64,000 nt of DNA from Paenibacillus sp. FSL K6-1330 (lineage in GTDB: Bacteria; Bacillota; Bacilli; Paenibacillales; Paenibacillaceae): assembly GCF_037976825.1 (NCBI RefSeq), contig NZ_CP150269.1, positions 207,001-271,000 on the forward strand. Reading direction: 5' to 3'. How positions within the stretch are numbered: the stretch's first letter is position 1; each line of letters begins with the position of its first letter. The translations under genes were made by a program, and so were the position numbers. Below the pieces are notes generated by a model. The model saw only the letters and a program-made list of their open reading frames with translations. It was not told the DNA's origin and made no database searches. Shown here piece by piece: positions 1 through 64,000 of this stretch.

Positions 1-776
1 GCCTCTACCAATTCCTCGGGCAAGGTGGCGGTCCGCATATCGGACACCAGCTCACGTACTTGGCGCAGCGCGGCACGAGAGGTGTTCTGAATCTCCCGGG
101 CTTCCAATTGGGCCTTCTCTGGATTCTTCATTGCCAGCTTCTCGACAAGCTGGCTCTTCAACGTGATGAGGGAGAGGGTATGGCCTAAGGTGTCATGAAG
201 ATCCCTGGCGATACGCATCCGCTCTTCGCCTTTAATCAGATTGCGAATCTGCTCGTTAGCCTGCGCGAGCTCCTTCTCCAACTCCTGCCGCCGGTTCAAT
301 GAGCGGATACCGAAGGGTGAAAATAGCATGATGAGAAAGAAAGGAATCATAAATACCAGATCCCTCCAGCCCAGCAAGCTCGCATTTTTGATTAAAGGAA
401 CGGTCTCGATGATGCCGAACAATACGAGGGAGATCGTGAAATTACGCCGATCGGTATACCAGCCGATGAAATTGGCCGTAAAGAAGCCCATGTACATGTA
501 GGTTGGGTGGTACCACATGCAGAGAATGAAAATGATGGACATCTGAACGCCCAGCCACGCAAAGAAACGAGGGGTTCCCGCGGCGAAGTAGAGCTGGCGG
601 TACGTGACGAGAAACAAGGCAATAAGCGTAAAGCCGATCCCCATCTTCCATCCTTGTTCGCTCATCATGTTGATCACGGGCAGGCATATATAAATGAGCC
701 ATAAATAGGGGAAAAGCCCCAATTGCGTTGGAAACACCTCAAACCCTGCAGATTTCGCGTCGTTCAATTTTTTCAT
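1..776 (-). CDS. DesK/YvfT-like sensor histidine kinase (C-terminus beyond left edge)
   Basis: Membrane sensor kinase of the HisKA_3 (DesK/NarL-partner) class; 258 codons are visible and the ATPase domain lies beyond the window. About five hydrophobic segments occupy residues 18-155, followed by a short charged helix (160-182) and the dimerisation/phosphoacceptor motif RDLHDTLGHTLSLI, where His194 is the expected phosphorylation site. The start is the ATG at 774-776, 20 bp after the permease gene, so the order is ATPase, permease, kinase in one operon, as in yvfRST of Bacillus. The partner response regulator is expected just outside the window. By analogy with that family it would control the adjacent ABC transporter; the signal is unknown. 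Confidence 0.85.
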   Translation of the reverse strand, partial: MKKLNDAKSAGFEVFPTQLGLFPYLWLIYICLPVINMMSEQGWKMGIGFTLIALFLVTYRQLYFAAGTPRFFAWLGVQMSIIFILCMWYHPTYMYMGFFTANFIGWYTDRRNFTISLVLFGIIETVPLIKNASLLGWRDLVFMIPFFLIMLFSPFGIRSLNRRQELEKELAQANEQIRNLIKGEERMRIARDLHDTLGHTLSLITLKSQLVEKLAMKNPEKAQLEAREIQNTSRAALRQVRELVSDMRTATLPEELVE

Positions 777-796
777 GAAGCCATCATCCTATCCCC

Positions 797-1543
797 TTAA
801 TCGGCTTGTTGTTTTTTCCGAATATAGGTGGATAGTAACATAAATACTACCAAATATCCTGCCAAAACCATGAAATTATCCAAGCCCGGCGCTTCTCCGC
901 GCACGATCGACCAGGCACCTCCGCCAAAATGGTAGGAGGGCATCCACTTGCCGATAGCTTGCATGATAGAAGGCATCGCCTCGATCGGGAACCACATCCC
1001 GCCCGTTACGGCCAGGCCTAAGTAGATGCCGTTGCTGACGCCACTTGCTGTATCGACCCGTTTCATGGAGCCAATCAGGGTGCCGATAGCCAGGAACGGG
1101 ACGGACGCGATCAGAATCCACAATCCGCTGAGCAGCCATTGTCCGAGGGTGAGGGAGACGCCGTTAATCAGGTAGCCGGCTACGAATATCACGATGATAC
1201 AGAGCAGATGCATGACTGTCTGCACAAACATTTTGCCAAAGAAATACACGCTGCCGGGAAGTGGCGTTACCCGCATATATACAGCCCAGCCCTGGACTCG
1301 CTCTTGCACGAGGCGAATGCCGAGCGACATGATGGCGGTGCCCATGACACTGAAGGATGCCATCGACATCAGATAATGCGCCTGCCATTGTCCCGTATCG
1401 GCGGCCCCCGTATTCACGACCCGGGTAAAGATGAAATAGAACAGAATCGGCATAGCGAGCGACCAGAAAATATAATACGGATTGCGCACCATCCGGAGCA
1501 GCTCCATCTTGCACTGTATAGCCAGCAGTTTCCAGGTTGTCAT
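797..1543 (-). CDS. ABC-2 type transporter permease (YvfS-like)
   Basis: Integral membrane subunit of 248 residues with six predicted membrane segments, typical of ABC-2 exporters (drug, lipid or peptide export). It begins with a cytoplasmic amphipathic stretch, and a long hydrophobic region carries the conserved late motif around GGMWFPIEAMPSIMQ, which matches the ABC-2 family signature before the last helices. It lies 2 bp downstream of its ATPase gene and 20 bp upstream of the sensor kinase, so the three are very probably cotranscribed. The substrate cannot be read from sequence. YvfS-like is a positional and family assignment. Confidence 0.85.
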   Translation of the reverse strand: MTTWKLLAIQCKMELLRMVRNPYYIFWSLAMPILFYFIFTRVVNTGAADTGQWQAHYLMSMASFSVMGTAIMSLGIRLVQERVQGWAVYMRVTPLPGSVYFFGKMFVQTVMHLLCIIVIFVAGYLINGVSLTLGQWLLSGLWILIASVPFLAIGTLIGSMKRVDTASGVSNGIYLGLAVTGGMWFPIEAMPSIMQAIGKWMPSYHFGGGAWSIVRGEAPGLDNFMVLAGYLVVFMLLSTYIRKKQQAD

Positions 1544-1545
1544 GA

Positions 1546-2469
1546 TTATACGGCCTCCCCTTGATTCATCGTTAATTGCTCAAATGCTTCATCCAGGCTT
1601 CCTTGATCGATGCGGATATCACGTACGGCCAGCCCGGCCCGAAACAGAACTGCTAGTGCCGTGTCCGTATTATCCGTTACGGCGTTCAGCCGACCGTTCA
1701 GTTCATATACATCCGTTACGCCGGGGACCTCATGAAGCAGCTCCTTGACCTGCTGGTGATCCGCATCGACGATAAAGGAGAGCGACCTTCGGGTCAGCTT
1801 AGCCTTAATAGCTTCTGGCGTGCCGTCTGCAGCAACCTGACCCTGGTGGAACAGCAGAATGCGGTCAGCCATATCGTCCGCCTCTTGCAGGTAGTGGGTG
1901 GTGAACAGAATCGTCTTGCCCTGATCGGCAAGCTTGCGTACCGTCTGCCAGAATAACCGGCGTGCCGATGTATCCAGGCCGACCGTTGGTTCATCGAAGA
2001 ATAACAGCTCGGGGTTCCCCGCAATCGCCAGTGCAAAGCTGAGCTTGCGTTTTTGGCCTCCGGACATTTTGATAGCCCATTTGTTAAGTTCCTCTGTTGT
2101 GAGCCCGCTAAGCAGGGCGATGTCTGGAAGCGCCAGCGCATTCGGATAATAGCCGCGAATGAGATTGATGATTTCACGCGTGCGGAGCCCGTCCATGACG
2201 CTCACCTCTTGAAGCATGGCGCCGATCTTCTCGCGGACCTTCAAGTCCTTCGGGCTTTGACCGAACAAGAGGACCTCGCCTTCGCTGGCGTCTTTAAGAC
2301 CAAGCATCATGGAGATGGCGGTTGATTTACCTGCTCCGTTTGGCCCGAGAATGGCCGTGATAGATCCTTTTTCTATAGTAAACGACACTTGGTTGACTGC
2401 TTTTTTGCTTCCGAACATTTTGGTTACCTGCCGTAGTTCCGCAATAGGTTCATGGATTGGTTTTGACAT
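1546..2469 (-). CDS. ABC transporter ATP-binding protein (YvfR-like)
   Basis: Cytoplasmic ATPase that powers the adjacent ABC-2 permease. Walker A (GPNGAGKST), the signature MSGGQKRKL, Walker B with LLFFDEPTVGLD and the H-loop TTHYLQEADD are all present and intact. The start chosen is the ATG at 2467-2469 (MSKPIHEP) because GGAGC lies 8 bp upstream; an in-frame ATG at 2511 adds 14 residues but has no convincing ribosome binding site. That gives 307 residues with a C-terminal domain of about 90 residues after the nucleotide-binding domain, usual for DrrA/YvfR-type exporters. First gene of a three-gene minus-strand operon. Confidence 0.88.
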   Translation of the reverse strand: MSKPIHEPIAELRQVTKMFGSKKAVNQVSFTIEKGSITAILGPNGAGKSTAISMMLGLKDASEGEVLLFGQSPKDLKVREKIGAMLQEVSVMDGLRTREIINLIRGYYPNALALPDIALLSGLTTEELNKWAIKMSGGQKRKLSFALAIAGNPELLFFDEPTVGLDTSARRLFWQTVRKLADQGKTILFTTHYLQEADDMADRILLFHQGQVAADGTPEAIKAKLTRRSLSFIVDADHQQVKELLHEVPGVTDVYELNGRLNAVTDNTDTALAVLFRAGLAVRDIRIDQGSLDEAFEQLTMNQGEAV

Positions 2470-2606
2470 GGTATTGCTCCTTTCGTAATCGAAATGATCT
2501 GAATTCATCATACGAAAGCGAGGGAATGCCCGTTAGTAAAGGATGTCATCACTTCGGAGTGACATTTGTCATGTGCGAACTGCTAAAGATTAGAGGAGGT
2601 TTGATT

Positions 2607-2618
2607 ATGAACAAATAA
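2607..2618 (+). other. Three-codon start-stop ORF with a strong ribosome binding site
   Basis: AGAGGAGG ends 8 bp before ATG AAC AAA TAA. Such a strong site in front of a three-codon frame may be the leftover of a truncated gene or a leader element for glcK. No function can be assigned. Confidence 0.25.
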
Positions 2619-2780
2619 GGGCGGTTTCAAGCTTAGTTGTATGCGCTTACATACGCGCGATTAAAGGACTGCTTACGGCTTTCTGTTACGTTGTCTTCTC
2701 TTGACCGCAGGAGTGCCTTCAATTATAGTGGGTACAGTAGGAGCAATCTATAATATAGAAGGAAAAAGGTGGCTTGAAAC

Positions 2781-3731
2781 ATGTCTGAGAACATCTACGT
2801 CGGTGTCGATCTGGGCGGAACAGCAATTAAAGTTGGAATTTGCAATGAAGAAGGGCATCTTCTGCATAAGTATGAGGGGCCGACGGAAACAGCCAAAGGC
2901 GTTGACACGGTTATTGACAACATTGAGAAATATGTGCGTCACATTGTAGAAGAATCGCCATACAGCTGGGATCAACTTGCTGGCGTGGGAGCTGGATTCG
3001 CCGGATTTACGAATATTCGTGAAGGCATCATAATTTTGGCACCGAATGTAGGATTTAAAGATGTACCGATTCGCGCACTGCTTGAAGAGCGTCTCGGCAA
3101 GCCCGTCAAAATAGACAACGACGCCAATGTAGCTGCATTGGGTGAAGCTTGGAGCGGCTCAGGCCGCGGCGTTGAGAACTGCGTATGCTATACATTGGGT
3201 ACCGGTGTCGGCGGAGGCATTATTATTAACGGCAAAATTTATCAGGGGTTTGGCGGCATGGCTGGCGAGCTTGGACATATCTCGGTTGTGCCGGACTTGG
3301 AAGCGATTCAATGCGGATGCGGTGAAATGGGCTGTCTCGAGACGGTTTCGTCGGCAACCGGCATTATCCGCATGGCGAAGGATGCCGTAGAGCGTGGCGA
3401 CCGTACTTCCCTTGCCCATGTAGAGAGCATTGCGGCGAAGGAAGTGTTTGACGCTGCAAAGGCAGGCGATGAAGTTGCCGTTCGGATCGTGAATCGCGCA
3501 GCTTATTACCTGGGCAAATCCATGGCTGCCGTTGCGGCCGTGTTGAATCCCGAAGCCTTTATTATCGGCGGCGGCGTATCCAAAGCCGGCGACATTCTGT
3601 TTAATGAAGTTCGTGCTGTATTTGCGAAGCTGACACCAGAGCCGCTTCAACGAGGTGTACGCATCGTTCCGGCTGAGCTCGGCAATGATGCCGGCGTTGT
3701 AGGCGCTGCTGGTCTGCATTTGCGTTCGTAG
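2781..3731 (+). CDS. glcK: ROK-family glucokinase
   Basis: Phosphorylates glucose to glucose 6-phosphate with ATP in the cytoplasm. The phosphate-binding motif GVDLGGTAIKVG (residues 8-19), Asp114 in NDAN (catalytic base), His166 in GELGH, and the ROK zinc cluster with Cys178, Cys180 and Cys185 (CGCGEMGC) are all present, which defines a bacterial ROK sugar kinase; 316 residues is normal. The ATG has AAGGTGG about 7 bp upstream, and TATAAT at 2750-2755 is a possible -10 element. It precedes rapZ by about 50 bp, so cotranscription with the rapZ-yvcK-whiA group is possible. Glucose is the family default substrate; another hexose cannot be ruled out. Confidence 0.9.
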   Translation: MSENIYVGVDLGGTAIKVGICNEEGHLLHKYEGPTETAKGVDTVIDNIEKYVRHIVEESPYSWDQLAGVGAGFAGFTNIREGIIILAPNVGFKDVPIRALLEERLGKPVKIDNDANVAALGEAWSGSGRGVENCVCYTLGTGVGGGIIINGKIYQGFGGMAGELGHISVVPDLEAIQCGCGEMGCLETVSSATGIIRMAKDAVERGDRTSLAHVESIAAKEVFDAAKAGDEVAVRIVNRAAYYLGKSMAAVAAVLNPEAFIIGGGVSKAGDILFNEVRAVFAKLTPEPLQRGVRIVPAELGNDAGVVGAAGLHLRS

Positions 3732-3783
3732 TCATTAATCACCATACATCGTCTGATCTAAACTTATAAGGGAGGGAAAGCTG

Positions 3784-4692
3784 ATGCTGGAAGCAGCCAA
3801 CCGCGGCAGCAACACATCATCCATGGCCACCCTGATCATCATCACCGGGATGTCGGGAGCAGGTAAGACCTTGGCCGTACAAAGTCTGGAGGATCTTGGA
3901 TTCTTTTGCGTCGATAACCTGCCTCCGGTGCTCATTCCCAAATTCGCGGAGCTGATCGAACAATCCAAGGGGAAGATCGGCAAGGTTGCATTGGTCATCG
4001 ACCTGCGTGGCCGCGAATTTTTCACGGCTCTATCAGAGTCTCTGAGTTACATCAAGGATCACTTTACCATCCATTGCGAGATTCTGTTCCTGGATGCAAC
4101 GGATTCCGTGCTTGTTCAACGCTATAAGGAAAGCCGTCGTCGCCATCCCCTCGCTCCGGAAGGCATGCCGCTTGACGGTATAAGGTTGGAGCGCAAAATG
4201 CTGGATGAGCTGAAGAATTCGGCCACTCAGGTGATCGATACCAGCAATATGAAGCCTGTGCGATTGAAGGAGAAGATTATCTCACGCTTCACACATCTGG
4301 AGAGCAGCACGTTATCGGTAAATATTACATCCTTTGGGTTTAAATACGGTATTCCGATTGACGCTGATCTGGTGTTTGATGTGCGCTTTCTGCCCAACCC
4401 GCACTATATTGAGCAGCTGCGTCCAAATACCGGCCAGAACAGTGATGTATATGAATATGTGATGAAATGGCCGGAGACACAGGCTTTCTTAACCAAACTG
4501 CTCGATATGCTGCATTTCTTGATCCCGCAGTATCGGAAGGAAGGAAAAAGCCAGGTTATTATCGGCATTGGCTGTACCGGCGGGAAGCATCGCTCCGTTG
4601 CGATAGCGGAATACCTTGGCAAAATGCTGGGCGTTAGCGAAACGGAGACGGTATCGGTGAGTCACCGTGATTCTGATCGGGATCGGCATTAA
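3784..4692 (+). CDS. rapZ: RNase adapter / nucleotide-binding protein RapZ (YvcJ)
   Basis: P-loop protein of 302 residues. Walker A is GMSGAGKT at residues 22-29. The C-terminal half carries the conserved RapZ segment with FGFKYGIPIDADLVFDVRFLPNPHY and IGIGCTGGKHRSVAIAE. In enterobacteria RapZ directs degradation of the small RNA GlmZ and so controls cell-wall precursor synthesis; in Bacillus YvcJ binds and hydrolyses nucleotides and affects competence. The start has AAGGGAGGG 8 bp upstream; an internal ATG at residue 14 would also retain the P-loop. It lies directly before yvcK and whiA, the conserved Firmicute order. Confidence 0.95.
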   Translation: MLEAANRGSNTSSMATLIIITGMSGAGKTLAVQSLEDLGFFCVDNLPPVLIPKFAELIEQSKGKIGKVALVIDLRGREFFTALSESLSYIKDHFTIHCEILFLDATDSVLVQRYKESRRRHPLAPEGMPLDGIRLERKMLDELKNSATQVIDTSNMKPVRLKEKIISRFTHLESSTLSVNITSFGFKYGIPIDADLVFDVRFLPNPHYIEQLRPNTGQNSDVYEYVMKWPETQAFLTKLLDMLHFLIPQYRKEGKSQVIIGIGCTGGKHRSVAIAEYLGKMLGVSETETVSVSHRDSDRDRH

Positions 4693-4710
4693 TTAAGGGA
4701 AGTGATAAAT

Positions 4711-5691
4711 GTGGCTGTGCAAGCTAAAAAGCGTCCCCGTATCGTGGTGATGGGTGGAGGAACCGGGCTGTCCGTCATGCTGCGGGGACTCAAGGAAAAG
4801 CCGCTTGATATTACGGCCATCGTTACCGTCGCTGATGATGGGGGAAGCTCCGGCATACTGCGTAGCGAATTGCAGATGCCGCCCCCGGGAGATATTCGAA
4901 ATGTACTTACAGCGCTTGCCGATGTGGAGCCGCTGTTATCCGATATATTGAAATACCGTTTTAAGAATGGCTCGGGACTGGCCGGGCACAGCCTCGGCAA
5001 TTTAATCTTGGCTGCCATGACGGATTTGCACGGTGATTTTGTCACGGCAGTCAAGGAGATGAGCCGGGTTTTTGTTGTTCGTGGACAAGTGCTGCCTGCG
5101 GCGGGTGAAGCTGTTATTTTGCATGCGGAGATGGAGGACGGTTCCATTGTGACCGGTGAATCCAAAATCCCGGAGGCTGGACAGCGCATTAAGCGGATCT
5201 TTCTGGAGCCGGAGCATGTCGAGCCGCTGCCGGAGGCGCTGGAGGCAATTCAGCAGGCCGATGCAATTCTGATCGGTCCGGGAAGCCTGTATACCAGTAT
5301 TTTGCCCAATTTGCTTGTTCCCAAGCTTGCTGAGGCTATCGTATCCTCTGAGGCGATCAAAATGTTCGTGTGCAATGTGATGACGCAGCCTGGAGAAACC
5401 GATAATTATACAGTCAGTGATCATTTGCAGGCCGTTTACGACCATATTGGTCTTCATCTGTTCGATTATGTTATTGTAAATGATGGAGAAATCCCGCCTC
5501 AGGTTCAGGATAAGTACGCCCAGAAGGGTGCTAAGCCCGTGTTCCTGGATCGTGATGAGGTGACGAGCAGAGGGTACAAACTCATTGCAGATAAGCTTGT
5601 GCTATTTAGAACATACTTAAGGCATGACGCTGACAAGCTGAGCAACCATATTTTTCAGCTGGTACAGGATTGGATTACACGAAAGGGGTGA
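4711..5691 (+). CDS. yvcK: Gluconeogenesis / cell-shape factor YvcK (CofD-like family)
   Basis: Cytoplasmic protein of the CofD/YvcK superfamily, binding UDP-sugars in Bacillus and needed for normal morphology on gluconeogenic carbon sources. Visible hallmarks are [14 protein letters not shown] near the N-terminus, VADDGGSSG, the segment LAGHSLGNL and the [15 protein letters not shown] motif. Start: GTG at 4711, 10 bp after AGGGA; an upstream in-frame GTG at 4702 lies too close to that ribosome binding site. Length 326 residues is typical. It is 18 bp after rapZ and 5 bp before whiA, so translational linkage is likely. Confidence 0.94.
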
Positions 5692-5696
5692 GTACC

Positions 5697-6626
5697 TTGT
5701 CCTTTGCGGCACAGACGAAGAAAGAACTGACAATGATCGAAAGCCAGAACTGCTGTGAAAAAGCCGAGCTGTCCGCGCTCATTCGGATGAATGGTTCTGT
5801 TCAACTTTCGAACAAAAAGGTAATCCTGGATATTTCAACGGAAAATGCCGCGATTGCAAGACGTATTTATTCCTTAATTAAGAGGCATTTCCAGGCGCAT
5901 ACTGAACTTTTGGTGCGTAAAAAAATGCGTTTGAAGAAGAATAACGTATATATCGTTCGTATTCCCGCCCAGGTTCAGGAGATACTTAAAGAACTGTGCA
6001 TCGTTTCCGAAGGCTTTCTGTTTCAATCGCGGATTGATAAACAAATCGTTCGCAAAAATTGCTGTAAACGCGCCTATTTGCGCGGTGCCTTTATGGCTGG
6101 CGGATCCGTGAACAATCCGGAGGGGTCTTCGTACCATCTCGAAATTGCCTCAATGTATGAAGAGCACTGCCAGTCCCTGGTGGATCTGGCGAATGAATTT
6201 CATCTGAACGCACGTTGTATCGAGCGGAAGAAAGGATTTATCTTCTACATTAAGGAAGGCGAGAAAATTATCGAATTCCTTAATCTAATCGGTGCCCACC
6301 AGGCATTGTTCAAGTTCGAGGATGTTCGTATTATGCGGGACATGCGTAACTCGGTAAACCGGATCGTGAACTGCGAGACCGCCAACCTGAACAAAACGAT
6401 CGGCGCTGCCGTCCGTCAAATTGAGAACATCAAGCTGCTCCAAAAGGAAATGGGTCTTGAGAATTTGCCTGATAAACTTCGGGAAGTGGCGGAAATAAGG
6501 CTAGCTCATCCGGACATGAATCTCAAGGAAGTCGGCGAGCTTCTTAAAGGAACCGTCAGCAAATCCGGCGTCAATCACCGTCTGCGCAAAATCGACGAAT
6601 TGGCCGAAAAGATTCGGAATGGGTAA
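5697..6626 (+). CDS. whiA: DNA-binding protein WhiA
   Basis: Protein of 309 residues with an N-terminal LAGLIDADG-homing-endonuclease-like fold lacking nuclease function and a C-terminal helix-turn-helix ([11 protein letters not shown] region preceded by [21 protein letters not shown]). In Streptomyces it is a sporulation regulator; in Bacillus it affects cell division and chromosome segregation. The start is TTG at 5697 giving [12 protein letters not shown], the canonical WhiA N-terminus, with AAAGGGG 8-9 bp upstream; longer in-frame starts run back into yvcK. Fourth gene of the glcK-rapZ-yvcK-whiA series. Confidence 0.95.
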
Positions 6627-6728
6627 GAATTTTTTCTTCTAGTGTCCTGTATGGTAAAATGGTATAATATTATAAAATGTCAATCGCGCTTTCAATGCAG
6701 CAGATTTATTAGATAGGGGGTAATTTTC

Positions 6729-6998
6729 ATGACAAAGCACCCGGTAGTCGTTCGGTTAAAGACGGGTCTTCACGCCAGACCGGCCGCGCTGTTCGTTCAG
6801 GAAGCGAATAAATATTCATCTGAAATCTTCGTTGAAAAAGATGATAAAAAAGTAAATGCCAAAAGTATCATGGGAATTATGAGCCTTGCGATCAGCTCTG
6901 GTACGGAAGTTTACATTAGTGCTGAGGGAGCCGACGCTGAGCAAGCGGTTACTTCACTCGTGAACTTGGTGAGCAAAGAGGAACTCGAGAACCAATAA
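6729..6998 (+). CDS. HPr-family phosphocarrier at the crh position
   Basis: Small PTS-type protein of 89 residues. It keeps both regulatory residues: His15 in GLHARPA (phosphorylated by enzyme I) and Ser46 in KSIMG (phosphorylated by HPr kinase). In Bacillus the gene after whiA is crh, whose product has Gln instead of His15 and so acts only in catabolite repression; this protein could serve sugar transport as well. RBS AGGGGG stands 8 bp before ATG. TATAAT at 6663-6668 is a possible promoter -10, and an intrinsic terminator follows at 7024-7051. Whether a separate ptsH exists cannot be seen here. Confidence 0.9.
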   Translation: MTKHPVVVRLKTGLHARPAALFVQEANKYSSEIFVEKDDKKVNAKSIMGIMSLAISSGTEVYISAEGADAEQAVTSLVNLVSKEELENQ

Positions 6999-7023
6999 GG
7001 GCAACCGTGATTGAAGTTTAAGA

Positions 7024-7051
7024 AAAGTCTTGTTACTGCAAGGCTTTTTTT
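7024..7051 (+). terminator. Intrinsic terminator after the whiA/HPr cluster
   Basis: AAAGTCTTG pairs with CAAGGCTTT (one G-T pair) around a six-base loop and runs into seven T residues. It closes the plus-strand unit ending at 6998. Confidence 0.8.
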
Positions 7052-7318
7052 GCTATCAAGCTCTGGTATTGCTGGGATTCTCGCTTGATTCTACGTACAT
7101 AAGAATAGGTTTTAAGAGTAGGGGCGGAGACATCCGCCTTTTTCAATTTTGGGGCCCCCAACAAAGGATTTGGAATAAACATCGTAGCATAAGCTCCACT
7201 TTGTGGGGTTATTTTACGTTGTTTTCATAAAATTAAGCCTTCGTTTAACTTCAGTTTAACTTGTTGATATATTCTTTCCTTACAGATGGTAAATAGGGAT
7301 GGAAGGGAAGAGAAACCG

Positions 7319-9118
7319 ATGAGAGAAACGGATCATACTTCTATACAAGAAATGACGCAGGAAAAGTCGGCCGGCAGCAATAAAGCAGGTTCGCAGGCCT
7401 TCTTCCGGCTGTTGAAAGAAACGAAACCTCCGATGCTGCTGCTGATTGGAGCGATCCTGCTGAGTGTGGTATCAACCCTGATCGGACTAGTCATTCCGAT
7501 GTTTACAAAGAGCCTGGTGGATGGCTTTTCCTTAACGGATATGAATCGTTCCCATATCATCGGGCTTGGCATTGCGTTTGTGTTGCAGACGATTGCCTCG
7601 GGGGTCTCGATTTTCCTGCTGAGTTATACGGGACAGAAGATGGTGGCTGCCCTTAGGGATCGGCTGTGGAAAAAGCTGCTTGTGCTGCCGATTCGCTACT
7701 TCGATCATAACCGTTCAGGGGAATCGGTTAGCCGGATGACGAATGATACAGGAGTGATCAAAAGTCTCATATCGGACCATGTGGCCGGATTCTTCAGCGG
7801 GATCATTTCTATTGTCGGTTCCATTGGGGTGCTCCTCTATTTAAACTGGAAGATGACGCTGACGATGTTTATCGTCATTCCGATTGCAGCGCTGATTCTT
7901 GTGCCGCTTGGCAAGAAAATGTATAAAATATCGCTTGGCATGCAAGATGAGACAGCTACGTTTACCGCGAATATCAGTCAGGTGTTGTCCGAGATTCGCT
8001 TGGTTAAAGCTTCTAATGCTGAGGACAGAGAGTATGAGAATGGGCATAAAGGGATTACCAATCTGCTGAATTTCGGGATCAAGGAAGGTGTGGTATCCGC
8101 CTGGATCGCGCCGCTGATGTCCTTCGTGCTGATGATGCTGCTGGTGGTGGTCATCGGGTATGGCGGACTTCAGGTATCCACAGGGGCGCTGACCGCTGGG
8201 GAGCTGGTTGCGTTTATCCTGTATCTGATTCAGATCGTGATGCCGATGACGCAGTTAACGACGTTTTTTACCCAGTTTCAGAAGGCTAAAGGAGCAACGG
8301 AGCGAATATTGGAAACGCTGGATGCAGAGGAAGAGTCCATTTCGGCCGGTACTGATGTGGTGAACGCGAATCAGCGGATGTCCATCGAGAATCTTTCGTT
8401 TGGTTACAAGCCGGATGAGCTGGTGCTGCATGATATCAGCTTTAAGATGGAGCCGGGCACGGTCACGGCCGTGGTTGGACCGAGTGGCGGAGGCAAAACG
8501 ACGCTGTTCTCCATGCTGGAGCGTTTTTACCTTCCGCAAAAAGGGCAGATCCGATTGGGCAAGACGGCGATCGATACGTTCTCTTTACGCTCATGGCGCG
8601 GATTGATCGGCTATGTTTCACAGGATAGTCCAATGATTGCGGGAACCATTCGTGACAACTTATGTTATGGGATGGACCGGGAGGTTAGCGATGGTGAGAT
8701 CCGAAGAGCGGCAGAAATGGCCTATGCGGATGGATTTATCGACGAGCTGCCTCATGGCTTTGATACGGATGTGGGCGAACGGGGCGTGAAGCTTTCGGGC
8801 GGACAGCGGCAGCGGGTTGCCATCGCCAGAGCCCTGCTGCGGGATCCCAAGATTCTGATGCTGGACGAAGCCACTTCCAGTCTGGATAGTCGTTCCGAGA
8901 TTGAAGTGCAGAAGGCGCTCAAGAACCTCATGGCTGGACGGACGACGATTATTATCGCGCACCGGTTATCCACGGTGGTGGGAGCGAATCAGATTATTTT
9001 CATTGAAAAAGGAACGGTAACCGGACGGGGAACGCATGATGAATTGATTGAGCAGCATGATATGTATAGGGAATTTGCCGTGCAGCAGCTGCAAATGAAT
9101 GAAACGATCGAGGCCTAA
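7319..9118 (+). CDS. ABC exporter half-transporter, fused membrane and ATPase domains (BmrA/Sav1866-like)
   Basis: Homodimeric multidrug- or lipid-type exporter of 599 residues. Six membrane helices fill roughly residues 35-310; the nucleotide-binding domain follows, with Walker A GPSGGGKTT, signature [15 protein letters not shown], Walker B ILMLDEATSSLD and H-loop IIAHRLST, all intact. Start: ATG at 7319, preceded by GGAAGGGAAGAG; an upstream in-frame ATG at 7286 has no ribosome binding site. A response regulator and kinase follow within 40 bp on the same strand, which suggests that this two-component pair controls or senses through the exporter. Substrate unknown. Confidence 0.92.
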   Translation: MRETDHTSIQEMTQEKSAGSNKAGSQAFFRLLKETKPPMLLLIGAILLSVVSTLIGLVIPMFTKSLVDGFSLTDMNRSHIIGLGIAFVLQTIASGVSIFLLSYTGQKMVAALRDRLWKKLLVLPIRYFDHNRSGESVSRMTNDTGVIKSLISDHVAGFFSGIISIVGSIGVLLYLNWKMTLTMFIVIPIAALILVPLGKKMYKISLGMQDETATFTANISQVLSEIRLVKASNAEDREYENGHKGITNLLNFGIKEGVVSAWIAPLMSFVLMMLLVVVIGYGGLQVSTGALTAGELVAFILYLIQIVMPMTQLTTFFTQFQKAKGATERILETLDAEEESISAGTDVVNANQRMSIENLSFGYKPDELVLHDISFKMEPGTVTAVVGPSGGGKTTLFSMLERFYLPQKGQIRLGKTAIDTFSLRSWRGLIGYVSQDSPMIAGTIRDNLCYGMDREVSDGEIRRAAEMAYADGFIDELPHGFDTDVGERGVKLSGGQRQRVAIARALLRDPKILMLDEATSSLDSRSEIEVQKALKNLMAGRTTIIIAHRLSTVVGANQIIFIEKGTVTGRGTHDELIEQHDMYREFAVQQLQMNETIEA

Positions 9119-9155
9119 GGCCTAAGGGCGCCTTGAAGATGCTGGGGAAGAAGGG

Positions 9156-9845
9156 ATGGCAACCATGGCAAAAATATTGGTAGTGGACGATGACCCGAAC
9201 ATCCGCGAACTCATAAAGGTGTTCCTGGAGGAAGCGGGAATGGAAGAGGTGTTCGAAGCTTCGGATGGCGTCGAGGCCTTGTCCGTCATGGACCAGACAT
9301 CCGTCGATCTGGTCGTGATGGATATCATGATGCCGAATATGGACGGATGGGAGTTATGCCGGGAGATCCGGAGGAACACCGGTATTCCGGTGCTGATGCT
9401 GACGGCCAAAGGGGAGACGAGACAGATCGTGAAGGGCTTTGAGCTGGGCACCGACGATTATCTGGTGAAGCCCTTCGAGCCCGCAGAGCTCGTCGTGCGC
9501 GTCAAAGCGCTGCTGAAGCGGTATCAGGTAGCCGCATCGCAGACGGTGACCGTCGGCAAGCTGCAGATGAACCGCAGAACCTATGAGGTCAAGGCGGGTG
9601 ATGAGGTTTTTACCCTGCCGCTGAAGGAGTTTGAGCTTCTCTTCAAGCTGGCCAGCTACCCGGGGAGCACGTTGATGCGTGATCGGTTGATCGAAGAGAT
9701 ATGGGGCTATGACTTTGAAGGGAACGAACGGACGCTGGACGTCCACGTGAATCGGCTGCGGGAGCGGTTCCCGGAGGAGAAGTACCGGTTCAGGATTCGG
9801 ACGGTGCGCGGGCTGGGATATCGCCTGGAAGCAGGTGAGGGCTGA
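9156..9845 (+). CDS. OmpR/PhoB-family response regulator
   Basis: DNA-binding response regulator of 229 residues. The receiver domain (about 5-115) has the acidic pair DDD at 11-13, phosphoacceptor Asp56 in VVMDIMMPNMDG, Thr in LTAKG and Lys in LVKPF. The C-terminal winged helix (about 135-226) ends in RTVRGLGYRLE, the usual OmpR-family ending. A second in-frame ATG at 9165 (MAKILVVDDD) also has a suitably spaced ribosome binding site and may be the true start. It overlaps the kinase gene by one base (TGATG). Sequence style resembles HssR, but its kinase lacks the large extracellular HssS-type domain. Confidence 0.92.
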   Translation: MATMAKILVVDDDPNIRELIKVFLEEAGMEEVFEASDGVEALSVMDQTSVDLVVMDIMMPNMDGWELCREIRRNTGIPVLMLTAKGETRQIVKGFELGTDDYLVKPFEPAELVVRVKALLKRYQVAASQTVTVGKLQMNRRTYEVKAGDEVFTLPLKEFELLFKLASYPGSTLMRDRLIEEIWGYDFEGNERTLDVHVNRLRERFPEEKYRFRIRTVRGLGYRLEAGEG

Positions 9846-10921
9846 TGAAAAAAACGCCTAAAATCTTGTGGAAGATCGTTCGAGAAACGCTTCAGACGAT
9901 TTTGGTTTTCGCGGTCTTGGGAGCGTCATGGACGGCGGCGACTTATGTGACTCGGTTTGTTTACACCTGGACGGGAACCCCGCCGTGGGATTATGCCATC
10001 CAACTGATCGACTTGTTTGTCGGCGTGATCATTTTCTTCCTGTGCATGCTGGTCGTGGGCATGTTCTTCAAGCACCGGCAAATGGCCATGCTGAATTCCA
10101 TTACGGATGCCATGCGACGGATATCGCAGGGGGACTTCAATGTAAAGATGAACGAAAATGAATGGCGCGGGGAGTTCAAGATGATCGCGAGCAGCATTAA
10201 CGACATGGCCGGCGAATTGGGGCGGATGGAGACCATGCGTCAGGATTTCATCTCTAATGTGTCCCATGAAATCCAATCCCCACTTACTTCGATTCGGGGG
10301 TTTGCCCGAGCGCTCCGAAGTCCCCGCCTCACGGAGGAGAAGAGAGCCCGTTATCTGGAGATCATCGAAGGAGAGAGCCGCCGCTTGTCGCAGTTGAGTG
10401 ACAATCTGTTGAAGCTGTCGTCCCTGGAAGGAGAGCAGCCGGCATTCGAAAGGGCCCGCTACCGGCTCGACGGGCAGCTGCGTGCGGTCGTCTTGGCGAA
10501 TGAACCGCAATGGCTGGCGAAGCGGATTCAGGTGGATCTGGACCTAGCTGAGGTAGAGATTGAGGCAACGGAGGATCTCCTGAGTCAAGTATGGAACAAT
10601 TTGCTGCACAACAGCATTAAATTCACGCCCGAAGACGGCATGATCACGATCGTGCTGAAAGCAGGAGAAGACGGGGCCGAGGTTACGATGACGGATTCGG
10701 GAGTCGGGATGTCGGAGTCGGATCAGCTGCATATATTCGAACGCTTTTACAAAGCGGACAAATCGCGCAATCGCGCCGCTGGCGGCAGTGGGCTGGGATT
10801 ATCCATCGTGAAGCGGATCGTCGATATTCATCAAGGGAAGATAACGGTCCAATCCGAGCTTGGGAAGGGATCGAAATTTACGGTGATGGTACCCTATAAG
10901 CGATCTCTGGATACGAAGTAA
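9845..10921 (+). CDS. HAMP-containing sensor histidine kinase
   Basis: Membrane kinase of 358 residues. Two membrane helices (about 17-36 and 53-74) are separated by only about 16 residues, so there is almost no extracellular sensor; a HAMP segment (75-130) precedes the phosphoacceptor His141 in SNVSHEIQSPL. The ATPase domain has the N box (NLLHNSIKFT), G1 (DSGVGM), F box (FERFYKADKSR) and G2 (GGSGLGLSIVK). Short-loop kinases often sense the membrane or a neighbouring transporter. It overlaps the regulator by one base and stands downstream of an ABC exporter. A terminator-like hairpin is seen only at 11215-11251. Confidence 0.92.
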   Translation: MKKTPKILWKIVRETLQTILVFAVLGASWTAATYVTRFVYTWTGTPPWDYAIQLIDLFVGVIIFFLCMLVVGMFFKHRQMAMLNSITDAMRRISQGDFNVKMNENEWRGEFKMIASSINDMAGELGRMETMRQDFISNVSHEIQSPLTSIRGFARALRSPRLTEEKRARYLEIIEGESRRLSQLSDNLLKLSSLEGEQPAFERARYRLDGQLRAVVLANEPQWLAKRIQVDLDLAEVEIEATEDLLSQVWNNLLHNSIKFTPEDGMITIVLKAGEDGAEVTMTDSGVGMSESDQLHIFERFYKADKSRNRAAGGSGLGLSIVKRIVDIHQGKITVQSELGKGSKFTVMVPYKRSLDTK

Positions 10922-10976
10922 TGATTGTGCAGTGAAGGTTTGACATTAAAATTGTACGTGAAGCTGTGACATGAAG

Positions 10977-11022
10977 TTGGATATGAAGTTTAGATGGGCT
11001 TGGATATGAAGAATAGATGGGT
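10977..11022 (+). repeat. Two-copy 23-bp direct repeat
   Basis: Two adjacent copies start with TTGGATATGAAG and end with AGATGGG, differing at only a few central bases. Copies begin at 10977 and 11000. A related TTTAATGAAG follows. No coding or regulatory meaning is apparent. Confidence 0.6.
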
Positions 11023-11214
11023 TTAATGAAGTACGTGGGGAGCTGACATAAAAAGGACGCTGATCGTGTGACTCTCCTCTAGGAAGGCGGGAAGGTATAG
11101 AGGATTAGGACTGTTTCGGGGATGTTCTCAAGAAGATACTAAAGGTGTGAGGAGATGGCTGCTTACCCGCCATATCTGGAACAACTTGAACCGGATATGT
11201 CCATAGAACAGTAG

Positions 11215-11251
11215 AACAGGAGTAAGGGCTATGGTCGCCCCTACTCCTGTT
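11215..11251 (+). terminator. Long hairpin, possible terminator
   Basis: A 15-bp arm starting AACAGGAGTAAGGGC pairs with GCCCCTACTCCTGTT (one mismatch) around a seven-base loop. Only a short T run follows, so it may be a weak terminator for the kinase operon or a repeat hairpin. Confidence 0.5.
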
Positions 11252-11371
11252 TAAGCTGTGCGTGATGCGATATGGACAAACTCACCGAGTCGGGTTAAAG
11301 CAGGTGAATTAGCTAAAACGGTTGCGAATTTGGCGGACACCAAGGACCTTATTTGCCGAATTAAGCGCCGT

Positions 11372-11410
11372 ATCCTAAAATAACGGACTCCAGATCCGTT
11401 ATTTTAGGAT
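11372..11410. repeat. Perfect 16-bp inverted repeat
   Basis: ATCCTAAAATAACGGA at 11372-11387 is exactly complementary to 11395-11410, with a seven-base loop. Degenerate relatives of the TAACGGA/TCCGTTA half-sites follow at about 11442-11460 and 11500-11516, suggesting a small intergenic palindromic repeat family. Confidence 0.65.
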
Positions 11411-11706
11411 TTGTTTAGGTAAATGCCACCTTTTGGAAGGAATAACGGATCCTTGGTCCGGAAGTTTCCGGAAAACCGCCATTTTCCCTCAAATAAGGTA
11501 CTCTCGGTCCGTTAGCTCCACTAAAGCACCGTGCAGCCATCGCACGACCACCGCAGTCGACTCTAATTTTAATGCACATGCCATTATTAGCCGTATGATA
11601 ACCGGTTAGTCTCACCCTAACGGGCTATCCTGAAGGGTCGCTGGTTACTGCATGAATCTAGTCGACAGCCCTCCAAGCCTGCCCCGGACCACACACCGTG
11701 CGCACA

Positions 11707-11987
11707 GGGAGCAGTGAGCACAGGGAGCAGTACGCCAGGGAGCAGTACGCACACAGGGAGCAGTACGCACAGAGAGCAGTACACACAGGGAGCAGGACAG
11801 ACAGAGAGCAGTGAGCACAGGGAGCAGAACGCACAGAGAGCAGTGAGCACAGGGAGCAGTACGCCAGGGAGCAGAACGCACAGGGAACAGTACGCACAGA
11901 GAGCAGTACGCACACAAAGAGCAGAACGCACAGAGAGCAGTGAGCACAGGGAGCAGCGAGCACAGGGAGCAGAACGCCAGGGAGCAG
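11707..11987. repeat. 16-bp tandem repeat array (about 17.5 units)
   Basis: Seventeen complete units plus a partial one of the form GGGAGCAGTACGCACA; most are 16 bp, three are 15 and two are 18. Half-unit variants (TGAGC, TACGC, AACGC) alternate irregularly. Unit length is not a multiple of three and units differ in length, so a conserved encoded protein is unlikely although several frames stay open. Minisatellite-like. Confidence 0.9.
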
Positions 11988-12045
11988 CCCCAAGGTACAT
12001 GTAGCTACACGGCAGCGGTTTGTTAAAGAAAGGTTAGCTGCGTGA

Positions 12046-12774
12046 TTACAGCACCTTTTCCAAAAAGCTAATCGTCCGCTCATGCTTCGGTCTGCCGAAC
12101 ACTTCCTCTGGCGGGCCTTCCTCTACGATGTATCCGCCATCCATGAAGATCACCCGGTCCGCAACCTCGCGGGCAAAACCCATCTCGTGCGTGACAATCA
12201 TCATCGTCATGCCTTCGCGCGCCAGATCCTTCATGACGCCGAGCACTTCGCCGACCATCTCGGGGTCCAGCGCCGATGTCGGCTCGTCAAACAGCATGAT
12301 GTCCGGATTCATCGCCAGCGCCCGGGCGATCGCCACACGCTGCTTCTGACCGCCCGACAGCTGGCTCGGGAAGGCCTCCGCTTTATCGGAGAGGCCTACT
12401 TGCTCCAGAAGCTTTAGCCCCGTGGCACGAGCCTCGGATGCGTTCTGCTTGCCCAGCTCGACCGGGGCAAATGTAATGTTCTTCAGCACGTTGAAGTGGG
12501 GGAACAGATTAAAATGCTGGAACACCATGCCGATGTTCTGGCGCGCCTTGTTGATGTCTGTTTTAGGGTCATTGATATCCTTGTCATGCACGAATACCCT
12601 GCCTGCCGTAATGTCCTCCAGACGATTGATGCAGCGTAGGAAGGTGCTTTTACCGGAGCCCGAAGGCCCGATGACACAGACAACTTCGCCTTCCTGGACC
12701 TGCATGTTAATGCCCTTCAGCACCTCATTCGTGCCAAAGTTCTTCTTCAGTCCTTCTACGCGGATTTTATCCAT
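12046..12774 (-). CDS. glnQ: Amino acid ABC transporter ATP-binding protein (GlnQ-like)
   Basis: ATPase of 242 residues for a polar amino acid importer. Walker [10 protein letters not shown] at residues 36-44, signature [15 protein letters not shown], Walker [15 protein letters not shown] and H-loop VTHEMGFA are intact, and the family-typical [11 protein letters not shown]-loop segment is present. It overlaps the upstream fused permease gene by 8 bp, so the two are translationally coupled and form a complete importer of the GlnPQ type. Glutamine or a related polar amino acid is inferred from the family; specificity cannot be read directly. Confidence 0.92.
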
Positions 12775-14215
12775 GACGCACCTTCCCTTCCAGACGGCCC
12801 GAAATTTTGGTCAGAATCGTGATCACGACCAGATACATGATGGCGACCACGAGCCAGATATCAAACGAAGCGAACGTTCTTGCAATGATGATTTTCCCGG
12901 ATTGGGTCAGTTCGACCAGACCGATTACCGACAGGATCGATGTATCCTTGAGCGTGATCACGAGCTGGTTAATAAAGGTCGGAATCATTACTTTGATCGC
13001 TTGGGGAATGATGATTTTCATCATGGCTTTGCGGTATGGCAGACCGAGCGAGCGGGCAGCCTCCAGCTGTCCAGGGTCAATGGATTGGATACCGCCCCGG
13101 ATAATTTCCGTTACATAAGCACCGGCATTCAGGCTAAGTGTCAGGACCGCTGCCACGACCGGCGACATCGTGAAGCCGAGTGCCTGCGGAATACCAAAGT
13201 AGATGAAGAAGGCAAGGACTAGCAGCGGTATGCCGCGGAAAATGTCCACGAATACGGTTGCGATGCCTCGGAGCCATTTATTGCGTCCGACCTTCATAAA
13301 GCCGAATATCAACCCTAAGAAAAACGCGAAGAACAGCGATACGAGGGTCAGCAGCAGCGTATTGCCAAGGCCCTTCAGCAGCGAAGGCAGCGACTCCACG
13401 ATCAGCCCCCAACGGCTTTGAGTCGCCGCGCTTACGGCATTTTCGCCAATGTATTTTGCCTTAATGCGATCGTACTCACCACTGGCCCTCAGGTTGATCA
13501 AGCCGGCATTGAATTTCTCCAGAAGCTCTTGGTTCTTCCCCTTGGCAACGGCAAATCCGTAGGAGGCGCCAGGCACCATATCCGTGACGATCTTCAGTCC
13601 ATTGTTCTGTTCGACTCCATAAGCCAGCACAGGGAAATCGTCAAAACAGGCAACGGAATTACCGGTCCTGACATCGTCATACATCTGGGCCGAATCGTCA
13701 AAAGGCACGATGGTGAATCCGTACTTGGAGGAGATAGATTCAGCAAAGCTGTAACCCTCCGTACCCGTTTTGACGGCGACTTTTTTCCCTTTTAAATCCT
13801 CATACCCTTTGATGGACTCCTGATCCTGGCGAATGGCCATGACCACACCTGAGTCAAAATAAGGATCGGAGAAGTCGAATTTCTGCTTCCGCTCATCCGT
13901 GATGCTCATGCCGGCAATGACTCCGTCCACCTGGTTGGCTTCCAGCGCCTGAACCGCCGCATTGAAACCGAGCGGCTTGACTTCATATTTGAAGTTCTGA
14001 TCTTTCGCGATCGCATCCAGAAGATCCATGTCGATACCGACAAAATTGCCGCTAGCATCCTGGAATTCAAACGGGGCAAACGTAATGTCTGTTCCGATCT
14101 GATAGGTTTTACCGGAGGCTGGCTCTGCCGCGGCGCTTGCCGCCCCGTATGGCATGCCCGCTGCCATGAGTATCAGCAGTGACATGAACGCGTATAACAT
14201 CCGGAATGATTTCAT
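12767..14215 (-). CDS. Fused amino-acid-binding protein and ABC permease (GlnP-like)
   Basis: A 482-residue fusion: signal peptide/anchor (1-27), a periplasmic-binding-protein-type domain (about 38-265) starting [14 protein letters not shown] and containing GMSITDERK and FSDPYFDSG, then a permease domain (about 285-482) with the inner-membrane signature around [22 protein letters not shown]. Fusion of receptor and channel is known from lactococcal GlnP and is common in Firmicutes; the dimer then carries two tethered receptors. With GlnQ it makes a complete importer. The start ATG at 14215 has AAGAGGAGG upstream. No other receptor gene is nearby. Confidence 0.92.
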
Positions 14216-14477
14216 AGTGACCTCCTCTTTTTAACACCGATGTAGTTAGTTACCCATGAAGGCTTCCTTATTAAACAGTTGCCGTCATCTTCATTGGGTA
14301 TCTTATTGTGCTGATCCACCAATCATGCCTAGATATACCAATTAACAGGGGCGTATCAACAAAGTTAAAGAAAAATCTCAAAACACTTCGTTCCGGATGC
14401 AACATTTACCAATGCCCTCACGTTAGAAGGGTAAGGCAAGCATGGCAGCGATGCCAATATAAAGGAGGCTGACAATA

Positions 14478-15239
14478 ATGAAAAGATGGGTCAAACAAGT
14501 AGGTTCCATCATGATTGCAGGTGCACTGTTGACTGGCAGTACGGCAGTAGTAGGATTGAGCGGGGCAACCGAGGTGCATGCGGCGGAGGCAGCACAGCAA
14601 AACCTTCTTACCGTACTCGGTAAAGGCGAGATCTCGGTGAAGCCAGATATCGTATATCTTTCCATTGGGGCTGAATCGTATGCGGAAACCGCAAAATCCG
14701 CACAGAAGAGCAATGCGCAGAAAATGGATAAGATTACGAAGATGCTGAAAGAAACATGGAAGATCGATGACAAGGATATCAAAACCGAACAGTTCTATGT
14801 ACAGCCTAACTATACGTACTCTGATGATAATGGACGTAAAGTGAAGAATTACAGTGCTTATCATTCCCTGGAAGTCACTCTTCGCGACTTGAGCAAAGTC
14901 GGCGATCTGCTCGATGCAGCCTCTGATGCCGGTGCCAATTCCATTGGCAACGCCCGTTTCTCGGTCGAAAACCGTGATGCTTTTGAAGCCCAAGTGATAG
15001 ATAAAGCCGTGGCAAATGCGGACCTGAAAGCTCAAGCGATGGCAAAAGCCTCCAAGCGTCAGCTGGGTATCGTGCTTAACATTGTGGAAGGTTCTGTGGG
15101 TATAGATAACATCTACGGCCTCGAAAAAATGGCGATGGAAGCACAGTCCGTTGCAGCGGACGCGGGTGCCAACACATCCGTGAAGCCGGGCGAGATCAAA
15201 ATCTCGACGCAGCTGTACGTGCAATATGAGCTGAAATAG
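14478..15239 (+). CDS. Secreted SIMPL-domain (DUF541) protein
   Basis: Exported protein of 253 residues with a signal peptide (MKRWVKQVGSIMIAGALLTG, cleavage likely after VHAAEA near residue 37). The rest is one SIMPL/DUF541 domain beginning LLTVLGKGEISVKPDIVYLSIG and containing the usual VQPNYTYSDDNGRKVKNYSAYHSLEVTLRD segment and a Lys-rich C-terminal part. The family forms oligomeric periplasmic or surface proteins of poorly known role (oxidative stress in some bacteria). [11 protein letters not shown] lies 10 bp upstream, and an intrinsic terminator follows directly; it is monocistronic. Confidence 0.9.
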   Translation: MKRWVKQVGSIMIAGALLTGSTAVVGLSGATEVHAAEAAQQNLLTVLGKGEISVKPDIVYLSIGAESYAETAKSAQKSNAQKMDKITKMLKETWKIDDKDIKTEQFYVQPNYTYSDDNGRKVKNYSAYHSLEVTLRDLSKVGDLLDAASDAGANSIGNARFSVENRDAFEAQVIDKAVANADLKAQAMAKASKRQLGIVLNIVEGSVGIDNIYGLEKMAMEAQSVAADAGANTSVKPGEIKISTQLYVQYELK

Positions 15240-15263
15240 TAACTGTTTTCGACTCAGAATACT

Positions 15264-15305
15264 AAAAACCGTTCATCCGGGTCTTTATCGGTGGACGGTT
15301 TTTTG
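15264..15305 (+). terminator. Intrinsic terminator of the SIMPL gene
   Basis: AAAAACCGTTCATCC pairs imperfectly with GGTGGACGGTTTTTT, followed by T residues, 25 bp after the stop codon. Confidence 0.85.
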
Positions 15306-15649
15306 TGCATCCCTTTTCGAAAAATGAAATACCATTATCCGGTCCTGTATCCGTGCCTTCCCTAGATGAAATACACAGAAAAGTGTTGTGTATGGGGGGA
15401 AAACGAGGTATAGTGAATATGCGAAAAACTGAACTTTATTTAAACGTTAAAGCCATACCCATGGATATGGCTTTTTTTTTTCTTAGTAGAGATTTCTAGA
15501 CGCTTCCACCCTTAAGAAACGGATTCTGCCAACCTGAGAACGATAGGCAGTATGACCGTTTCTTCTTAGTGGGGAACGTTTTTGTGCATACTGGTTAGCA
15601 GGAATGTACACATGGAATAGGTCACATTTTGAAGAAGGGGTTGATGCAT
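15306..15649 (+). other. Gene-free interval with an orphan terminator
   Basis: Between the SIMPL terminator and potA no plausible protein gene is seen. A second strong terminator (15449-15480) has no gene in front of it, so 15306-15448 could be a short non-coding transcript or leader. The only open frame lacks a ribosome binding site. Confidence 0.4.
15449..15480 (+). terminator. Orphan intrinsic terminator
   Basis: Perfect 9-bp stem AAAGCCATA/TATGGCTTT with an 8-base loop followed by ten T residues in all. No coding sequence ends between the previous terminator and this one. Confidence 0.8.
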
Positions 15650-16615
15650 GTGATTGAACTTGTCCAGATCGAGAAGCATTTTCAGGGACAAGCGGTCGTG
15701 CATCCGCTGTCGCTCTCCATTAAAGAGGGGGAATTCCTGACTTTGCTGGGCCCCAGCGGCTGCGGCAAAACGACGATTCTCCGAATGATAGCAGGATTCG
15801 AACAGCCGACCGAAGGACAGGTCTGGCTGGCGGGTCAGAATGTGACGGAAATGCCTGCGAACAAGCGGGACTTGAATCTGGTATTCCAACACTATGCTCT
15901 GTTTCCGCATATGACCGTAGAAGATAATATTGCTTTTGGGTTGAAAATGAAAAAAATGCCGCGTCAGCTCATCAAAGAGCGGGTGGACGAGGCCGTTGCC
16001 ATGACACAGCTGACCGCCCTGCGGGAACGCTTTCCGCACCAACTGTCCGGCGGACAGCAGCAACGCGTGGCCATCGCCCGCGCCATCGCTAACAAGCCGA
16101 AGGTGCTGCTGCTGGATGAACCACTGGGCGCATTGGATCTGCAGCTCCGCAAAAATCTGCAGTCTGAGCTCAAGCATTTGCAGCGGACGCTCGGGATTAC
16201 GTTTGTCTATGTAACGCACGACCAAGAGGAAGCCATGATGCTCTCCGACCGGATCGTTATCATGAACCACGGACGGGTAGAACAAATCGGTACGCCGCGC
16301 GAGATCTATGCGAAACCGCAAACGCTGTTTGCTGCCACGTTTGTAGGGGAGAATAACGTCTTTTCCTCGCCCGAAGGTCTTTTTGCAGTGCGGCCGGAGA
16401 AACTCATTCCGCAGCGGGAGTCGGGTGCCAGGAAGAACGGCGTGATTGAGGATGTACAGTACCTCGGCAGTGTTCATAAGCTTCTGGTCCAATTGGATGA
16501 TGAACCGATGAAGGTCACGATTGCCCTGGATATCTCGGATGACCATCCTTGGGAGGTTGGTGAACGAGTCGGGGTGAACTGGAACACCAAGGATGAGGTG
16601 ATCATCGGGCCATGA
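15650..16615 (+). CDS. potA: Spermidine/putrescine ABC transporter ATPase PotA
   Basis: ATPase of the polyamine importer. Walker [10 protein letters not shown] (residues 34-42), signature [15 protein letters not shown], Walker [13 protein letters not shown] and H-loop VTHDQEEAM are intact; a C-terminal TOBE-type domain begins around FAVRPEKL. Start chosen: GTG at 15650 ([11 protein letters not shown]), 9 bp after AAGGGG; ATG at 15644 and TTG at 15629 are in frame but too close to or before that site. 321 residues. It overlaps potB by four bases (ATGA) and heads potABCD. Confidence 0.93.
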
Positions 16616-17460
16616 GGAAATCAAGGTTCCTATTGACTCCGGTGCTGCTGTGGCTATCCCTGTTCCTGATCGTTCCGATGCTAATTGTGGTCGGCATCTC
16701 CCTGCTCTCGCGGGATTCGCTGGGGAATATCGTTTTTTCCTTCAGTCTCGAAGGCTATAAAACCTTTTTTGATCCATTATATTTGGGAATTTACTGGGAT
16801 ACCCTGGTATTGTCGCTGCTGACTACGGTGATTTGCTTGTTAGTCAGCTATCCTTTGGCCTATTATATAGCCAACGCTTCCCCGCGTATCCAAACCTGGG
16901 GATTAATTCTAATCACCGTCCCGTTCTGGATTAACTTTCTGATCCGCACTTATGCCTGGGTTCTGCTGCTACGAACGCAAGGCGTGGTGAACAGCCTGCT
17001 GCTGTGGATGGGTTGGATCGACGAGCCGATTCAGATGCTGTATACGTATGGCGCCGTACTTCTCGGCATGGTCTATAATTTCATTCCCTTCATGGTGCTG
17101 CCGATTTACGTGGCCCTGGAGCAGATGGATAAGCGTCTGATAGATGCGGCCAGCGATCTGGGCGCTTCTAGATGGAAGGCATTCCGCCACATTACCTTGC
17201 CGCAGAGCAAATCCGGTATCATGACGGGAGCGGTTTTGGTCTATGTCTCGACTTCCGGGATGTTTGTAGTTACGGATATTTTGGGAGGCGCGAAGTCCTC
17301 CATGATCAGTAATGTTATTCAACAGCAGTTCCTGGGTGCGCGCAACTGGCCCTTTGGAGCGGCGTTGTCGGTGATCTTTGTGATCACGTCCCTGGTGCTG
17401 ATCCTGCTCTTTAACCGGGCGATGCAAGCCCGCCATCAACGCGTAGGGGAGGGGAGATAA
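16612..17460 (+). CDS. potB: Spermidine/putrescine ABC transporter permease PotB
   Basis: Inner-membrane channel subunit, 282 residues, six predicted helices. The BPD_transp_1 signature loop is DAASDLGASRWKAFRHITLPQSKSG, with the EAA-like Gly and the typical LPQS ending. The N-terminal LLWLSLFLIVPMLIVV helix is usual for PotB/H types. Start ATG overlaps the potA stop by four bases; stop TAA is followed immediately by the potC start, so translation is likely coupled throughout the operon. Confidence 0.93.
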   Translation: MRKSRFLLTPVLLWLSLFLIVPMLIVVGISLLSRDSLGNIVFSFSLEGYKTFFDPLYLGIYWDTLVLSLLTTVICLLVSYPLAYYIANASPRIQTWGLILITVPFWINFLIRTYAWVLLLRTQGVVNSLLLWMGWIDEPIQMLYTYGAVLLGMVYNFIPFMVLPIYVALEQMDKRLIDAASDLGASRWKAFRHITLPQSKSGIMTGAVLVYVSTSGMFVVTDILGGAKSSMISNVIQQQFLGARNWPFGAALSVIFVITSLVLILLFNRAMQARHQRVGEGR

Positions 17461-18267
17461 GTGAAGAAGAAGAATCACCCGCTGCTCGGGATTCACTCTT
17501 TCCTTATGATGGCTTTCATCTATGTACCGATCATCATGATCATCATCTATTCCTTTAACAACACGCGGCTTAGCGGCAACTGGGAAGGATTTACGTTAGA
17601 TTGGTATGTGTCGCTATTCGAGAACCGGCACGTGATGGAAGCGCTGATGAACAGTTTGACGGTGGCGGTCATATCAACGATCGTTTCCACCCTGCTTGGA
17701 ACCGCAGCGGCGCTCTCGCTTCGGAGTATGGGGCGCAGAGGTCGCAGCGGCATGAATGGGCTGCTGTATCTGCCCGTCATTATCCCGGATATTATTATGG
17801 GGCTGTCGCTGCTGGTGCTGTTCAGTCAACTGAACATGCCGCTTGGCAAGACGACGGTGATTATCGCACATATAACGTTCAGCCTATCGTATGTGTATGT
17901 CGTTGTGACAGCCAGACTGTCGGGCATGGGCAAACAGCTGGATGAGGCGGCCCAGGATTTGGGGGCTACGCCTTGGCAGACGTTCCGGCATGTTACATTG
18001 CCGCAGATTGCTCCGGGCATTATCTCCGGCGCCTTGATTGCTTTTACGCTGTCATTGGATGATTTTATGGTCAGTTTTTTTGTCGCCGGCCCAAGCTCAA
18101 CGACGCTGCCGATCTATATTTACGCTCAGGTGAAGCGCGGCATCTCGCCAGAGATTAACGCGCTGTGTACGCTGCTCATTCTAGTCAGCATCACGCTGAT
18201 TCTGTTAGCCCAATATATTCTTAACCGCGGCAATGGGCAAAAGAAACATAAAACATTACCGATCTAA
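17461..18267 (+). CDS. potC: Spermidine/putrescine ABC transporter permease PotC
   Basis: Second channel subunit, 268 residues, six helices. The permease motif DEAAQDLGATPWQTFRHVTLPQIAPG is clear, followed by the family-typical FTLSLDDFMVSFFVAGPSSTTLP. The GTG start abuts the potB stop, with AGGGGAGGGGAGA as ribosome binding site inside the potB end. It pairs with PotB to form the channel that accepts polyamine from the PotD lipoprotein encoded 60 bp downstream. Confidence 0.93.
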   Translation: MKKKNHPLLGIHSFLMMAFIYVPIIMIIIYSFNNTRLSGNWEGFTLDWYVSLFENRHVMEALMNSLTVAVISTIVSTLLGTAAALSLRSMGRRGRSGMNGLLYLPVIIPDIIMGLSLLVLFSQLNMPLGKTTVIIAHITFSLSYVYVVVTARLSGMGKQLDEAAQDLGATPWQTFRHVTLPQIAPGIISGALIAFTLSLDDFMVSFFVAGPSSTTLPIYIYAQVKRGISPEINALCTLLILVSITLILLAQYILNRGNGQKKHKTLPI

Positions 18268-18327
18268 GCTGAGATGAACGCTTTTTTCGAAATAAAACAT
18301 GCAAGTGGAAAGAGAGGAGATATTGAA

Positions 18328-19380
18328 TTGAAAAAATCAAGATGGACCCGCCTGCTGACGGCAGGCATGGTTGCGGTATTGTCTGTGGGACTCTTGGCCG
18401 GTTGCGGATCGGATAAGGAGACGCTCCACATTTACAGCTGGGCGGATAACTTTGATCCTGAGGTGCTGAAGGACTTCGAAGCGAAGTTCGACGTGAAGGT
18501 AACCTACGACAATTACGCAAACAATGAAGACCTGCTGGCTAAAATCAATGCTGGTGGCAGTGGATATGACCTCATTCAGCCGTCCGATTATATGGTGAAA
18601 ACGATGATTGAATCGGAGCTGCTTGAGCCGCTTGATATGAATAATATCCCGAACTTCGTCAATCTTACGGATACTTTCAAAGACCCTTCCTATGACCCGG
18701 GCAATAAATATTCGATCGTCTACACGTCCGGTGTAACGGGAATTGCATATAACAAGAAGTATGTGAAGGACCAAATCAACAGCTGGGAAGACCTCTGGAA
18801 CCCGGAATACAAGGGCAAAGTTCTGCTTCTGGATGACAACCGTGAAATGATCGGCATGGCGCTGAAGAAGCAAGGGAAATCCAACAGCAGCACGGATGAA
18901 GCGGAAATCACCGCAGCTACGGATGACCTGAAGACCTTGCTGCCGAATGTGCTTGCGTTTGATACGGATAACATCAAGCAGAAGATGATCCAAGAAGAAG
19001 GCTGGATTGCTACGGTCTGGTCCGGAGATGCGGCCTTCATTGCAGCGGAGAATCCGGATGTGGCGTATGTCGTGCCAGAAGAAGGGGCTACCATCTTCTC
19101 TGATAACTACGCGATTCCTAAGGGAGCCAAGAATAAAGAGCTGGCCGAGAAATTCATTAACTTCATGATGGAGCCTGAGGTCAGCGCCAAAAACTATGAA
19201 TTCATCGGATACAGCAATCCGAACACCAAAGCGATGGAATTCCATAGCGAGGAATACCGCGCCAATACGATGATCAACCTGACAGATGAAGAGCTGGGCC
19301 GTACCGAATGGCTCGATAATGTCGGTGACTCGCTCTCGATCTATGATCGTTTATGGACCGAGCTGAAGAGCGGTCGTTAA
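18328..19380 (+). CDS. potD: Spermidine/putrescine-binding lipoprotein PotD
   Basis: Extracellular receptor of the polyamine importer, 350 residues. The signal peptide ends in the lipobox LLAGC (Cys near residue 24), so it is lipid-anchored. The mature part has the PotD/PotF start TLHIYSWADNFDPEVLKDFE, the YDLIQPSDYMV segment and the conserved WNPEYKGKVLLLDD region. Start chosen: TTG at 18328, 8 bp after GAGAGGAGA; an in-frame ATG 54 bp upstream adds an unlikely hydrophilic extension. An intrinsic terminator follows at 19411. Confidence 0.93.
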   Translation: MKKSRWTRLLTAGMVAVLSVGLLAGCGSDKETLHIYSWADNFDPEVLKDFEAKFDVKVTYDNYANNEDLLAKINAGGSGYDLIQPSDYMVKTMIESELLEPLDMNNIPNFVNLTDTFKDPSYDPGNKYSIVYTSGVTGIAYNKKYVKDQINSWEDLWNPEYKGKVLLLDDNREMIGMALKKQGKSNSSTDEAEITAATDDLKTLLPNVLAFDTDNIKQKMIQEEGWIATVWSGDAAFIAAENPDVAYVVPEEGATIFSDNYAIPKGAKNKELAEKFINFMMEPEVSAKNYEFIGYSNPNTKAMEFHSEEYRANTMINLTDEELGRTEWLDNVGDSLSIYDRLWTELKSGR

Positions 19381-19410
19381 TTATAACAAGCATTTTCATA
19401 TTTTTGTAAT

Positions 19411-19447
19411 AAAAAGTCTGTCCCATTGGGGCAGGCTCTTTTTTTTG
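19411..19447 (+). terminator. Intrinsic terminator of potABCD
   Basis: AGTCTGTCCC pairs with GGGGCAGGCT (two T-G pairs) around ATT and runs into eight T residues. Confidence 0.85.
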
Positions 19448-19609
19448 TTAGCAAAGAATAGGCCCTAAGGCCTGGAATAGGAAAAAATGTCCGATTTATG
19501 CGAATCGAACCACAACTTCGGGGCCCGTTTCGTTGTTATATATAAGGGAGGACGCAAATGATTTAAACCAGGTTTCTATGCGTTTAAATCAGGAAAAGGA
19601 GAAATCGGC

Positions 19610-19861
19610 TTGAGCGATGTGATGGGCTTGCTGGTTCTTGCAGGAATCGTAGCGGGCGTTGCAGCGGTGTTGTTTCTGAACTTCTTCAGGAAAAGCGCTC
19701 TGCATCTGGTGTTATTGAGTATTCACAGTGCGCTTGTCGGTATCGGATTATTTCTATTAAGTTATGCAATCCGGTGCAGCGAAATCTTGTTGTTTATGGG
19801 TGCATGAGCTCTCTTATTCGGTGTATTTCTAAGCTTAAAAGCATTCATGCAGAAAGATTAG
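19610..19861 (+). pseudogene. Small membrane-protein gene interrupted by an in-frame TGA
   Basis: A TTG start with AAAAGGAG 8-9 bp upstream opens a frame of 65 codons with two hydrophobic helices (VLAGIVAGVAAVLFLNFF and a second one from LHLVLLS). TGA at 19805-19807 stops it, but the same frame continues for 17 codons (ALLFGVFLSLKAFMQKD), again membrane-like, to TAG at 19861. The natural length is therefore probably 83 residues with three helices, and the TGA is a nonsense mutation, a sequencing error, or the true end of a shorter protein. Family not recognised. Confidence 0.5.
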
Positions 19862-20002
19862 ATGAACGTATAGGTCCTACGGCATGGAATCAAAATTGTC
19901 ATTGGCGTTGTTACCAATACATTGAAAGCTTTCCTTATAATGATTAAGGGTAATAGATTAACAACAAACGGAAACTTAATTTAACAAAGGTGGAGTTCTG
20001 AT

Positions 20003-21076
20003 ATGAATCCTAAATTACGTGTATGTGCATCATTAATTGCAACTAGCGTCCTGCTTGGTGGTCTGGGTTTGAGCGGACAGGTCATCGATGCAAGCGCCGC
20101 TAAGGCGCCCGTTTCCGACAGCCAAAAATCGTCAAAGAATGAAGTTGTACTGAAATGGAATGGCAAGACCCTGTCACAGAAAGGTCTCGTGCTGCACGGG
20201 GTAACTTATGTACCGGCAAACGCTTTGCGGGACGGCCTGGGGATGCCTCTTAAATATGATGCAAAAAACCGTACGTATACACTGGGTAACGGTTATAACA
20301 AACTGAGTGCCATTGTATATGCTTCAACTGAAATCGGTATTCTGGTGAATGGTTCGTATGCCGGCGAGCCTGGCGGACAGATCATCAATGGTCGTCTGTA
20401 TGTGCCATTCAAAACGATCAGCGAATATATGGGTGTTCAAGGACAATGGAATCCTTCCTTGAAAACACTCAGCATGACACCAAAGAAACAGAATGATATT
20501 ACCATTAAATCGGTTGCGCTGAAGAAGAAGATTCAAGGCGTGGATGCCGTTGTGAATTATCCTGTAATCAGTGGACTCGATAATGCAGAGGTCCAAGCTG
20601 AAATCAACAAAGTTTTGAAAGAAAATGCTTCCGGCGTAATCACAGGTGCTGAAGGGAATGCTGAAGAATTCCCTCCTTCGGAATCCAATCTCTCCTACGA
20701 ATTCAGTGGTGACTTTGTGGTTCATTACAACCAGAACGATATCCTGAGCATTACGACGTATGATTATTCTTATACCGGCGGCGCCCATGGGATGACCTTC
20801 CGTAAAAGCTTCACCTTCTCCTTGAAGGATGGCAAGCAAATGAAGCTGGGCGATTTCATCAACATGCAGGGCAAGAATAAACAGAAGCTGAACAACCTTG
20901 TGCTGAACACGATGAAAAAAGAAGGGGGCTACCTCGGCGGATTTGAGGGCGTGCCTGCGGATGCTGATTTTTATGTGAAGGATAATGCTGCGATGCTGTA
21001 CTTCCAGCTTTATGAGTACACCGCGTATGCCTATGGATTCCCGGAATTTGAGCTGAACCTGAAAGAGTGGAAGTAA
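20003..21076 (+). CDS. Secreted protein with copper-amine-oxidase-like N-domain and RsiV/PdaC-type C-domain
   Basis: Exported protein of 357 residues: signal peptide (about 1-32, cleavage after ASA), a copper amine oxidase N-terminal-like stalk repeat (about 47-170, with GKTLSQKGLVLHGVTYVPANALRD and INGRLYVPFKTISEYMG) and a C-terminal DUF4163/DUF3298-like unit (about 175-357) with YDYSYTGGAHGMTF. The stalk domain is common in Paenibacillus surface proteins; the second pair occurs in anti-sigma factor RsiV and in deacetylase PdaC. No catalytic deacetylase domain is present. RBS AAAGGTGG precedes ATG. Function unknown, probably cell-wall associated. Confidence 0.85.
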   Translation: MNPKLRVCASLIATSVLLGGLGLSGQVIDASAAKAPVSDSQKSSKNEVVLKWNGKTLSQKGLVLHGVTYVPANALRDGLGMPLKYDAKNRTYTLGNGYNKLSAIVYASTEIGILVNGSYAGEPGGQIINGRLYVPFKTISEYMGVQGQWNPSLKTLSMTPKKQNDITIKSVALKKKIQGVDAVVNYPVISGLDNAEVQAEINKVLKENASGVITGAEGNAEEFPPSESNLSYEFSGDFVVHYNQNDILSITTYDYSYTGGAHGMTFRKSFTFSLKDGKQMKLGDFINMQGKNKQKLNNLVLNTMKKEGGYLGGFEGVPADADFYVKDNAAMLYFQLYEYTAYAYGFPEFELNLKEWK

Positions 21077-21186
21077 GAATATACGGTAAGCGGTTTGTGT
21101 AAACTGCAATCATTTATTTTCATACTATAGCTTGTCTAGAAACATTATGTTGTCCTGATGTAACGCTGTGCTGGAACCATTGGCGG

Positions 21187-21248
21187 AAAATCCCTTGATC
21201 ACGAAGGAGTGGAGCGCATACTCCCGCTTCCTATGATCAGGGGATTTT
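21187..21248 (+). terminator. Long hairpin, probable terminator
   Basis: AAAATCCCTTGATCA (21187) pairs with TGATCAGGGGATTTT (ends 21248), with a further internal GAAGGAGT/ACTCCCGCTTC pairing. It stands about 110 bp after the secreted-protein gene. The T tract is short. Confidence 0.6.
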
Positions 21249-21394
21249 CGCGTTTATCGAGAGGCTTGCCTCGATGACAATTTGCATGTTTTGTACATTT
21301 TGCACACTGCTTCTGCACGGTGCGTGGCTTTCCTTTATTCCCCTCCTTTCAAGGTAAGGCAGGCCTTTTAGGAGGGGCGCCTTACCGTCTTTAG

Positions 21395-21558
21395 GTTTTA
21401 TTGAAAAAGTTGTCCCCTCCAGTGAGAGTATCCCCGGAGGAGCAACGCGTTCGCCTTTGAAATCGGGAAACAACCTATCCATTCATTCCAGTTTCCTGAT
21501 TTCAACAGCGACCGAAGGGGATACTCTCACTCTCCCGAATTGAAGTTTTCAATAAATC
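21395..21558. repeat. Nested-hairpin repeat, copy A (reverse orientation)
   Basis: Conserved core in minus orientation (CGGTCGCTGTT ... GGCGAACGCGTTGCTCCTCC) relative to copies B and C at 30.1-30.6 kb. The arms AGTGAGAGTATCCCC and GGGGATACTCTCACT flank it exactly, and a further outer pair (TTTTATTGAAAAAGTT at about 21397, TTTTCAATAAAT ending 21557) extends the hairpin. Inner arms GAAATC(A/G)GGAAAC-type also pair. Whole structure about 160 bp. No protein gene is supported inside it. Confidence 0.8.
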
Positions 21559-21574
21559 CCCTTCAGAGAATAAG

Positions 21575-21609
21575 AAAGGGCAGGCACCAGATAACGGCGC
21601 CTGCCCTTT
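21575..21609 (-). terminator. Intrinsic terminator of clpP
   Basis: AAAGGGCAGGC pairs with GCCTGCCCTTT; on the minus strand it stands 13 bp after the clpP stop and continues TTTCTTATTC. Confidence 0.8.
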
Positions 21610-21621
21610 ACTTCATTTCTT

Positions 21622-22218
21622 TTATAAGCCTTGCGGCGGTGTATTCTCTAATACTTGATCGATCAGGCCATATTCTTTGGCTTCGTCGGCCGTCATGAAG
21701 TAGTCGCGATCGGTATCCTTCTCGATGCGCTCCAGCGGTTGGCCAGTGCGATCAGACAGGATGCGGTTCAGCTTGTCACGCATTTTGAGAATGCGGCGAG
21801 CACGGATCTCAATATCCGTAGCTTGACCCTGTGCGCCGCCGAGCGGCTGGTGAATCATAATCTCGCTGTTAGGCAGACCGTAACGTTTGCCTTTAGCGCC
21901 TGCGTTGAGCAGGAATGCACCCATAGAAGCAGCCATGCCGACACAGATCGTCGAAACGTCCGGCTTAATGAACTGCATCGTATCGAATATCGCCATACCT
22001 GCGGTAATGGAACCGCCAGGACTGTTGATGTAAAGATGAATATCCTTCTCAGGATCCTCAGCCGACAAGAACAGCATTTGGGCAATGATGGAATTGGCGA
22101 CCACGTCATTTACGTCGGAGCCGAGGAAGATAATGCGGTCTTTCAGCAATCTGGAATAGATGTCGTACGCCCGCTCACCGCGGTTGCTTTGTTCAACGAC
22201 CATAGGTATAAAACTCAC
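21622..22218 (-). CDS. clpP: ATP-dependent Clp protease proteolytic subunit ClpP
   Basis: Serine peptidase forming the 14-subunit barrel that degrades proteins fed by ClpC, ClpX or ClpE. The catalytic triad is exactly placed: Ser98 in GMAASMGAF, His123 in MIHQPLGG, Asp172 in DTDRDYF. 198 residues, normal. The start is GTG at 22218 ([19 protein letters not shown]), with AGAGGAGG about 8 bp upstream; it aligns with the usual ClpP N-terminus. A CtsR box overlaps the -35 of its promoter (22273-22312), so heat-shock and protein-stress control is expected. Monocistronic, with its own terminator. Confidence 0.97.
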
Positions 22219-22272
22219 GTGGAAAACCTCCTCTTAAGTACCTCATATAAATACTGTTACCGTATTACCCAC

Positions 22273-22312
22273 ATGATAAACAATTTAAATCAAAAAGTCA
22301 AAGATAGTCAAA
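22273..22312 (-). promoter_or_regulatory. clpP promoter with CtsR operator
   Basis: On the minus strand TTGACT, 17 bp, TATCAT form a sigma-A promoter 55 bp before the clpP start. The plus-strand sequence AGTCAAAGATAGTCAAA (22296-22312) is a perfect CtsR heptad repeat (A/GGTCAAA NAN A/GGTCAAA) and covers the -35 box. Confidence 0.85.
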
Positions 22313-22379
22313 CTATTGGGTAAAAAAAAGAGCCGTCATGGGCACTTTAGGGTAATCAGTATAGAGAATAAAGATAAAA

Positions 22380-22454
22380 TGGCGCGCCCGCGAGGAATCG
22401 AACCTCGATCTCAGGCTCCGGAGGCCTACGTCATATCCATTGGACCACGGGCGC
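22380..22454 (-). tRNA. tRNA-Arg (anticodon CCG)
   Basis: Cloverleaf readable on the minus strand: acceptor GCGCCCG/CGGGCGC, D-arm, anticodon stem TAGGC/GCCTG with loop CTCCGGA (anticodon CCG, reading CGG), T-arm CGAGG-TTCGATT-CCTCG, discriminator G and encoded CCA at 22380-22382. It lies between clpP and cggR with no other tRNA nearby. Confidence 0.95.
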
Positions 22455-22824
22455 ATAAGAAAAATGTCTATCGACGTACATTCAAAGAAGACAGACCGCG
22501 TTTAGCGGTAGTTTTTCTTGCGATATCAGGAAGCTGACTCCGCGAAGTTTATACTTTCTGATATCTAAAAAATTAGCAACGAAGTTGATTATACCGCATC
22601 TATTTCAAAAATACAATAGCAGACAAAACTTTGTTCCTATTATATAGACAAGCCTGTAGTTGGTCATAATGAATAAGAATGCTTGGGGTAGAGAAATATA
22701 CTTTCGGACACTTGCAACCGGCAGGATTATTGGTTAGAATAAGGGTGGGACTTAAAAAGTTCAACTGGGACATTTTACGACCAGGTAGAGGAGAGCCGAG
22801 ACGAAGTTTGCAGGAGTGGAATGC
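22455..22824 (+). other. Intergenic region before cggR
   Basis: About 370 bp without a gene. The first 250 bp are A/T-rich and show nothing recognisable; the right end holds the cggR promoter and operator (22712-22785). Confidence 0.6.
22712..22785 (+). promoter_or_regulatory. cggR-gapA promoter and CggR operator
   Basis: TTGCAA (22712), 17 bp, TAGAAT (22735-22740) is a sigma-A promoter. Just downstream TGGGAC occurs at 22746 and again at 22766, exactly 20 bp apart, each followed by an N6 spacer and a partly conserved tetrad. This is the architecture of the Bacillus CggR operator (CGGGACN6TGTCN4 twice), placed to block transcription from the promoter when fructose 1,6-bisphosphate is low. 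Confidence 0.85.
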
Positions 22825-23868
22825 ATGCGTAACCTATTAGAAATACAAGAGCAGCTTCTGCCGGATCTGATGGAAATTCTTAAACGAAGATATTCCATCC
22901 TTCATCAGATCAAGCTGTCCGGAATTGTTGGCCGAAGAACATTGGCTTCATCACTCTCGATGACCGAGCGTGTCCTCAGAGCAGAGACTGATCTTCTGAA
23001 AGCGCAGGGGCTAATCGAGATTGAAACGCTTGGCATGCGGATCAGCAGCTCAGGGATATGCTTGCTGGAGGAACTCGAACCGGTTATGAATGAGTTATTC
23101 GGACTGGTTGAACTGGAAGAGAAGATTCGTCAGGCTTACGGGCTTCGTAAAGTGGTCATTATTCCCGGTGACAGTGAGTTATCTCCGGAAGTCAAACGCG
23201 AGCTTGGCCGTGCCGGAGCAAGAACGCTGCTAAGCTTTGTAAAGGATGGAGATACGATCGCCGTAACAGGCGGCTCCACGCTCGCCGAAGTAGCAGAGCA
23301 GATGTCCTCTTTACCTGGTGGCGAACCGCTGACAAGCACTTGGTTTGTGCCTGCCCGGGGCGGTCTCGGGGAGAGTGTCGAGATTCAAGCGAACACCATT
23401 GCCTCCAAGATGGCAAAGCGTGTGGGGGCTGAGTACCGATTACTTCATGTACCAGATCTGCTAGGCGAAGATGCCTACCAGTCTTTGGTGCAAGATCAGC
23501 ATATCCAGGAAATTGTGGATGTGATCAGGCGCTGCCGAGTCATTATTCACGGCATCGGAGATGCCATGGAAATGGCAAGAAGGCGGAAGCTGGATGAAAA
23601 CTCTATTCAGAACTTGCAGGCAGATGGCGCGATTGCGGAATCCTTTGGCTACTACTTTAGTGAAGATGGTGAAGTTGTCCACAAAATGCTTACCCTTGGG
23701 CTTCGGCTTGAGGATATTATGCAGACAGAGACGATCATCGGCATTGCTGGAGGGCAAGGCAAGGGCAAGGCGATTCACGCGGTGCTAAAATTCGGACATG
23801 AGGATATTCTCGTTACCGATGAAGCAGCTGCACTGGAAGTCGAGAAGGAGATTGACGCCGGTATTTGA
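22825..23868 (+). CDS. cggR: Central glycolytic genes regulator CggR
   Basis: SorC/DeoR-type repressor of the operon it heads, released by fructose 1,6-bisphosphate. 347 residues: N-terminal winged helix (about 1-80, with GRRTLASSLSMTERVLRAETDLLKAQGLIEI) and a SorC sugar-phosphate-binding domain (about 90-345) with IAVTGGSTLAEVAEQM and GIAGGQGKGKAIHAVL. Start: ATG at 22825, 9 bp after GCAGGAG; an in-frame GTG at 22816 overlaps that site. The gene lies 99 bp before gapA with a hairpin between, matching the Bacillus order. Confidence 0.95.
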   Translation: MRNLLEIQEQLLPDLMEILKRRYSILHQIKLSGIVGRRTLASSLSMTERVLRAETDLLKAQGLIEIETLGMRISSSGICLLEELEPVMNELFGLVELEEKIRQAYGLRKVVIIPGDSELSPEVKRELGRAGARTLLSFVKDGDTIAVTGGSTLAEVAEQMSSLPGGEPLTSTWFVPARGGLGESVEIQANTIASKMAKRVGAEYRLLHVPDLLGEDAYQSLVQDQHIQEIVDVIRRCRVIIHGIGDAMEMARRRKLDENSIQNLQADGAIAESFGYYFSEDGEVVHKMLTLGLRLEDIMQTETIIGIAGGQGKGKAIHAVLKFGHEDILVTDEAAALEVEKEIDAGI

Positions 23869-23908
23869 ATCCACGGGCGTACAACTGATTTTTCATTATT
23901 GTTGTCTT

Positions 23909-23928
23909 GATTGGCTTAACGGCCAATC
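23909..23928 (+). promoter_or_regulatory. Stem-loop between cggR and gapA
   Basis: GATTGGC pairs with GCCAATC around a short loop, without a T tract. In Bacillus the cggR-gapA transcript is cut near this point and the stem-loop stabilises the gapA part; the same role is inferred here. Confidence 0.5.
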
Positions 23929-23940
23929 TTGAATATATAA

Positions 23941-24972
<1,032 letters not shown>

Positions 24973-24992
24973 TTGATCTAGCCATACAATCG

Positions 24993-25023
24993 AAGAGGAG
25001 TTCCGTTTCACGGGTCTCCTCTT
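24993..25023 (+). promoter_or_regulatory. Stem-loop between gapA and pgk
   Basis: AAGAGGAG pairs with CTCCTCTT around a 15-base loop; only three T residues follow, so it may be a partial terminator or an RNA-stability element that sets gapA expression above that of the downstream genes. Confidence 0.5.
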
Positions 25024-25166
25024 TGGTTCATGGTTTTTCCTTGTTTTCATGCCAGAGCACTGGGAAGAATAGACAAGATCCGGGCGCTGGTTAGCGATAG
25101 AGAGAGAAACGAGAGCAACTGCATGCTGTCGGTGAGGAGAATAGTTTTCTTAGGAGGAACGTGGAG

Positions 25167-26348
25167 ATGAACAAGAAAAGTGTACGTGATGTAGAAGTAA
25201 GTGGCAAACGGGTGTTTGTCCGCGTCGATTTCAATGTACCGCTCGAAGATGGTAAAATTACAGACGACACTCGTATTCGCGAGACTTTGCCGACCATTAA
25301 ATATTTGGTAGAGCAAGGAGCGAAAGTCATCCTGGCCAGCCACATGGGCCGTCCAAAAGGAGAGGTCGTTGAATCTTTGCGCCTGACTCCGGCAAGTCAG
25401 CGTCTGTCCGAGCTGCTCGGTAAACCGGTAGCCAAGGCGGATGAAGCGGTAGGAGAAGCGGTTAAAGCGCAGATAGAGAAGCTGCAAAACGGCGATGTGC
25501 TCGTGCTTGAAAATGTTCGTTTTTACCCTGGTGAAGAGAAGAATGATCCGGAACTTGCGAAGCAATTCGCTGAGCTTGCTGATCTGTTCGTGAATGACGC
25601 GTTTGGTGCTGCTCACCGTGCGCACGCTTCGACAGAAGGTATCGCTCATCATCTCCCGGCAGTATCAGGATTGTTGATGGAGAAAGAGCTGTCCGTTCTC
25701 GGCAAAGCCCTTTCGAATCCGGACCGTCCTTTTACCGCCATCATCGGTGGATCGAAGGTTAAGGACAAAATCGACGTGATCGACAACCTGCTTACGCTTG
25801 CTGACAATGTCATCATCGGCGGTGGACTTGCTTACACGTTCTTCAAAGCTCAAGGCCATGAAATCGGTCAATCTCTGCTTGATAAAGATAAGCTTGATGT
25901 TGCACTTGGTTTCATCGAGAAAGCTAAAGAGCTGGGCAAAAACTTCTACCTGCCGGAAGATATCGTCGTTACGGACGAGTTCAGTGCAGATGCGAATACT
26001 AAGATCGTTGATATCGACGGCATTCCTGCCGATTGGGAAGGCGTTGACATCGGTCCTAAGACTCGCGCCAAGTATGCAGAAGTGATCAAGAACTCCAAAC
26101 TTGTCGTGTGGAACGGTCCTATGGGCGTATTCGAAATCGCTCCGTTCAGCAACGGTACTCGTGAAGTGGCACAAGCCTGTGCGGATACGGAAGCTTACAC
26201 GATTATCGGCGGCGGCGACTCGGCTGCAGCTGCGGAGAAATTCGGCCTTGCCGACAAGATGAATCACATCTCGACAGGCGGCGGTGCATCTCTTGAGTTC
26301 ATGGAAGGCAAAGCACTTCCTGGTGTTGTGGCATTGAACGATAAATAG
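25167..26348 (+). CDS. pgk: Phosphoglycerate kinase
   Basis: Transfers the acyl phosphate of 1,3-bisphosphoglycerate to ADP. 393 residues with the conserved [39 protein letters not shown] and the C-terminal [13 protein letters not shown] nucleotide-binding motif. Start: ATG at 25167 with AGGAGG 9 bp upstream; GTG at 25161 in the same frame is too close to that site. It follows gapA by about 190 bp, which includes a stem-loop, and precedes tpiA. Confidence 0.97.
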
Positions 26349-26367
26349 AATTAGGCACATTGGATAG

Positions 26368-27177
<810 letters not shown>

Positions 27178-28722
27178 ATGTCTGCTCCAAAACCTGTAGC
27201 TCTGATCATCATGGACGGTTTCGGTCTTCGGAACACCGAGGTGGGCAATGCGGTCGCACAAGCGAACAAGCCTAACTACGACCGGTATTTGAAGCAGTAC
27301 CCGAACACCACGTTGACCGCTTGCGGTGAAGCCGTAGGCTTGCCGGAAGGTCAAATGGGGAACTCCGAAGTGGGTCACTTGAACATCGGCGCAGGCCGGA
27401 TTGTGTATCAGGACTTGACCCGTATCACGAAGTCGATTCGTGAAGGAGAGTTCTTCGAGAACGAAACGTTGGTGGAAGCCGTTCGCGCTGCCAAGAACAA
27501 CAACAAGAAGCTGCATCTGTACGGACTGGTATCCGACGGCGGCGTTCACAGTCATATTGAGCATATGTTCGCCATGCTGGATCTTTGCAAAAAGGAAGAT
27601 TTCCATGACGTATACATCCATGGCTTCATGGATGGACGCGACGTGGCACCGGACAGCGGCAAGCAGTTCGTTAAGGATCTGATTGCGAAGATTGAAGAAG
27701 TGGGCGTTGGCCAAATCGCTACGCTTTCCGGTCGTTATTATGCGATGGACCGCGACAAGCGTTGGGATCGTGTCGAGAAAGCTTACCGTGCCATGGTGTA
27801 TGGCGAAGGACCTAAATATACGGATCCGCTGAAAGCCATCACTGAATCTTACGAGAAATCGGTTTACGATGAATTCGTTGAACCGACCGTAATGGTGAAT
27901 GGTGAAGGCGAGCCGGTTAGTCTGGTGGAGAGCGGAGATTCCGTCATCTTCCTGAACTACCGTCCTGACCGTGCGATTCAGCTGTCCCAGGTGTTTACGA
28001 ATAATGATTTCCGTGGCTTTGAACGTGGACCGAAGTTCCCGCAAAACTTGCATTTTGTCTGCTTGACGCTGTTCAGCGAGACGGTGGAAGGCTTCGTCGC
28101 CTACAAACCGAAGAATCTCGACAACACGCTAGGCGAAGTGCTGGTTCAGCACAACAAGAAGCAGCTTCGTATTGCGGAAACCGAAAAGTATCCACACGTC
28201 ACGTTCTTCTTCAGCGGTGGACGCGATGTTGAGCTTCCAGGCGAAACACGCGTACTGATCAACTCGCCGAAAGTGGCGACGTACGATCTGAAACCGGAGA
28301 TGAGCGCTTATGAAGTGGCGGATGCTTGTGTGAGAGAAATCGAAGCGGATAAGCATGATGCGATTATTTTGAACTTCGCGAACCCGGACATGGTAGGCCA
28401 TTCCGGTATGCTGGAGCCGACGATTAAAGCCGTTGAGACGACGGATGAGTGTGTCGGTAAGGTCGTTGAGGCTGTTTTAGCAAAAGGCGGGGTTGTTCTG
28501 ATCACCGCTGACCACGGAAATGCGGACATGGTATTTGATGAGAATGGACGTCCATTCACCGCCCATACCACGAACCCGGTTCCGTTCATCGTAACGGATG
28601 AGAATGTAACGCTGCGTGAAGGCGGTATTCTCGCCGACATCGCGCCAACGATTCTCGATCTGATGGGGCTGCCGAAGCCGGACGAAATGACGGGAACCTC
28701 CATGATTGCAGCACGTAAATAA
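27178..28722 (+). CDS. gpmI: 2,3-bisphosphoglycerate-independent phosphoglycerate mutase
   Basis: Manganese-dependent mutase interconverting 3- and 2-phosphoglycerate. 514 residues of the alkaline-phosphatase superfamily: metal ligand Asp13 in IMDGFG, phosphorylated Ser63 in [15 protein letters not shown] and the C-terminal metal motifs TADHGNAD and [15 protein letters not shown] directly follows the tpiA stop, with GAGGGGGCG just upstream, so translation is coupled. Firmicutes that sporulate use this pH-sensitive enzyme, which fits the organism. Confidence 0.97.
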
Positions 28723-28755
28723 GTAGTTCATAATGGAACATAAACATAACATTAA

Positions 28756-30060
<1,305 letters not shown>

Positions 30061-30072
30061 TTGAAATAATAG

Positions 30073-30111
30073 AAAGCCCAGCTCCTGCTTTTGGGGGAGC
30101 TGGGCTTTTTT
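30073..30111 (+). terminator. Terminator of the glycolytic operon (T1)
   Basis: AAAGCCCAGCTCC pairs with GGGGAGCTGGGCTTTTTT. The same stem reappears in altered form at 30345-30383. Confidence 0.92.
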
Positions 30112-30144
30112 GCATTAACTTGAGGGATGTCTGGGGGAGGGAGT

Positions 30145-30315
30145 GGCTGCACACTCTGATATGGTGCTGTGGGACGGTGCGTATATCGGTTCCGGTCGCT
30201 GTTAAAATCGGGAAGCAGGAATGAAATAGGTTTAAGGAAGCTTCCCGATTTTAAAGGCGAACGCGTTGCTCCTCCACCCGATATACGCACCTGAGCAGGG
30301 GAGAGGTGTGCAGCC
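30145..30315 (+). repeat. Nested-hairpin repeat, copy B
   Basis: Outermost arms GGCTGCACAC (30145) and GTGTGCAGCC (ends 30315); middle arms GTGCGTATATCGG (30178) and CCGATATACGCAC (ends 30290); inner arms AAAATCGGGAAGC and GCTTCCCGATTTT. Between the arms lie the conserved CCGGTCGCTGTT and GGCGAACGCGTTGCTCCTCC blocks shared with copies A and C. Short reading frames across it are by-products of the repeat. Confidence 0.85.
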
Positions 30316-30344
30316 TCTTGGGGGCATCTCGTAGGAGTGCAAAG

Positions 30345-30383
30345 AAAGCCCAGCTCATGTTAGGTTACATGAGCTGGGCTTTT
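30345..30383 (+). terminator. Second terminator-like hairpin (T2)
   Basis: AAAGCCCAGCTCATGT pairs perfectly with ACATGAGCTGGGCTTT. The stem resembles T1; no gene lies between the two, so it is probably a duplicated terminator. Confidence 0.75.
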
Positions 30384-30439
30384 GAGTGTGGGAGGGGGAG
30401 AAAGGGAAGGGCGGCTCTCTGTTATCGTGACGTGGGGTC

Positions 30440-30554
30440 GTGCGAATATCGGCTCCGGTCGCTGTTAAACTCGGGAAGCAGGAATGAAATAGGTTTAAGG
30501 AAGCTTCCCGATTTTAAAGGCGAACGCGTTGCTCCTCCACCGATATTCGCACCT
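30440..30554 (+). repeat. Nested-hairpin repeat, copy C
   Basis: Arms GTGCGAATATCGG and CCGATATTCGCAC flank the same two conserved blocks. Relative to copy B one arm base changes T to A and its partner changes A to T, keeping the pair. The inner stem has one mismatch (AAACTCGGGAAGC against GCTTCCCGATTTT). T1-B and T2-C look like an old tandem duplication of terminator plus element. Confidence 0.85.
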
Positions 30555-30701
30555 GAGCGGGGAAGAGGTGTGGAGCTACCATGATACTCTAGTAGATCTA
30601 AACGCCTATCTTTTTTATAGTTCAAGTTTCCTATATTTGCCGTTATAATGATGAAGACGGAAGTTATAGGAAAAATACTACAAGTAAGGTGGCTTGAATC
30701 T

Positions 30702-32552
30702 ATGACACGATCACTCCAACGATCGAGAAAATGGCCGATTTTTCCTGCGGCTATGCTCGTCGCAGCAGTCTTATGGGCCCCCGATGCCCATGCAGCTGAC
30801 GTTCAGCAGCTGACGGGAGAACGGACGAAGCAGGATATCCTGAATAAATGGCAGCAGTTCAAACCGATGGATACTGGCACATCCTATATGGGGCCTGAAC
30901 GAATTTACATGGAATCGCCAAGCGTCGCCGTACCCTATAAGGCAGGGACGATAAAACCGGAATATATCGAGGACGGCATTCGGGCCGTCAACTTTGTAAG
31001 ATACCTATCCGGCCTGCCGGATGACGTGACAGCCAACCCTTCGCTTGCAGGGCAGCAGCAGGCGACAGCGCTTGTGAACGCCCTGCATCAAAAGCTGAAC
31101 CATTATCCAACCATGCCGGCGGGCATGGACGATTCGCTGTACGCTTCAGCGAAGGAAGGCGCGAGGACAAGCAACCTTTACGGCGGCAGCCCGACCTTTT
31201 ATGACAATGTCCTTGGTTATATGGCGGATAGCGGGGCTACGAATATCGACCGCGTCGGACACCGCCGGTGGATTATCAATCCGGAGATGAAACAGACCAT
31301 GTTCGGAATGGTACATACATCCAACAACGTTGCCTATGCGTCGATGTACGCGATGGACAAGGGCCGCGCAGCTTCCGAAGTTCAATATGATTACATCTCC
31401 TGGCCGTCTGCAGGATATTTTCCGGAAGAGGTTTTTAAGACAAACGATCCATGGTCGGTGTCGTTGAACCCGCAAAAGTATGACCGGACCAGAACGGATC
31501 AGATTCAAGTGAAATTGACCCGTGTGAGGGACGGGAAAGAGTGGAGCTTTGACAAGAGCGACAACGATAAATCGGGCAAATATTTCAATGTGCAGACCAG
31601 CTATTACGGCGTGCCGTTTGCCGTCATTTTTAGGCCTGACAGCATAGGCGATTTTGCGCCGGACGATGCCTTCACCGTTCAGATCACGGGGCTATATACC
31701 GCTTCCGGAAGCACGGCACAGGTTGAGCTCACCACGACGTTTTTCAAAATGATGCCTGGTTTATTGGCCCGCTACGATATTCAGCTCCAAAAGGGGCAAA
31801 CCCTTCAAATGGGCCTCACTGGCGGACTTCAGACCAGTGGCAATACGTTCAAGAGCGGAGATAACCGGATCGTTGAGATAGATGCAAACGGCAAGGTCAA
31901 AGCCGTAGGCAAGGGATCGACATGGATCTCTGCCAATGATTATCTGGGGGCGAGAAGCCTGGTCTACGTTAACGTGAATGATGGTCCGGCTAATGGCAAA
32001 GTGAGCAACTGGGCTCAAGCGGATTACATGAAGGCAAAAGCGAATGGCATTATCGGCTGGTCGTTTGACCGATCCTACCAGCAGCCGATCACCAGAGTGG
32101 AGTTTACGGAGATGGCGGTACATATGATCGAAACCATGCTGGGACAGGATCTTTATATGGATGTCTCTGGCGTTAAGACCCCATTTAAGGACGTCGATGA
32201 TTGGACCGTGACGTGGGCAAGCCAAAACGGCATCATCAACGGCACATCGCCGCAATCCTTCTCGCCGCGAGCGACCATCACCAGAGAACAGGCTGCCGCG
32301 CTGATCCTTCAGGTGTATGCCAAGACAAATGAATTGAAAGGCAGACCGGCGTCAACCGGATCAGCTGCGGCTTCGCTGTTCGCGGACGATAGCAACATCT
32401 CGCCATGGGCGAAGGAACAAGTATACCAAGCGATAAACCTCTCTTTAATGAACGGCATGGCCAAGAATCAGTTCAACCCGAAAGGCGAGCTCACCTTCGA
32501 GCAGACGTATGTGCTGCTGTTAAATTGCTTTGAAATGCTGATGGAAAAGTAA
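30702..32552 (+). CDS. Secreted CAP-domain protein with S-layer homology repeats
   Basis: Cell-surface protein of 616 residues from the ATG at 30702 (AAGGTGG about 9-11 bp upstream; an in-frame ATG at 30648 has no good ribosome binding site). A signal peptide ends in AHAA (about residue 33). An SCP/CAP-like domain (about 80-250) includes IRAVNFVRYLSGL and VGHRRWIINPEMKQTMFGM. A bacterial Ig-like segment (about 365-430, VEIDANGKVKAVGKGS) precedes three SLH repeats (about 435-616; FKDVDDWTVTWASQNGIINGTS is the clearest), which bind pyruvylated cell-wall polymer. Role unknown; it stands alone between terminator regions. Confidence 0.88.
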   Translation: MTRSLQRSRKWPIFPAAMLVAAVLWAPDAHAADVQQLTGERTKQDILNKWQQFKPMDTGTSYMGPERIYMESPSVAVPYKAGTIKPEYIEDGIRAVNFVRYLSGLPDDVTANPSLAGQQQATALVNALHQKLNHYPTMPAGMDDSLYASAKEGARTSNLYGGSPTFYDNVLGYMADSGATNIDRVGHRRWIINPEMKQTMFGMVHTSNNVAYASMYAMDKGRAASEVQYDYISWPSAGYFPEEVFKTNDPWSVSLNPQKYDRTRTDQIQVKLTRVRDGKEWSFDKSDNDKSGKYFNVQTSYYGVPFAVIFRPDSIGDFAPDDAFTVQITGLYTASGSTAQVELTTTFFKMMPGLLARYDIQLQKGQTLQMGLTGGLQTSGNTFKSGDNRIVEIDANGKVKAVGKGSTWISANDYLGARSLVYVNVNDGPANGKVSNWAQADYMKAKANGIIGWSFDRSYQQPITRVEFTEMAVHMIETMLGQDLYMDVSGVKTPFKDVDDWTVTWASQNGIINGTSPQSFSPRATITREQAAALILQVYAKTNELKGRPASTGSAAASLFADDSNISPWAKEQVYQAINLSLMNGMAKNQFNPKGELTFEQTYVLLLNCFEMLMEK

Positions 32553-32853
32553 GTTTTTTAAATCCGATATCAAACGTGGCCCGCATGATCGAGAGTGGCT
32601 GACCTCGACGTTAGCGGGCGTGATCGTTAACGCGCTTGAGCACGAAATGTGTTGATGCAGTAGATGAAGGCCAAGCTCTTTCCGGAGAGTTTGGTCTTTT
32701 TGTCTGATAAAAATAGAACAAATCTACACATCCACTGCGCTTGCCCTTGGCATCGACCGCACATATCCATGCAATTTCAGGCATTCCCATTCTCAAGCGA
32801 ACCGGTGCTGATATAATTGAAGAACAAGCGAGCGAAAAGGAGAGTGCGGGAGG
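32553..32853 (+). other. Intergenic region with terminator and promoter signals
   Basis: Holds the terminator at 32667-32701, the motif AATAGAACAAATCTAC (32711) shared with 37072, and TGCTGATATAAT ending 32816, an extended -10-like element 38 bp before the kinase gene. Confidence 0.55.
32667..32701 (+). terminator. Intrinsic terminator
   Basis: AGGCCAAGCTCT pairs with AGAGTTTGGTCT followed by five T residues; it separates the surface-protein gene from the sensor kinase operon. Confidence 0.8.
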
Positions 32854-34638
32854 GTGCTGAACCGAATACGATTCCTGTTTCCACACAAGCTGAAATACCG
32901 TCTGTTTGCCGCGTTCGTTCTGGTCATACTGCTGCCTTTCGGCATTTTGAATTTGTACAACTACCAGCGGATCGAGACCTTGGTCCAGGAGAAAATCAGC
33001 CAGCAGAGCCACAGCCAGCTGGAGCAGATGTATCGAACGCTTGAGGATCAGTTGAGCGTGGCCTTTAAAACGCTGATCTTTCTAGAGCAGGATTCGACGG
33101 TGGCCTCCGTGCTGACCCATCCCGGGCAGCGACAAGGACTCGAGAACAAAAACCTGATGGAGGAAAAGTTCAAAAATTTGAACAACAGCTTTTTCCTGTA
33201 TAATCCGTCGGTCTACTTCACGATTCTCGATTTTCATGGTAACGCTTACACTTCATATTCTCCCAGGGAGGCCCTCGATTACAGAAAGCTGCGGGACAAC
33301 CCTGGATTTGATAGGGAACAGATGGAGGGCGTGTCGTATCACTGGGTTTCGAGCGATGCGAATTACGTACTGAGGGATATCTCCACGAGCCCTTACCTGC
33401 TGTCGCTGTACGCTTACATGGAAACTCCCCGCAACAAGCCGTACGGCATGGCCCGGATCAGCATCGATTACTCCTTTTGGTTTCAATCTGTAATGAAGCA
33501 GTCGACGCTGCGACAGGAATATTTTTTGATTACGAGCGCCGGCGAGAACGTATCCCAATCGATCCTGAACAGCAGTCTGACAAGCGAGGTGAAAGCCAGG
33601 ATTGCAGCCGAGCCTAGGCAGAAGTATTTTATCGACAAAGCTTCGAACACCCTGGTGAATTATATTTACGTGGAGTCGCTGGACTGGTATATCGTGAACC
33701 GGATTCCGCTGACGGTGCTTTTTAACGAGATTGAGGAACTGAAGCGCCAATATTTTATGACCTTTTTCCTGCTGACCGGCGCGTTTCTTATCATGACCTT
33801 CATCATTGCAGCCACGATTACCCGGCCGTTATCTCATTTGCAGAATAAGATGAAGGCGGTTGTCCGCAAAAATCTGAAAATCCGACTGCCCGAGCGTAAG
33901 TTTCGAGGTGAGATTCTGGAATTGACGCAGACGTTTAATTCCATGCTCGACGACATGGATGTGCTGATTCAGCGATTGAAGGCCGAGGAAAGGCAGAAGG
34001 AAGCGGTGCATTTTCATATGCTGCTGGCCCAGATGAACCCGCATTTTCTGCTCAACACGCTAAATACGGTCAAGTGGATTGCCATCCGTCATGGAAATGA
34101 CGATATCACCAATATCACCCTGTCTCTCGGCAAACTGCTGGAGGCGAGTCTGAATACGGAGAAAGATCTGGTGCACCTGAAGGATGAAATCGAGCTGGTG
34201 CAGGCCTATGTGCATATTCAGCAGGTGCGTTACAATCACCGTTTTGAGGTGACCTTTGCGTATGATGAGGACATTCTCTATGCGCTTGTGCCAAAGCTTT
34301 GTCTGCAGCCGCTCGTGGAGAATGCCATCCTGCACGGAATCGGGCCGCTGCCGGAGCAGGAGGGCCTCATTGAAATTACGGTTATCCGGGAGGGGCCGAA
34401 CCGGCTGGCGGTTGAGATCAAGGACAACGGCGTCGGCATGGAGCAGTCCCGGCAGGCGAACGGGATGCGTAAACGGCCGGGCATCGGTCTTAGCAATGTA
34501 CAGGAGCTGCTTCGGCTGCTGTTTAAAGAAGAGGGCAGCATGGAGATTATTTCTTCGGAGCTGGGAACGAGGATTCGGTTCTCTATCCCATTGTTAATCT
34601 CAACACCCTATCAGAATGAACACTTGATTTCATCATAA
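32854..34638 (+). CDS. YesM-type sensor histidine kinase
   Basis: Membrane sensor kinase of 594 residues. Helix 1 (about 16-38), a large extracellular dCache-like region (about 40-300), helix 2 (about 305-328), HAMP (about 328-380), then the His_kinase domain with phosphoacceptor His397 in QMNPHFLLNTLNTVKW and an ATPase domain with LQPLVENAILHGI and DNGVGM. The GTG start has a purine-rich site (GGGAGG) very close, so the exact start is uncertain. The response-regulator gene follows at 34712. YesM/YesN pairs usually sense oligosaccharides and induce ABC transporters, as found downstream. Confidence 0.92.
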   Translation: MLNRIRFLFPHKLKYRLFAAFVLVILLPFGILNLYNYQRIETLVQEKISQQSHSQLEQMYRTLEDQLSVAFKTLIFLEQDSTVASVLTHPGQRQGLENKNLMEEKFKNLNNSFFLYNPSVYFTILDFHGNAYTSYSPREALDYRKLRDNPGFDREQMEGVSYHWVSSDANYVLRDISTSPYLLSLYAYMETPRNKPYGMARISIDYSFWFQSVMKQSTLRQEYFLITSAGENVSQSILNSSLTSEVKARIAAEPRQKYFIDKASNTLVNYIYVESLDWYIVNRIPLTVLFNEIEELKRQYFMTFFLLTGAFLIMTFIIAATITRPLSHLQNKMKAVVRKNLKIRLPERKFRGEILELTQTFNSMLDDMDVLIQRLKAEERQKEAVHFHMLLAQMNPHFLLNTLNTVKWIAIRHGNDDITNITLSLGKLLEASLNTEKDLVHLKDEIELVQAYVHIQQVRYNHRFEVTFAYDEDILYALVPKLCLQPLVENAILHGIGPLPEQEGLIEITVIREGPNRLAVEIKDNGVGMEQSRQANGMRKRPGIGLSNVQELLRLLFKEEGSMEIISSELGTRIRFSIPLLISTPYQNEHLISS

Positions 34639-34711
34639 CGGGCAGATTATTCGGCGCTTCGGCCTGTGCGGGCTGGAACGGGATTTTAAAAGCTACGAGG
34701 AGGGGAGACCT

Positions 34712-35518
34712 ATGTGGAAGGTGCTGCTGGTGGAGGATGAGGTGTTCGTGCGAGAGTCCGTACGGGAGATCATCGCGTGGGAGGAGCTTGGATTCAAGGT
34801 GGCGGGAGAGGCAGGCAACGGTGCCGAGGCGCTGGAGATGATCCGGAGCAACCCGCCCGATCTCGTGCTGACTGATATCGTGATGCCGGAGATGGACGGC
34901 GTGGAGCTCCTCCGCAGAACCCGGGAAGAGGGGTACGCCTCGCGGTTCGTGATGCTGACCTGCATGAGTGATTTCGAGTATGTCCGGCAGGCGATGGAAT
35001 ATGGTGCATCCAACTATATCTTGAAGCTGTCAATGAGCGTGAATACGCTGCGGGAAACGCTGCACAAAATGAACGTCGAGCTGGCGAAGAATAACCCGAA
35101 CCCGAGCCAACCTGTTCCGATTCCGGTCGTGCCCACGGAGACGATGCCGTCACAGCCGGCACATCATCCCTCCCCAAGGGAAATTACGTCGCACCCGGAA
35201 GTACAGAAGATACTGCAGTATATCCATGAGCACTACGAGCAGGACATTACGGTGAAATCGATGTCTGGCTACGTGATGATGGGCGAAAATTACGTCAGCG
35301 CGCTCTTCAAGAAAAAGACCGGACGCACCTTGATTCATTATTTGCACCAGGTCCGGGTGGATAAAGCCATCGCGTATTTGCTTCAAACCGACCTCCCTGT
35401 TCACGAGATCAGCCTTCGGGTGGGGTTCGTGAACGACAATTATTTTATTAAAATCTTTAAGCGATTGACCGGATTCACGCCGAGTAAATACAGACAACAT
35501 AGCAAAGACCTCAAATAG
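34712..35518 (+). CDS. YesN-type response regulator with AraC DNA-binding domain
   Basis: Regulator of 268 residues: receiver domain (1-120) with acidic pair Glu8/Asp9, phosphoacceptor Asp55 in LTDIVMPEMDG and conserved Lys in LKLSM; a Pro-rich linker (128-155); AraC-type double helix-turn-helix (about 165-265) with VKSMSGYVMMGENYVSALFKKKTG and LPVHEISLRVGFVNDNYFIKIFKRLTGFTPSKYR. RBS GGAGGGGAGA. It pairs with the upstream YesM kinase and probably activates the transporter genes at 35675-38939. Confidence 0.94.
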   Translation: MWKVLLVEDEVFVRESVREIIAWEELGFKVAGEAGNGAEALEMIRSNPPDLVLTDIVMPEMDGVELLRRTREEGYASRFVMLTCMSDFEYVRQAMEYGASNYILKLSMSVNTLRETLHKMNVELAKNNPNPSQPVPIPVVPTETMPSQPAHHPSPREITSHPEVQKILQYIHEHYEQDITVKSMSGYVMMGENYVSALFKKKTGRTLIHYLHQVRVDKAIAYLLQTDLPVHEISLRVGFVNDNYFIKIFKRLTGFTPSKYRQHSKDLK

Positions 35519-35674
35519 AACGATTCTATGCAAGACATAGGATTCGCCGAAACAGGAATTCCATCATTTTGTTCCATCATCTGAATGGATATGTAGCTTA
35601 AAAGCGGCTCCCGTTCCCTGCTACGATGAGAGGGCATCATCAAAACCATTATGATTTTCTGGGAGGTCTCTAAT

Positions 35675-37006
35675 ATGAAAAATAAAAAGGGATGGGCGAT
35701 GCTTCTCATCGGTATCATGCTATTGGGTCTTCTCGCCGGTTGCGGTGGTAAGGAACCGTCATCCGCAAGTGAGGGACAAGGAACGGACAATTCGAAAGCG
35801 CCTTCATCGGGCGAACCGATCAAACTAACCATGTGGGGCGGCGTACCGCCGGAAGCGGGACCGCAAGAAGTCATTGATGCATGGAATGCTGAGCATCCGG
35901 ATGTTCAAGTCGAATATGTGCGCTACGTCAATGACGATGACGGAAACCTGAAGCTCGATACTGCCATGATTACGGGCCAGGATGTAGACCTGTTCGTAAA
36001 TTACACGCTTTCCCAAACGTCCAAACGGGTGGAGTCCAACCTAGCCTTGGATCTGAGCCAATTCAACGATTACAATATTGACGAGAAAATGGGACCTGAC
36101 GCCGAAGGCTGGAAAATCAACGGGAAGTATTATGGAATGCCGACCACGAAGAGTGCGTTCTTCGTCGCGCTGAACAAGGAAGCCCTCGATGCAGCGGGCC
36201 TGCCCGTTCCGAAGGATTGGACGTGGGATGAACTGCGCGAATATGCCAAGAAACTCAAAGTCGGTAATAACTACGGGTTTATTCAAAATATGGAGCCTTT
36301 CGTCGATCCGATTGATTCGGTGTTATCGCAAGAGGGGTATACCAAGGCGGACGGAACTTCGAATCTGGACCACCCGCTGGTCAAAAAATGGCTGGAAACG
36401 CTGAAGGTCATGATGAAGGAAGACAAGACCACGCCGCCGCTCGGAGAGCAGCTGACTTCCAAAATGCCGGTGGAGCAAGTGTTCTTGAGCGGAGAAGTGC
36501 CTATGTTGAATATCGGGGCCTGGCTCCTGCGAAGCTCGAACAACTTTACCGATTTCCCGCGCGACTTCACCATCGCATTCGCACAAGTGCCGAGACTGAC
36601 GGACAGTGCAGACAATTACGTGACAAGGGGCGGTCTCGGGGATTACATCTCCATTAATGCCAAATCCAAAAAGCAAGCGGAAGCTTGGGAATTCCTGAAG
36701 TGGTATGCGGACGGAGGCATGGCTCCTATGGCTGCTGGCGGAAGATTGCCTGCATCGAAGGACGCCAATCAGGAAGAAGCGTTAAACAGCCTGCTCGGGG
36801 ATAAGAAAGACACGTATGACCTGGATTCCCTGATGCATGTCATGTTCGAAGACAAAACGCCTACGTATGTAAGGAGCTTGCCGCAAGAGGTAATGGATAT
36901 GCGCGCCCAGGAGTACGAGAAGTATTTCCTGGACGCACAATCGCTGGATCAAACTCTAGAAGCCATGGTAAACCGGCATAATACGTTATTAAAAGAGGGC
37001 AAATAA
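35675..37006 (+). CDS. Extracellular sugar-binding lipoprotein of an ABC importer
   Basis: Receptor of 443 residues from the ATG at 35675 (GGGAGG 9-10 bp upstream). The signal peptide ends in lipobox LLAGC, so it is lipid-anchored. The mature part has the family-1 solute-binding-protein pattern (IKLTMWGG, VEYVRYVNDDDG, GKYYGMPTTKSAFFVALNKEALDAAGL, ARGGLGDYISINAKSKKQAEAWEFLKW). It precedes two permease genes and follows the YesM/YesN pair. The ligand, probably an oligosaccharide, cannot be read. A terminator at 37027 separates it from the permeases, which favours excess receptor over channel. Confidence 0.92.
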   Translation: MKNKKGWAMLLIGIMLLGLLAGCGGKEPSSASEGQGTDNSKAPSSGEPIKLTMWGGVPPEAGPQEVIDAWNAEHPDVQVEYVRYVNDDDGNLKLDTAMITGQDVDLFVNYTLSQTSKRVESNLALDLSQFNDYNIDEKMGPDAEGWKINGKYYGMPTTKSAFFVALNKEALDAAGLPVPKDWTWDELREYAKKLKVGNNYGFIQNMEPFVDPIDSVLSQEGYTKADGTSNLDHPLVKKWLETLKVMMKEDKTTPPLGEQLTSKMPVEQVFLSGEVPMLNIGAWLLRSSNNFTDFPRDFTIAFAQVPRLTDSADNYVTRGGLGDYISINAKSKKQAEAWEFLKWYADGGMAPMAAGGRLPASKDANQEEALNSLLGDKKDTYDLDSLMHVMFEDKTPTYVRSLPQEVMDMRAQEYEKYFLDAQSLDQTLEAMVNRHNTLLKEGK

Positions 37007-37026
37007 GAGGTTATCAGCACTAATAG

Positions 37027-37062
37027 AAGGGGACTATCGCTTCAGCGGTGGTCCCCTTTTTT
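37027..37062 (+). terminator. Intrinsic terminator after the receptor gene
   Basis: AAGGGGACTATCGC pairs with GCGGTGGTCCCCTT followed by T residues, 20 bp after the stop. Partial read-through to the permease genes is plausible. Confidence 0.85.
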
Positions 37063-37217
37063 GCTTGAGATAATAGAACAAATCTACGGAGCCGCCAAAA
37101 ATCACGACCCTGCAATTGCATACTTCTGTAGCATAAATTCGAAGGTTTTGTTCCTTATCCCCGCTTGGTCCCGACTGCTATGCTTGAGATGAAAAAGACC
37201 AAGAGGAGTGGGGCTAT

Positions 37218-38099
37218 GTGAAAACATCCTGGATGAAACGGCAACAGTATCTCGGCTATCTGTTTATCGGTCCGAACATGGTCGGCGTGATGCTGTTTTT
37301 TATTGTGCCAGCCTTGTATTCGTTCTATCTCATGTTTACGGATTACAAATTTATGAGCTCGGACACGAAGTTCGTGGGTCTGGCCAATATTCAAAAAATG
37401 CTGGGCGACGAGGTCTTCTACATTTCGATCAAAAATACGTTGTTCTTTCTGTTATCCGTTCCTATATCGATTGGACTGGCTTTTATCGTCGCCGTAGTTT
37501 TGAACCGCTCGGTGTATTTAAAAAAGCTGCTCCGCGCCTTATATTTCATGCCTTACATCACCAGCGGCGTCGCCGTGGCCTTTGTGTGGATGCTGCTGTT
37601 CCATCCGAATAACGGCCCGATCAACGGAATCCTCAAGTCGTTCGGCATTACCAATCCCCCGGGATGGCTGTCCACCATGGATTCCTCTATGTATGCCATC
37701 GACATCATCTGGATCTGGTTTATGCTCGGCTATAACATGATCATCTACCTAGCCGCTCTGCAAGAGGTTTCGACTGAACTGCTGGAGGCCGCCAAAATCG
37801 ACGGGGCCCGCGCCTGGCAAACGGTTCGCAGCATCTTGTGGCCGCTCGTCAGCCCTACAACCTTCCTTCTGCTGATTACCGGGCTCATCATGACCATCAA
37901 GCAATTCGGGATCATTCAAGCCATTACGCAAGGGGGCCCGGGCAACAGCACCACCGTGCTGTCCCTGTTCATTTACCAAAACGCCTTCCGTTACTACGAA
38001 ATGGGTTATGCATCCGCGATCTCCTGGGCGCTGTTCTTGATCATCATGATCTTCACTGTCATTCAATGGATCGGTCAGAAGCGCTGGGTTCACTATTAA
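37218..38099 (+). CDS. Sugar ABC transporter permease (MalF/UgpA type)
   Basis: Channel subunit of 293 residues, six helices. N-terminus RQQYLGYLFIGPNMVGVMLFFIVPALYSFYLMFTDY is typical of carbohydrate uptake permease CUT1 first subunits; the permease motif EAAKIDGARAWQTVRSILWPLVSP is clear. The GTG start has AGAGGAG about 7-9 bp upstream. It pairs with the permease at 38112 to import the ligand of the lipoprotein at 35675. No ATPase gene is present; CUT1 systems commonly share one MsmK-type ATPase encoded elsewhere. Confidence 0.93.
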   Translation: MKTSWMKRQQYLGYLFIGPNMVGVMLFFIVPALYSFYLMFTDYKFMSSDTKFVGLANIQKMLGDEVFYISIKNTLFFLLSVPISIGLAFIVAVVLNRSVYLKKLLRALYFMPYITSGVAVAFVWMLLFHPNNGPINGILKSFGITNPPGWLSTMDSSMYAIDIIWIWFMLGYNMIIYLAALQEVSTELLEAAKIDGARAWQTVRSILWPLVSPTTFLLLITGLIMTIKQFGIIQAITQGGPGNSTTVLSLFIYQNAFRYYEMGYASAISWALFLIIMIFTVIQWIGQKRWVHY

Positions 38100-38111
38100 G
38101 GAGGAAGGAAT

Positions 38112-38939
38112 ATGACCAAAGCTTTATATACTAAAATAATCATCACGCTCATTATGCTGTTCTTCAGCGTAATTATGATCGTTCCTTTCCTCTGGATGAT
38201 CAGCACTTCGTTCAAGATGCCGGCGGAAGTGTTCCAATACCCGATTAAGTGGATTCCCGCCCAATTCATGTGGGATCATCATGTGAAAGTGTGGACAGGA
38301 GCGAACAGCTTTGGCCAATACTACCTGAACTCGCTAAAAGTCGCCTTGATCAGCACCGTCGGAGCGGTACTGCTGTCCGCTTTAGCCGCTTACGGCTTTG
38401 CCCGGATCGAGTTTAAGGGACGGAATGCTATGTTCATGATCTATCTGTCGATGATGATGGTCCCTCCCCAGGTCTTGTTTGTACCGAAGTTCATCATGTT
38501 CGACTGGGTCGGTATCTACAACACGCATTGGGCCCTTATATTGCCGGGCGTATTCACGATTTTCGGGGTGTTCATGATGCGGCAGTTCTTCCTCTCCGTA
38601 CCGCATGAAATTTCGGAGGCTGCCTTTATCGACGGAGCAGGACATTTCCGCATTTTTTCGCGGATCATTCTGCCGATGGCGAAGCCTTCGCTGGCTACGC
38701 TGGCCATTATCGATTTCTCCTGGCACTGGAACGATTACGAGAACGCTTTGGTGTTTTTGATCGATCAGGATCTGTATACCGTTCCGCTGGGACTGCAAAA
38801 TTTCATTCTGGAAAATACGGTGGATTATAACGGCATGATGGCGGCGGCGACCGCAGGCATCATTCCGATGATTCTCGTGTTCCTGATCGGTCAGAAATAT
38901 ATCATTCAGGGCGTGGCGAGCTCGGCTGTAAAAGGATAG
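38112..38939 (+). CDS. Sugar ABC transporter permease (MalG/UgpE type)
   Basis: Second channel subunit of 275 residues, six helices, with the CUT1 pattern MIVPFLWMISTSFKMPAEVF near the N-terminus, permease motif EAAFIDGAGHFRIFSRIILPMAKP, and the C-terminal PMILVFLIGQKYIIQGVASSAVKG ending characteristic of MalG-like proteins. RBS AAGGAGGAAGG. It follows the first permease by 12 bp and precedes the FAD oxidoreductase gene by about 50 bp. Confidence 0.94.
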   Translation: MTKALYTKIIITLIMLFFSVIMIVPFLWMISTSFKMPAEVFQYPIKWIPAQFMWDHHVKVWTGANSFGQYYLNSLKVALISTVGAVLLSALAAYGFARIEFKGRNAMFMIYLSMMMVPPQVLFVPKFIMFDWVGIYNTHWALILPGVFTIFGVFMMRQFFLSVPHEISEAAFIDGAGHFRIFSRIILPMAKPSLATLAIIDFSWHWNDYENALVFLIDQDLYTVPLGLQNFILENTVDYNGMMAAATAGIIPMILVFLIGQKYIIQGVASSAVKG

Positions 38940-38991
38940 CCCAGAATCCAGGTCCACACATGAGCTGGACAAAAATGAAAGGAGTCGAAGC

Positions 38992-41247
38992 ATGAGAAAC
39001 GAAACGGCAGTAAGCGACATTACGGTGATTGGCGGCGGTTTGGCAGGGGTATGCGCGGCGGTGGCAGCCGCTAGACTCGGACAGAAGGTAGCACTCGTGC
39101 AGAACCGTCCCGTGCTGGGGGGCAACTCCAGCAGCGAGGTGCGGGTATGGGTTTGCGGCGCGACGGCCCACGGGATCAACCGCTATGCCCGGGAAACCGG
39201 CATTATGGGCGAGATGTTCGTGGAGAACCAGTACCGGAATCCGGACGGCAATCCGTATCTATGGGATTTGATCGTGCTGGAGACCGTACGGGCCGAGCCG
39301 AATATAACCTTGTTCTTGAATACGGACGTGCATGAGGTTGAAGCGGATGGTGATTCTGACGCGCGGCAGATCCGATCGGTTACCGGTTGGATGATGGGCT
39401 CGGAGCGGCGCATCCGGTTTGAGAGTCCCGTGTTCCTGGATTGCACGGGGGACGGGCTGGTCGGCTTTCTGGCGGGAGCGAAATACCGGATCGGGCGGGA
39501 AGCCCGCAGCGAATACGGGGAGGAATGGGCGCCGGAAACGGCGGACGATGTGACGCTCGGCAGCACGCTGCTGTTCTACACCAAGGACGCCGGACATCCG
39601 GTGAAATTCGTGCCGCCCGTTTTTGCGAAGGATATTACGCAGACGCCGATCCCGATCAAGCGGGTCATCCGCAGCGGCGACTCGGGCTGCCATTACTGGT
39701 GGATCGAATGGGGCGGGGAGCTCGATACCGTGCATGACAATGAGCGGATCCGCGATGAGCTGTGGTCGGTCATTTACGGCATATGGGACTATATCAAAAA
39801 TTCCGGCAAATTCGATGCCGTCAATATGACGCTGGAGTGGGTCGGCGCCCAGCCGGGCAAGCGGGAATACCGCCGGTTTGTCGGCGACTATGTGCTCACG
39901 CAGAACGATATCATGGCCCAGGAGCCGTTCGAGGACCGGGTGGCCTTCGGCGGCTGGTCGATCGATCTGCATCCGCCGCAGGGCATGTACGCCGAAGAGA
40001 GCGGCTCGAAGCATATGCATGCGGACGGGAATTACCATATCCCGTACCGCAGCCTGTATTCGGCAAACGTGACCAACCTGTTGTTCGCCGGGCGCAACAT
40101 CAGCGCCACCCATGTGGCCTTTGGCACCACGCGGGTGATGGCGACCTGCGCCGTCCTGGGCGAAGCGGCCGGCACGGCTGCGGCGCTGTGCGTCCAGCAC
40201 GGCATTACGCCGCGCGAGCTGTCGCGCAGCCGGAGCGGGGAGCTTCAGCAGACGCTGCTGAAGCAGGATGCCTCCGTGCTTGGGGTGGTGAACCGCGATC
40301 CGCGGGATCTGGCACGAAGCGCCAAGATCAGCGCATCGTCCCACCTGTCCAGGATTGCGATCGAGGAGGCGGAGGCCTCTTATGCGCTGGAACGGGACAT
40401 CGCCGTGCTGATGCCGGTCGATCCGCGTCTGAGCGGAGAACTGGAATGGCTGATCGATGCGAAGCGGGATACTCAACTGACCGTAGAAATTTGGAGCACC
40501 GGGAAAAAGGAGAATTACGTGCCCGCCAAGCTGGAGAGCCGGACGGAGATCCAGGTGAAGGCAGGAACGCAGCAGTGGGCAGCCATGCCCGTTGATTGGC
40601 AGCCGGGAGAAGCGCAGAATGCGTTTGTCATCGTTCGTCGCAATCCGGATCTCTCCCTGTATCTGTCCTCCCGGACCGTCAGCGGATGTCTTGCTTTTGA
40701 ACGCGGTGCTGCCTCGCAGGTGTCCAAGGAGCTCGAGGACCATGACGACAACCAGCGCGTTGTCGAGTGGAGCATGAAAAAATGGGTTCGCCGAATGTTT
40801 TGCCTGAGAATGACCGGCATCACGGATGCTTATCATCCCGAGCATGTCATTGACGGCTATAAACGTCCGTTCGGCGGTCCGCATATGTGGGTATCGGAGC
40901 GCATCGCAGACGGGGAGACGCCTTGGTTGAAGCTGGAATGGGAAGAGGCGCGGACGATTCGTGAGATTCACCTCATTTTCAACGATGACGTTAATGAAGA
41001 TCTGATCAATCTGCACCATCATCGTACGCCTTTCGATATCATCCCTGAGCTGGTCTGTGCCTATAGATTAGAGGCGCTGGATTCGGAAGGGAATTGGATT
41101 ACGCTTGACTTGGAGGCGCATAACCGCCGCCGGAAGAGAGTCCACCGTTTGGAGGAGCCCGTTCAGAGCACGGCGCTTCGGTTGGTGGTGGAAAGCACGA
41201 ACGGCTCGGATTATGCCGAGGTTATTGAAGTGAGGGTTTACTGTTAG
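38992..41247 (+). CDS. FAD-dependent oxidoreductase with C-terminal discoidin-like domain
   Basis: Protein of 751 residues without signal peptide. The FAD-binding Rossmann motif GGGLAGVCAAVAAARLGQKV (residues 11-30) and the following LVQNRPVLGGNSSSEVRV match the FAD_oxidored family; a second FAD contact is GRNISATHVAFGTTRVMATCAVLGEAAGTAA. The last 150 residues resemble an F5/8 (discoidin/NPCBM-like) fold. Such proteins occur beside CUT1 sugar transporters and are thought to oxidise the imported sugar or sugar derivative; the true substrate is unknown. RBS AAAGGAG. Last gene of the YesMN-controlled cluster, closed by a terminator. Confidence 0.85.
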   Translation: MRNETAVSDITVIGGGLAGVCAAVAAARLGQKVALVQNRPVLGGNSSSEVRVWVCGATAHGINRYARETGIMGEMFVENQYRNPDGNPYLWDLIVLETVRAEPNITLFLNTDVHEVEADGDSDARQIRSVTGWMMGSERRIRFESPVFLDCTGDGLVGFLAGAKYRIGREARSEYGEEWAPETADDVTLGSTLLFYTKDAGHPVKFVPPVFAKDITQTPIPIKRVIRSGDSGCHYWWIEWGGELDTVHDNERIRDELWSVIYGIWDYIKNSGKFDAVNMTLEWVGAQPGKREYRRFVGDYVLTQNDIMAQEPFEDRVAFGGWSIDLHPPQGMYAEESGSKHMHADGNYHIPYRSLYSANVTNLLFAGRNISATHVAFGTTRVMATCAVLGEAAGTAAALCVQHGITPRELSRSRSGELQQTLLKQDASVLGVVNRDPRDLARSAKISASSHLSRIAIEEAEASYALERDIAVLMPVDPRLSGELEWLIDAKRDTQLTVEIWSTGKKENYVPAKLESRTEIQVKAGTQQWAAMPVDWQPGEAQNAFVIVRRNPDLSLYLSSRTVSGCLAFERGAASQVSKELEDHDDNQRVVEWSMKKWVRRMFCLRMTGITDAYHPEHVIDGYKRPFGGPHMWVSERIADGETPWLKLEWEEARTIREIHLIFNDDVNEDLINLHHHRTPFDIIPELVCAYRLEALDSEGNWITLDLEAHNRRRKRVHRLEEPVQSTALRLVVESTNGSDYAEVIEVRVYC

Positions 41248-41256
41248 TAAAAAATA

Positions 41257-41296
41257 AAAGCTGGCTCCTGTATTCATCAGGTGCCAGCTTTATTTC
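41257..41296 (+). terminator. Intrinsic terminator of the FAD oxidoreductase gene
   Basis: AAAGCTGGC pairs with GCCAGCTTT, with inner CTG/CAG pairing, then TATTT. Confidence 0.8.
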
Positions 41297-41474
41297 GCTT
41301 GTGAATTTCGACGAGCCCTCAAAAGGCTGACCGTGGCTCATGGGCATTTCGGTCCGTCTTGAAATAACCGCTTAGTAAGAGGTCACCGAACAGGATCATA
41401 AAGGTGGCTTGCTGTAGGCAAGATCATGTATTCATAAGGTTGATGATGCTAATCTTCTTTCGGCGGAAAGATCG

Positions 41475-42359
41475 TCAATTCTGCTGCAGCATCTCCAAAA
41501 ATGCCCCTGCAGCAAGCGAGGGCGACACCTGCTTCCGAACAGCGACACCAATATATCGATCCGGTAACGGCATTTCTGTTCGAAGCTCTAGCAAGGAACC
41601 GTCCGAGATGCGGGACGCGACAAAGGCTCGCGGCAAGAATGCTGTTCCATAACCGCGCTCGGCAAATTCCGCTAACATGTCCAGGCTGTTCAACTCGAAG
41701 TCGGCTTCCACTTCCACTCCTTGTGACCGGAACCACCCTTCGATGAAGGAGCGTGTCGAGCTGCCGGGGGATAGCATTAAGAGGGGGAGCTCCGCCAACT
41801 GTTCTGTCCGAAGGGGCTCTCGCGCCCATTCTGCGAAGGCCGTTCCGATCACAGCGCAATAAGGGGAGTCATGCGAGTCGATGATCTTGATCTCTTCATC
41901 CGATACGGGCAGGTGAACAAAGCCGAGATCCAATGAGCCTTTCTTTAAGCGTTCCAAAATGCTGCTTGTCCGCTCCTGTGACAGCTGAATACGGATGTCG
42001 GGATAGCGGACATGGAATCGGTCGAGCAAGGCGAGGAGAAAGTCCTTGAGGATTGCCCCATTCGCGCCAATCCTCAGCCTGCCTTCGCTGAACTGCTGTA
42101 GCCTTTTCAAGCGGTGCTCGGCTGAATCAAGTTCATCGAATGCTTGCCTTACATGCTGATACAAGGCCTGACCTTCTTGCGTTAAGCGGACACCCTTGGA
42201 TAACCGGTCGAACAGCCCTACACCGAGTGCTTCTTCCAACTGCTTGATGGCGTAACTCACAGAAGGCTGTGTCATATGGAGGTTTTGCGCAGCTTTCGTC
42301 AGATTGGAAGTCTCTGCCGCATGCAGGAACACTCGATACCATTCCGTGTTTGCGATCAT
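41475..42359 (-). CDS. LysR-family transcriptional regulator
   Basis: Regulator of 294 residues. N-terminal helix-turn-helix (about 3-62: FLHAAETSNLTKAAQNLHMTQPSVSYAIKQLEEALGVGLFDRLSKGVRLT) and a LysR substrate-binding domain (about 88-290). It is divergent from the chorismate synthase gene at 42469, about 110 bp apart, the usual arrangement of a LysR regulator and its target, so it may control aroC. Effector unknown; CysL/YwfK-like general similarity only. Confidence 0.92.
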   Translation of the reverse strand: MIANTEWYRVFLHAAETSNLTKAAQNLHMTQPSVSYAIKQLEEALGVGLFDRLSKGVRLTQEGQALYQHVRQAFDELDSAEHRLKRLQQFSEGRLRIGANGAILKDFLLALLDRFHVRYPDIRIQLSQERTSSILERLKKGSLDLGFVHLPVSDEEIKIIDSHDSPYCAVIGTAFAEWAREPLRTEQLAELPLLMLSPGSSTRSFIEGWFRSQGVEVEADFELNSLDMLAEFAERGYGTAFLPRAFVASRISDGSLLELRTEMPLPDRYIGVAVRKQVSPSLAAGAFLEMLQQN

Positions 42360-42468
42360 TTGTTATCAATCCTCTCTATGGGAACTCTTCGATATTGCGA
42401 TTTCATTTATTTCAAATATACCTCTAAACTGAAGGAGAAGGAATCGAAAGTATTCGGGAGGTATGGAC

Positions 42469-43527
42469 ATGGCAGGGAGTACGTTTGGAGAGCGGTTAAA
42501 AATGACTACGTTCGGGGAGTCACACGGAGAAGCAGTGGGCGTCATTTTGGAAGGCGTCACACCGGGCGTTGAGCTGGACGAGGCCTACATTCAGATTCAG
42601 ATGGATCGAAGAAGACCCGGGCAATCCTCAGTTACAACTCCTCGCAAGGAATACGATAAGATACGAATTTTATCCGGTCTTTTCGAGGGGCGAACGACGG
42701 GAACGCCACTGTGCATCATGCTTAATAACACCGACATGCGCCCGTCGGCATACGACACAATCAAATCGGCCTACCGGCCCGGGCATGCGGATTTCACTTA
42801 TGAAAAGAAATACAAGATCCGCGACTATCGCGGCAGCGGAAGAGCTTCGGGAAGGGAGACAGCTGCGCGAGTGGCTGCCGGAGCCGTGGCGCGCAAGCTT
42901 TTAGAACGTCGGGGCGTCTCCATCATGGCTTATACGACGGAGATTGGTGGCATCCGATGTGAGCAATTCGACGCCGATGCTATCGAACAAAATGCCGTTC
43001 GCGCGTGCGATCCTGAAGCAGCCGTTCGCATGATCGAGATGATCGAACGACTGGCAGAAGAAGGCGACAGCTGCGGGGGGATCGTCGAATGTCGAATTAG
43101 CGGCATTGCCGCAGGACTGGGGGAGCCCGTATTCGACAAGCTTGACGCTGAGTTAGCGAAGGCAATGTTATCTGTTGGCGCGATTAAGGGCATTGAATTC
43201 GGGACGGGCTTCCAAGCGGCCTCTATGCGGGGAAGCGAACATAACGATCAGATGGACGCAGGAGGGTTCCGGACGAACCATGCCGGCGGGATCATCGGTG
43301 GTATCAGCACTGGGGCGGACATCGTGTTTCGAGTCGTCGTAAAGCCGACTTCATCCATTTCTATCCCTCAACAGACTGTCGATGTGGACGGCAACGAACG
43401 GGAGATTGCGACGATCGGCAGGCACGATCCATGCATCTGTCCCCGCGTCGTACCCGTGATCGAAGCGATGGCTTGCATGGTAATCGAGGATCATTACAAG
43501 CGTCAAGCCGCCCTGCAAGACGAATAG
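42469..43527 (+). CDS. aroC: Chorismate synthase (short, non-Bacillus type)
   Basis: Makes chorismate from 5-enolpyruvylshikimate 3-phosphate with reduced FMN. 352 residues with the three family signatures: GESHGEAVGVILEGV, the RGSGRASGRETAARVAAGAVA block, and MDAGGFRTNHAGGIIGGISTG. The N-terminus MAGSTFGERLKMTTFGESHG is of the shorter enterobacterial/clostridial type rather than the MRYLTAGESHG type of Bacillus. Start: ATG at 42469, 7 bp after GGGAGG; ATG at 42463 is too close. It stands alone, away from other aro genes, with a divergent LysR regulator. Confidence 0.93.
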   Translation: MAGSTFGERLKMTTFGESHGEAVGVILEGVTPGVELDEAYIQIQMDRRRPGQSSVTTPRKEYDKIRILSGLFEGRTTGTPLCIMLNNTDMRPSAYDTIKSAYRPGHADFTYEKKYKIRDYRGSGRASGRETAARVAAGAVARKLLERRGVSIMAYTTEIGGIRCEQFDADAIEQNAVRACDPEAAVRMIEMIERLAEEGDSCGGIVECRISGIAAGLGEPVFDKLDAELAKAMLSVGAIKGIEFGTGFQAASMRGSEHNDQMDAGGFRTNHAGGIIGGISTGADIVFRVVVKPTSSISIPQQTVDVDGNEREIATIGRHDPCICPRVVPVIEAMACMVIEDHYKRQAALQDE

Positions 43528-43709
43528 CCGTCTGGATGAAGCCGATCGGAGAGTATCAGCTGTGTCTCATTTCAGCTATCGGGTATTTCTGGCTGTATGT
43601 TTCGCCAGGTCAATTCTTCGGAAAACGGTCCGTTGAATGGAGCTAGAAGTGGCGGTCCCATGAGCGGCAGGCTGTCCAGGTCAGCGGTAAGAGCAAATTA
43701 TTATACAGC

Positions 43710-43748
43710 AAAAAACCGGAAGAGACTGAAGTCTTCTTCCGGTTTTTT
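43710..43748. terminator. Bidirectional terminator
   Basis: AAAAAACCGGAAGA pairs with TCTTCCGGTTTTTT around a short loop; A and T tracts on both sides suit either strand. Confidence 0.8.
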
Positions 43749-43797
43749 GATTTAAGAGATAAGAAAGTATAGACATCCGAGGCTTAGCATCCTTATC

Positions 43798-43867
43798 TCG
43801 CAAGAAAAACTTCCGCTACATGCGGTCTGTCTACTGTGAAAGTACGTCGATCGACGTTTTTCTTATA
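43798..43867 (+). repeat. 70-bp structured repeat, unit 1
   Basis: Begins TCGCAAGAAAAAC and ends GTTTTTCTTATA, so its ends pair. A 3' hairpin CGTC-GATC-GACG precedes the T tract. Unit 2 at 43913 has the same length and layout. Confidence 0.7.
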
Positions 43868-43914
43868 GATATAGAATTTATAAGTTATCAGCGGAGCTGA
43901 TGAAATTCTATATC
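43868..43914. repeat. Hairpin between the 70-bp units
   Basis: ATAGAATTT pairs with AAATTCTAT, with an inner ATCAGC/GCTGAT stem around GGA. Confidence 0.65.
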
Positions 43915-43982
43915 GCAAGAAAACCTACCTTTGAATCGCGGTCGCTCGTCCTTGAATTGGCCTCGATAGAGGTTTTCTTATA
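43913..43982 (+). repeat. 70-bp structured repeat, unit 2
   Basis: Begins TCGCAAGAAAACC and ends GGTTTTCTTATA. Its 3' hairpin is CCTC-GATA-GAGG; the changed base is matched by its partner compared with unit 1. Confidence 0.7.
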
Positions 43983-44033
43983 TTTAAAGATCCAATGCGG
44001 CTATAAGTCCCGGGGGGTGGGACTGAAATCGCA

Positions 44034-45158
44034 TTAAACCAGGGTTTTCAAGGAATCCGGCGTGAATGGTGCCAACTCGTCGAAACGTCCGTTTCGAACC
44101 TTAGCAGCCCACTCTGGATCAGCCAGCAGGGCACGGCCTACGGCAACCAGGTCAAATTCATGCTCCTCAAGGCGGTTCAGCAGCTCTTCAAGGTCCTTCT
44201 GGCCGGCACCCTTACCTTGGGTGAAGAGGCTTGTAAATACTTCATCGAGGCCGACAGAACCAACGGTGATAACCGTTTTCCCTGTCAGTTTCTTGGCCCA
44301 TCCAGCAAAGTTCAGGTCAGAACCTTCGAATTCAGGCTCCCAGAAGCGGCGGGTCGAGCAGTGGAATATATCGACCCCGGCGTCAGACAGCGCGGTTAAC
44401 AACTGATCCAGCTTTTCAGGCGTATCCGCCAGCTTTGCTTCATATTGGGTCGTCTTCCATTGGGATAAGCGGATAGCAACCGGGAAGTCCGGACCCACCG
44501 CCTCACGTACGGCTTTCACCACTTCGACCGCAAAGCGGGCGCGCTTCAGCATGTCACCTCCGTATTCATCGGTACGCTGGTTCGTTCTCTCCCAGAGGAA
44601 TTGGTCGATCAGGTATCCGTGGGCACCATGGATTTCTACTCCGTCAAAGCCAATGCGCTTGGCATTCGCGGCCGCATCGGCATAAGCTTGAATGACCTGC
44701 TCGATCTCATCCTTGGTCATCGGCTTCGTGACGACGTTGCCGTCCAGGTCAAGTCCGGATGGTCCGATGGGAAGTGCCTCCGGATTTGGCTCGGCGCCTA
44801 TTGGTCTAGTCATGCCGATATGCCAAATTTGCGGCATGATCTTACCGCCGATTTCATGGACCTGACGGACCACCTCGGCCCAGCCGTTCAATGCGGCTTC
44901 ACCATGGAAGTTAGGCACATTGGGGCTATCGGTAGCCGCTGGATGGTTAATCAGTGTTCCTTCGGTAATGATCAATCCGACGCCATTCTCCGCACGCCGG
45001 CGGTAGTAAGCGGCCACATCCGGGCCTGGAACGCCGTTAGGGGAGAACCCGCGCGTCATAGGGGCCATCACCACGCGGGACGAAAGAGTAAGGTTACCGA
45101 TGGTAAATGGCTCGAATAGGGACGCTGTAGAACGGACATTTTGATTTTGGTTGGTCAT
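44034..45158 (-). CDS. NADH:flavin oxidoreductase, Old Yellow Enzyme family
   Basis: FMN-dependent ene-reductase of 374 residues. Family features: LFEPFTIGNLTLSSRVVMAPMTRG near the N-terminus, GLIITEGTLI, the substrate-binding pair in GVEIHGAHGYLIDQFLW, the EYGGDMLKRARFAVEVVKAVREAVG segment, and VAVGRALLADPEWAAKVRNGR near the end. It reduces activated double bonds of enals, quinones or nitro compounds. RBS GGAGG lies upstream of ATG. The ArsR-type gene just upstream on the same strand is separated by a terminator, so this gene has its own promoter, probably repressed through the site at 45200. Confidence 0.93.
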   Translation of the reverse strand: MTNQNQNVRSTASLFEPFTIGNLTLSSRVVMAPMTRGFSPNGVPGPDVAAYYRRRAENGVGLIITEGTLINHPAATDSPNVPNFHGEAALNGWAEVVRQVHEIGGKIMPQIWHIGMTRPIGAEPNPEALPIGPSGLDLDGNVVTKPMTKDEIEQVIQAYADAAANAKRIGFDGVEIHGAHGYLIDQFLWERTNQRTDEYGGDMLKRARFAVEVVKAVREAVGPDFPVAIRLSQWKTTQYEAKLADTPEKLDQLLTALSDAGVDIFHCSTRRFWEPEFEGSDLNFAGWAKKLTGKTVITVGSVGLDEVFTSLFTQGKGAGQKDLEELLNRLEEHEFDLVAVGRALLADPEWAAKVRNGRFDELAPFTPDSLKTLV

Positions 45159-45199
45159 GTATGGAATCCTCCAATATGTTTAATATGCTTTTCTGTATT

Positions 45200-45213
45200 T
45201 TCATAAAAATAGA
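45200..45213 (-). promoter_or_regulatory. Operator-like site before the Old Yellow Enzyme gene
   Basis: TTCATAAAAATAGA is a near copy of the palindrome at 45600-45613 in front of the ArsR gene. Confidence 0.5.
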
Positions 45214-45223
45214 TATATATGAT

Positions 45224-45290
45224 AAAAAGAAAGAGCTTTTAAGCTTAATCTTCAATTTCACTTTGCTTTTTAAGCCTAAAGCTCTTTCTT
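45224..45290 (-). terminator. Terminator overlapping the ArsR gene end
   Basis: On the minus strand AAGAAAGAGCTTT (the last codons of the regulator) pairs with AAAGCTCTTTCTTTTT about 30 bases later. Confidence 0.75.
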
Positions 45291-45587
45291 GAGTTGTTCG
45301 ATAAAACGCTGAATGCCTTCCTCATTCCGTCTGTAATATGTCCACTGGCCCGCTCGATGGGATTCCAGTAGACCGGCCTTTTGCAATTTTACCAGGTAGC
45401 CAGAAACGACCGACTGAGCGAGTCCTGTTTTATCCGAAATGGAGCCCACGCAGATACCGCCCTGAAAATCACATTTCGAAGGCATGTGATCCTGCGGAGC
45501 AAAATGTTCCTCCGGATGCTTCAGCCACTCCAGGATTTTAAACCGGGACTCGTTTGATAGTGCTTTGATGGTTTGTAAGGTATCCAT
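45276..45587 (-). CDS. ArsR/SmtB-family transcriptional regulator
   Basis: Small winged-helix regulator of 103 residues. The helix-turn-helix is around ISDKTGLAQSVVSGYLVKLQKAGLLESHRAGQWTYYR. Two cysteines (in SKCDFQGGICVG) precede the recognition helices and could sense electrophiles or metals; the classical ELCVCDL metal motif is absent. It lies upstream of the Old Yellow Enzyme gene, and matching sites occur before both genes, so it probably represses itself and the reductase. The inferred inducer would be a reactive electrophile, the type of substrate the reductase removes. Confidence 0.88.
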   Translation of the reverse strand: MDTLQTIKALSNESRFKILEWLKHPEEHFAPQDHMPSKCDFQGGICVGSISDKTGLAQSVVSGYLVKLQKAGLLESHRAGQWTYYRRNEEGIQRFIEQLKKEL

Positions 45588-45599
45588 ATGCTTATTATA

Positions 45600-45613
45600 T
45601 CTATTTTTATAGA
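45600..45613 (-). promoter_or_regulatory. Palindromic operator before the ArsR gene
   Basis: TCTATTTTTATAGA is a near-perfect dyad 13 bp upstream of the start codon; a relative is found at 45200. Confidence 0.55.
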
Positions 45614-45707
45614 AATGTAAATATGGTTTTTAAAAAGATGGCTATCGGAAGATCAAAACAAGGCCAAGCGTTTGTTGTTTTGCCGTATGAAGGATGCAGA
45701 CTACAGC

Positions 45708-47228
45708 TTACCGTGCTCCCACAAATTCAGCTGATTTGATGCCGGCTTGGCGGCCGAAAATAATGATCTCGGCAACAGAGTTGCCACCGATCCGGTTTTG
45801 ACCGTGCAATCCGCCTGTTAGTTCACCGGCTGCAAACAATCCTGGAATAGGCTTGCCGTCTTTATCCAAAACTTCCGTGTTCGTGTTGATTTTTACGCCG
45901 CCCATGGTGTAGTGAATACCGGGGGCGATTTGGATGGCGTGGTATGGCGCTTCGGACAAGTCGTTATCCATGCCTGTCGTTCTGTCGAATTCGGTATCTT
46001 TATTGTTCTTCACCGCACTGTTCCATGTATCCAGTGTGACTTTAAGCTGATCAGCTGGGACGCCCATTTCTTTGGCTAAAGACTCGATCGAATCACCGTG
46101 AATGACAAAGCCCATTTTCTCATATTGCTGAATCGCTTTGACGCGGGATTTTACCCCGGAATCGAACACAAGATAAGCCGATTTTTCAGGAAGCTTATTG
46201 ATGGCGGCGGTGACGTTGTCCCGAGTATCCAGCTCGTTTGTGAAACGTTTGCCTTGGCTGGTCACGAGGATGGCTCCTTCTCCCCGAACGGCCTCCCCGA
46301 TGAGATAAGATTTCTCCTGCTGCACCGTAGGGTGAACCTGGATTTGATCCATATCGACCGTTGTACCGCCGAGCTTTTCAATCATGGTGATGCCGTCACC
46401 GGTGCTGCCTTCCTGGTTGGTGGTCACGTACCCTTTCAGATCGGACCGAACTTCGGAAATCATGTCCATATTGGCTCCGAAACCGCCGGTTGTTACAACG
46501 ACGGCATCTGCTGCAATGTTTTTCTCATCATTCTCGTTGAAGATGACTTTGACGCCGTTTACCTTGCCGTCTTTTTCCGTAATATCCGTTACCTTGGCAT
46601 TGACGAATAGCGGAATTTCTTGTTCTTGTACATTTTTTACCAGTCCGTTGACAAGGTATTGTCCTACTGCTGAGCCGTCCTCAGGACGGTGCGTGCGTTT
46701 TTCGTTCATGCCGCCCGTAATGGTGATATTGTTCAACCGAATCCCAATGGAATCCAGCCAATCGATCGCGCTTGCCGAGTTGTCAACGAAGAAACGAAGC
46801 ATGTCTTTGTCGTTGGTTCCATGACCGCCCTTTAAAGTCTCTTCATAAAATAAATCGTTGTTGTCCTTAATGCCCTGTTCTTGTTGGAACTTGGTTTCGG
46901 AAGCATTCATGCCCGAAGATGATTTTATGGTATTCCCGCCGGCAATCGGCATTTTTTCAAAAATGACCGGATTCATGCCTTTTTCTTTTGCCTCAAGAGC
47001 AGCAGACATACCGGCTCCGCCTGCACCGACGATGATGATATCATACTTTTCTTTGAGCTGATCGATCGGCGTATAACCGGTTTGGGACGCACCCGAAACG
47101 GCTGTCTCTTGGTCTTCTTCTTTTTTCGCGTTGTCCTGACTCTGATCCTGGTTCCCGCTGCCGCATCCCGCGATAGCAAGCATGAAAGAGAGAATGAGTA
47201 TAAGCGTTGCTGCAAACTTCCTTTTCAC
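45708..47228 (-). CDS. Lipoprotein flavoprotein of the fumarate/urocanate reductase type
   Basis: Extracytoplasmic FAD enzyme of 506 residues. The signal peptide has lipobox LAIAGC (Cys near 22). FAD motif YDIIIVGAGGAGMSAALEAKEKG (about 67-89), MPIAGGNTIKSSSGMNA, substrate-region THRPEDG, and C-terminal FAD motif GLFAAGELTGGLHGQNRIGGNSVAEIIIFGRQAG match flavocytochrome c fumarate reductases; no haem or FMN-binding domain is fused. Start: GTG at 47228 with GGAGGG 8 bp upstream (an ATG at 47243 lacks a site). An FNR/CRP-like box lies upstream. It may reduce fumarate, urocanate or another acrylate using extracellular electrons. Confidence 0.87.
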   Translation of the reverse strand: MKRKFAATLILILSFMLAIAGCGSGNQDQSQDNAKKEEDQETAVSGASQTGYTPIDQLKEKYDIIIVGAGGAGMSAALEAKEKGMNPVIFEKMPIAGGNTIKSSSGMNASETKFQQEQGIKDNNDLFYEETLKGGHGTNDKDMLRFFVDNSASAIDWLDSIGIRLNNITITGGMNEKRTHRPEDGSAVGQYLVNGLVKNVQEQEIPLFVNAKVTDITEKDGKVNGVKVIFNENDEKNIAADAVVVTTGGFGANMDMISEVRSDLKGYVTTNQEGSTGDGITMIEKLGGTTVDMDQIQVHPTVQQEKSYLIGEAVRGEGAILVTSQGKRFTNELDTRDNVTAAINKLPEKSAYLVFDSGVKSRVKAIQQYEKMGFVIHGDSIESLAKEMGVPADQLKVTLDTWNSAVKNNKDTEFDRTTGMDNDLSEAPYHAIQIAPGIHYTMGGVKINTNTEVLDKDGKPIPGLFAAGELTGGLHGQNRIGGNSVAEIIIFGRQAGIKSAEFVGAR

Positions 47229-47405
47229 TGTGTAACCCTCCATTTTCTCTATATCTATTTAGTTGACCCTAAAGAGCCAATCGAAAAAGGAGGTCGTAAC
47301 GAAGGAAAGCGAGAAGTGAAAAGGAACGTGAGCGTGACCTTTACTCTTCGAATCTCAGATCTTCCCTGGTTGCCTCCCTCCGGTCGGCCTCGTCAGGTCC
47401 ACTTC
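47229..47405 (-). ncRNA. Putative long 5' leader of the flavoprotein gene
   Basis: If transcription starts near 47399, a leader of about 170 bases precedes the gene. It is richer in G and C than the flanks, and GTGGACCT near its start can pair with AGGTCAC further on. No known riboswitch class was recognised. Confidence 0.3.
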
Positions 47406-47448
47406 ATTGTAATATAGAGCAATCAATTATGTGGTGAATTATTTCACA
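47406..47448 (-). promoter_or_regulatory. FNR/CRP-like site and promoter
   Basis: GGTGAATTATTTCACA (47433-47448) matches TGTGA-N6-TCACA except at the outermost base. On the minus strand a -10-like TACAAT (47406-47411) would place the site centre about 41.5 bp before the start point, the class II activator position. Confidence 0.6.
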
Positions 47449-47631
47449 ATGTGTATTGGGTCTTATTTATTACGATGCCACCCGGGCTACGATCTCTTGA
47501 CTTCCTGCGTGTTTCCAATTTATTTTGCCTCATAAGGATACCGCTTTTTCGCGTTGAGTTCCTTTATAATGAAGATATATAATCTGATCATTGCCTGTGT
47601 GGATGATTACGCTCTTGATTGGAGGGGTTTT

Positions 47632-48198
47632 ATGGCACAAACAACAAAAAAAGCGCTTGCCCTATCGCTAAAAAAAATGCTTGAGAAAAAAACGCTTGAT
47701 AAGATAACCGTTATTGATATTGTTGAGGACTGCGAAGTAAATCGCCAAACGTTTTATTATCATTTCAAGGATATTTATGATCTTGTGGAGTGGATTTGCA
47801 CAAGTGAGGCTACCATAGCGTTGGATGGCAAGAAAACATATGACACGTGGCAGCAGGGCCTATTGCAAATATTTGAGTATGTGCTGAAAAACAAGGCGTT
47901 TGTGACGAGTGTCTATCATTCGATTAAACGAGAGCAACTGGAAAGGTACCTATTTAACGTAACCTATAATCTTTTGATAGGAGTTATCGAGGAAAAGGCC
48001 GTTACGATGTCGATCAGGGATGATGATAAGTCGTTTATCGCTGACTTTTATAAATATGCGTTTGTAGGATTGATGCTGGATTGGATTGCTAAAGGGATGA
48101 AGGAAGAGCCCGCTGCGATTGTGGACCGGCTAAGCATTTTGATTCAAGGAGATATTTTTTTCGCGCTTGAAAAGTTTAAATCGCACCACGATCATTAG
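47632..48198 (+). CDS. TetR-family regulator (DhaS-like)
   Basis: Regulator of 188 residues. The N-terminal helix-turn-helix (about 20-55) reads KITVIDIVEDCEVNRQTFYYHFKDIYDLVEWI, and the C-terminal part resembles the TetR_C_8 domain of DhaS-type proteins. Start: ATG at 47632 with GGAGGGG upstream; a longer frame from 47554 is not supported. TTGAGT-18 bp-TATAAT lies upstream. It is the gene before oleate hydratase, and a highly symmetrical dyad covers the junction, so it probably controls ohyA in response to a fatty acid. Confidence 0.9.
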   Translation: MAQTTKKALALSLKKMLEKKTLDKITVIDIVEDCEVNRQTFYYHFKDIYDLVEWICTSEATIALDGKKTYDTWQQGLLQIFEYVLKNKAFVTSVYHSIKREQLERYLFNVTYNLLIGVIEEKAVTMSIRDDDKSFIADFYKYAFVGLMLDWIAKGMKEEPAAIVDRLSILIQGDIFFALEKFKSHHDH

Positions 48199-48248
48199 AC
48201 AATATTAGGCTTTTGTCGAAAGTTTCGACATTAGGCGGACATTGTCTA
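48196..48248. promoter_or_regulatory. 53-bp nested dyad between the TetR gene and ohyA
   Basis: The inner palindrome TGTCGAAAGTTTCGACA (48214-48230) and outer arms TAGACAAT (48196) / ATTGTCTA (ends 48248) share one centre at 48222. No T tract follows, so an operator is more likely than a terminator. Confidence 0.65.
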
Positions 48249-48310
48249 TAGGAGACCTCCGAATATTTTCTTATGATGAAGTTGCTAGAATCAATTCGGA
48301 GGTGACTGGA

Positions 48311-50080
48311 ATGTATTATAGCAATGGAAATTATGAAGCGTTTGCCCGTCCGGAAAAACCGGTCGATGTCGACAAAAAATCAGCATATCTGGTTGGAGCC
48401 GGTTTAGGCTCTCTGGCAGCTGCGTGCTTCCTTGTGCGCGACGGCCAAATGAAGGGAGAACGGGTTCACATTCTGGAGGAGCTTAGTCTTCCCGGAGGTG
48501 CCTGCGACGGAATTCATGACAGCGATAAAGGTTTTATTATTCGCGGTGGACGGGAAATGGAAGATCATTTTGAATGCTTGTGGGATTTGTTCCGTACTAT
48601 TCCGTCTCTTGAAATTGAAGGCGCATCGGTTTTGGATGAGTTTTACTGGCTGAACAAGAAAGATCCAAACTATTCTCTAATGAGAGCCACGGTTAACCGA
48701 GGCGAGGATGCCCATACGGATGGAAAATTTGCTCTGAGTGAAAAAGCTTCGCTGGAAATCGTGAAGTTATTCTTTACTCGAAACGAAGATTTGTATGATA
48801 AGCAAATTACCGATGTATTCACGGAGGATTTCTTTGCCTCGAATTTCTGGCTTTACTGGAGAACGATGTTTGCCTTTGAAGATTGGCACAGCGCTTTGGA
48901 GATGAAGCTTTACATTCAAAGATTCATTCACCATATTGGCGGACTGCCTGATTTTTCGGCGTTAAAATTTACGAAATATAATCAATATGAGTCATTGATT
49001 CTGCCAATGATGAAATATTTGCAGTCGCATGGCGTTCATTTCCAATATGATACAACGGTCACGAATGTAGTATTTGATATTCAAGGTAATAAGAAGGTTG
49101 CCAAGCAAATTGTATGTCGCCGTGCTGGCAATGAGGAATATATCGATTTAACGGAAGATGATTTGGTGTTTGTGACAAATGGCAGCTGCACGGAAAATTC
49201 TTCTTCGGGCGACCATCATCGTGCGGCTGAATTCAATCGTTCCGCAGGCGGCTGCTGGGAGCTCTGGAGAAATATCGCCAAGCAGGATCCATCCTTTGGG
49301 CGCCCCGATAAATTCTGCACGAATACGGAAGCGACGAACTGGGAATCGGCAACCGTTACGACACTTGATGACAGAATTCCGCCCTATATTGAAAAAGTTT
49401 GTCAGCGCGACCCGTTCAGCGGAAAGGTCGTTACCGGCGGCATCGTGTCCGTAAAGGATTCCAAGTGGCTCATGAGTTACACTTTAAATCGTCAACCGCA
49501 TTTCAAAGAGCAGCCGAAAGATCAGCTTGTGGTATGGGTATATGGATTATTCACCGATGTTCCGGGCGATTACATCAAGAAGCCGATGAGAGAATGTACC
49601 GGCGAGGAAATTACGATGGAGTGGCTGTACCATCTGGGTGTGCCGGAGCATGAAATTGCTGACATGGCTGCCAACTCTGCCCGCTGCATCCCGACCATGA
49701 TGCCTTACATTACGGCATTCTTCATGCCGAGAACAGAAGGAGACCGGCCAAAAGTAGTTCCGGATGGTTGCGTCAACTTCGCGTTTATCGGACAGTTTGC
49801 CGACACGGTTCGCGACACCGTATTTACAACCGAATATTCGGTTAGAACGGCAATGGAGGCTGTGTACACCTTATTAAACGTAGACCGCGGCGTACCCGAA
49901 GTGTTCGGCTCCTGCTACGATGTCCGTGTACTGCTGGACTCCACTTCCAAAATGATGGACGGTAAAAAACTAACCGATTTGAAGCTTCCGTTGATCATGA
50001 ACTTAATAGAAAAGCAGGCTTTGAAAAAAGTTTCCGGAACCGTCATCGAAGATATGTTGAAACGCTATAACATCATATAG
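48311..50080 (+). CDS. ohyA: Oleate hydratase
   Basis: FAD-containing hydratase of 589 residues that adds water across the cis-9 double bond of oleate or similar acids, a detoxification reaction for antimicrobial unsaturated fatty acids. N-terminal [20 protein letters not shown] motif [35 protein letters not shown], and the substrate-channel regions with [16 protein letters not shown] are characteristic. Start: ATG at 48311 with GGAGGTG 7 bp upstream; earlier in-frame starts have none. Normal length. Preceded by a TetR gene and a symmetrical operator. Confidence 0.95.
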
Positions 50081-50120
50081 TCGAAGTCCCATTGTCAAAG
50101 ATGATATGGAACATCAATGA

Positions 50121-50145
50121 GCGCACCAATCCAAGATTGGTGTGC
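50121..50145 (+). terminator. Hairpin after ohyA
   Basis: GCGCACCAATC pairs with GATTGGTGTGC around a 3-base loop. A short T tract is lacking, so efficiency is unclear. Confidence 0.5.
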
Positions 50146-50160
50146 TGTATGGAAAAAAAC

Positions 50161-50210
50161 AAACACGATAGATCCCTGGCCTTTATGGCCTTTGGAGACC
50201 TATCGTGTTT
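50161..50210. terminator. Hairpin, probable terminator of the small HhH gene
   Basis: AAACACGATAG pairs with CTATCGTGTTT. On the minus strand it is followed by GTTTTTTTCC and stands directly after the gene at 50213. Confidence 0.75.
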
Positions 50211-50212
50211 AT

Positions 50213-50431
50213 TTATTCTTTGAAGGAAAGGCCCTTCTCGGCAAGAGCTTCGCGCAGTATTCTGATCGCTTTGGGCCCTACCCCGTGAAGCGCCAGCAGT
50301 TCTTTCTCGGATGCTTGGGTGAGGTCGGCAAGCTGATGATAGCCTGCAGCGATTAGGGCTCGACGTGCAGGTTTACCGGCCTTAACGGGAAAATCGCTCT
50401 CTGCAGCCGGAGTGGGGGTTTTGTCACGCAT
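50213..50431 (-). CDS. Small helix-hairpin-helix protein (RNA polymerase alpha C-terminal-domain-like)
   Basis: Basic cytoplasmic protein of 72 residues from the ATG at 50431 (GAGAGGG 7 bp upstream). The fold-defining part is ARRALIAAGYHQLADLTQASEKELLALHGVGPKAIRILREALAEKG, a helix-hairpin-helix motif as in the RNA polymerase alpha C-terminal domain and in DNA-repair proteins. Such stand-alone proteins bind DNA; their roles are mostly unknown. It lies convergent to ohyA and divergent from the iron-uptake genes. Confidence 0.85.
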   Translation of the reverse strand: MRDKTPTPAAESDFPVKAGKPARRALIAAGYHQLADLTQASEKELLALHGVGPKAIRILREALAEKGLSFKE

Positions 50432-50622
50432 GCAGATCCCTCTCTTTTCGGTTGTTTTGTTAAAGCGGATATAAGGCACCAGACTGAATGGTAGACGCTA
50501 AGTTTGTAGGAATAATTTAGTAAGATTATGTTATACATCTCATGTTCTGTAAAGAACGAATTCCATACTCATGGCAGAAAAGGCAGATTCATGGAGGGTT
50601 CAGGCAATCTTCATAAATTCTA

Positions 50623-50684
50623 TTGACAATCTTAATGAGAATAATTATCATTGTGCTGAGTGTTGATAATGATAATTGTTCTCA
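50623..50684 (+). promoter_or_regulatory. Promoter with overlapping Fur boxes
   Basis: TTGACA (50623), 17 bp, TATCAT (50646-50651). TGAGAATAATTATCA (50636-50650) fits the Bacillus Fur 7-1-7 motif with one change, and TGATAATTGTTCTCA (50670-50684) is a second, weaker copy. Iron repression of the downstream genes is expected. Confidence 0.85.
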
Positions 50685-50744
50685 ATAATTATTATTAGTA
50701 AACAATATCTACAATACATAGAGGGTATGAGGGGGAGAAATTCA

Positions 50745-51779
50745 ATGCGCAGTATGAAGGGTCTCGTGTTTATCGTATTGATTTTTGCATTGGTTTTAGC
50801 CGGTTGTGGCGGAGGCGCGGCATCCAATGATGGAGGCGGCTCTACCGCAGCGCAGAATTCGGATCAAGGGGCCGCACAGGGTGGGGATAACACCGAGGCC
50901 ACGCCGGAGACCCGAACCATTAAGCACGCCCTGGGCGAAACGGAAATCACTGGCGTTCCTAAGCGTATTGTCGCACTGGAATGGCTTTACGCGGAGGATG
51001 TCCTTGCGCTCGGCGTTCAGCCCGTCGGCATTGCAGATATTGAGGGGATGAACCAATGGGTAAACATTCCGGTGGAGATCGGTTCGGACGTGACCGATGT
51101 CGGCACTCGTCAAGAGCCGAATCTCGAGCTTATCGCTTCCTTGAAGCCGGACCTGATCATCGGTTTGAAATCGAATCTTGAAGCTGGCTATGATACTTAC
51201 AACAGCATCGCGCCAACATTGGTATTCGATCCTTATCCGGTTGAGGGACAAGGGGACCAATATGAAGAGATGGTTAATACCTTCAATACGATTGCTGACG
51301 TGCTTGGCAAAAAAGACGAAGCTGCAAAAGTACTTAGCGACCTGGATCAAACCTATGCCGACGCCAAAGCCAAGCTTGAAGCTGCCGGTATGACGGAAAA
51401 ACCATTTGCGCTGGCGATGGGGTACAGTAACCAGAATGCGGTGACGTTCCGGATTTCGACGGACAATTCCCTGGCCGTCAAAATTTTGGAGCACATCGGG
51501 TTAACCAATGCCCATAAGCCTAATCAATTTGAGGTATATGGATTTACCACTGGGGACGTAGAGGCATTGCCTGCCCTTCAGGATGCGAATTTCCTGCATA
51601 TAATTCAGGATAGCGATAACGTCATCGAGAACCAATTGAAGGACAATCCGGTATGGAAAGGTCTGAACTTTGTTAAAGAAGACCGCGTGTATGCACTTGG
51701 CGGTGACATGTGGCCATACGGCGGCCCATTGTCTGCCCAAACCATGGCCCAGAAGACAGCTGATCTGCTCACAAAATGA
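50745..51779 (+). CDS. Iron-siderophore-binding lipoprotein
   Basis: Receptor of 344 residues from the ATG at 50745 (GAGGGGGAGA upstream). Lipobox LVLAGC (Cys near 23) follows a short signal peptide, then a Ser/Gly/Gln-rich linker and a FecB/FhuD-type binding domain with GVPKRIVALEWLYAEDVLALGVQPVGIADIEG and VGTRQEPNLELIASLKPDLIIGLKS. It resembles YfmC/FecB-type ferric citrate or hydroxamate receptors; the ligand is not certain. Four-base overlap with the permease gene and Fur boxes upstream make iron uptake the clear role. Confidence 0.93.
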   Translation: MRSMKGLVFIVLIFALVLAGCGGGAASNDGGGSTAAQNSDQGAAQGGDNTEATPETRTIKHALGETEITGVPKRIVALEWLYAEDVLALGVQPVGIADIEGMNQWVNIPVEIGSDVTDVGTRQEPNLELIASLKPDLIIGLKSNLEAGYDTYNSIAPTLVFDPYPVEGQGDQYEEMVNTFNTIADVLGKKDEAAKVLSDLDQTYADAKAKLEAAGMTEKPFALAMGYSNQNAVTFRISTDNSLAVKILEHIGLTNAHKPNQFEVYGFTTGDVEALPALQDANFLHIIQDSDNVIENQLKDNPVWKGLNFVKEDRVYALGGDMWPYGGPLSAQTMAQKTADLLTK

Positions 51780-53881
51780 GTCTCGGTAAGAAACTGGCAC
51801 AAGGCTCCGCGCCGGTGAGCATCCATCCAGCCCCACCCGTTTCCTCAGGTAGGGGCTGGAAGCCGTTATGGATGCTGGTTGGAGGCCTTGTGGCTCTGTT
51901 ATTTCTCACATTTATCAGCTTGACGCAAGGGCTAGCGGATATATCCGTCAAAACGGTGGTCCAAGCCTTGGTGTCTCCGCAGGATATTGCAGATCATCAT
52001 CTCATCCGCAGCGTGCGTCTTCCTCGAACAGTGATGGGCCTATTATCAGGCGCGGCCTTGGCGGTGTCGGGTGTGCTCATGCAGACCGTCACGCGCAACC
52101 CGCTGGCATCGGAGACAACGCTTGGCGTGAATGCCGGCGCTTATTTGGCCGTCGTGGCGGGGATGATCTTCTGGCCGGGACTGCTGCATCAGTATGCCCT
52201 TCCTTTGGCTGTCTCAGGGGGAACACTGGCGGCTGTAGCGGTCTATGCGCTGGCGGGAAAAACGCAGGGCTCCCCCTTGCGGATTGCATTGTCCGGGATG
52301 ATCGTCACTCTGGTTCTATCCTCCGTTACGAGTGCGCTGGTGCTGCTGAACCAGCAAACGACGCAGGGGATTTTTCTGTGGGGCTCCGGCTCGCTAATTC
52401 AGAATGACTGGGATGGCGTAGCTTTTTCATGGCCGTGGATCATTGGCGGGCTGATCGTGCTGTGTTTAGCGGTACGCCAGTGGGACATTCTGACCCTCAA
52501 TGAAGAGTCGGCACGTTCCCTTGGCCAAAAAGTCGGCACTACCCGCTTGCTTGCGATGGGGGCAGCCATTGTGCTGGCCTGCGTGACCGTGAGCGTGGTC
52601 GGTCCGATCGGCTTTATCGGGTTGGTCGCTCCTCATCTGGTCCGCCTGTCCGGCGTGATCCGGCATGCGGGGTTAATTCCGCTGGCTGCCTTATGGGGCT
52701 CTGCTCTGCTTGTCGGGGCCGACACGGTGGCCAGGATGTTCATAAACGCCTACGGTGAGCTTCCGGTCGGGGCCATTACGGCCATGATCGGAGCCCCGTG
52801 CCTCATCTGGCTTGCCATGCGGGTATCCCGCTCGTTGATCGGAGGGAGCGGGGCTTCCGGCGGATCAGCCATGGCGGTCACGAGCCTGCGCCGGATACCA
52901 TATCCGGCCTTGGTAACACTGTTCAGCGTGCTGCTGGCGCTGGTATGGATATTCAGCCTGATGAGCGGCAGTCTGCGCATTCCCTTCACGGAAGTGCTGG
53001 CCGTGCTTACGGGAGGCGGCGAGTCGATGTATCGCCAGATTCTGCTGGAATTCCGCTTGCCGAGGCTGCTCACAGCCGGCTTGTCCGGCATGGCGCTGGC
53101 CGTCAGCGGCAGTCTTCTGCAGAATGCGGTCCGGAATCCGCTGGGAGATCCCCAGGTGATCGGAGTGACCAGCGGAGCCGGTGCGGGCGCACTGCTTCTG
53201 ATGATAGGCTTTCCGCAATTGTCGGCTGGCTGGGTACCGGTCGGAGCGGTTCTCGGAGGGTTGGCTGCAGCCGCTTTGGTATACGCGGTGTCCTGGAAAA
53301 GAGGACTTCATCCGACGATTCTTACGCTGGTTGGAATTGCAGTTGCCGCGCTTGGTTCTGCCATCATCAATCTGATGATCATTCATGCGAAGGTCGACGT
53401 AGCGCCCGCATTATCCTGGATGGCGGGAAGCACGTATAACCGGGGCTGGACGGAGGTCCAGCGGATTGTTCCCGCCATTCTGATCCTGCTGCCTCTGGCT
53501 GCGTGGCTCGGGCGGAAGGTGGATCTGCTGACGTTCAGCGAAGAAAGCTCCACCGGTCTTGGCCTTCATGTACGGAATACCCGGATGTACGTCGCCATCA
53601 TTGCGGTGCTGTTGGCTTCGATTGCCGCAGCCAATGTCGGCTCGGTCGGCTTTATCGGACTGCTTGCGCCGCATGCCGCCAGAATGCTGGTTGGGGCCCG
53701 CCATCGGCAATCGATGGTTATCGCTGCGCTGCTCGGCGGAATTTTGCTGGCTGGGGCAGACTGGATCGGGAGGGTGGTCATGATTCCGAAGGAACTGCCT
53801 TCGGGTATCGTTACCGCGCTTCTGGGTGCGCCGTACCTGTTATATTTGATGGGGAAAACCAATAAACTGAAACATAAATAA
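51776..53881 (+). CDS. Fused FecCD-type iron permease (both subunits in one protein)
   Basis: Membrane protein of 701 residues, two FecCD/BtuC-type halves in tandem (about 30-345 and 370-698), some 20 helices in all. Each half carries the family pattern: RLPRTVMGLLSGAALAVSGVLMQTVTRNPLA and RLPRLLTAGLSGMALAVSGSLLQNAVRNPLGDPQ, and each ends with VGPIGFIGLVAPH or VGSVGFIGLLAPH. The single-chain arrangement is known from FhuB. It overlaps the receptor gene by four bases. No ATPase gene follows; an FpuC/FhuC-type ATPase from elsewhere is presumably shared. Confidence 0.94.
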   Translation: MSLGKKLAQGSAPVSIHPAPPVSSGRGWKPLWMLVGGLVALLFLTFISLTQGLADISVKTVVQALVSPQDIADHHLIRSVRLPRTVMGLLSGAALAVSGVLMQTVTRNPLASETTLGVNAGAYLAVVAGMIFWPGLLHQYALPLAVSGGTLAAVAVYALAGKTQGSPLRIALSGMIVTLVLSSVTSALVLLNQQTTQGIFLWGSGSLIQNDWDGVAFSWPWIIGGLIVLCLAVRQWDILTLNEESARSLGQKVGTTRLLAMGAAIVLACVTVSVVGPIGFIGLVAPHLVRLSGVIRHAGLIPLAALWGSALLVGADTVARMFINAYGELPVGAITAMIGAPCLIWLAMRVSRSLIGGSGASGGSAMAVTSLRRIPYPALVTLFSVLLALVWIFSLMSGSLRIPFTEVLAVLTGGGESMYRQILLEFRLPRLLTAGLSGMALAVSGSLLQNAVRNPLGDPQVIGVTSGAGAGALLLMIGFPQLSAGWVPVGAVLGGLAAAALVYAVSWKRGLHPTILTLVGIAVAALGSAIINLMIIHAKVDVAPALSWMAGSTYNRGWTEVQRIVPAILILLPLAAWLGRKVDLLTFSEESSTGLGLHVRNTRMYVAIIAVLLASIAAANVGSVGFIGLLAPHAARMLVGARHRQSMVIAALLGGILLAGADWIGRVVMIPKELPSGIVTALLGAPYLLYLMGKTNKLKHK

Positions 53882-53898
53882 CCGTATGTTGAATATCC

Positions 53899-53951
53899 AA
53901 AAAGGCTATTCCATAGTCGCCAAGAGAGGTGACATGGGATGGCCTTTTTTT
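53899..53951 (+). terminator. Terminator of the iron-uptake operon
   Basis: AAAAAGGCTATTCCAT pairs with ATGGGATGGCCTTTTTTT, with small bulges. Confidence 0.75.
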
Positions 53952-54012
53952 GTCTTCAATCGGTTGATTATTAGATTTGCCTCGCTTTGCTTCTTCTGGC
54001 TGTGGTCGGCTG

Positions 54013-54945
54013 TTAGGCTTCCGTGTACCGCACAAACGACAGGATGATATCCTGCGGATGATCTCCGAAACCCGAACCATATAGATTCAGGCCGTTCGGG
54101 TGCTCGGCGTCTTTCTTCACTTCAAAGCGGACGCGGATGGGCCGGTTAAAGGCAAGCTCCAGCGAATCGATGGTCGTAGCACTGGATTCGTGGCCATTGA
54201 CCTGGCTGCCCTGCTTGGTTACGCGCCATTCCGTCAGCATGCCGTACTCACTGCCGCTCCTCCATTTATCCGGGGTGAGTTTCCCCTTGCGATCACCAAA
54301 ATCACCGGGACTTGTCCAAGTGCCTACAGGGAGGTCGTTGATGCTAACGGTGATGTCGGATGGCCAATCCTGCTGGAAGGAAGGCGCCTCAGAGCTAAGC
54401 TCCGCGCGGATGCGGAGCTCATCAAGAGCCGCTCCAGGCGGCATAGGGTTCGCAAAATAATATTCGATATATCCTGATCCCGAGAACCAGAGCAGCGCAG
54501 CCTCCGTTCGTTCCGGCATGTAAAAGGCGCGTGGATCGTCAGGCGATCCGATCAGAGAACCGTCCCGAGCTGCCATGCCGCAGGTTGGCTCGATATAGCA
54601 GTGGGAGAACATACCGATCGGCATGTGGATTTCTTCCGTGCGCTGCAGCCCCTCGCCGGGCTTCGAGGGGAGTTCGAGAAAAATGGAGCGGCAGGTGACG
54701 GCGCAGATTTTTTCCCGATTCGCTCCTTGCGAAGAGACGATCAGATCCGCTTGCTCTAGCATCTGGACATTAATGGATACCGTAGGCTGCGCAATCCCAA
54801 GCGCCTCCGCCAACTGACCGACACTCATCGGTTTATCGCCGAGCGCTTCAAGGATGCGAACACGGACATCACTGGATAGGGCCTTGGCTACTTCCACGAT
54901 CCGGGATGCCGGATAACGGTTGGTTTCCAGCTTCGATTCGTTCAT
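54013..54945 (-). CDS. ArsR-type regulator with a large C-terminal domain
   Basis: Protein of 310 residues: N-terminal ArsR/SmtB-like winged helix (about 14-95) with VRILEALGDKPMSVGQLAEALGIAQPTVSINVQMLEQADLI, and a C-terminal domain of some 200 residues, beta-rich in appearance, that could be a carbohydrate sensor (IEYYFANP, DITVSINDLPVGTWTSPGDFGDRKGKLTP). Divergent from the GH2 glycosidase gene, with both promoters and a dyad in the 147-bp gap, so it very probably regulates that gene. The C-terminal domain is not one I can name; the ligand is unknown. Confidence 0.85.
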   Translation of the reverse strand: MNESKLETNRYPASRIVEVAKALSSDVRVRILEALGDKPMSVGQLAEALGIAQPTVSINVQMLEQADLIVSSQGANREKICAVTCRSIFLELPSKPGEGLQRTEEIHMPIGMFSHCYIEPTCGMAARDGSLIGSPDDPRAFYMPERTEAALLWFSGSGYIEYYFANPMPPGAALDELRIRAELSSEAPSFQQDWPSDITVSINDLPVGTWTSPGDFGDRKGKLTPDKWRSGSEYGMLTEWRVTKQGSQVNGHESSATTIDSLELAFNRPIRVRFEVKKDAEHPNGLNLYGSGFGDHPQDIILSFVRYTEA

Positions 54946-54982
54946 AATCCCCTTCCTTTACTGAAGAGTTGTAGTAGCTCCA

Positions 54983-55053
54983 AGTGTACAATAAATTCGA
55001 TGTATTGTAAAAGTATAATGTACATTGCATTTATTATATACAGGTGCTAGAAT
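54983..55053. promoter_or_regulatory. Divergent promoters with a shared dyad
   Basis: Minus strand: TTTACA, 17 bp, TACACT (55011-54983). Plus strand: TTGCAT, 17 bp, TAGAAT (55025-55053). Between and overlapping the -35 boxes is the palindrome AATGTACATT (55017-55026), centre of a longer imperfect dyad from TGTAT (55001) to ATACA (55042). Confidence 0.75.
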
Positions 55054-55092
55054 AGGGGCAAATTCAGAAAAAGGAAAGGTTGTGTTCGCTTC

Positions 55093-57882
55093 ATGAAGAC
55101 TCCTGTAGCACCCTCCATTCACACGGAAATTCCGCGCGCGGAGTACCCCAGACCGGATTTTGAGCGAAAAGACTGGTTGAATTTGAACGGCCAGTGGTCG
55201 TTCCGGCTCGATACGGAAGGATCAGATGAGGTACGACAGCAAGCGGGTACGAGTACCGGTGATGACACTACTGCCTTACAGGGCGGAGACGCTAGCCTTT
55301 TTACCTCAGAGATTACGGTGCCGTTCTCTTGGGTTAGTCCCTTGTCCGGGATTGAGCGTAACGAGAAGGGGGTTGGCTGGTATCGTCGGTCCGTGAAATG
55401 GGAGCCGGCGAAGAAGCAGTCCCGAATCTTTCTGCGGTTTGGCGCCGTCGATTATCTGTGTGATGTATGGGTCAATGGCAAGCATGTCGGCTCGCATCAA
55501 GGCGGCTACGGAACCTTTGAATTTGACGTGACAACGGTGTGGGATTCGGCAAAAGATAATACGATCGTTGTGCGTGCAGAGGACTTCGACCATAATTACC
55601 AAGCCCGCGGGAAGCAGGGGTATGGTGAGATCCGGGGCATTTGGCAGCCAGTTTGGCTGGAGGCCCGGCCGCAAACCTACATGGAGCAAGCCATCTTTAC
55701 GACTTCTATTGACGGTCAGATCGAGTTGAAATCCAAGATCCAGGCTCAAGAAGCAGGCGTAGCGACACTCCAACTCTCGTTTGCGGAGGGCTCGGTTACG
55801 CATCAGGTGGAGTGGGAGCTGCAAGAAGGCGCGAATGAACGGACAACGGTATTCCAAGTCCACGAACCGCGGCTGTGGAGCCCCGAAACCCCTCATTTAT
55901 ACGAAGGGGAGCTGCGCCTGGCGGGTTCCTCGGGCGAGGATGTCGTCCATACTTATTTTGGCATACGCGAGATCGGAACGGCGAAGTTTGATGGACGGGA
56001 TTATCGCTGGATTACGCTCAACGGAAAGCCGGTCTATTTAAACGGGACGCTGGACCAATCCTACCACCAGACAGGATTTTTCACCTATCCGACGGATACG
56101 GAGATGCGGGACGAGATCTATCTGATGAAACGGCTTGGACTGAACTTCGTGCGAATTCATATCAAACCGGAGGAGCCTCGCAAGCTGTATTGGGCGGATA
56201 AACTCGGGATTCTGGTGATGGAGGATATGCCATGCTTCTGGGGGAATCCGGATGAAACGGCACGTTCTGCTTATGAACGCGAGGCGCTGGAAGTGATTGA
56301 ACGGGACCGGAATCATCCGTCGATTTTTTCATGGGTCATGTTTAACGAAACTTGGGGACTCCGTACCGACAGTAAAACGACGGGTTTAACGGGCGGAGAG
56401 GAGCAGCACAGCTACTATCTTCCGGAGACGCAGGAATGGGTAAGGGAGAAATACAGATGGGCCAAGGAGCTGGACCCGACTCGGATTGTGGAGGACAATT
56501 CTCCATGCGCTTACGATCATGTGGAGACGGATATCAACACGTGGCATTTTTACATCAATGGGTATGAACCGCTGCGCAATCATATCGAGGAGATTGTCCA
56601 GAAGACTCATCCGGGATCCGAACATAACTATATCGGCGGCAATCAGCAAGGCGATGCTCCGCTCATGAACAGCGAATGTGGAAACGTGTGGGGAATTGAC
56701 GGAGGAGCCGGGGACAGCGATCTCGCGTGGCATTACCGTTACATGCTGAACGAATTCCGGCGCCATGATAAGCTGTGCGGTTTCGTATTTACGGAATTCC
56801 GTGACGTGACAAACGAATTCAACGGCTACTACCGTCTGGATGGGACGGACAAAAAATTCGGGTATGAGGATTTTGTGCCGGGCATGACGATCGCCGACCT
56901 GCACACGCCAGACTTCATCGTGATTGACGCACCGCCTTGCCAGACGCTGGAGCAAGGGGCTGAGGCCGTCATACCGCTGCTGCGCTCCAGTTATTCGGAT
57001 CAATACCATGGACAGAAGCTTATTCTGGCTTGGGAATTATCCTATGATCAGCTCGGAACGAAGGTTGTCGCTGATCAAGGGACCTTGGAAGTGGCCTGGG
57101 ACGGCTACGGTGTTACGCCACTAACGGAATTGAAGCTTCGCATGCCGAAGACCGATGCGGTTGCGATCCTCGGAGTTCGTCTCTTGAATGCTGCGAACGG
57201 TGTGGTAACGCGCAACTTTACAACGTTTGATGTGCGTGGAGGACAGGGACAGGGGAACGATGGAGTGGAAGGCAAAACCGTAAGCATCCCGGTTAACACA
57301 TTCCGTAAACAAAGCTTCGCCTATATGTGGGAGGCCCTTCAAGGCTCCAAAGTGAATGGCGGCGGAGAAGGCCGATTCGTCTATGAGGTGCAGCTGCCAG
57401 ATCATGACGAACAGCCGCTGATCCGCGATATCGAGATTTTCTTCGAGGCTGGCGCGAAACGCTTATTAGCCAGAAATATCGAGGGTGCACGGCATCGCAC
57501 GCACGGAATCGACTTTATGCACGGGGCGTCGGCAGACGTGGAGTATAACCCAAGCACTTATTATATGACGGATGAAGAGCTGCATGAATCCCGTGTATCC
57601 GTGTGGGTGGACGATGTCCAAATCGGCGAGGCTGTGCTCACGGATGATCCGGCCGATAGCCGAGGCGTTCTGTCGTGGCACTATCAGCCGGTCAACAACC
57701 TTCTGGAAGAAGCTGGTTCGTATGGATACTTGTGCCAGTCGCAGGTACCGGGGAGACTCGCGGCAGAGCTTGACCGCAAGCGCAGCTTCAGACTGGAGCT
57801 GCGGGCCGAGGAGGGCGGCATCAGTCTGTACGGACGGAATGCGGGCCGCTATCCGATCGATTTGTTGGTACGGTGCCGGTGA
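55093..57882 (+). CDS. Glycoside hydrolase family 2 protein
   Basis: Cytoplasmic exo-glycosidase of 929 residues (no signal peptide). Jelly-roll sugar-binding domain (about 1-205; PRPDFERKDWLNLNGQWSF), Ig-like domain (about 205-310), TIM barrel (about 310-620) with acid/base Glu in SWVMFNETWGL and probable nucleophile Glu in GFVFTEFRDV. A further beta-rich region of about 300 residues follows. GH2 includes beta-galactosidases, glucuronidases and mannosidases; the sequence alone does not settle which. AAAGGAAAGG precedes ATG. Divergent ArsR-type regulator; terminator at 57923. Confidence 0.9.
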   Translation: MKTPVAPSIHTEIPRAEYPRPDFERKDWLNLNGQWSFRLDTEGSDEVRQQAGTSTGDDTTALQGGDASLFTSEITVPFSWVSPLSGIERNEKGVGWYRRSVKWEPAKKQSRIFLRFGAVDYLCDVWVNGKHVGSHQGGYGTFEFDVTTVWDSAKDNTIVVRAEDFDHNYQARGKQGYGEIRGIWQPVWLEARPQTYMEQAIFTTSIDGQIELKSKIQAQEAGVATLQLSFAEGSVTHQVEWELQEGANERTTVFQVHEPRLWSPETPHLYEGELRLAGSSGEDVVHTYFGIREIGTAKFDGRDYRWITLNGKPVYLNGTLDQSYHQTGFFTYPTDTEMRDEIYLMKRLGLNFVRIHIKPEEPRKLYWADKLGILVMEDMPCFWGNPDETARSAYEREALEVIERDRNHPSIFSWVMFNETWGLRTDSKTTGLTGGEEQHSYYLPETQEWVREKYRWAKELDPTRIVEDNSPCAYDHVETDINTWHFYINGYEPLRNHIEEIVQKTHPGSEHNYIGGNQQGDAPLMNSECGNVWGIDGGAGDSDLAWHYRYMLNEFRRHDKLCGFVFTEFRDVTNEFNGYYRLDGTDKKFGYEDFVPGMTIADLHTPDFIVIDAPPCQTLEQGAEAVIPLLRSSYSDQYHGQKLILAWELSYDQLGTKVVADQGTLEVAWDGYGVTPLTELKLRMPKTDAVAILGVRLLNAANGVVTRNFTTFDVRGGQGQGNDGVEGKTVSIPVNTFRKQSFAYMWEALQGSKVNGGGEGRFVYEVQLPDHDEQPLIRDIEIFFEAGAKRLLARNIEGARHRTHGIDFMHGASADVEYNPSTYYMTDEELHESRVSVWVDDVQIGEAVLTDDPADSRGVLSWHYQPVNNLLEEAGSYGYLCQSQVPGRLAAELDRKRSFRLELRAEEGGISLYGRNAGRYPIDLLVRCR

Positions 57883-57922
57883 TCATGGCAAATACAAACC
57901 ATTAATGTAGAGTATAATACGA

Positions 57923-57974
57923 AGTGGGCTGTCCATTTGTAGTGAATAACTACGTGCCGGGCAGCCCATTTTTT
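57923..57974 (+). terminator. Terminator of the GH2 gene
   Basis: AGTGGGCTGTCC pairs imperfectly with GGGCAGCCCATTTTTT. Confidence 0.75.
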
Positions 57975-58127
57975 ATGGGGATTTTTCGTCTCGATGGTCC
58001 TAAGGTTGGAAATATGGTGTTATCTGATATTCTCGCCTTCTTTGAAAATAACGCCGCTCTCTTTTCTTACTTAGTCTGTGCGTGCAATTATTTCAGTAAA
58101 AAAACTCGCTTGGCCTAGATGGACGCC

Positions 58128-58523
58128 CTAATCCCAATCCATATAAAAATTCACCACGAGCTTTTCTTGCCCACAATCAGGACAATCTAGTGCTGTGTTT
58201 TGGAGATACTCTAAAGGCTTTGATGGCATTGGAGCTGTACAGCGCGGACATACGTAACGGTTCGTATACGTTTGAGAATCTGATCTCATATGTAAATATG
58301 GTTCATTTAGTAGATAGCGGCACTTCTGACATACATACAGACCATCAAAGCAGTCAAAAGTCGAATCCTTCTCATGCATAAACTCTCTGATTCGTTGTCG
58401 ACCGACATCCTCCTTATACCATTCTAAGATGGAAATCAAATTAATATATTGAAATCCAATACCTAAAAACACCTCTTGATTATAAGAGCAGTGACCACAG
58501 CTCAATTTACACGCCTCTCCCAT
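58128..58523 (-). CDS. Hypothetical zinc-ribbon-like protein
   Basis: Protein of 131 residues from the ATG at 58523 (a TTG at 58538 is a possible longer start; neither has a strong ribosome binding site). Four cysteine pairs are visible: CGHC near the N-terminus, CQKC, CPRC and CPDC, spaced like two zinc ribbons. The rest is mixed and slightly acidic. No family is recognised. First of three A/T-rich minus-strand genes, unlike the neighbours in base composition, so acquisition by transfer is possible. Confidence 0.6.
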   Translation of the reverse strand: MGEACKLSCGHCSYNQEVFLGIGFQYINLISILEWYKEDVGRQRIREFMHEKDSTFDCFDGLYVCQKCRYLLNEPYLHMRSDSQTYTNRYVCPRCTAPMPSKPLEYLQNTALDCPDCGQEKLVVNFYMDWD

Positions 58524-58562
58524 AAACTTAACCACCAATCAAGAATAATCTTGTATAAGATG

Positions 58563-59183
58563 TCAACTGATTTTTCTAATAACTATTTTTCTATACATCC
58601 CTTTCAGCATGACGGGTTTATCTTCTTCTATAATTAAATTTTTATTATTTCTTAGGTACAACGCTTCAAAATTCAATCCAATATCTGTTCCTAAGACTTT
58701 AATGAGTGGTCTAAACAACTTTTTTGATAACGAGAGTTTATTGTTACTAGGGGTAAATTTATCGAAAATAACGATCCTTCCTTCTTGTTTTAAAACTCTA
58801 CCCATTTCTTGAAAACACTTGTCAGCATCAGGTACTACGGAAAGAATTAGACTTCCAACCACATAGTCAAACGACATATCGTTGAATGCCATATTTTGAG
58901 CGTCCATTTCTAAAAACTTAATGCGAGAATTCTTGAATTTCGCTCTTGCTTTTCTCAACATATCTGGTGAGAAATCTATAGCCGTTATATCTAAATCATA
59001 ATGGTTCAATAACTCTAAATCAGCTCCTGTACCAACACCGACAAAAAGTATCTTTTGTGTGTTATTGAAGGGGGTCTCTTGGAATATTTGTTTTCGTGTC
59101 TGGAGAAAAATGCTTGAATTGAAAATTTTATCATAAATGGGTGACCAGATTTTATAAATAATTTTATTCCAGTTGTTATTCAT
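58563..59183 (-). CDS. Class I SAM-dependent methyltransferase
   Basis: Cytoplasmic methyltransferase of 206 residues (UbiE/PmtA-like family). Motif I FVGVGTGADLELL, the acidic end of motif II TAIDFSPDML, DAQNMAFNDMSFDYVVGSLILSVVPD and GRVLKQEGRIVIFDKF are in order. Start: ATG at 59183, with CAGGAG about 8 bp upstream; an earlier in-frame start at 59228 has none. The methyl acceptor is unknown; quinone, phospholipid or a small molecule are all possible. Strongly A/T-rich. Confidence 0.85.
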   Translation of the reverse strand: MNNNWNKIIYKIWSPIYDKIFNSSIFLQTRKQIFQETPFNNTQKILFVGVGTGADLELLNHYDLDITAIDFSPDMLRKARAKFKNSRIKFLEMDAQNMAFNDMSFDYVVGSLILSVVPDADKCFQEMGRVLKQEGRIVIFDKFTPSNNKLSLSKKLFRPLIKVLGTDIGLNFEALYLRNNKNLIIEEDKPVMLKGMYRKIVIRKIS

Positions 59184-59445
59184 TAGTTGGTTCTCCTGAA
59201 TGTGATTAATGTTACTTCTGACAATCAAGGGGCTAATGCACGTAGCGGAGTTTTCGATATTCCTTTATGTATTCCATGCTTTGATTCATATAACAATTTC
59301 ACCTAACATTCTTGAATTCACGACGCCGAGAGCCTTAGAGCGCTGCTCTTAAGCTCGCATATGTGTCCCGGCATACGTTTTCTCGCTCTATTCTTCCGGG
59401 ACCGAGGGTCGCTAGGACCGCAGCATGAATGCGGTGTTATCTGAT

Positions 59446-60627
59446 TTAAATACGCTCTTCGATTAAGCTGCGTTTTTCTTTTAGTATAAGTTTAATGGAA
59501 TTCGCTTTCGCGGCCATTTGTTTATGTACTGTAATAATGCAATCAAGGCGGGTAAGTTTTTCTCTGAGTTTAATATTATTAGGCTCGTCTTCTAACTGAG
59601 CCATAATGGAAAAGAACTGTGGGACCTCCCACACACTTCTTAGGGCAGTGCTTAAACAGAATCCATACCTCACTAATCTTATGTCACCCTGCCATCCCAT
59701 ATCTCGCAACCCCTCCAGGTATGCATTATATAAAGAGTTCTGAAACTTCATATATTGGTCAGGCGGAATAATTCCAAGACTCATGTTCACCCCGAATAAC
59801 TTACCCAAGTCTTCGCCAATACCGGATATACTCATGAACTGCCAGTCAATTAGAACGAGTTGACTTTCGCTCTCTTCTTTTTTAACGAGAAACATATTCA
59901 TCTGGCTCATGTCTTGATGTGCCAATACACGCGGCAGCTGTTGGAGCGAGTCTATTGAAGAGTCAATGTTACCGAGCAGATCTTGATACCAAGCCCAAGT
60001 ACTTCGCACATTGTCTGTAGCTATTCGACTTACATACTCCTCCACATTAGGAGCATACATGCGGCATGCAATCGACCATGATTTGAGCCAAGCCCTGCAT
60101 ATCCACTCATGTTCAGGCATCATTTTTATTCCTTTAAGATAGGCCCCATTAAAACGGCCTAATTGTCGGGCGATATATGAAAATTGCTCAACTGTTTTTG
60201 CGTATTCGCCCTTAATATATTCCATCCAGATCCATATGGTACCATCTTGTTGTTCTTCAACCAAATAGCTCTCTGCACCATAAATAGAATCGGGAAGTTC
60301 TCTTAAAACTCCTGACTCAAATACAAGTGCTTCACGTCTCCAGTAGTTGTGATGTTCAAAGTTATCTTTCTCGGGTGTGTCTGGCTTAATGATTTTTAAG
60401 ATAACGCACCACGGCTTCAATTCGTTATATAGCTTTACCAACCCATGCAAACGAAATATACCAGAGGTTGTGAAGTTTGGAGTCTTATAACCAATATCAT
60501 CACAAGTTATTGACACAAGTTCAGCAGTTGAATTTCCATGTATAGATTCAATACAAGCGTTGATCTGGTCAATCTTATCCTCTATAGGTATGTTGGAATT
60601 ATTCTTCAATATAATTTCTGAGTGCAT
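59446..60627 (-). CDS. Aminoglycoside phosphotransferase-like kinase
   Basis: Protein kinase-like small-molecule kinase of 393 residues. The catalytic loop HQDMSQMNMFL (pattern H-x-D-x4-N) and the following metal-binding LIDWQFMSISGIGEDLGKLF identify the APH/choline-kinase superfamily; the N-terminal lobe includes VILKIIKPD. Length exceeds typical resistance APH enzymes (about 260-310), so this may act on a natural product, sugar or lipid head group instead. A/T-rich, alone between gaps of about 220 bases or more. Confidence 0.8.
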   Translation of the reverse strand: MHSEIILKNNSNIPIEDKIDQINACIESIHGNSTAELVSITCDDIGYKTPNFTTSGIFRLHGLVKLYNELKPWCVILKIIKPDTPEKDNFEHHNYWRREALVFESGVLRELPDSIYGAESYLVEEQQDGTIWIWMEYIKGEYAKTVEQFSYIARQLGRFNGAYLKGIKMMPEHEWICRAWLKSWSIACRMYAPNVEEYVSRIATDNVRSTWAWYQDLLGNIDSSIDSLQQLPRVLAHQDMSQMNMFLVKKEESESQLVLIDWQFMSISGIGEDLGKLFGVNMSLGIIPPDQYMKFQNSLYNAYLEGLRDMGWQGDIRLVRYGFCLSTALRSVWEVPQFFSIMAQLEDEPNNIKLREKLTRLDCIITVHKQMAAKANSIKLILKEKRSLIEERI

Positions 60628-60820
60628 TTAATCTATCCCTTTATTTAATTTTTACTTGCATTGATTTTAGATAATGTTTTCTCTACGAATTCACCCATTT
60701 CCCACATAGAACCCAATGGTCAAATTCGTCTAATGCACATATACAGTATATTAGACGAAGAGGAGGCCAATCCTGCTCCATCTCCGACAAGATTGCTTCA
60801 CATGAAAATCAAGCCCTTAT

Positions 60821-60866
60821 AAAAAAGCCAGCGTCATCCCAATGGTTGGATAACGCTGGCTTCTTT
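60821..60866 (-). terminator. Terminator of the M50-like gene
   Basis: AAGCCAGCG pairs with CGCTGGCTT with extended inner pairing; on the minus strand six T residues follow. Confidence 0.85.
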
Positions 60867-60890
60867 TGCCTGTCTTCCGACTAACCTGTT

Positions 60891-61553
60891 TCACCGCTTC
60901 TTCCAGAACAGCTGCAGCGCCATCTTCGCGCACCATAGGGAGAACAGCAGGAACAGCAGCGCCCAGACGAAGGCCGGGAGCACGGTCATGTTAGCCAGGT
61001 TGGAGGCGTCGCCCGCTTGCTTGGGCTGGGTCAGCGCCATGGTCAGGAGGGTTAGCGGACCGACTACAGATTCTTCCAGCACGAGAAAGGCGAGCAGCAG
61101 GTAGTAGAAATTACGGACCTTCTCGCCAAGGAAATAGAAGATCAGATTCACGATCATAAAAATAATGAGCCACCATAATCCATAGCCGGCGCGTACGAAG
61201 AAAATGATCATGATGAGGGCAAGCACGGTAATGGTGATCAGGCCGGTGTCCTGTTTTTTCTTGGCATAGCCGTAGAACATCAGAATGGCGAACAAGGATG
61301 CCGACATATAGCCTGCAAGCGAGACCACAATCGGACTCCAGCCACCGGAAGCCAGCATGGAATAGGTCACGCCGCTGTGATCGGGATTCAGCTCGATGCT
61401 GAGCACCCGTCCCGACATGAGAAGGGTCATGACGGCATGCCCCAGCTCATGGATCATCGTATCCAGGATACGGAACCAGGAAGAGAAGGGGATCAGTCTT
61501 GTCAGAATAGCCGCACCCACTAGAAATAACAATGCTTTCAGCCATTTATTCAT
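60891..61553 (-). CDS. M50-family membrane metallopeptidase-like protein
   Basis: Integral membrane protein of 220 residues, about six helices. The zinc motif HELGH is in helix 2 (IHELGHAVMTLLMSG, about residue 37). The second M50 ligand motif (NxxPxxxLDG) is not visible, so it belongs to the M50B-like group of uncertain activity. GAAAGGACC lies upstream of the ATG. It is divergent from the TerB-domain gene by about 140 bp. Its role may be housekeeping and unrelated to that locus. Confidence 0.85.
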   Translation of the reverse strand: MNKWLKALLFLVGAAILTRLIPFSSWFRILDTMIHELGHAVMTLLMSGRVLSIELNPDHSGVTYSMLASGGWSPIVVSLAGYMSASLFAILMFYGYAKKKQDTGLITITVLALIMIIFFVRAGYGLWWLIIFMIVNLIFYFLGEKVRNFYYLLLAFLVLEESVVGPLTLLTMALTQPKQAGDASNLANMTVLPAFVWALLFLLFSLWCAKMALQLFWKKR

Positions 61554-61691
61554 TCGAAGGTCCTTTCAGCATAAAGTCATTCGCTAGACTATCATTCCGT
61601 CCATTATAATACAGATGAGAAACATGTGAAAATCGATTAGTCCCTATAGGTTAAATGGTATAATTGAAGTTGTGACGGAGGTTCATATTCG

Positions 61692-63665
61692 ATGAAAAAC
61701 GATAAGCCTAACAACGACAATCACATAGAACATATAAGACATACTACGCTCGTGAATGACCAAGGGATTCGTTTTGCTGAATTTGAGCTGGCCGGCGACG
61801 AGCAGGACGTCTCGTTACCGGACAAGCCATCAGATCATCAGGGGCAGGAACCCGTTGATTCTGCTGCCAGAGCGAAGGAATCCCTGATTGTGAAGCCGCA
61901 GGAGCCGCTGGATATGAATTGGGGCGAGGACTTCCGCTACGTGACCAAGGAGCAGCAATTCGTGCAAAAGGCAAGGGAGCTCGCATGGCATGTAGAGGGA
62001 GAGGCCCCTTTTGTAGCTTTCAAAAGCTATTGGCCGACCTACGACCAGATGGCCAGCGACCAGTTCAAATGGTATTTTTACTGGCGGGAGGAAGTAAGGT
62101 CCGGGCGGTACCCGGATACGGACTTATCCTATTTGTTTGTCTATTTTTACGAGCTGATCCATGGCGTGGGCTGGAGCGATCCCCTGCAGGGCTATGCATT
62201 GATGGAGCAGGCGTGGACGGCCTACCGGAAGCGTTATGCCAAGCTGGATACGTACCTGCGGGAGTGGCTATATGATTTTATGATCGTGCATGGTCTGGAT
62301 ATGCCGATCCGGGAAACGTATCAGCGCTTCCCGCGCGTCTTGTCCGCTGAGCTGAAGGAGAAGGAATGGAAGCGTCGGTTCTCTCTCCAGCCCGTGGAGC
62401 TATCATGGGAGCTGCTGCTGGATTTGCTGGATTATGACGTGGAGAAGAGCCGTTTTTACCAGGAGAATGGCCGCAAGGACCTGGAACAGTACGCCCCGAA
62501 GGTGATTGCACTCGTGGACAGTTACTTAGCCAAAATGAAGGGGCAGCGCTTCATCGACCGCTTTCAGCCACGGCCCCGGCAGGTGAAACGGCATTTATTC
62601 CGCAGCGCGGTGTACGATCATGGGTTATACGGGCGAAACGTCGTGCTGACGGTGGTATCCTTAAGCGAGTACGCTCCTCTGCGCTCCTATATAACGGGGC
62701 TGGTTCGCTTGACCGAGAATAAGCTGCGGGAATTGAGAGGCTTTAAGGGACGGCTGCGCGGCCAGGATGCGGTTGAGCCCGAAGTGGAAGAGATCGTCAC
62801 CCGTTATCTGAAAAAAGAGGTTCAGGAGCAGCTGGAGGCTCAGCGCAAACAGGCGATACCGGAGGTTCAGATCGACACAGGGAAGCTGCACAGATTACAG
62901 CGGGAGTCGGACCAGGTCCGCGACATGCTGCTTACGGAGGAAGCCGGGCAGCAGGCTGAGGTGATCAACAGCCAGCCGGTACCGGAGTCTGCTCCGTCAG
63001 TTGGAGCCTCTCCAGGCCACTCCGAAGATGCGGGAACAAGCACTAACATGGCTTCGCCTTCCAAAGGCCGTTCCTCCCGAAAATCGGCGGCGAAGAAACC
63101 GGACGTGTTCCAAGCTGTGATGGATTTTGATGCGGACCCTTATGAGCCGGGCGCCATAGAGGTGCGTGAACAGCTTGACGATGCAGATGTCATCGTTCGT
63201 TCCGTGAACACGGAGCAATCAGAATCAGAAGTAACTAACGGAAGGTCTATGGAGCCATCAGGGAACACTGATGATCGCTCAATGCAATCCATGGGCCCTC
63301 TAGATGAACATTCATCTGAGGCTGGGGGTATCCATGTTATAGACCCGCACGTCGTAGATGAAGAGGCCTTTACAATGATGCCTACAGTAGGAGAGCAGTC
63401 GTGGCAATGGGAGGTAGAGGATGAGGAATGGCAGGAGCTCGCAGAGCGTCTTAATCCCATCCACCTGGAAGTTCTCCACGCCCTCAAGGCGGGACCGAAC
63501 CGGCCGGGGCTGCAGCAAATTGCGGAGAAGGCCGGTTCTATGCCGGCGTTATTGCTCGATGAGATCAATGAGGCCGCGATGGATACCATCGGTGATCTTC
63601 TGATCGATGGTGAGGCCATTACGGATGATTATATAGATATGCTGGAAACATTGAAGTCCGTATAA
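61692..63665 (+). CDS. TerB_N/TerB_C domain protein
   Basis: Cytoplasmic protein of 657 residues. An acidic leader (1-80) is followed by a TerB_N-like domain (about 90-295: QFVQKARELAWHVEGEAPFVAFKSYWPTYDQMASDQFKWYFYWREEVR, then FYELIHGVGW), a middle helical region (about 300-410) and a low-complexity, acidic linker (about 430-570), and a TerB_C-like domain (about 585-650: HLEVLHALKAGPNRPGLQQIAEKAGSMPALLLDEINEAAMDTIGD). Such proteins belong to tellurite-resistance-related and phage-conflict loci with P-loop ATPases and helicases. RBS GGAGG. The gene after it, 62 bp on, is a BrxC/BrxD-type ATPase. Confidence 0.8.
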   Translation: MKNDKPNNDNHIEHIRHTTLVNDQGIRFAEFELAGDEQDVSLPDKPSDHQGQEPVDSAARAKESLIVKPQEPLDMNWGEDFRYVTKEQQFVQKARELAWHVEGEAPFVAFKSYWPTYDQMASDQFKWYFYWREEVRSGRYPDTDLSYLFVYFYELIHGVGWSDPLQGYALMEQAWTAYRKRYAKLDTYLREWLYDFMIVHGLDMPIRETYQRFPRVLSAELKEKEWKRRFSLQPVELSWELLLDLLDYDVEKSRFYQENGRKDLEQYAPKVIALVDSYLAKMKGQRFIDRFQPRPRQVKRHLFRSAVYDHGLYGRNVVLTVVSLSEYAPLRSYITGLVRLTENKLRELRGFKGRLRGQDAVEPEVEEIVTRYLKKEVQEQLEAQRKQAIPEVQIDTGKLHRLQRESDQVRDMLLTEEAGQQAEVINSQPVPESAPSVGASPGHSEDAGTSTNMASPSKGRSSRKSAAKKPDVFQAVMDFDADPYEPGAIEVREQLDDADVIVRSVNTEQSESEVTNGRSMEPSGNTDDRSMQSMGPLDEHSSEAGGIHVIDPHVVDEEAFTMMPTVGEQSWQWEVEDEEWQELAERLNPIHLEVLHALKAGPNRPGLQQIAEKAGSMPALLLDEINEAAMDTIGDLLIDGEAITDDYIDMLETLKSV

Positions 63666-63727
63666 CCGGACGGATTGAAATCGATTGGACTCGTTATGCT
63701 TGTAAGATGCTTGAAAGAGGTGGAACT

Positions 63728-64000
63728 ATGACGAAACTAAAAATACCGAAACGGCTCACAACGGCCCTCGTAAACTCTTTAACGGCAGGGGTTGTGCCGC
63801 GGGTGGGGCTTGAGTTCATCGCCGTCGGCCGGAAGCCGGAGGTGGAGTCGATCCTGCGCGATATGGATAATATCGCCGAGGGCGGCGCTGCTTTCCGCCT
63901 GATTACGGGCCGTTACGGAAGCGGCAAAAGCTTCCTGCTCCAGATCATCCGCAATTACGCGATGGACCGCGATTTCGTGGTGGCGGATGCGGATCTTTCG
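63728..64000 (+). CDS. P-loop ATPase, BrxC/BrxD (DUF2791) type, start only
   Basis: The first 91 codons of an ATPase; it runs off the right edge. The N-terminus MTKLKIPKRLTTALVNSLTAG is followed by RVGLEFIAVGRKPEVESILRDM and Walker A GRYGSGKS (about residue 69-76) with SFLLQIIRNYA, then the VVADADLS strand. This arrangement is that of the BREX ATP-binding family (BrxC/BrxD). RBS AAAGAGGTGG precedes ATG. Directly downstream of the TerB_N/TerB_C gene in the same direction, so the two form an operon-like unit; a helicase is a common third member but is not visible. Confidence 0.8.
   Translation, partial: MTKLKIPKRLTTALVNSLTAGVVPRVGLEFIAVGRKPEVESILRDMDNIAEGGAAFRLITGRYGSGKSFLLQIIRNYAMDRDFVVADADLS

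Follow-up and report, generated by a model that had tools for sequence, protein, structure and literature searches.

A probable family of IS630-type MITEs in Paenibacillus with a nested interior fold kept by compensatory changes

Introduction

The hairpins of bacterial MITEs are generally regarded as by-products of shrunken insertion sequences. The closest described system to the family reported here is RUP of Streptococcus pneumoniae, which the accessible part of its description presents as a small intergenic MITE of about 100 copies, with a TA target and with terminal repeats in common with an IS630 element, IS630-Spn1 being its proposed mover (PMC2229807); with RUP, an IS630 MITE that folds into a hairpin is already known as a kind. 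The same partial account presents the Correia and ERIC elements as small repeats that are mobile and form long stem-loops when transcribed, and for which RNA effects have been proposed; a covariation of their arms was not found described in that portion of it (PMC2229807). Among Firmicutes, bcr1 of the Bacillus cereus group is, in the excerpt available, a repeat of ∼150-170 bp whose fold is conserved and which has the traits of a mobile element. Finally, as far as the accessible part of the source goes, replication forks orient the insertions of Tn7 (through TnsE) and of IS608, the active strand of IS608 being the lagging-strand template (PMC5371812).

Here I describe a family of small repeats in Paenibacillus, three copies of which, labeled A, B and C, are found in the window, that is the whole 64-kb stretch of DNA that was analysed. 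I consider it likely that this is a family of IS630-type MITEs comparable to RUP, with a constrained nested fold inside. Likened to RUP by description only, and within what the accessible text offers, the present family differs in being about twice as long, in its covarying interior arms, and in an orientation that follows replication. Correia and ERIC, again likened by description only and from a partial text, are similar small mobile repeats with folding, but belong to other bacteria (PMC2229807), and bcr1, compared on the same footing, is specific to another group. I found no description of the family, of its covarying interior or of its orientation in the open-licence literature, which does not establish its absence from print. 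Since copies abound across the genus and come with empty sites, an IS630 element with similar ends and measurable covariation, it can be asked directly whether the fold is under selection, on which strand, and as which molecule. Each of three further points lends itself to a test of its own: the bias in orientation, the entry of IS110 into the core, and the long persistence of copies near eno and clpP.

Results and Discussion

Layout of the three copies in the window

The initial annotation of this DNA had described three elements sharing two internal blocks, one of them inverted relative to the others, with inner arms that differ from copy to copy and yet match their partners exactly. Direct reading of the sequence bears this out for A, B and C, with A as the inverted copy (Table 1). 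The outer arms had also been said to differ and still pair, which is the case in A and B, but not in C, where the pairing is poor. Compared to dinucleotide shuffles, the RNA fold z-scores are −4.53 for A and −3.70 for B, but only −1.07 for C, for which 32 of 200 shuffles fold equally well. A covariance model (hereafter referred to as R1) was applied to the genome, to its relatives and to the window; within the 64 kb of the latter it gave only A, B, C and reverse-strand shadows, and no fourth copy.

Copy B is located 3′ of an enolase-like ORF (28771-30060) and of the terminator-like hairpin of that ORF, and C is its tandem neighbour, at a spacing of 263 nt. A terminator-like hairpin, AGCTGGGCTTT, is found before each of B and C (window 30060-30130 and 30339-30385), and the tandem unit at this place seems to be a terminator plus an element.

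Table 1. Features of copies A, B and C in the window, and loci with an IS110 element in the core.
Feature	Position	Strand	Remarks
Copy A	21396..21556	+	Read from sequence; R1 match 21418-21532 on -, 118.2 bits; + strand reads GGAGGAGCAACGCGTTCGCC..CAACAGCGACCG
A, left neighbour	ending 21076	+	ORF
A, right neighbour	21622-22218	-	clpP-like ORF
A, inner arm P1 left	21422-21435	+	GTGAGAGTATCCCC
A, inner arm P1 right	21517-21530	+	GGGGATACTCTCAC, exact complement of left arm
A, conserved block	21436-21455	-	GGCGAACGCGTTGCTCCTCC
A, conserved block	21504-21514	-	CGGTCGCTGTT
A, outer arms	21396-21407 / 21546-21556		Paired
Copy B	30145..30315	+	Outer arm to outer arm; R1 match 30175-30294, 128.6 bits
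B, outer arms	30145-30157 / 30302-30315		Paired
B, inner arm P1 left	30176-30189	+	GGTGCGTATATCGG
B, partner of P1 left	30278-30291		CCGATATACGCACC
B, core	30193..30275	+	CGGTCGCTGTT, hairpin P2, GGCGAACGCGTTGCTCCTCC
B, blocks	30193-30203 / 30256-30275		CGGTCGCTGTT / GGCGAACGCGTTGCTCCTCC
Copy C	30438..30556	+	R1 match, 124.6 bits
C, inner arms	30440-30452 / 30540-30552		GTGCGAATATCGG / CCGATATTCGCAC, around core 30456-30538
C, blocks	30456-30466 / 30519-30538		CGGTCGCTGTT / GGCGAACGCGTTGCTCCTCC
IS110-in-core loci			L133, L134, L137, L444-L446

Copy number and taxonomic range

In the window's genome (G000), 46 matches to R1 reach E≤1, and 42 of them E≤0.01; of these 42, 41 are real and one is a reverse-strand shadow of B. 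The working set consists of 43 copies, two longer, weaker forward copies having been added, and includes two that are halves adjoining an IS110 element. A search of the same genome for the blocks, allowing 3 mismatches, identified seven places. Four of them (A, B, C and L005) are elements; the other three, L004, L006 and L007, are devoid of the second block and were left out. In some places two elements appear composite or collapsed into one (L118 against L056; L119), and similarity among copies can run into the flanks, as observed for L133 (1979-2404) and for the neighbours of L064, L130, L131, L125 and L141.

Under stricter filters, 47 of 60 relatives possess an R1 match at E≤0.01. All 37 same-genus genomes match, the window's own included, as do 10 of the 23 genomes from other families of the order. 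Of 149 genomes drawn from across the phylum, and scored on 24 candidates each, only four match at E≤1e-4; all four belong to the family of the window's genome, Paenibacillaceae. Of the 80 loci listed in a search of the named collection for the core pattern, 78 are titled Paenibacillus, one Gorillibacterium and one Fontibacillus. Several species have copies with arms of the eno type or of the clpP type, and the hairpins flanking them are similar as well; eno-type copies can follow each other in a row, up to four in G028. Between G000 and G070, which belong to the same species, most copies are orthologous. One absence was observed between these two (L119 versus L147, 254 nt versus 3 nt), but it is larger than the element and has no clean boundary.

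Covariation of the arms

The interior of the element is a nested fold, in which an outer repeat encloses the arm P1, an asymmetric internal loop and the hairpin P2; compensatory changes maintain this fold as the arm sequences drift. The covariation set consists of 26 aligned copies out of 28 extracted, with the structure hand-drawn on copy C. Both sides have changed in 24 of the 34 base pairs, and 7 pairs are invariant. The paired cells amount to 94.0%, versus 28.8-50.7% when the partner is slid by 1 to 3 columns, part of this excess being expected since the structure was drawn on C. None of 500 shuffles reached any of five covariation measures in the 26 copies, which alone is not proof, as related sequences can beat such shuffles; an independent set of 82 loci from the named collection, picked by core sequence alone, supports it. 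In these 82 loci, Watson-Crick cells in P2 number 860 of 984, versus 541 with shuffled partners, and P1 has 7.1 of 9 pairs, versus 5.1.

At one and the same place, compensation is smaller: double-change pairs number 5 of 35 in 16 eno-type sequences, and 3 of 35 in six of the clpP type. The check suggested in the initial annotation, with a covariance model and a covariation analysis, has yielded further copies with mostly compensated arms, and its proposal that selection keeps a folded structure is true at its core, with compensatory change found across loci and less of it at the same place.

Within P2, some mismatched steps are themselves conserved. A U.G step and a G.A step are invariant, being present in 26 of 26 copies. 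Next to the invariant steps, the first pair of the core varies: among 94 copies it is G-C in 76, C-G in 11, T-A in 6 and A.C in one. An A.C step at P2 position 6 recurs, in 42 of 94 and in 31 of 82 copies.

A mobile form in a relative, G048

The genome G048 has 114 R1 matches at E≤1e-5 (150 candidates scored). Its element is ∼210-215 bp long and is bounded by inverted repeats, TATARRNTGAACTT; this terminal repeat has 200 matches in G048 at ≤3 mismatches, versus 1 for the control. Across 88 G048 copies, located in 90 fetched loci, conservation fades at the inverted repeats CTATATARRNTGAACTTG. Both terminal repeats are present in 67 of the 88 G048 copies (shifted controls 0, 1 and 0 of 88), in 9 of 79 named loci (1/74, 0/70 and 0/64), and in 0 of 36 G000 copies (1, 0 and 0 of 36). 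Terminal repeats TATARRNTGAACT gave no match at ≤2 mismatches around A, B and C. Some G048 copies are internally deleted, by about 42 nt, 88 nt or 101 nt, and some contain an extra hairpin of ∼40 nt, which is also found in L135 of G000, and is missing from L112, its G070 orthologue. Unrelated G048 loci have their arms in common.

I then joined the flanks of five G048 copies without the element, and searched 61 genomes for the resulting empty sites. Junctions could be read at four of the five loci, L203 giving none. For both L187 and L224, the empty site is a single TA in G053, G030 and G026, and for L247 it is CA in G053 and G030; the occupied G048 sites have TA on both sides. At L256, a single TA is found in G053 and G027, and internally deleted copies are found in G030 and G026; this is not a simple recent insertion, but an older one, or one lost in places. 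Several G048 insertions (L262, L271, L281, L282 and others) adjoin sequence similar to TTGGAAAAAGGGAACTTATTTTTCC, which may be a further repeat that serves as a target.

An IS630 element with matching ends

Three identical copies of a 1.17-kb element of the IS630 family are also found in G048; their ends, TATAAGTTGAACTAAAGA and TATAGTTTGAACTAAAGA, lie next to TA. The frames of this element match NF033545, the second at 8.3e-42 and the other at 8e-28, the latter match being just below the cut-off. Relatives of the second frame are present in 25 of 100 genomes of the genus, many with stops, and in 12 of 20 fetched related IS loci, manual reading identified paired similar ends ∼1.1 kb apart. Over 20 bases, the TATAAGTTGAACTAAAGA end coincides with one end of L129, an element of the window's genome, and L115, the G070 orthologue of L129, has such ends on both sides. 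PF13358 (IS630) has no match in the window's genome, despite its about 41 copies, nor in G028.

Since ends and TA target are shared with this element, the family is probably of the IS630 MITE type. The suggestion in the initial annotation that it might be a mobile element is borne out in G048 by the empty sites, the TA target and the ends in common with the IS630 element. Because terminal repeats are rare outside G048, the link to IS630 is direct for G048 and some other copies, and for most copies is carried by the shared interior: a single model covers A, B, C and the mobile copies, with the same internal fold and the same core, as judged from the core letters. Sharing this interior but devoid of terminal repeats, A, B and C are apparently old, immobile relatives, tied to the family by their core, rather than intact MITEs.

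Folded strand and orientation

The two strands do not fold equally well: the better one is that complementary to CGGTCGCTGTT in 81 of 88 G048 copies, 26 of 36 G000 copies and 68 of 82 named loci. The fold difference between strands is −4.39 in G000, versus −0.74 in shuffles, and −4.88 versus −1.30 in G048 (30 of the 88 copies), with p-values that are overstated since the copies are related. The better strand is evenly split in eno-type copies (8/16), and is the same in 5 of 6 of the clpP type; B and C fold better on the opposite strand, and A equally on both. A wobble test for the folded strand was tried and rejected. In a first pass, A.C steps outnumbered G.T by 74 to 5 in P2 positions 0-12, with 15 to 14 in P1, and in the independent set P2 gave 54 to 17, but 23 to 15 without one conserved position, where shuffled partners lead one to expect 137 to 95; P1 in the independent set gave 24 to 37.

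With the origin assumed at coordinate 0 and the terminus at half length, copies whose CGGTCGCTGTT-complementary strand is codirectional with the leading strand number 78 of 91 in G048, 23 of 36 in G081, where the bias is weak, 21 of 23 in G026, and 34 of 43 in G000, the positions counted being 91 of 114, 36 of 45, 23 of 35 and 43, respectively. Copies of the mobile type have their better-folding strand on the lagging-strand template. B and C are exceptions to this rule of orientation.

I next considered transcription as the cause of this orientation. The better strand is codirectional with agreeing flanking genes by 44 to 7 in G048 and by 16 to 6 in G000, but when the copies are split by the direction of replication the counts do not favour transcription, which was therefore rejected. 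In this split, which covers 122 copies of G048 and G000 with gene calls by a custom script, orientation with replication exceeds orientation against it by 102 to 20. The counts are 59 to 9 for leading-strand gene pairs, 4 to 1 for lagging-strand pairs, 12 to 2 for convergent pairs, 5 to 1 for divergent pairs and 22 to 7 for unclear cases. Lagging, convergent and divergent pairs together give 21 to 4 (two-sided binomial ∼0.001, some copies being tandem neighbours). In these two genomes, orientation thus follows replication, with the origin and terminus assumed as above, and not the neighbouring genes.

An orientation that follows replication is a likeness to IS200/IS605 elements and to Tn7 TnsE, within the accessible part of the source (PMC5371812). 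The G048 copies differ from IS200/IS605 in their inverted terminal repeats and the TA on both sides. Elements of the IS200/IS605 or REP type are not known to carry inverted terminal repeats or to duplicate their target, and such an element is therefore ruled out here.

IS110 in the core

An IS110-family element (NF033542, 9.8e-56) sits between GATCGCTG and CTGTTG of the core, and does so at the same exact core base in two separate elements, one in G000 and one in G070. Two IS110-bearing copies in G000 are 99.7% identical, flank included, and represent one IS110 event. In the part of the report accessible, the IS110-family element IS621 uses a repeated palindrome, the REP sequences, as its site (PMC11208160). 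The present case is alike in that an IS110-family element is located in a repeated palindrome, but differs in that the site is the core of a MITE family. A fragment of an IS1182-like transposase, with a score under the cut-off, adjoins L133.

Proposed mechanism and alternatives

I propose that a small non-coding element, which starts and ends with TATARRNTGAACTT, would insert at TA and then have TA on both sides, as is the case in G048. Judging from the ends and the TA site, it would most likely be moved in trans by an IS630-family transposase with similar ends. Its fold would act when the better-folding strand is single, and may do so as DNA at the replication fork, helping insertion or persistence, which I regard as a serious, if tentative, possibility. 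That the fold has no role of its own seems rather unlikely. More unlikely still is that the strand-specific interior fold, as single-stranded DNA on the lagging-strand template, sets the orientation of the IS630-type MITE; I know of no replication-coupled route for a TA-targeting cut-and-paste family.

The fold may instead act as RNA in read-through transcripts, for instance in RNase III processing or 3′-end protection, along the lines suggested for Correia and ERIC, selection on the RNA keeping the arms paired even once the element is immobile. This is a possibility that I place after an action at the fork, and ahead of a fold without a role. Compensatory changes among copies staying at one place speak for it, as do the better folding of one strand, beyond that of shuffles, and the codirectionality of this strand with agreeing flanking genes (44/51 in G048, 16/22 in G000). 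However, orientation tracks replication where it could not be predicted from the genes, and is opposite to that of the gene pair in 4 of the 5 lagging-strand pairs; B lies past the terminator-like hairpin of eno; and the G.U excess is absent once composition is allowed for. Searches of Rfam, at curated and permissive thresholds, gave nothing relevant and no family match at the curated score, a permissive search of 30100-30620 returning two matches at chance level.

Mutation could also match the arms without any selection on a folded molecule, if template switching or conversion between arms during replication kept quasi-palindromes perfect. Palindromes are known substrates for both, and the changes are often exact in the two arms; such correction would however erase the invariant U.G and G.A steps of P2, as well as the recurring A.C at position 6, which argues against it and makes it improbable. 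Differing arms that match pairwise would likewise be expected of a mobile palindrome entering existing hairpins, with arms that are the host's, as the initial annotation had offered. For the loci read this is refuted, as the empty sites are bare TA or CA and unrelated G048 loci share arms, which belong to the element, though no empty site turned up for A, B or C; I give it hardly any credence. It is also very doubtful that the core is a passenger or target of IS110 or IS1182, and not part of the IS630 MITE. The single exact core place of IS110 in two separate elements and the IS1182-like fragment beside L133 would fit such an origin, but the ends and TA sites fit IS630, and IS110 splits the core, which must then have been there first.

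Other repeats in the window

Two further repeats were observed in the window. A 116-nt sequence is present at 22455-22570 and at 43751-43866, in inverted orientation and with 81% identity, and is possibly another small interspersed element. A degenerate tandem array, with a 16-nt, GCAGTACGCACAGAGA-like unit, spans 11669-11987.
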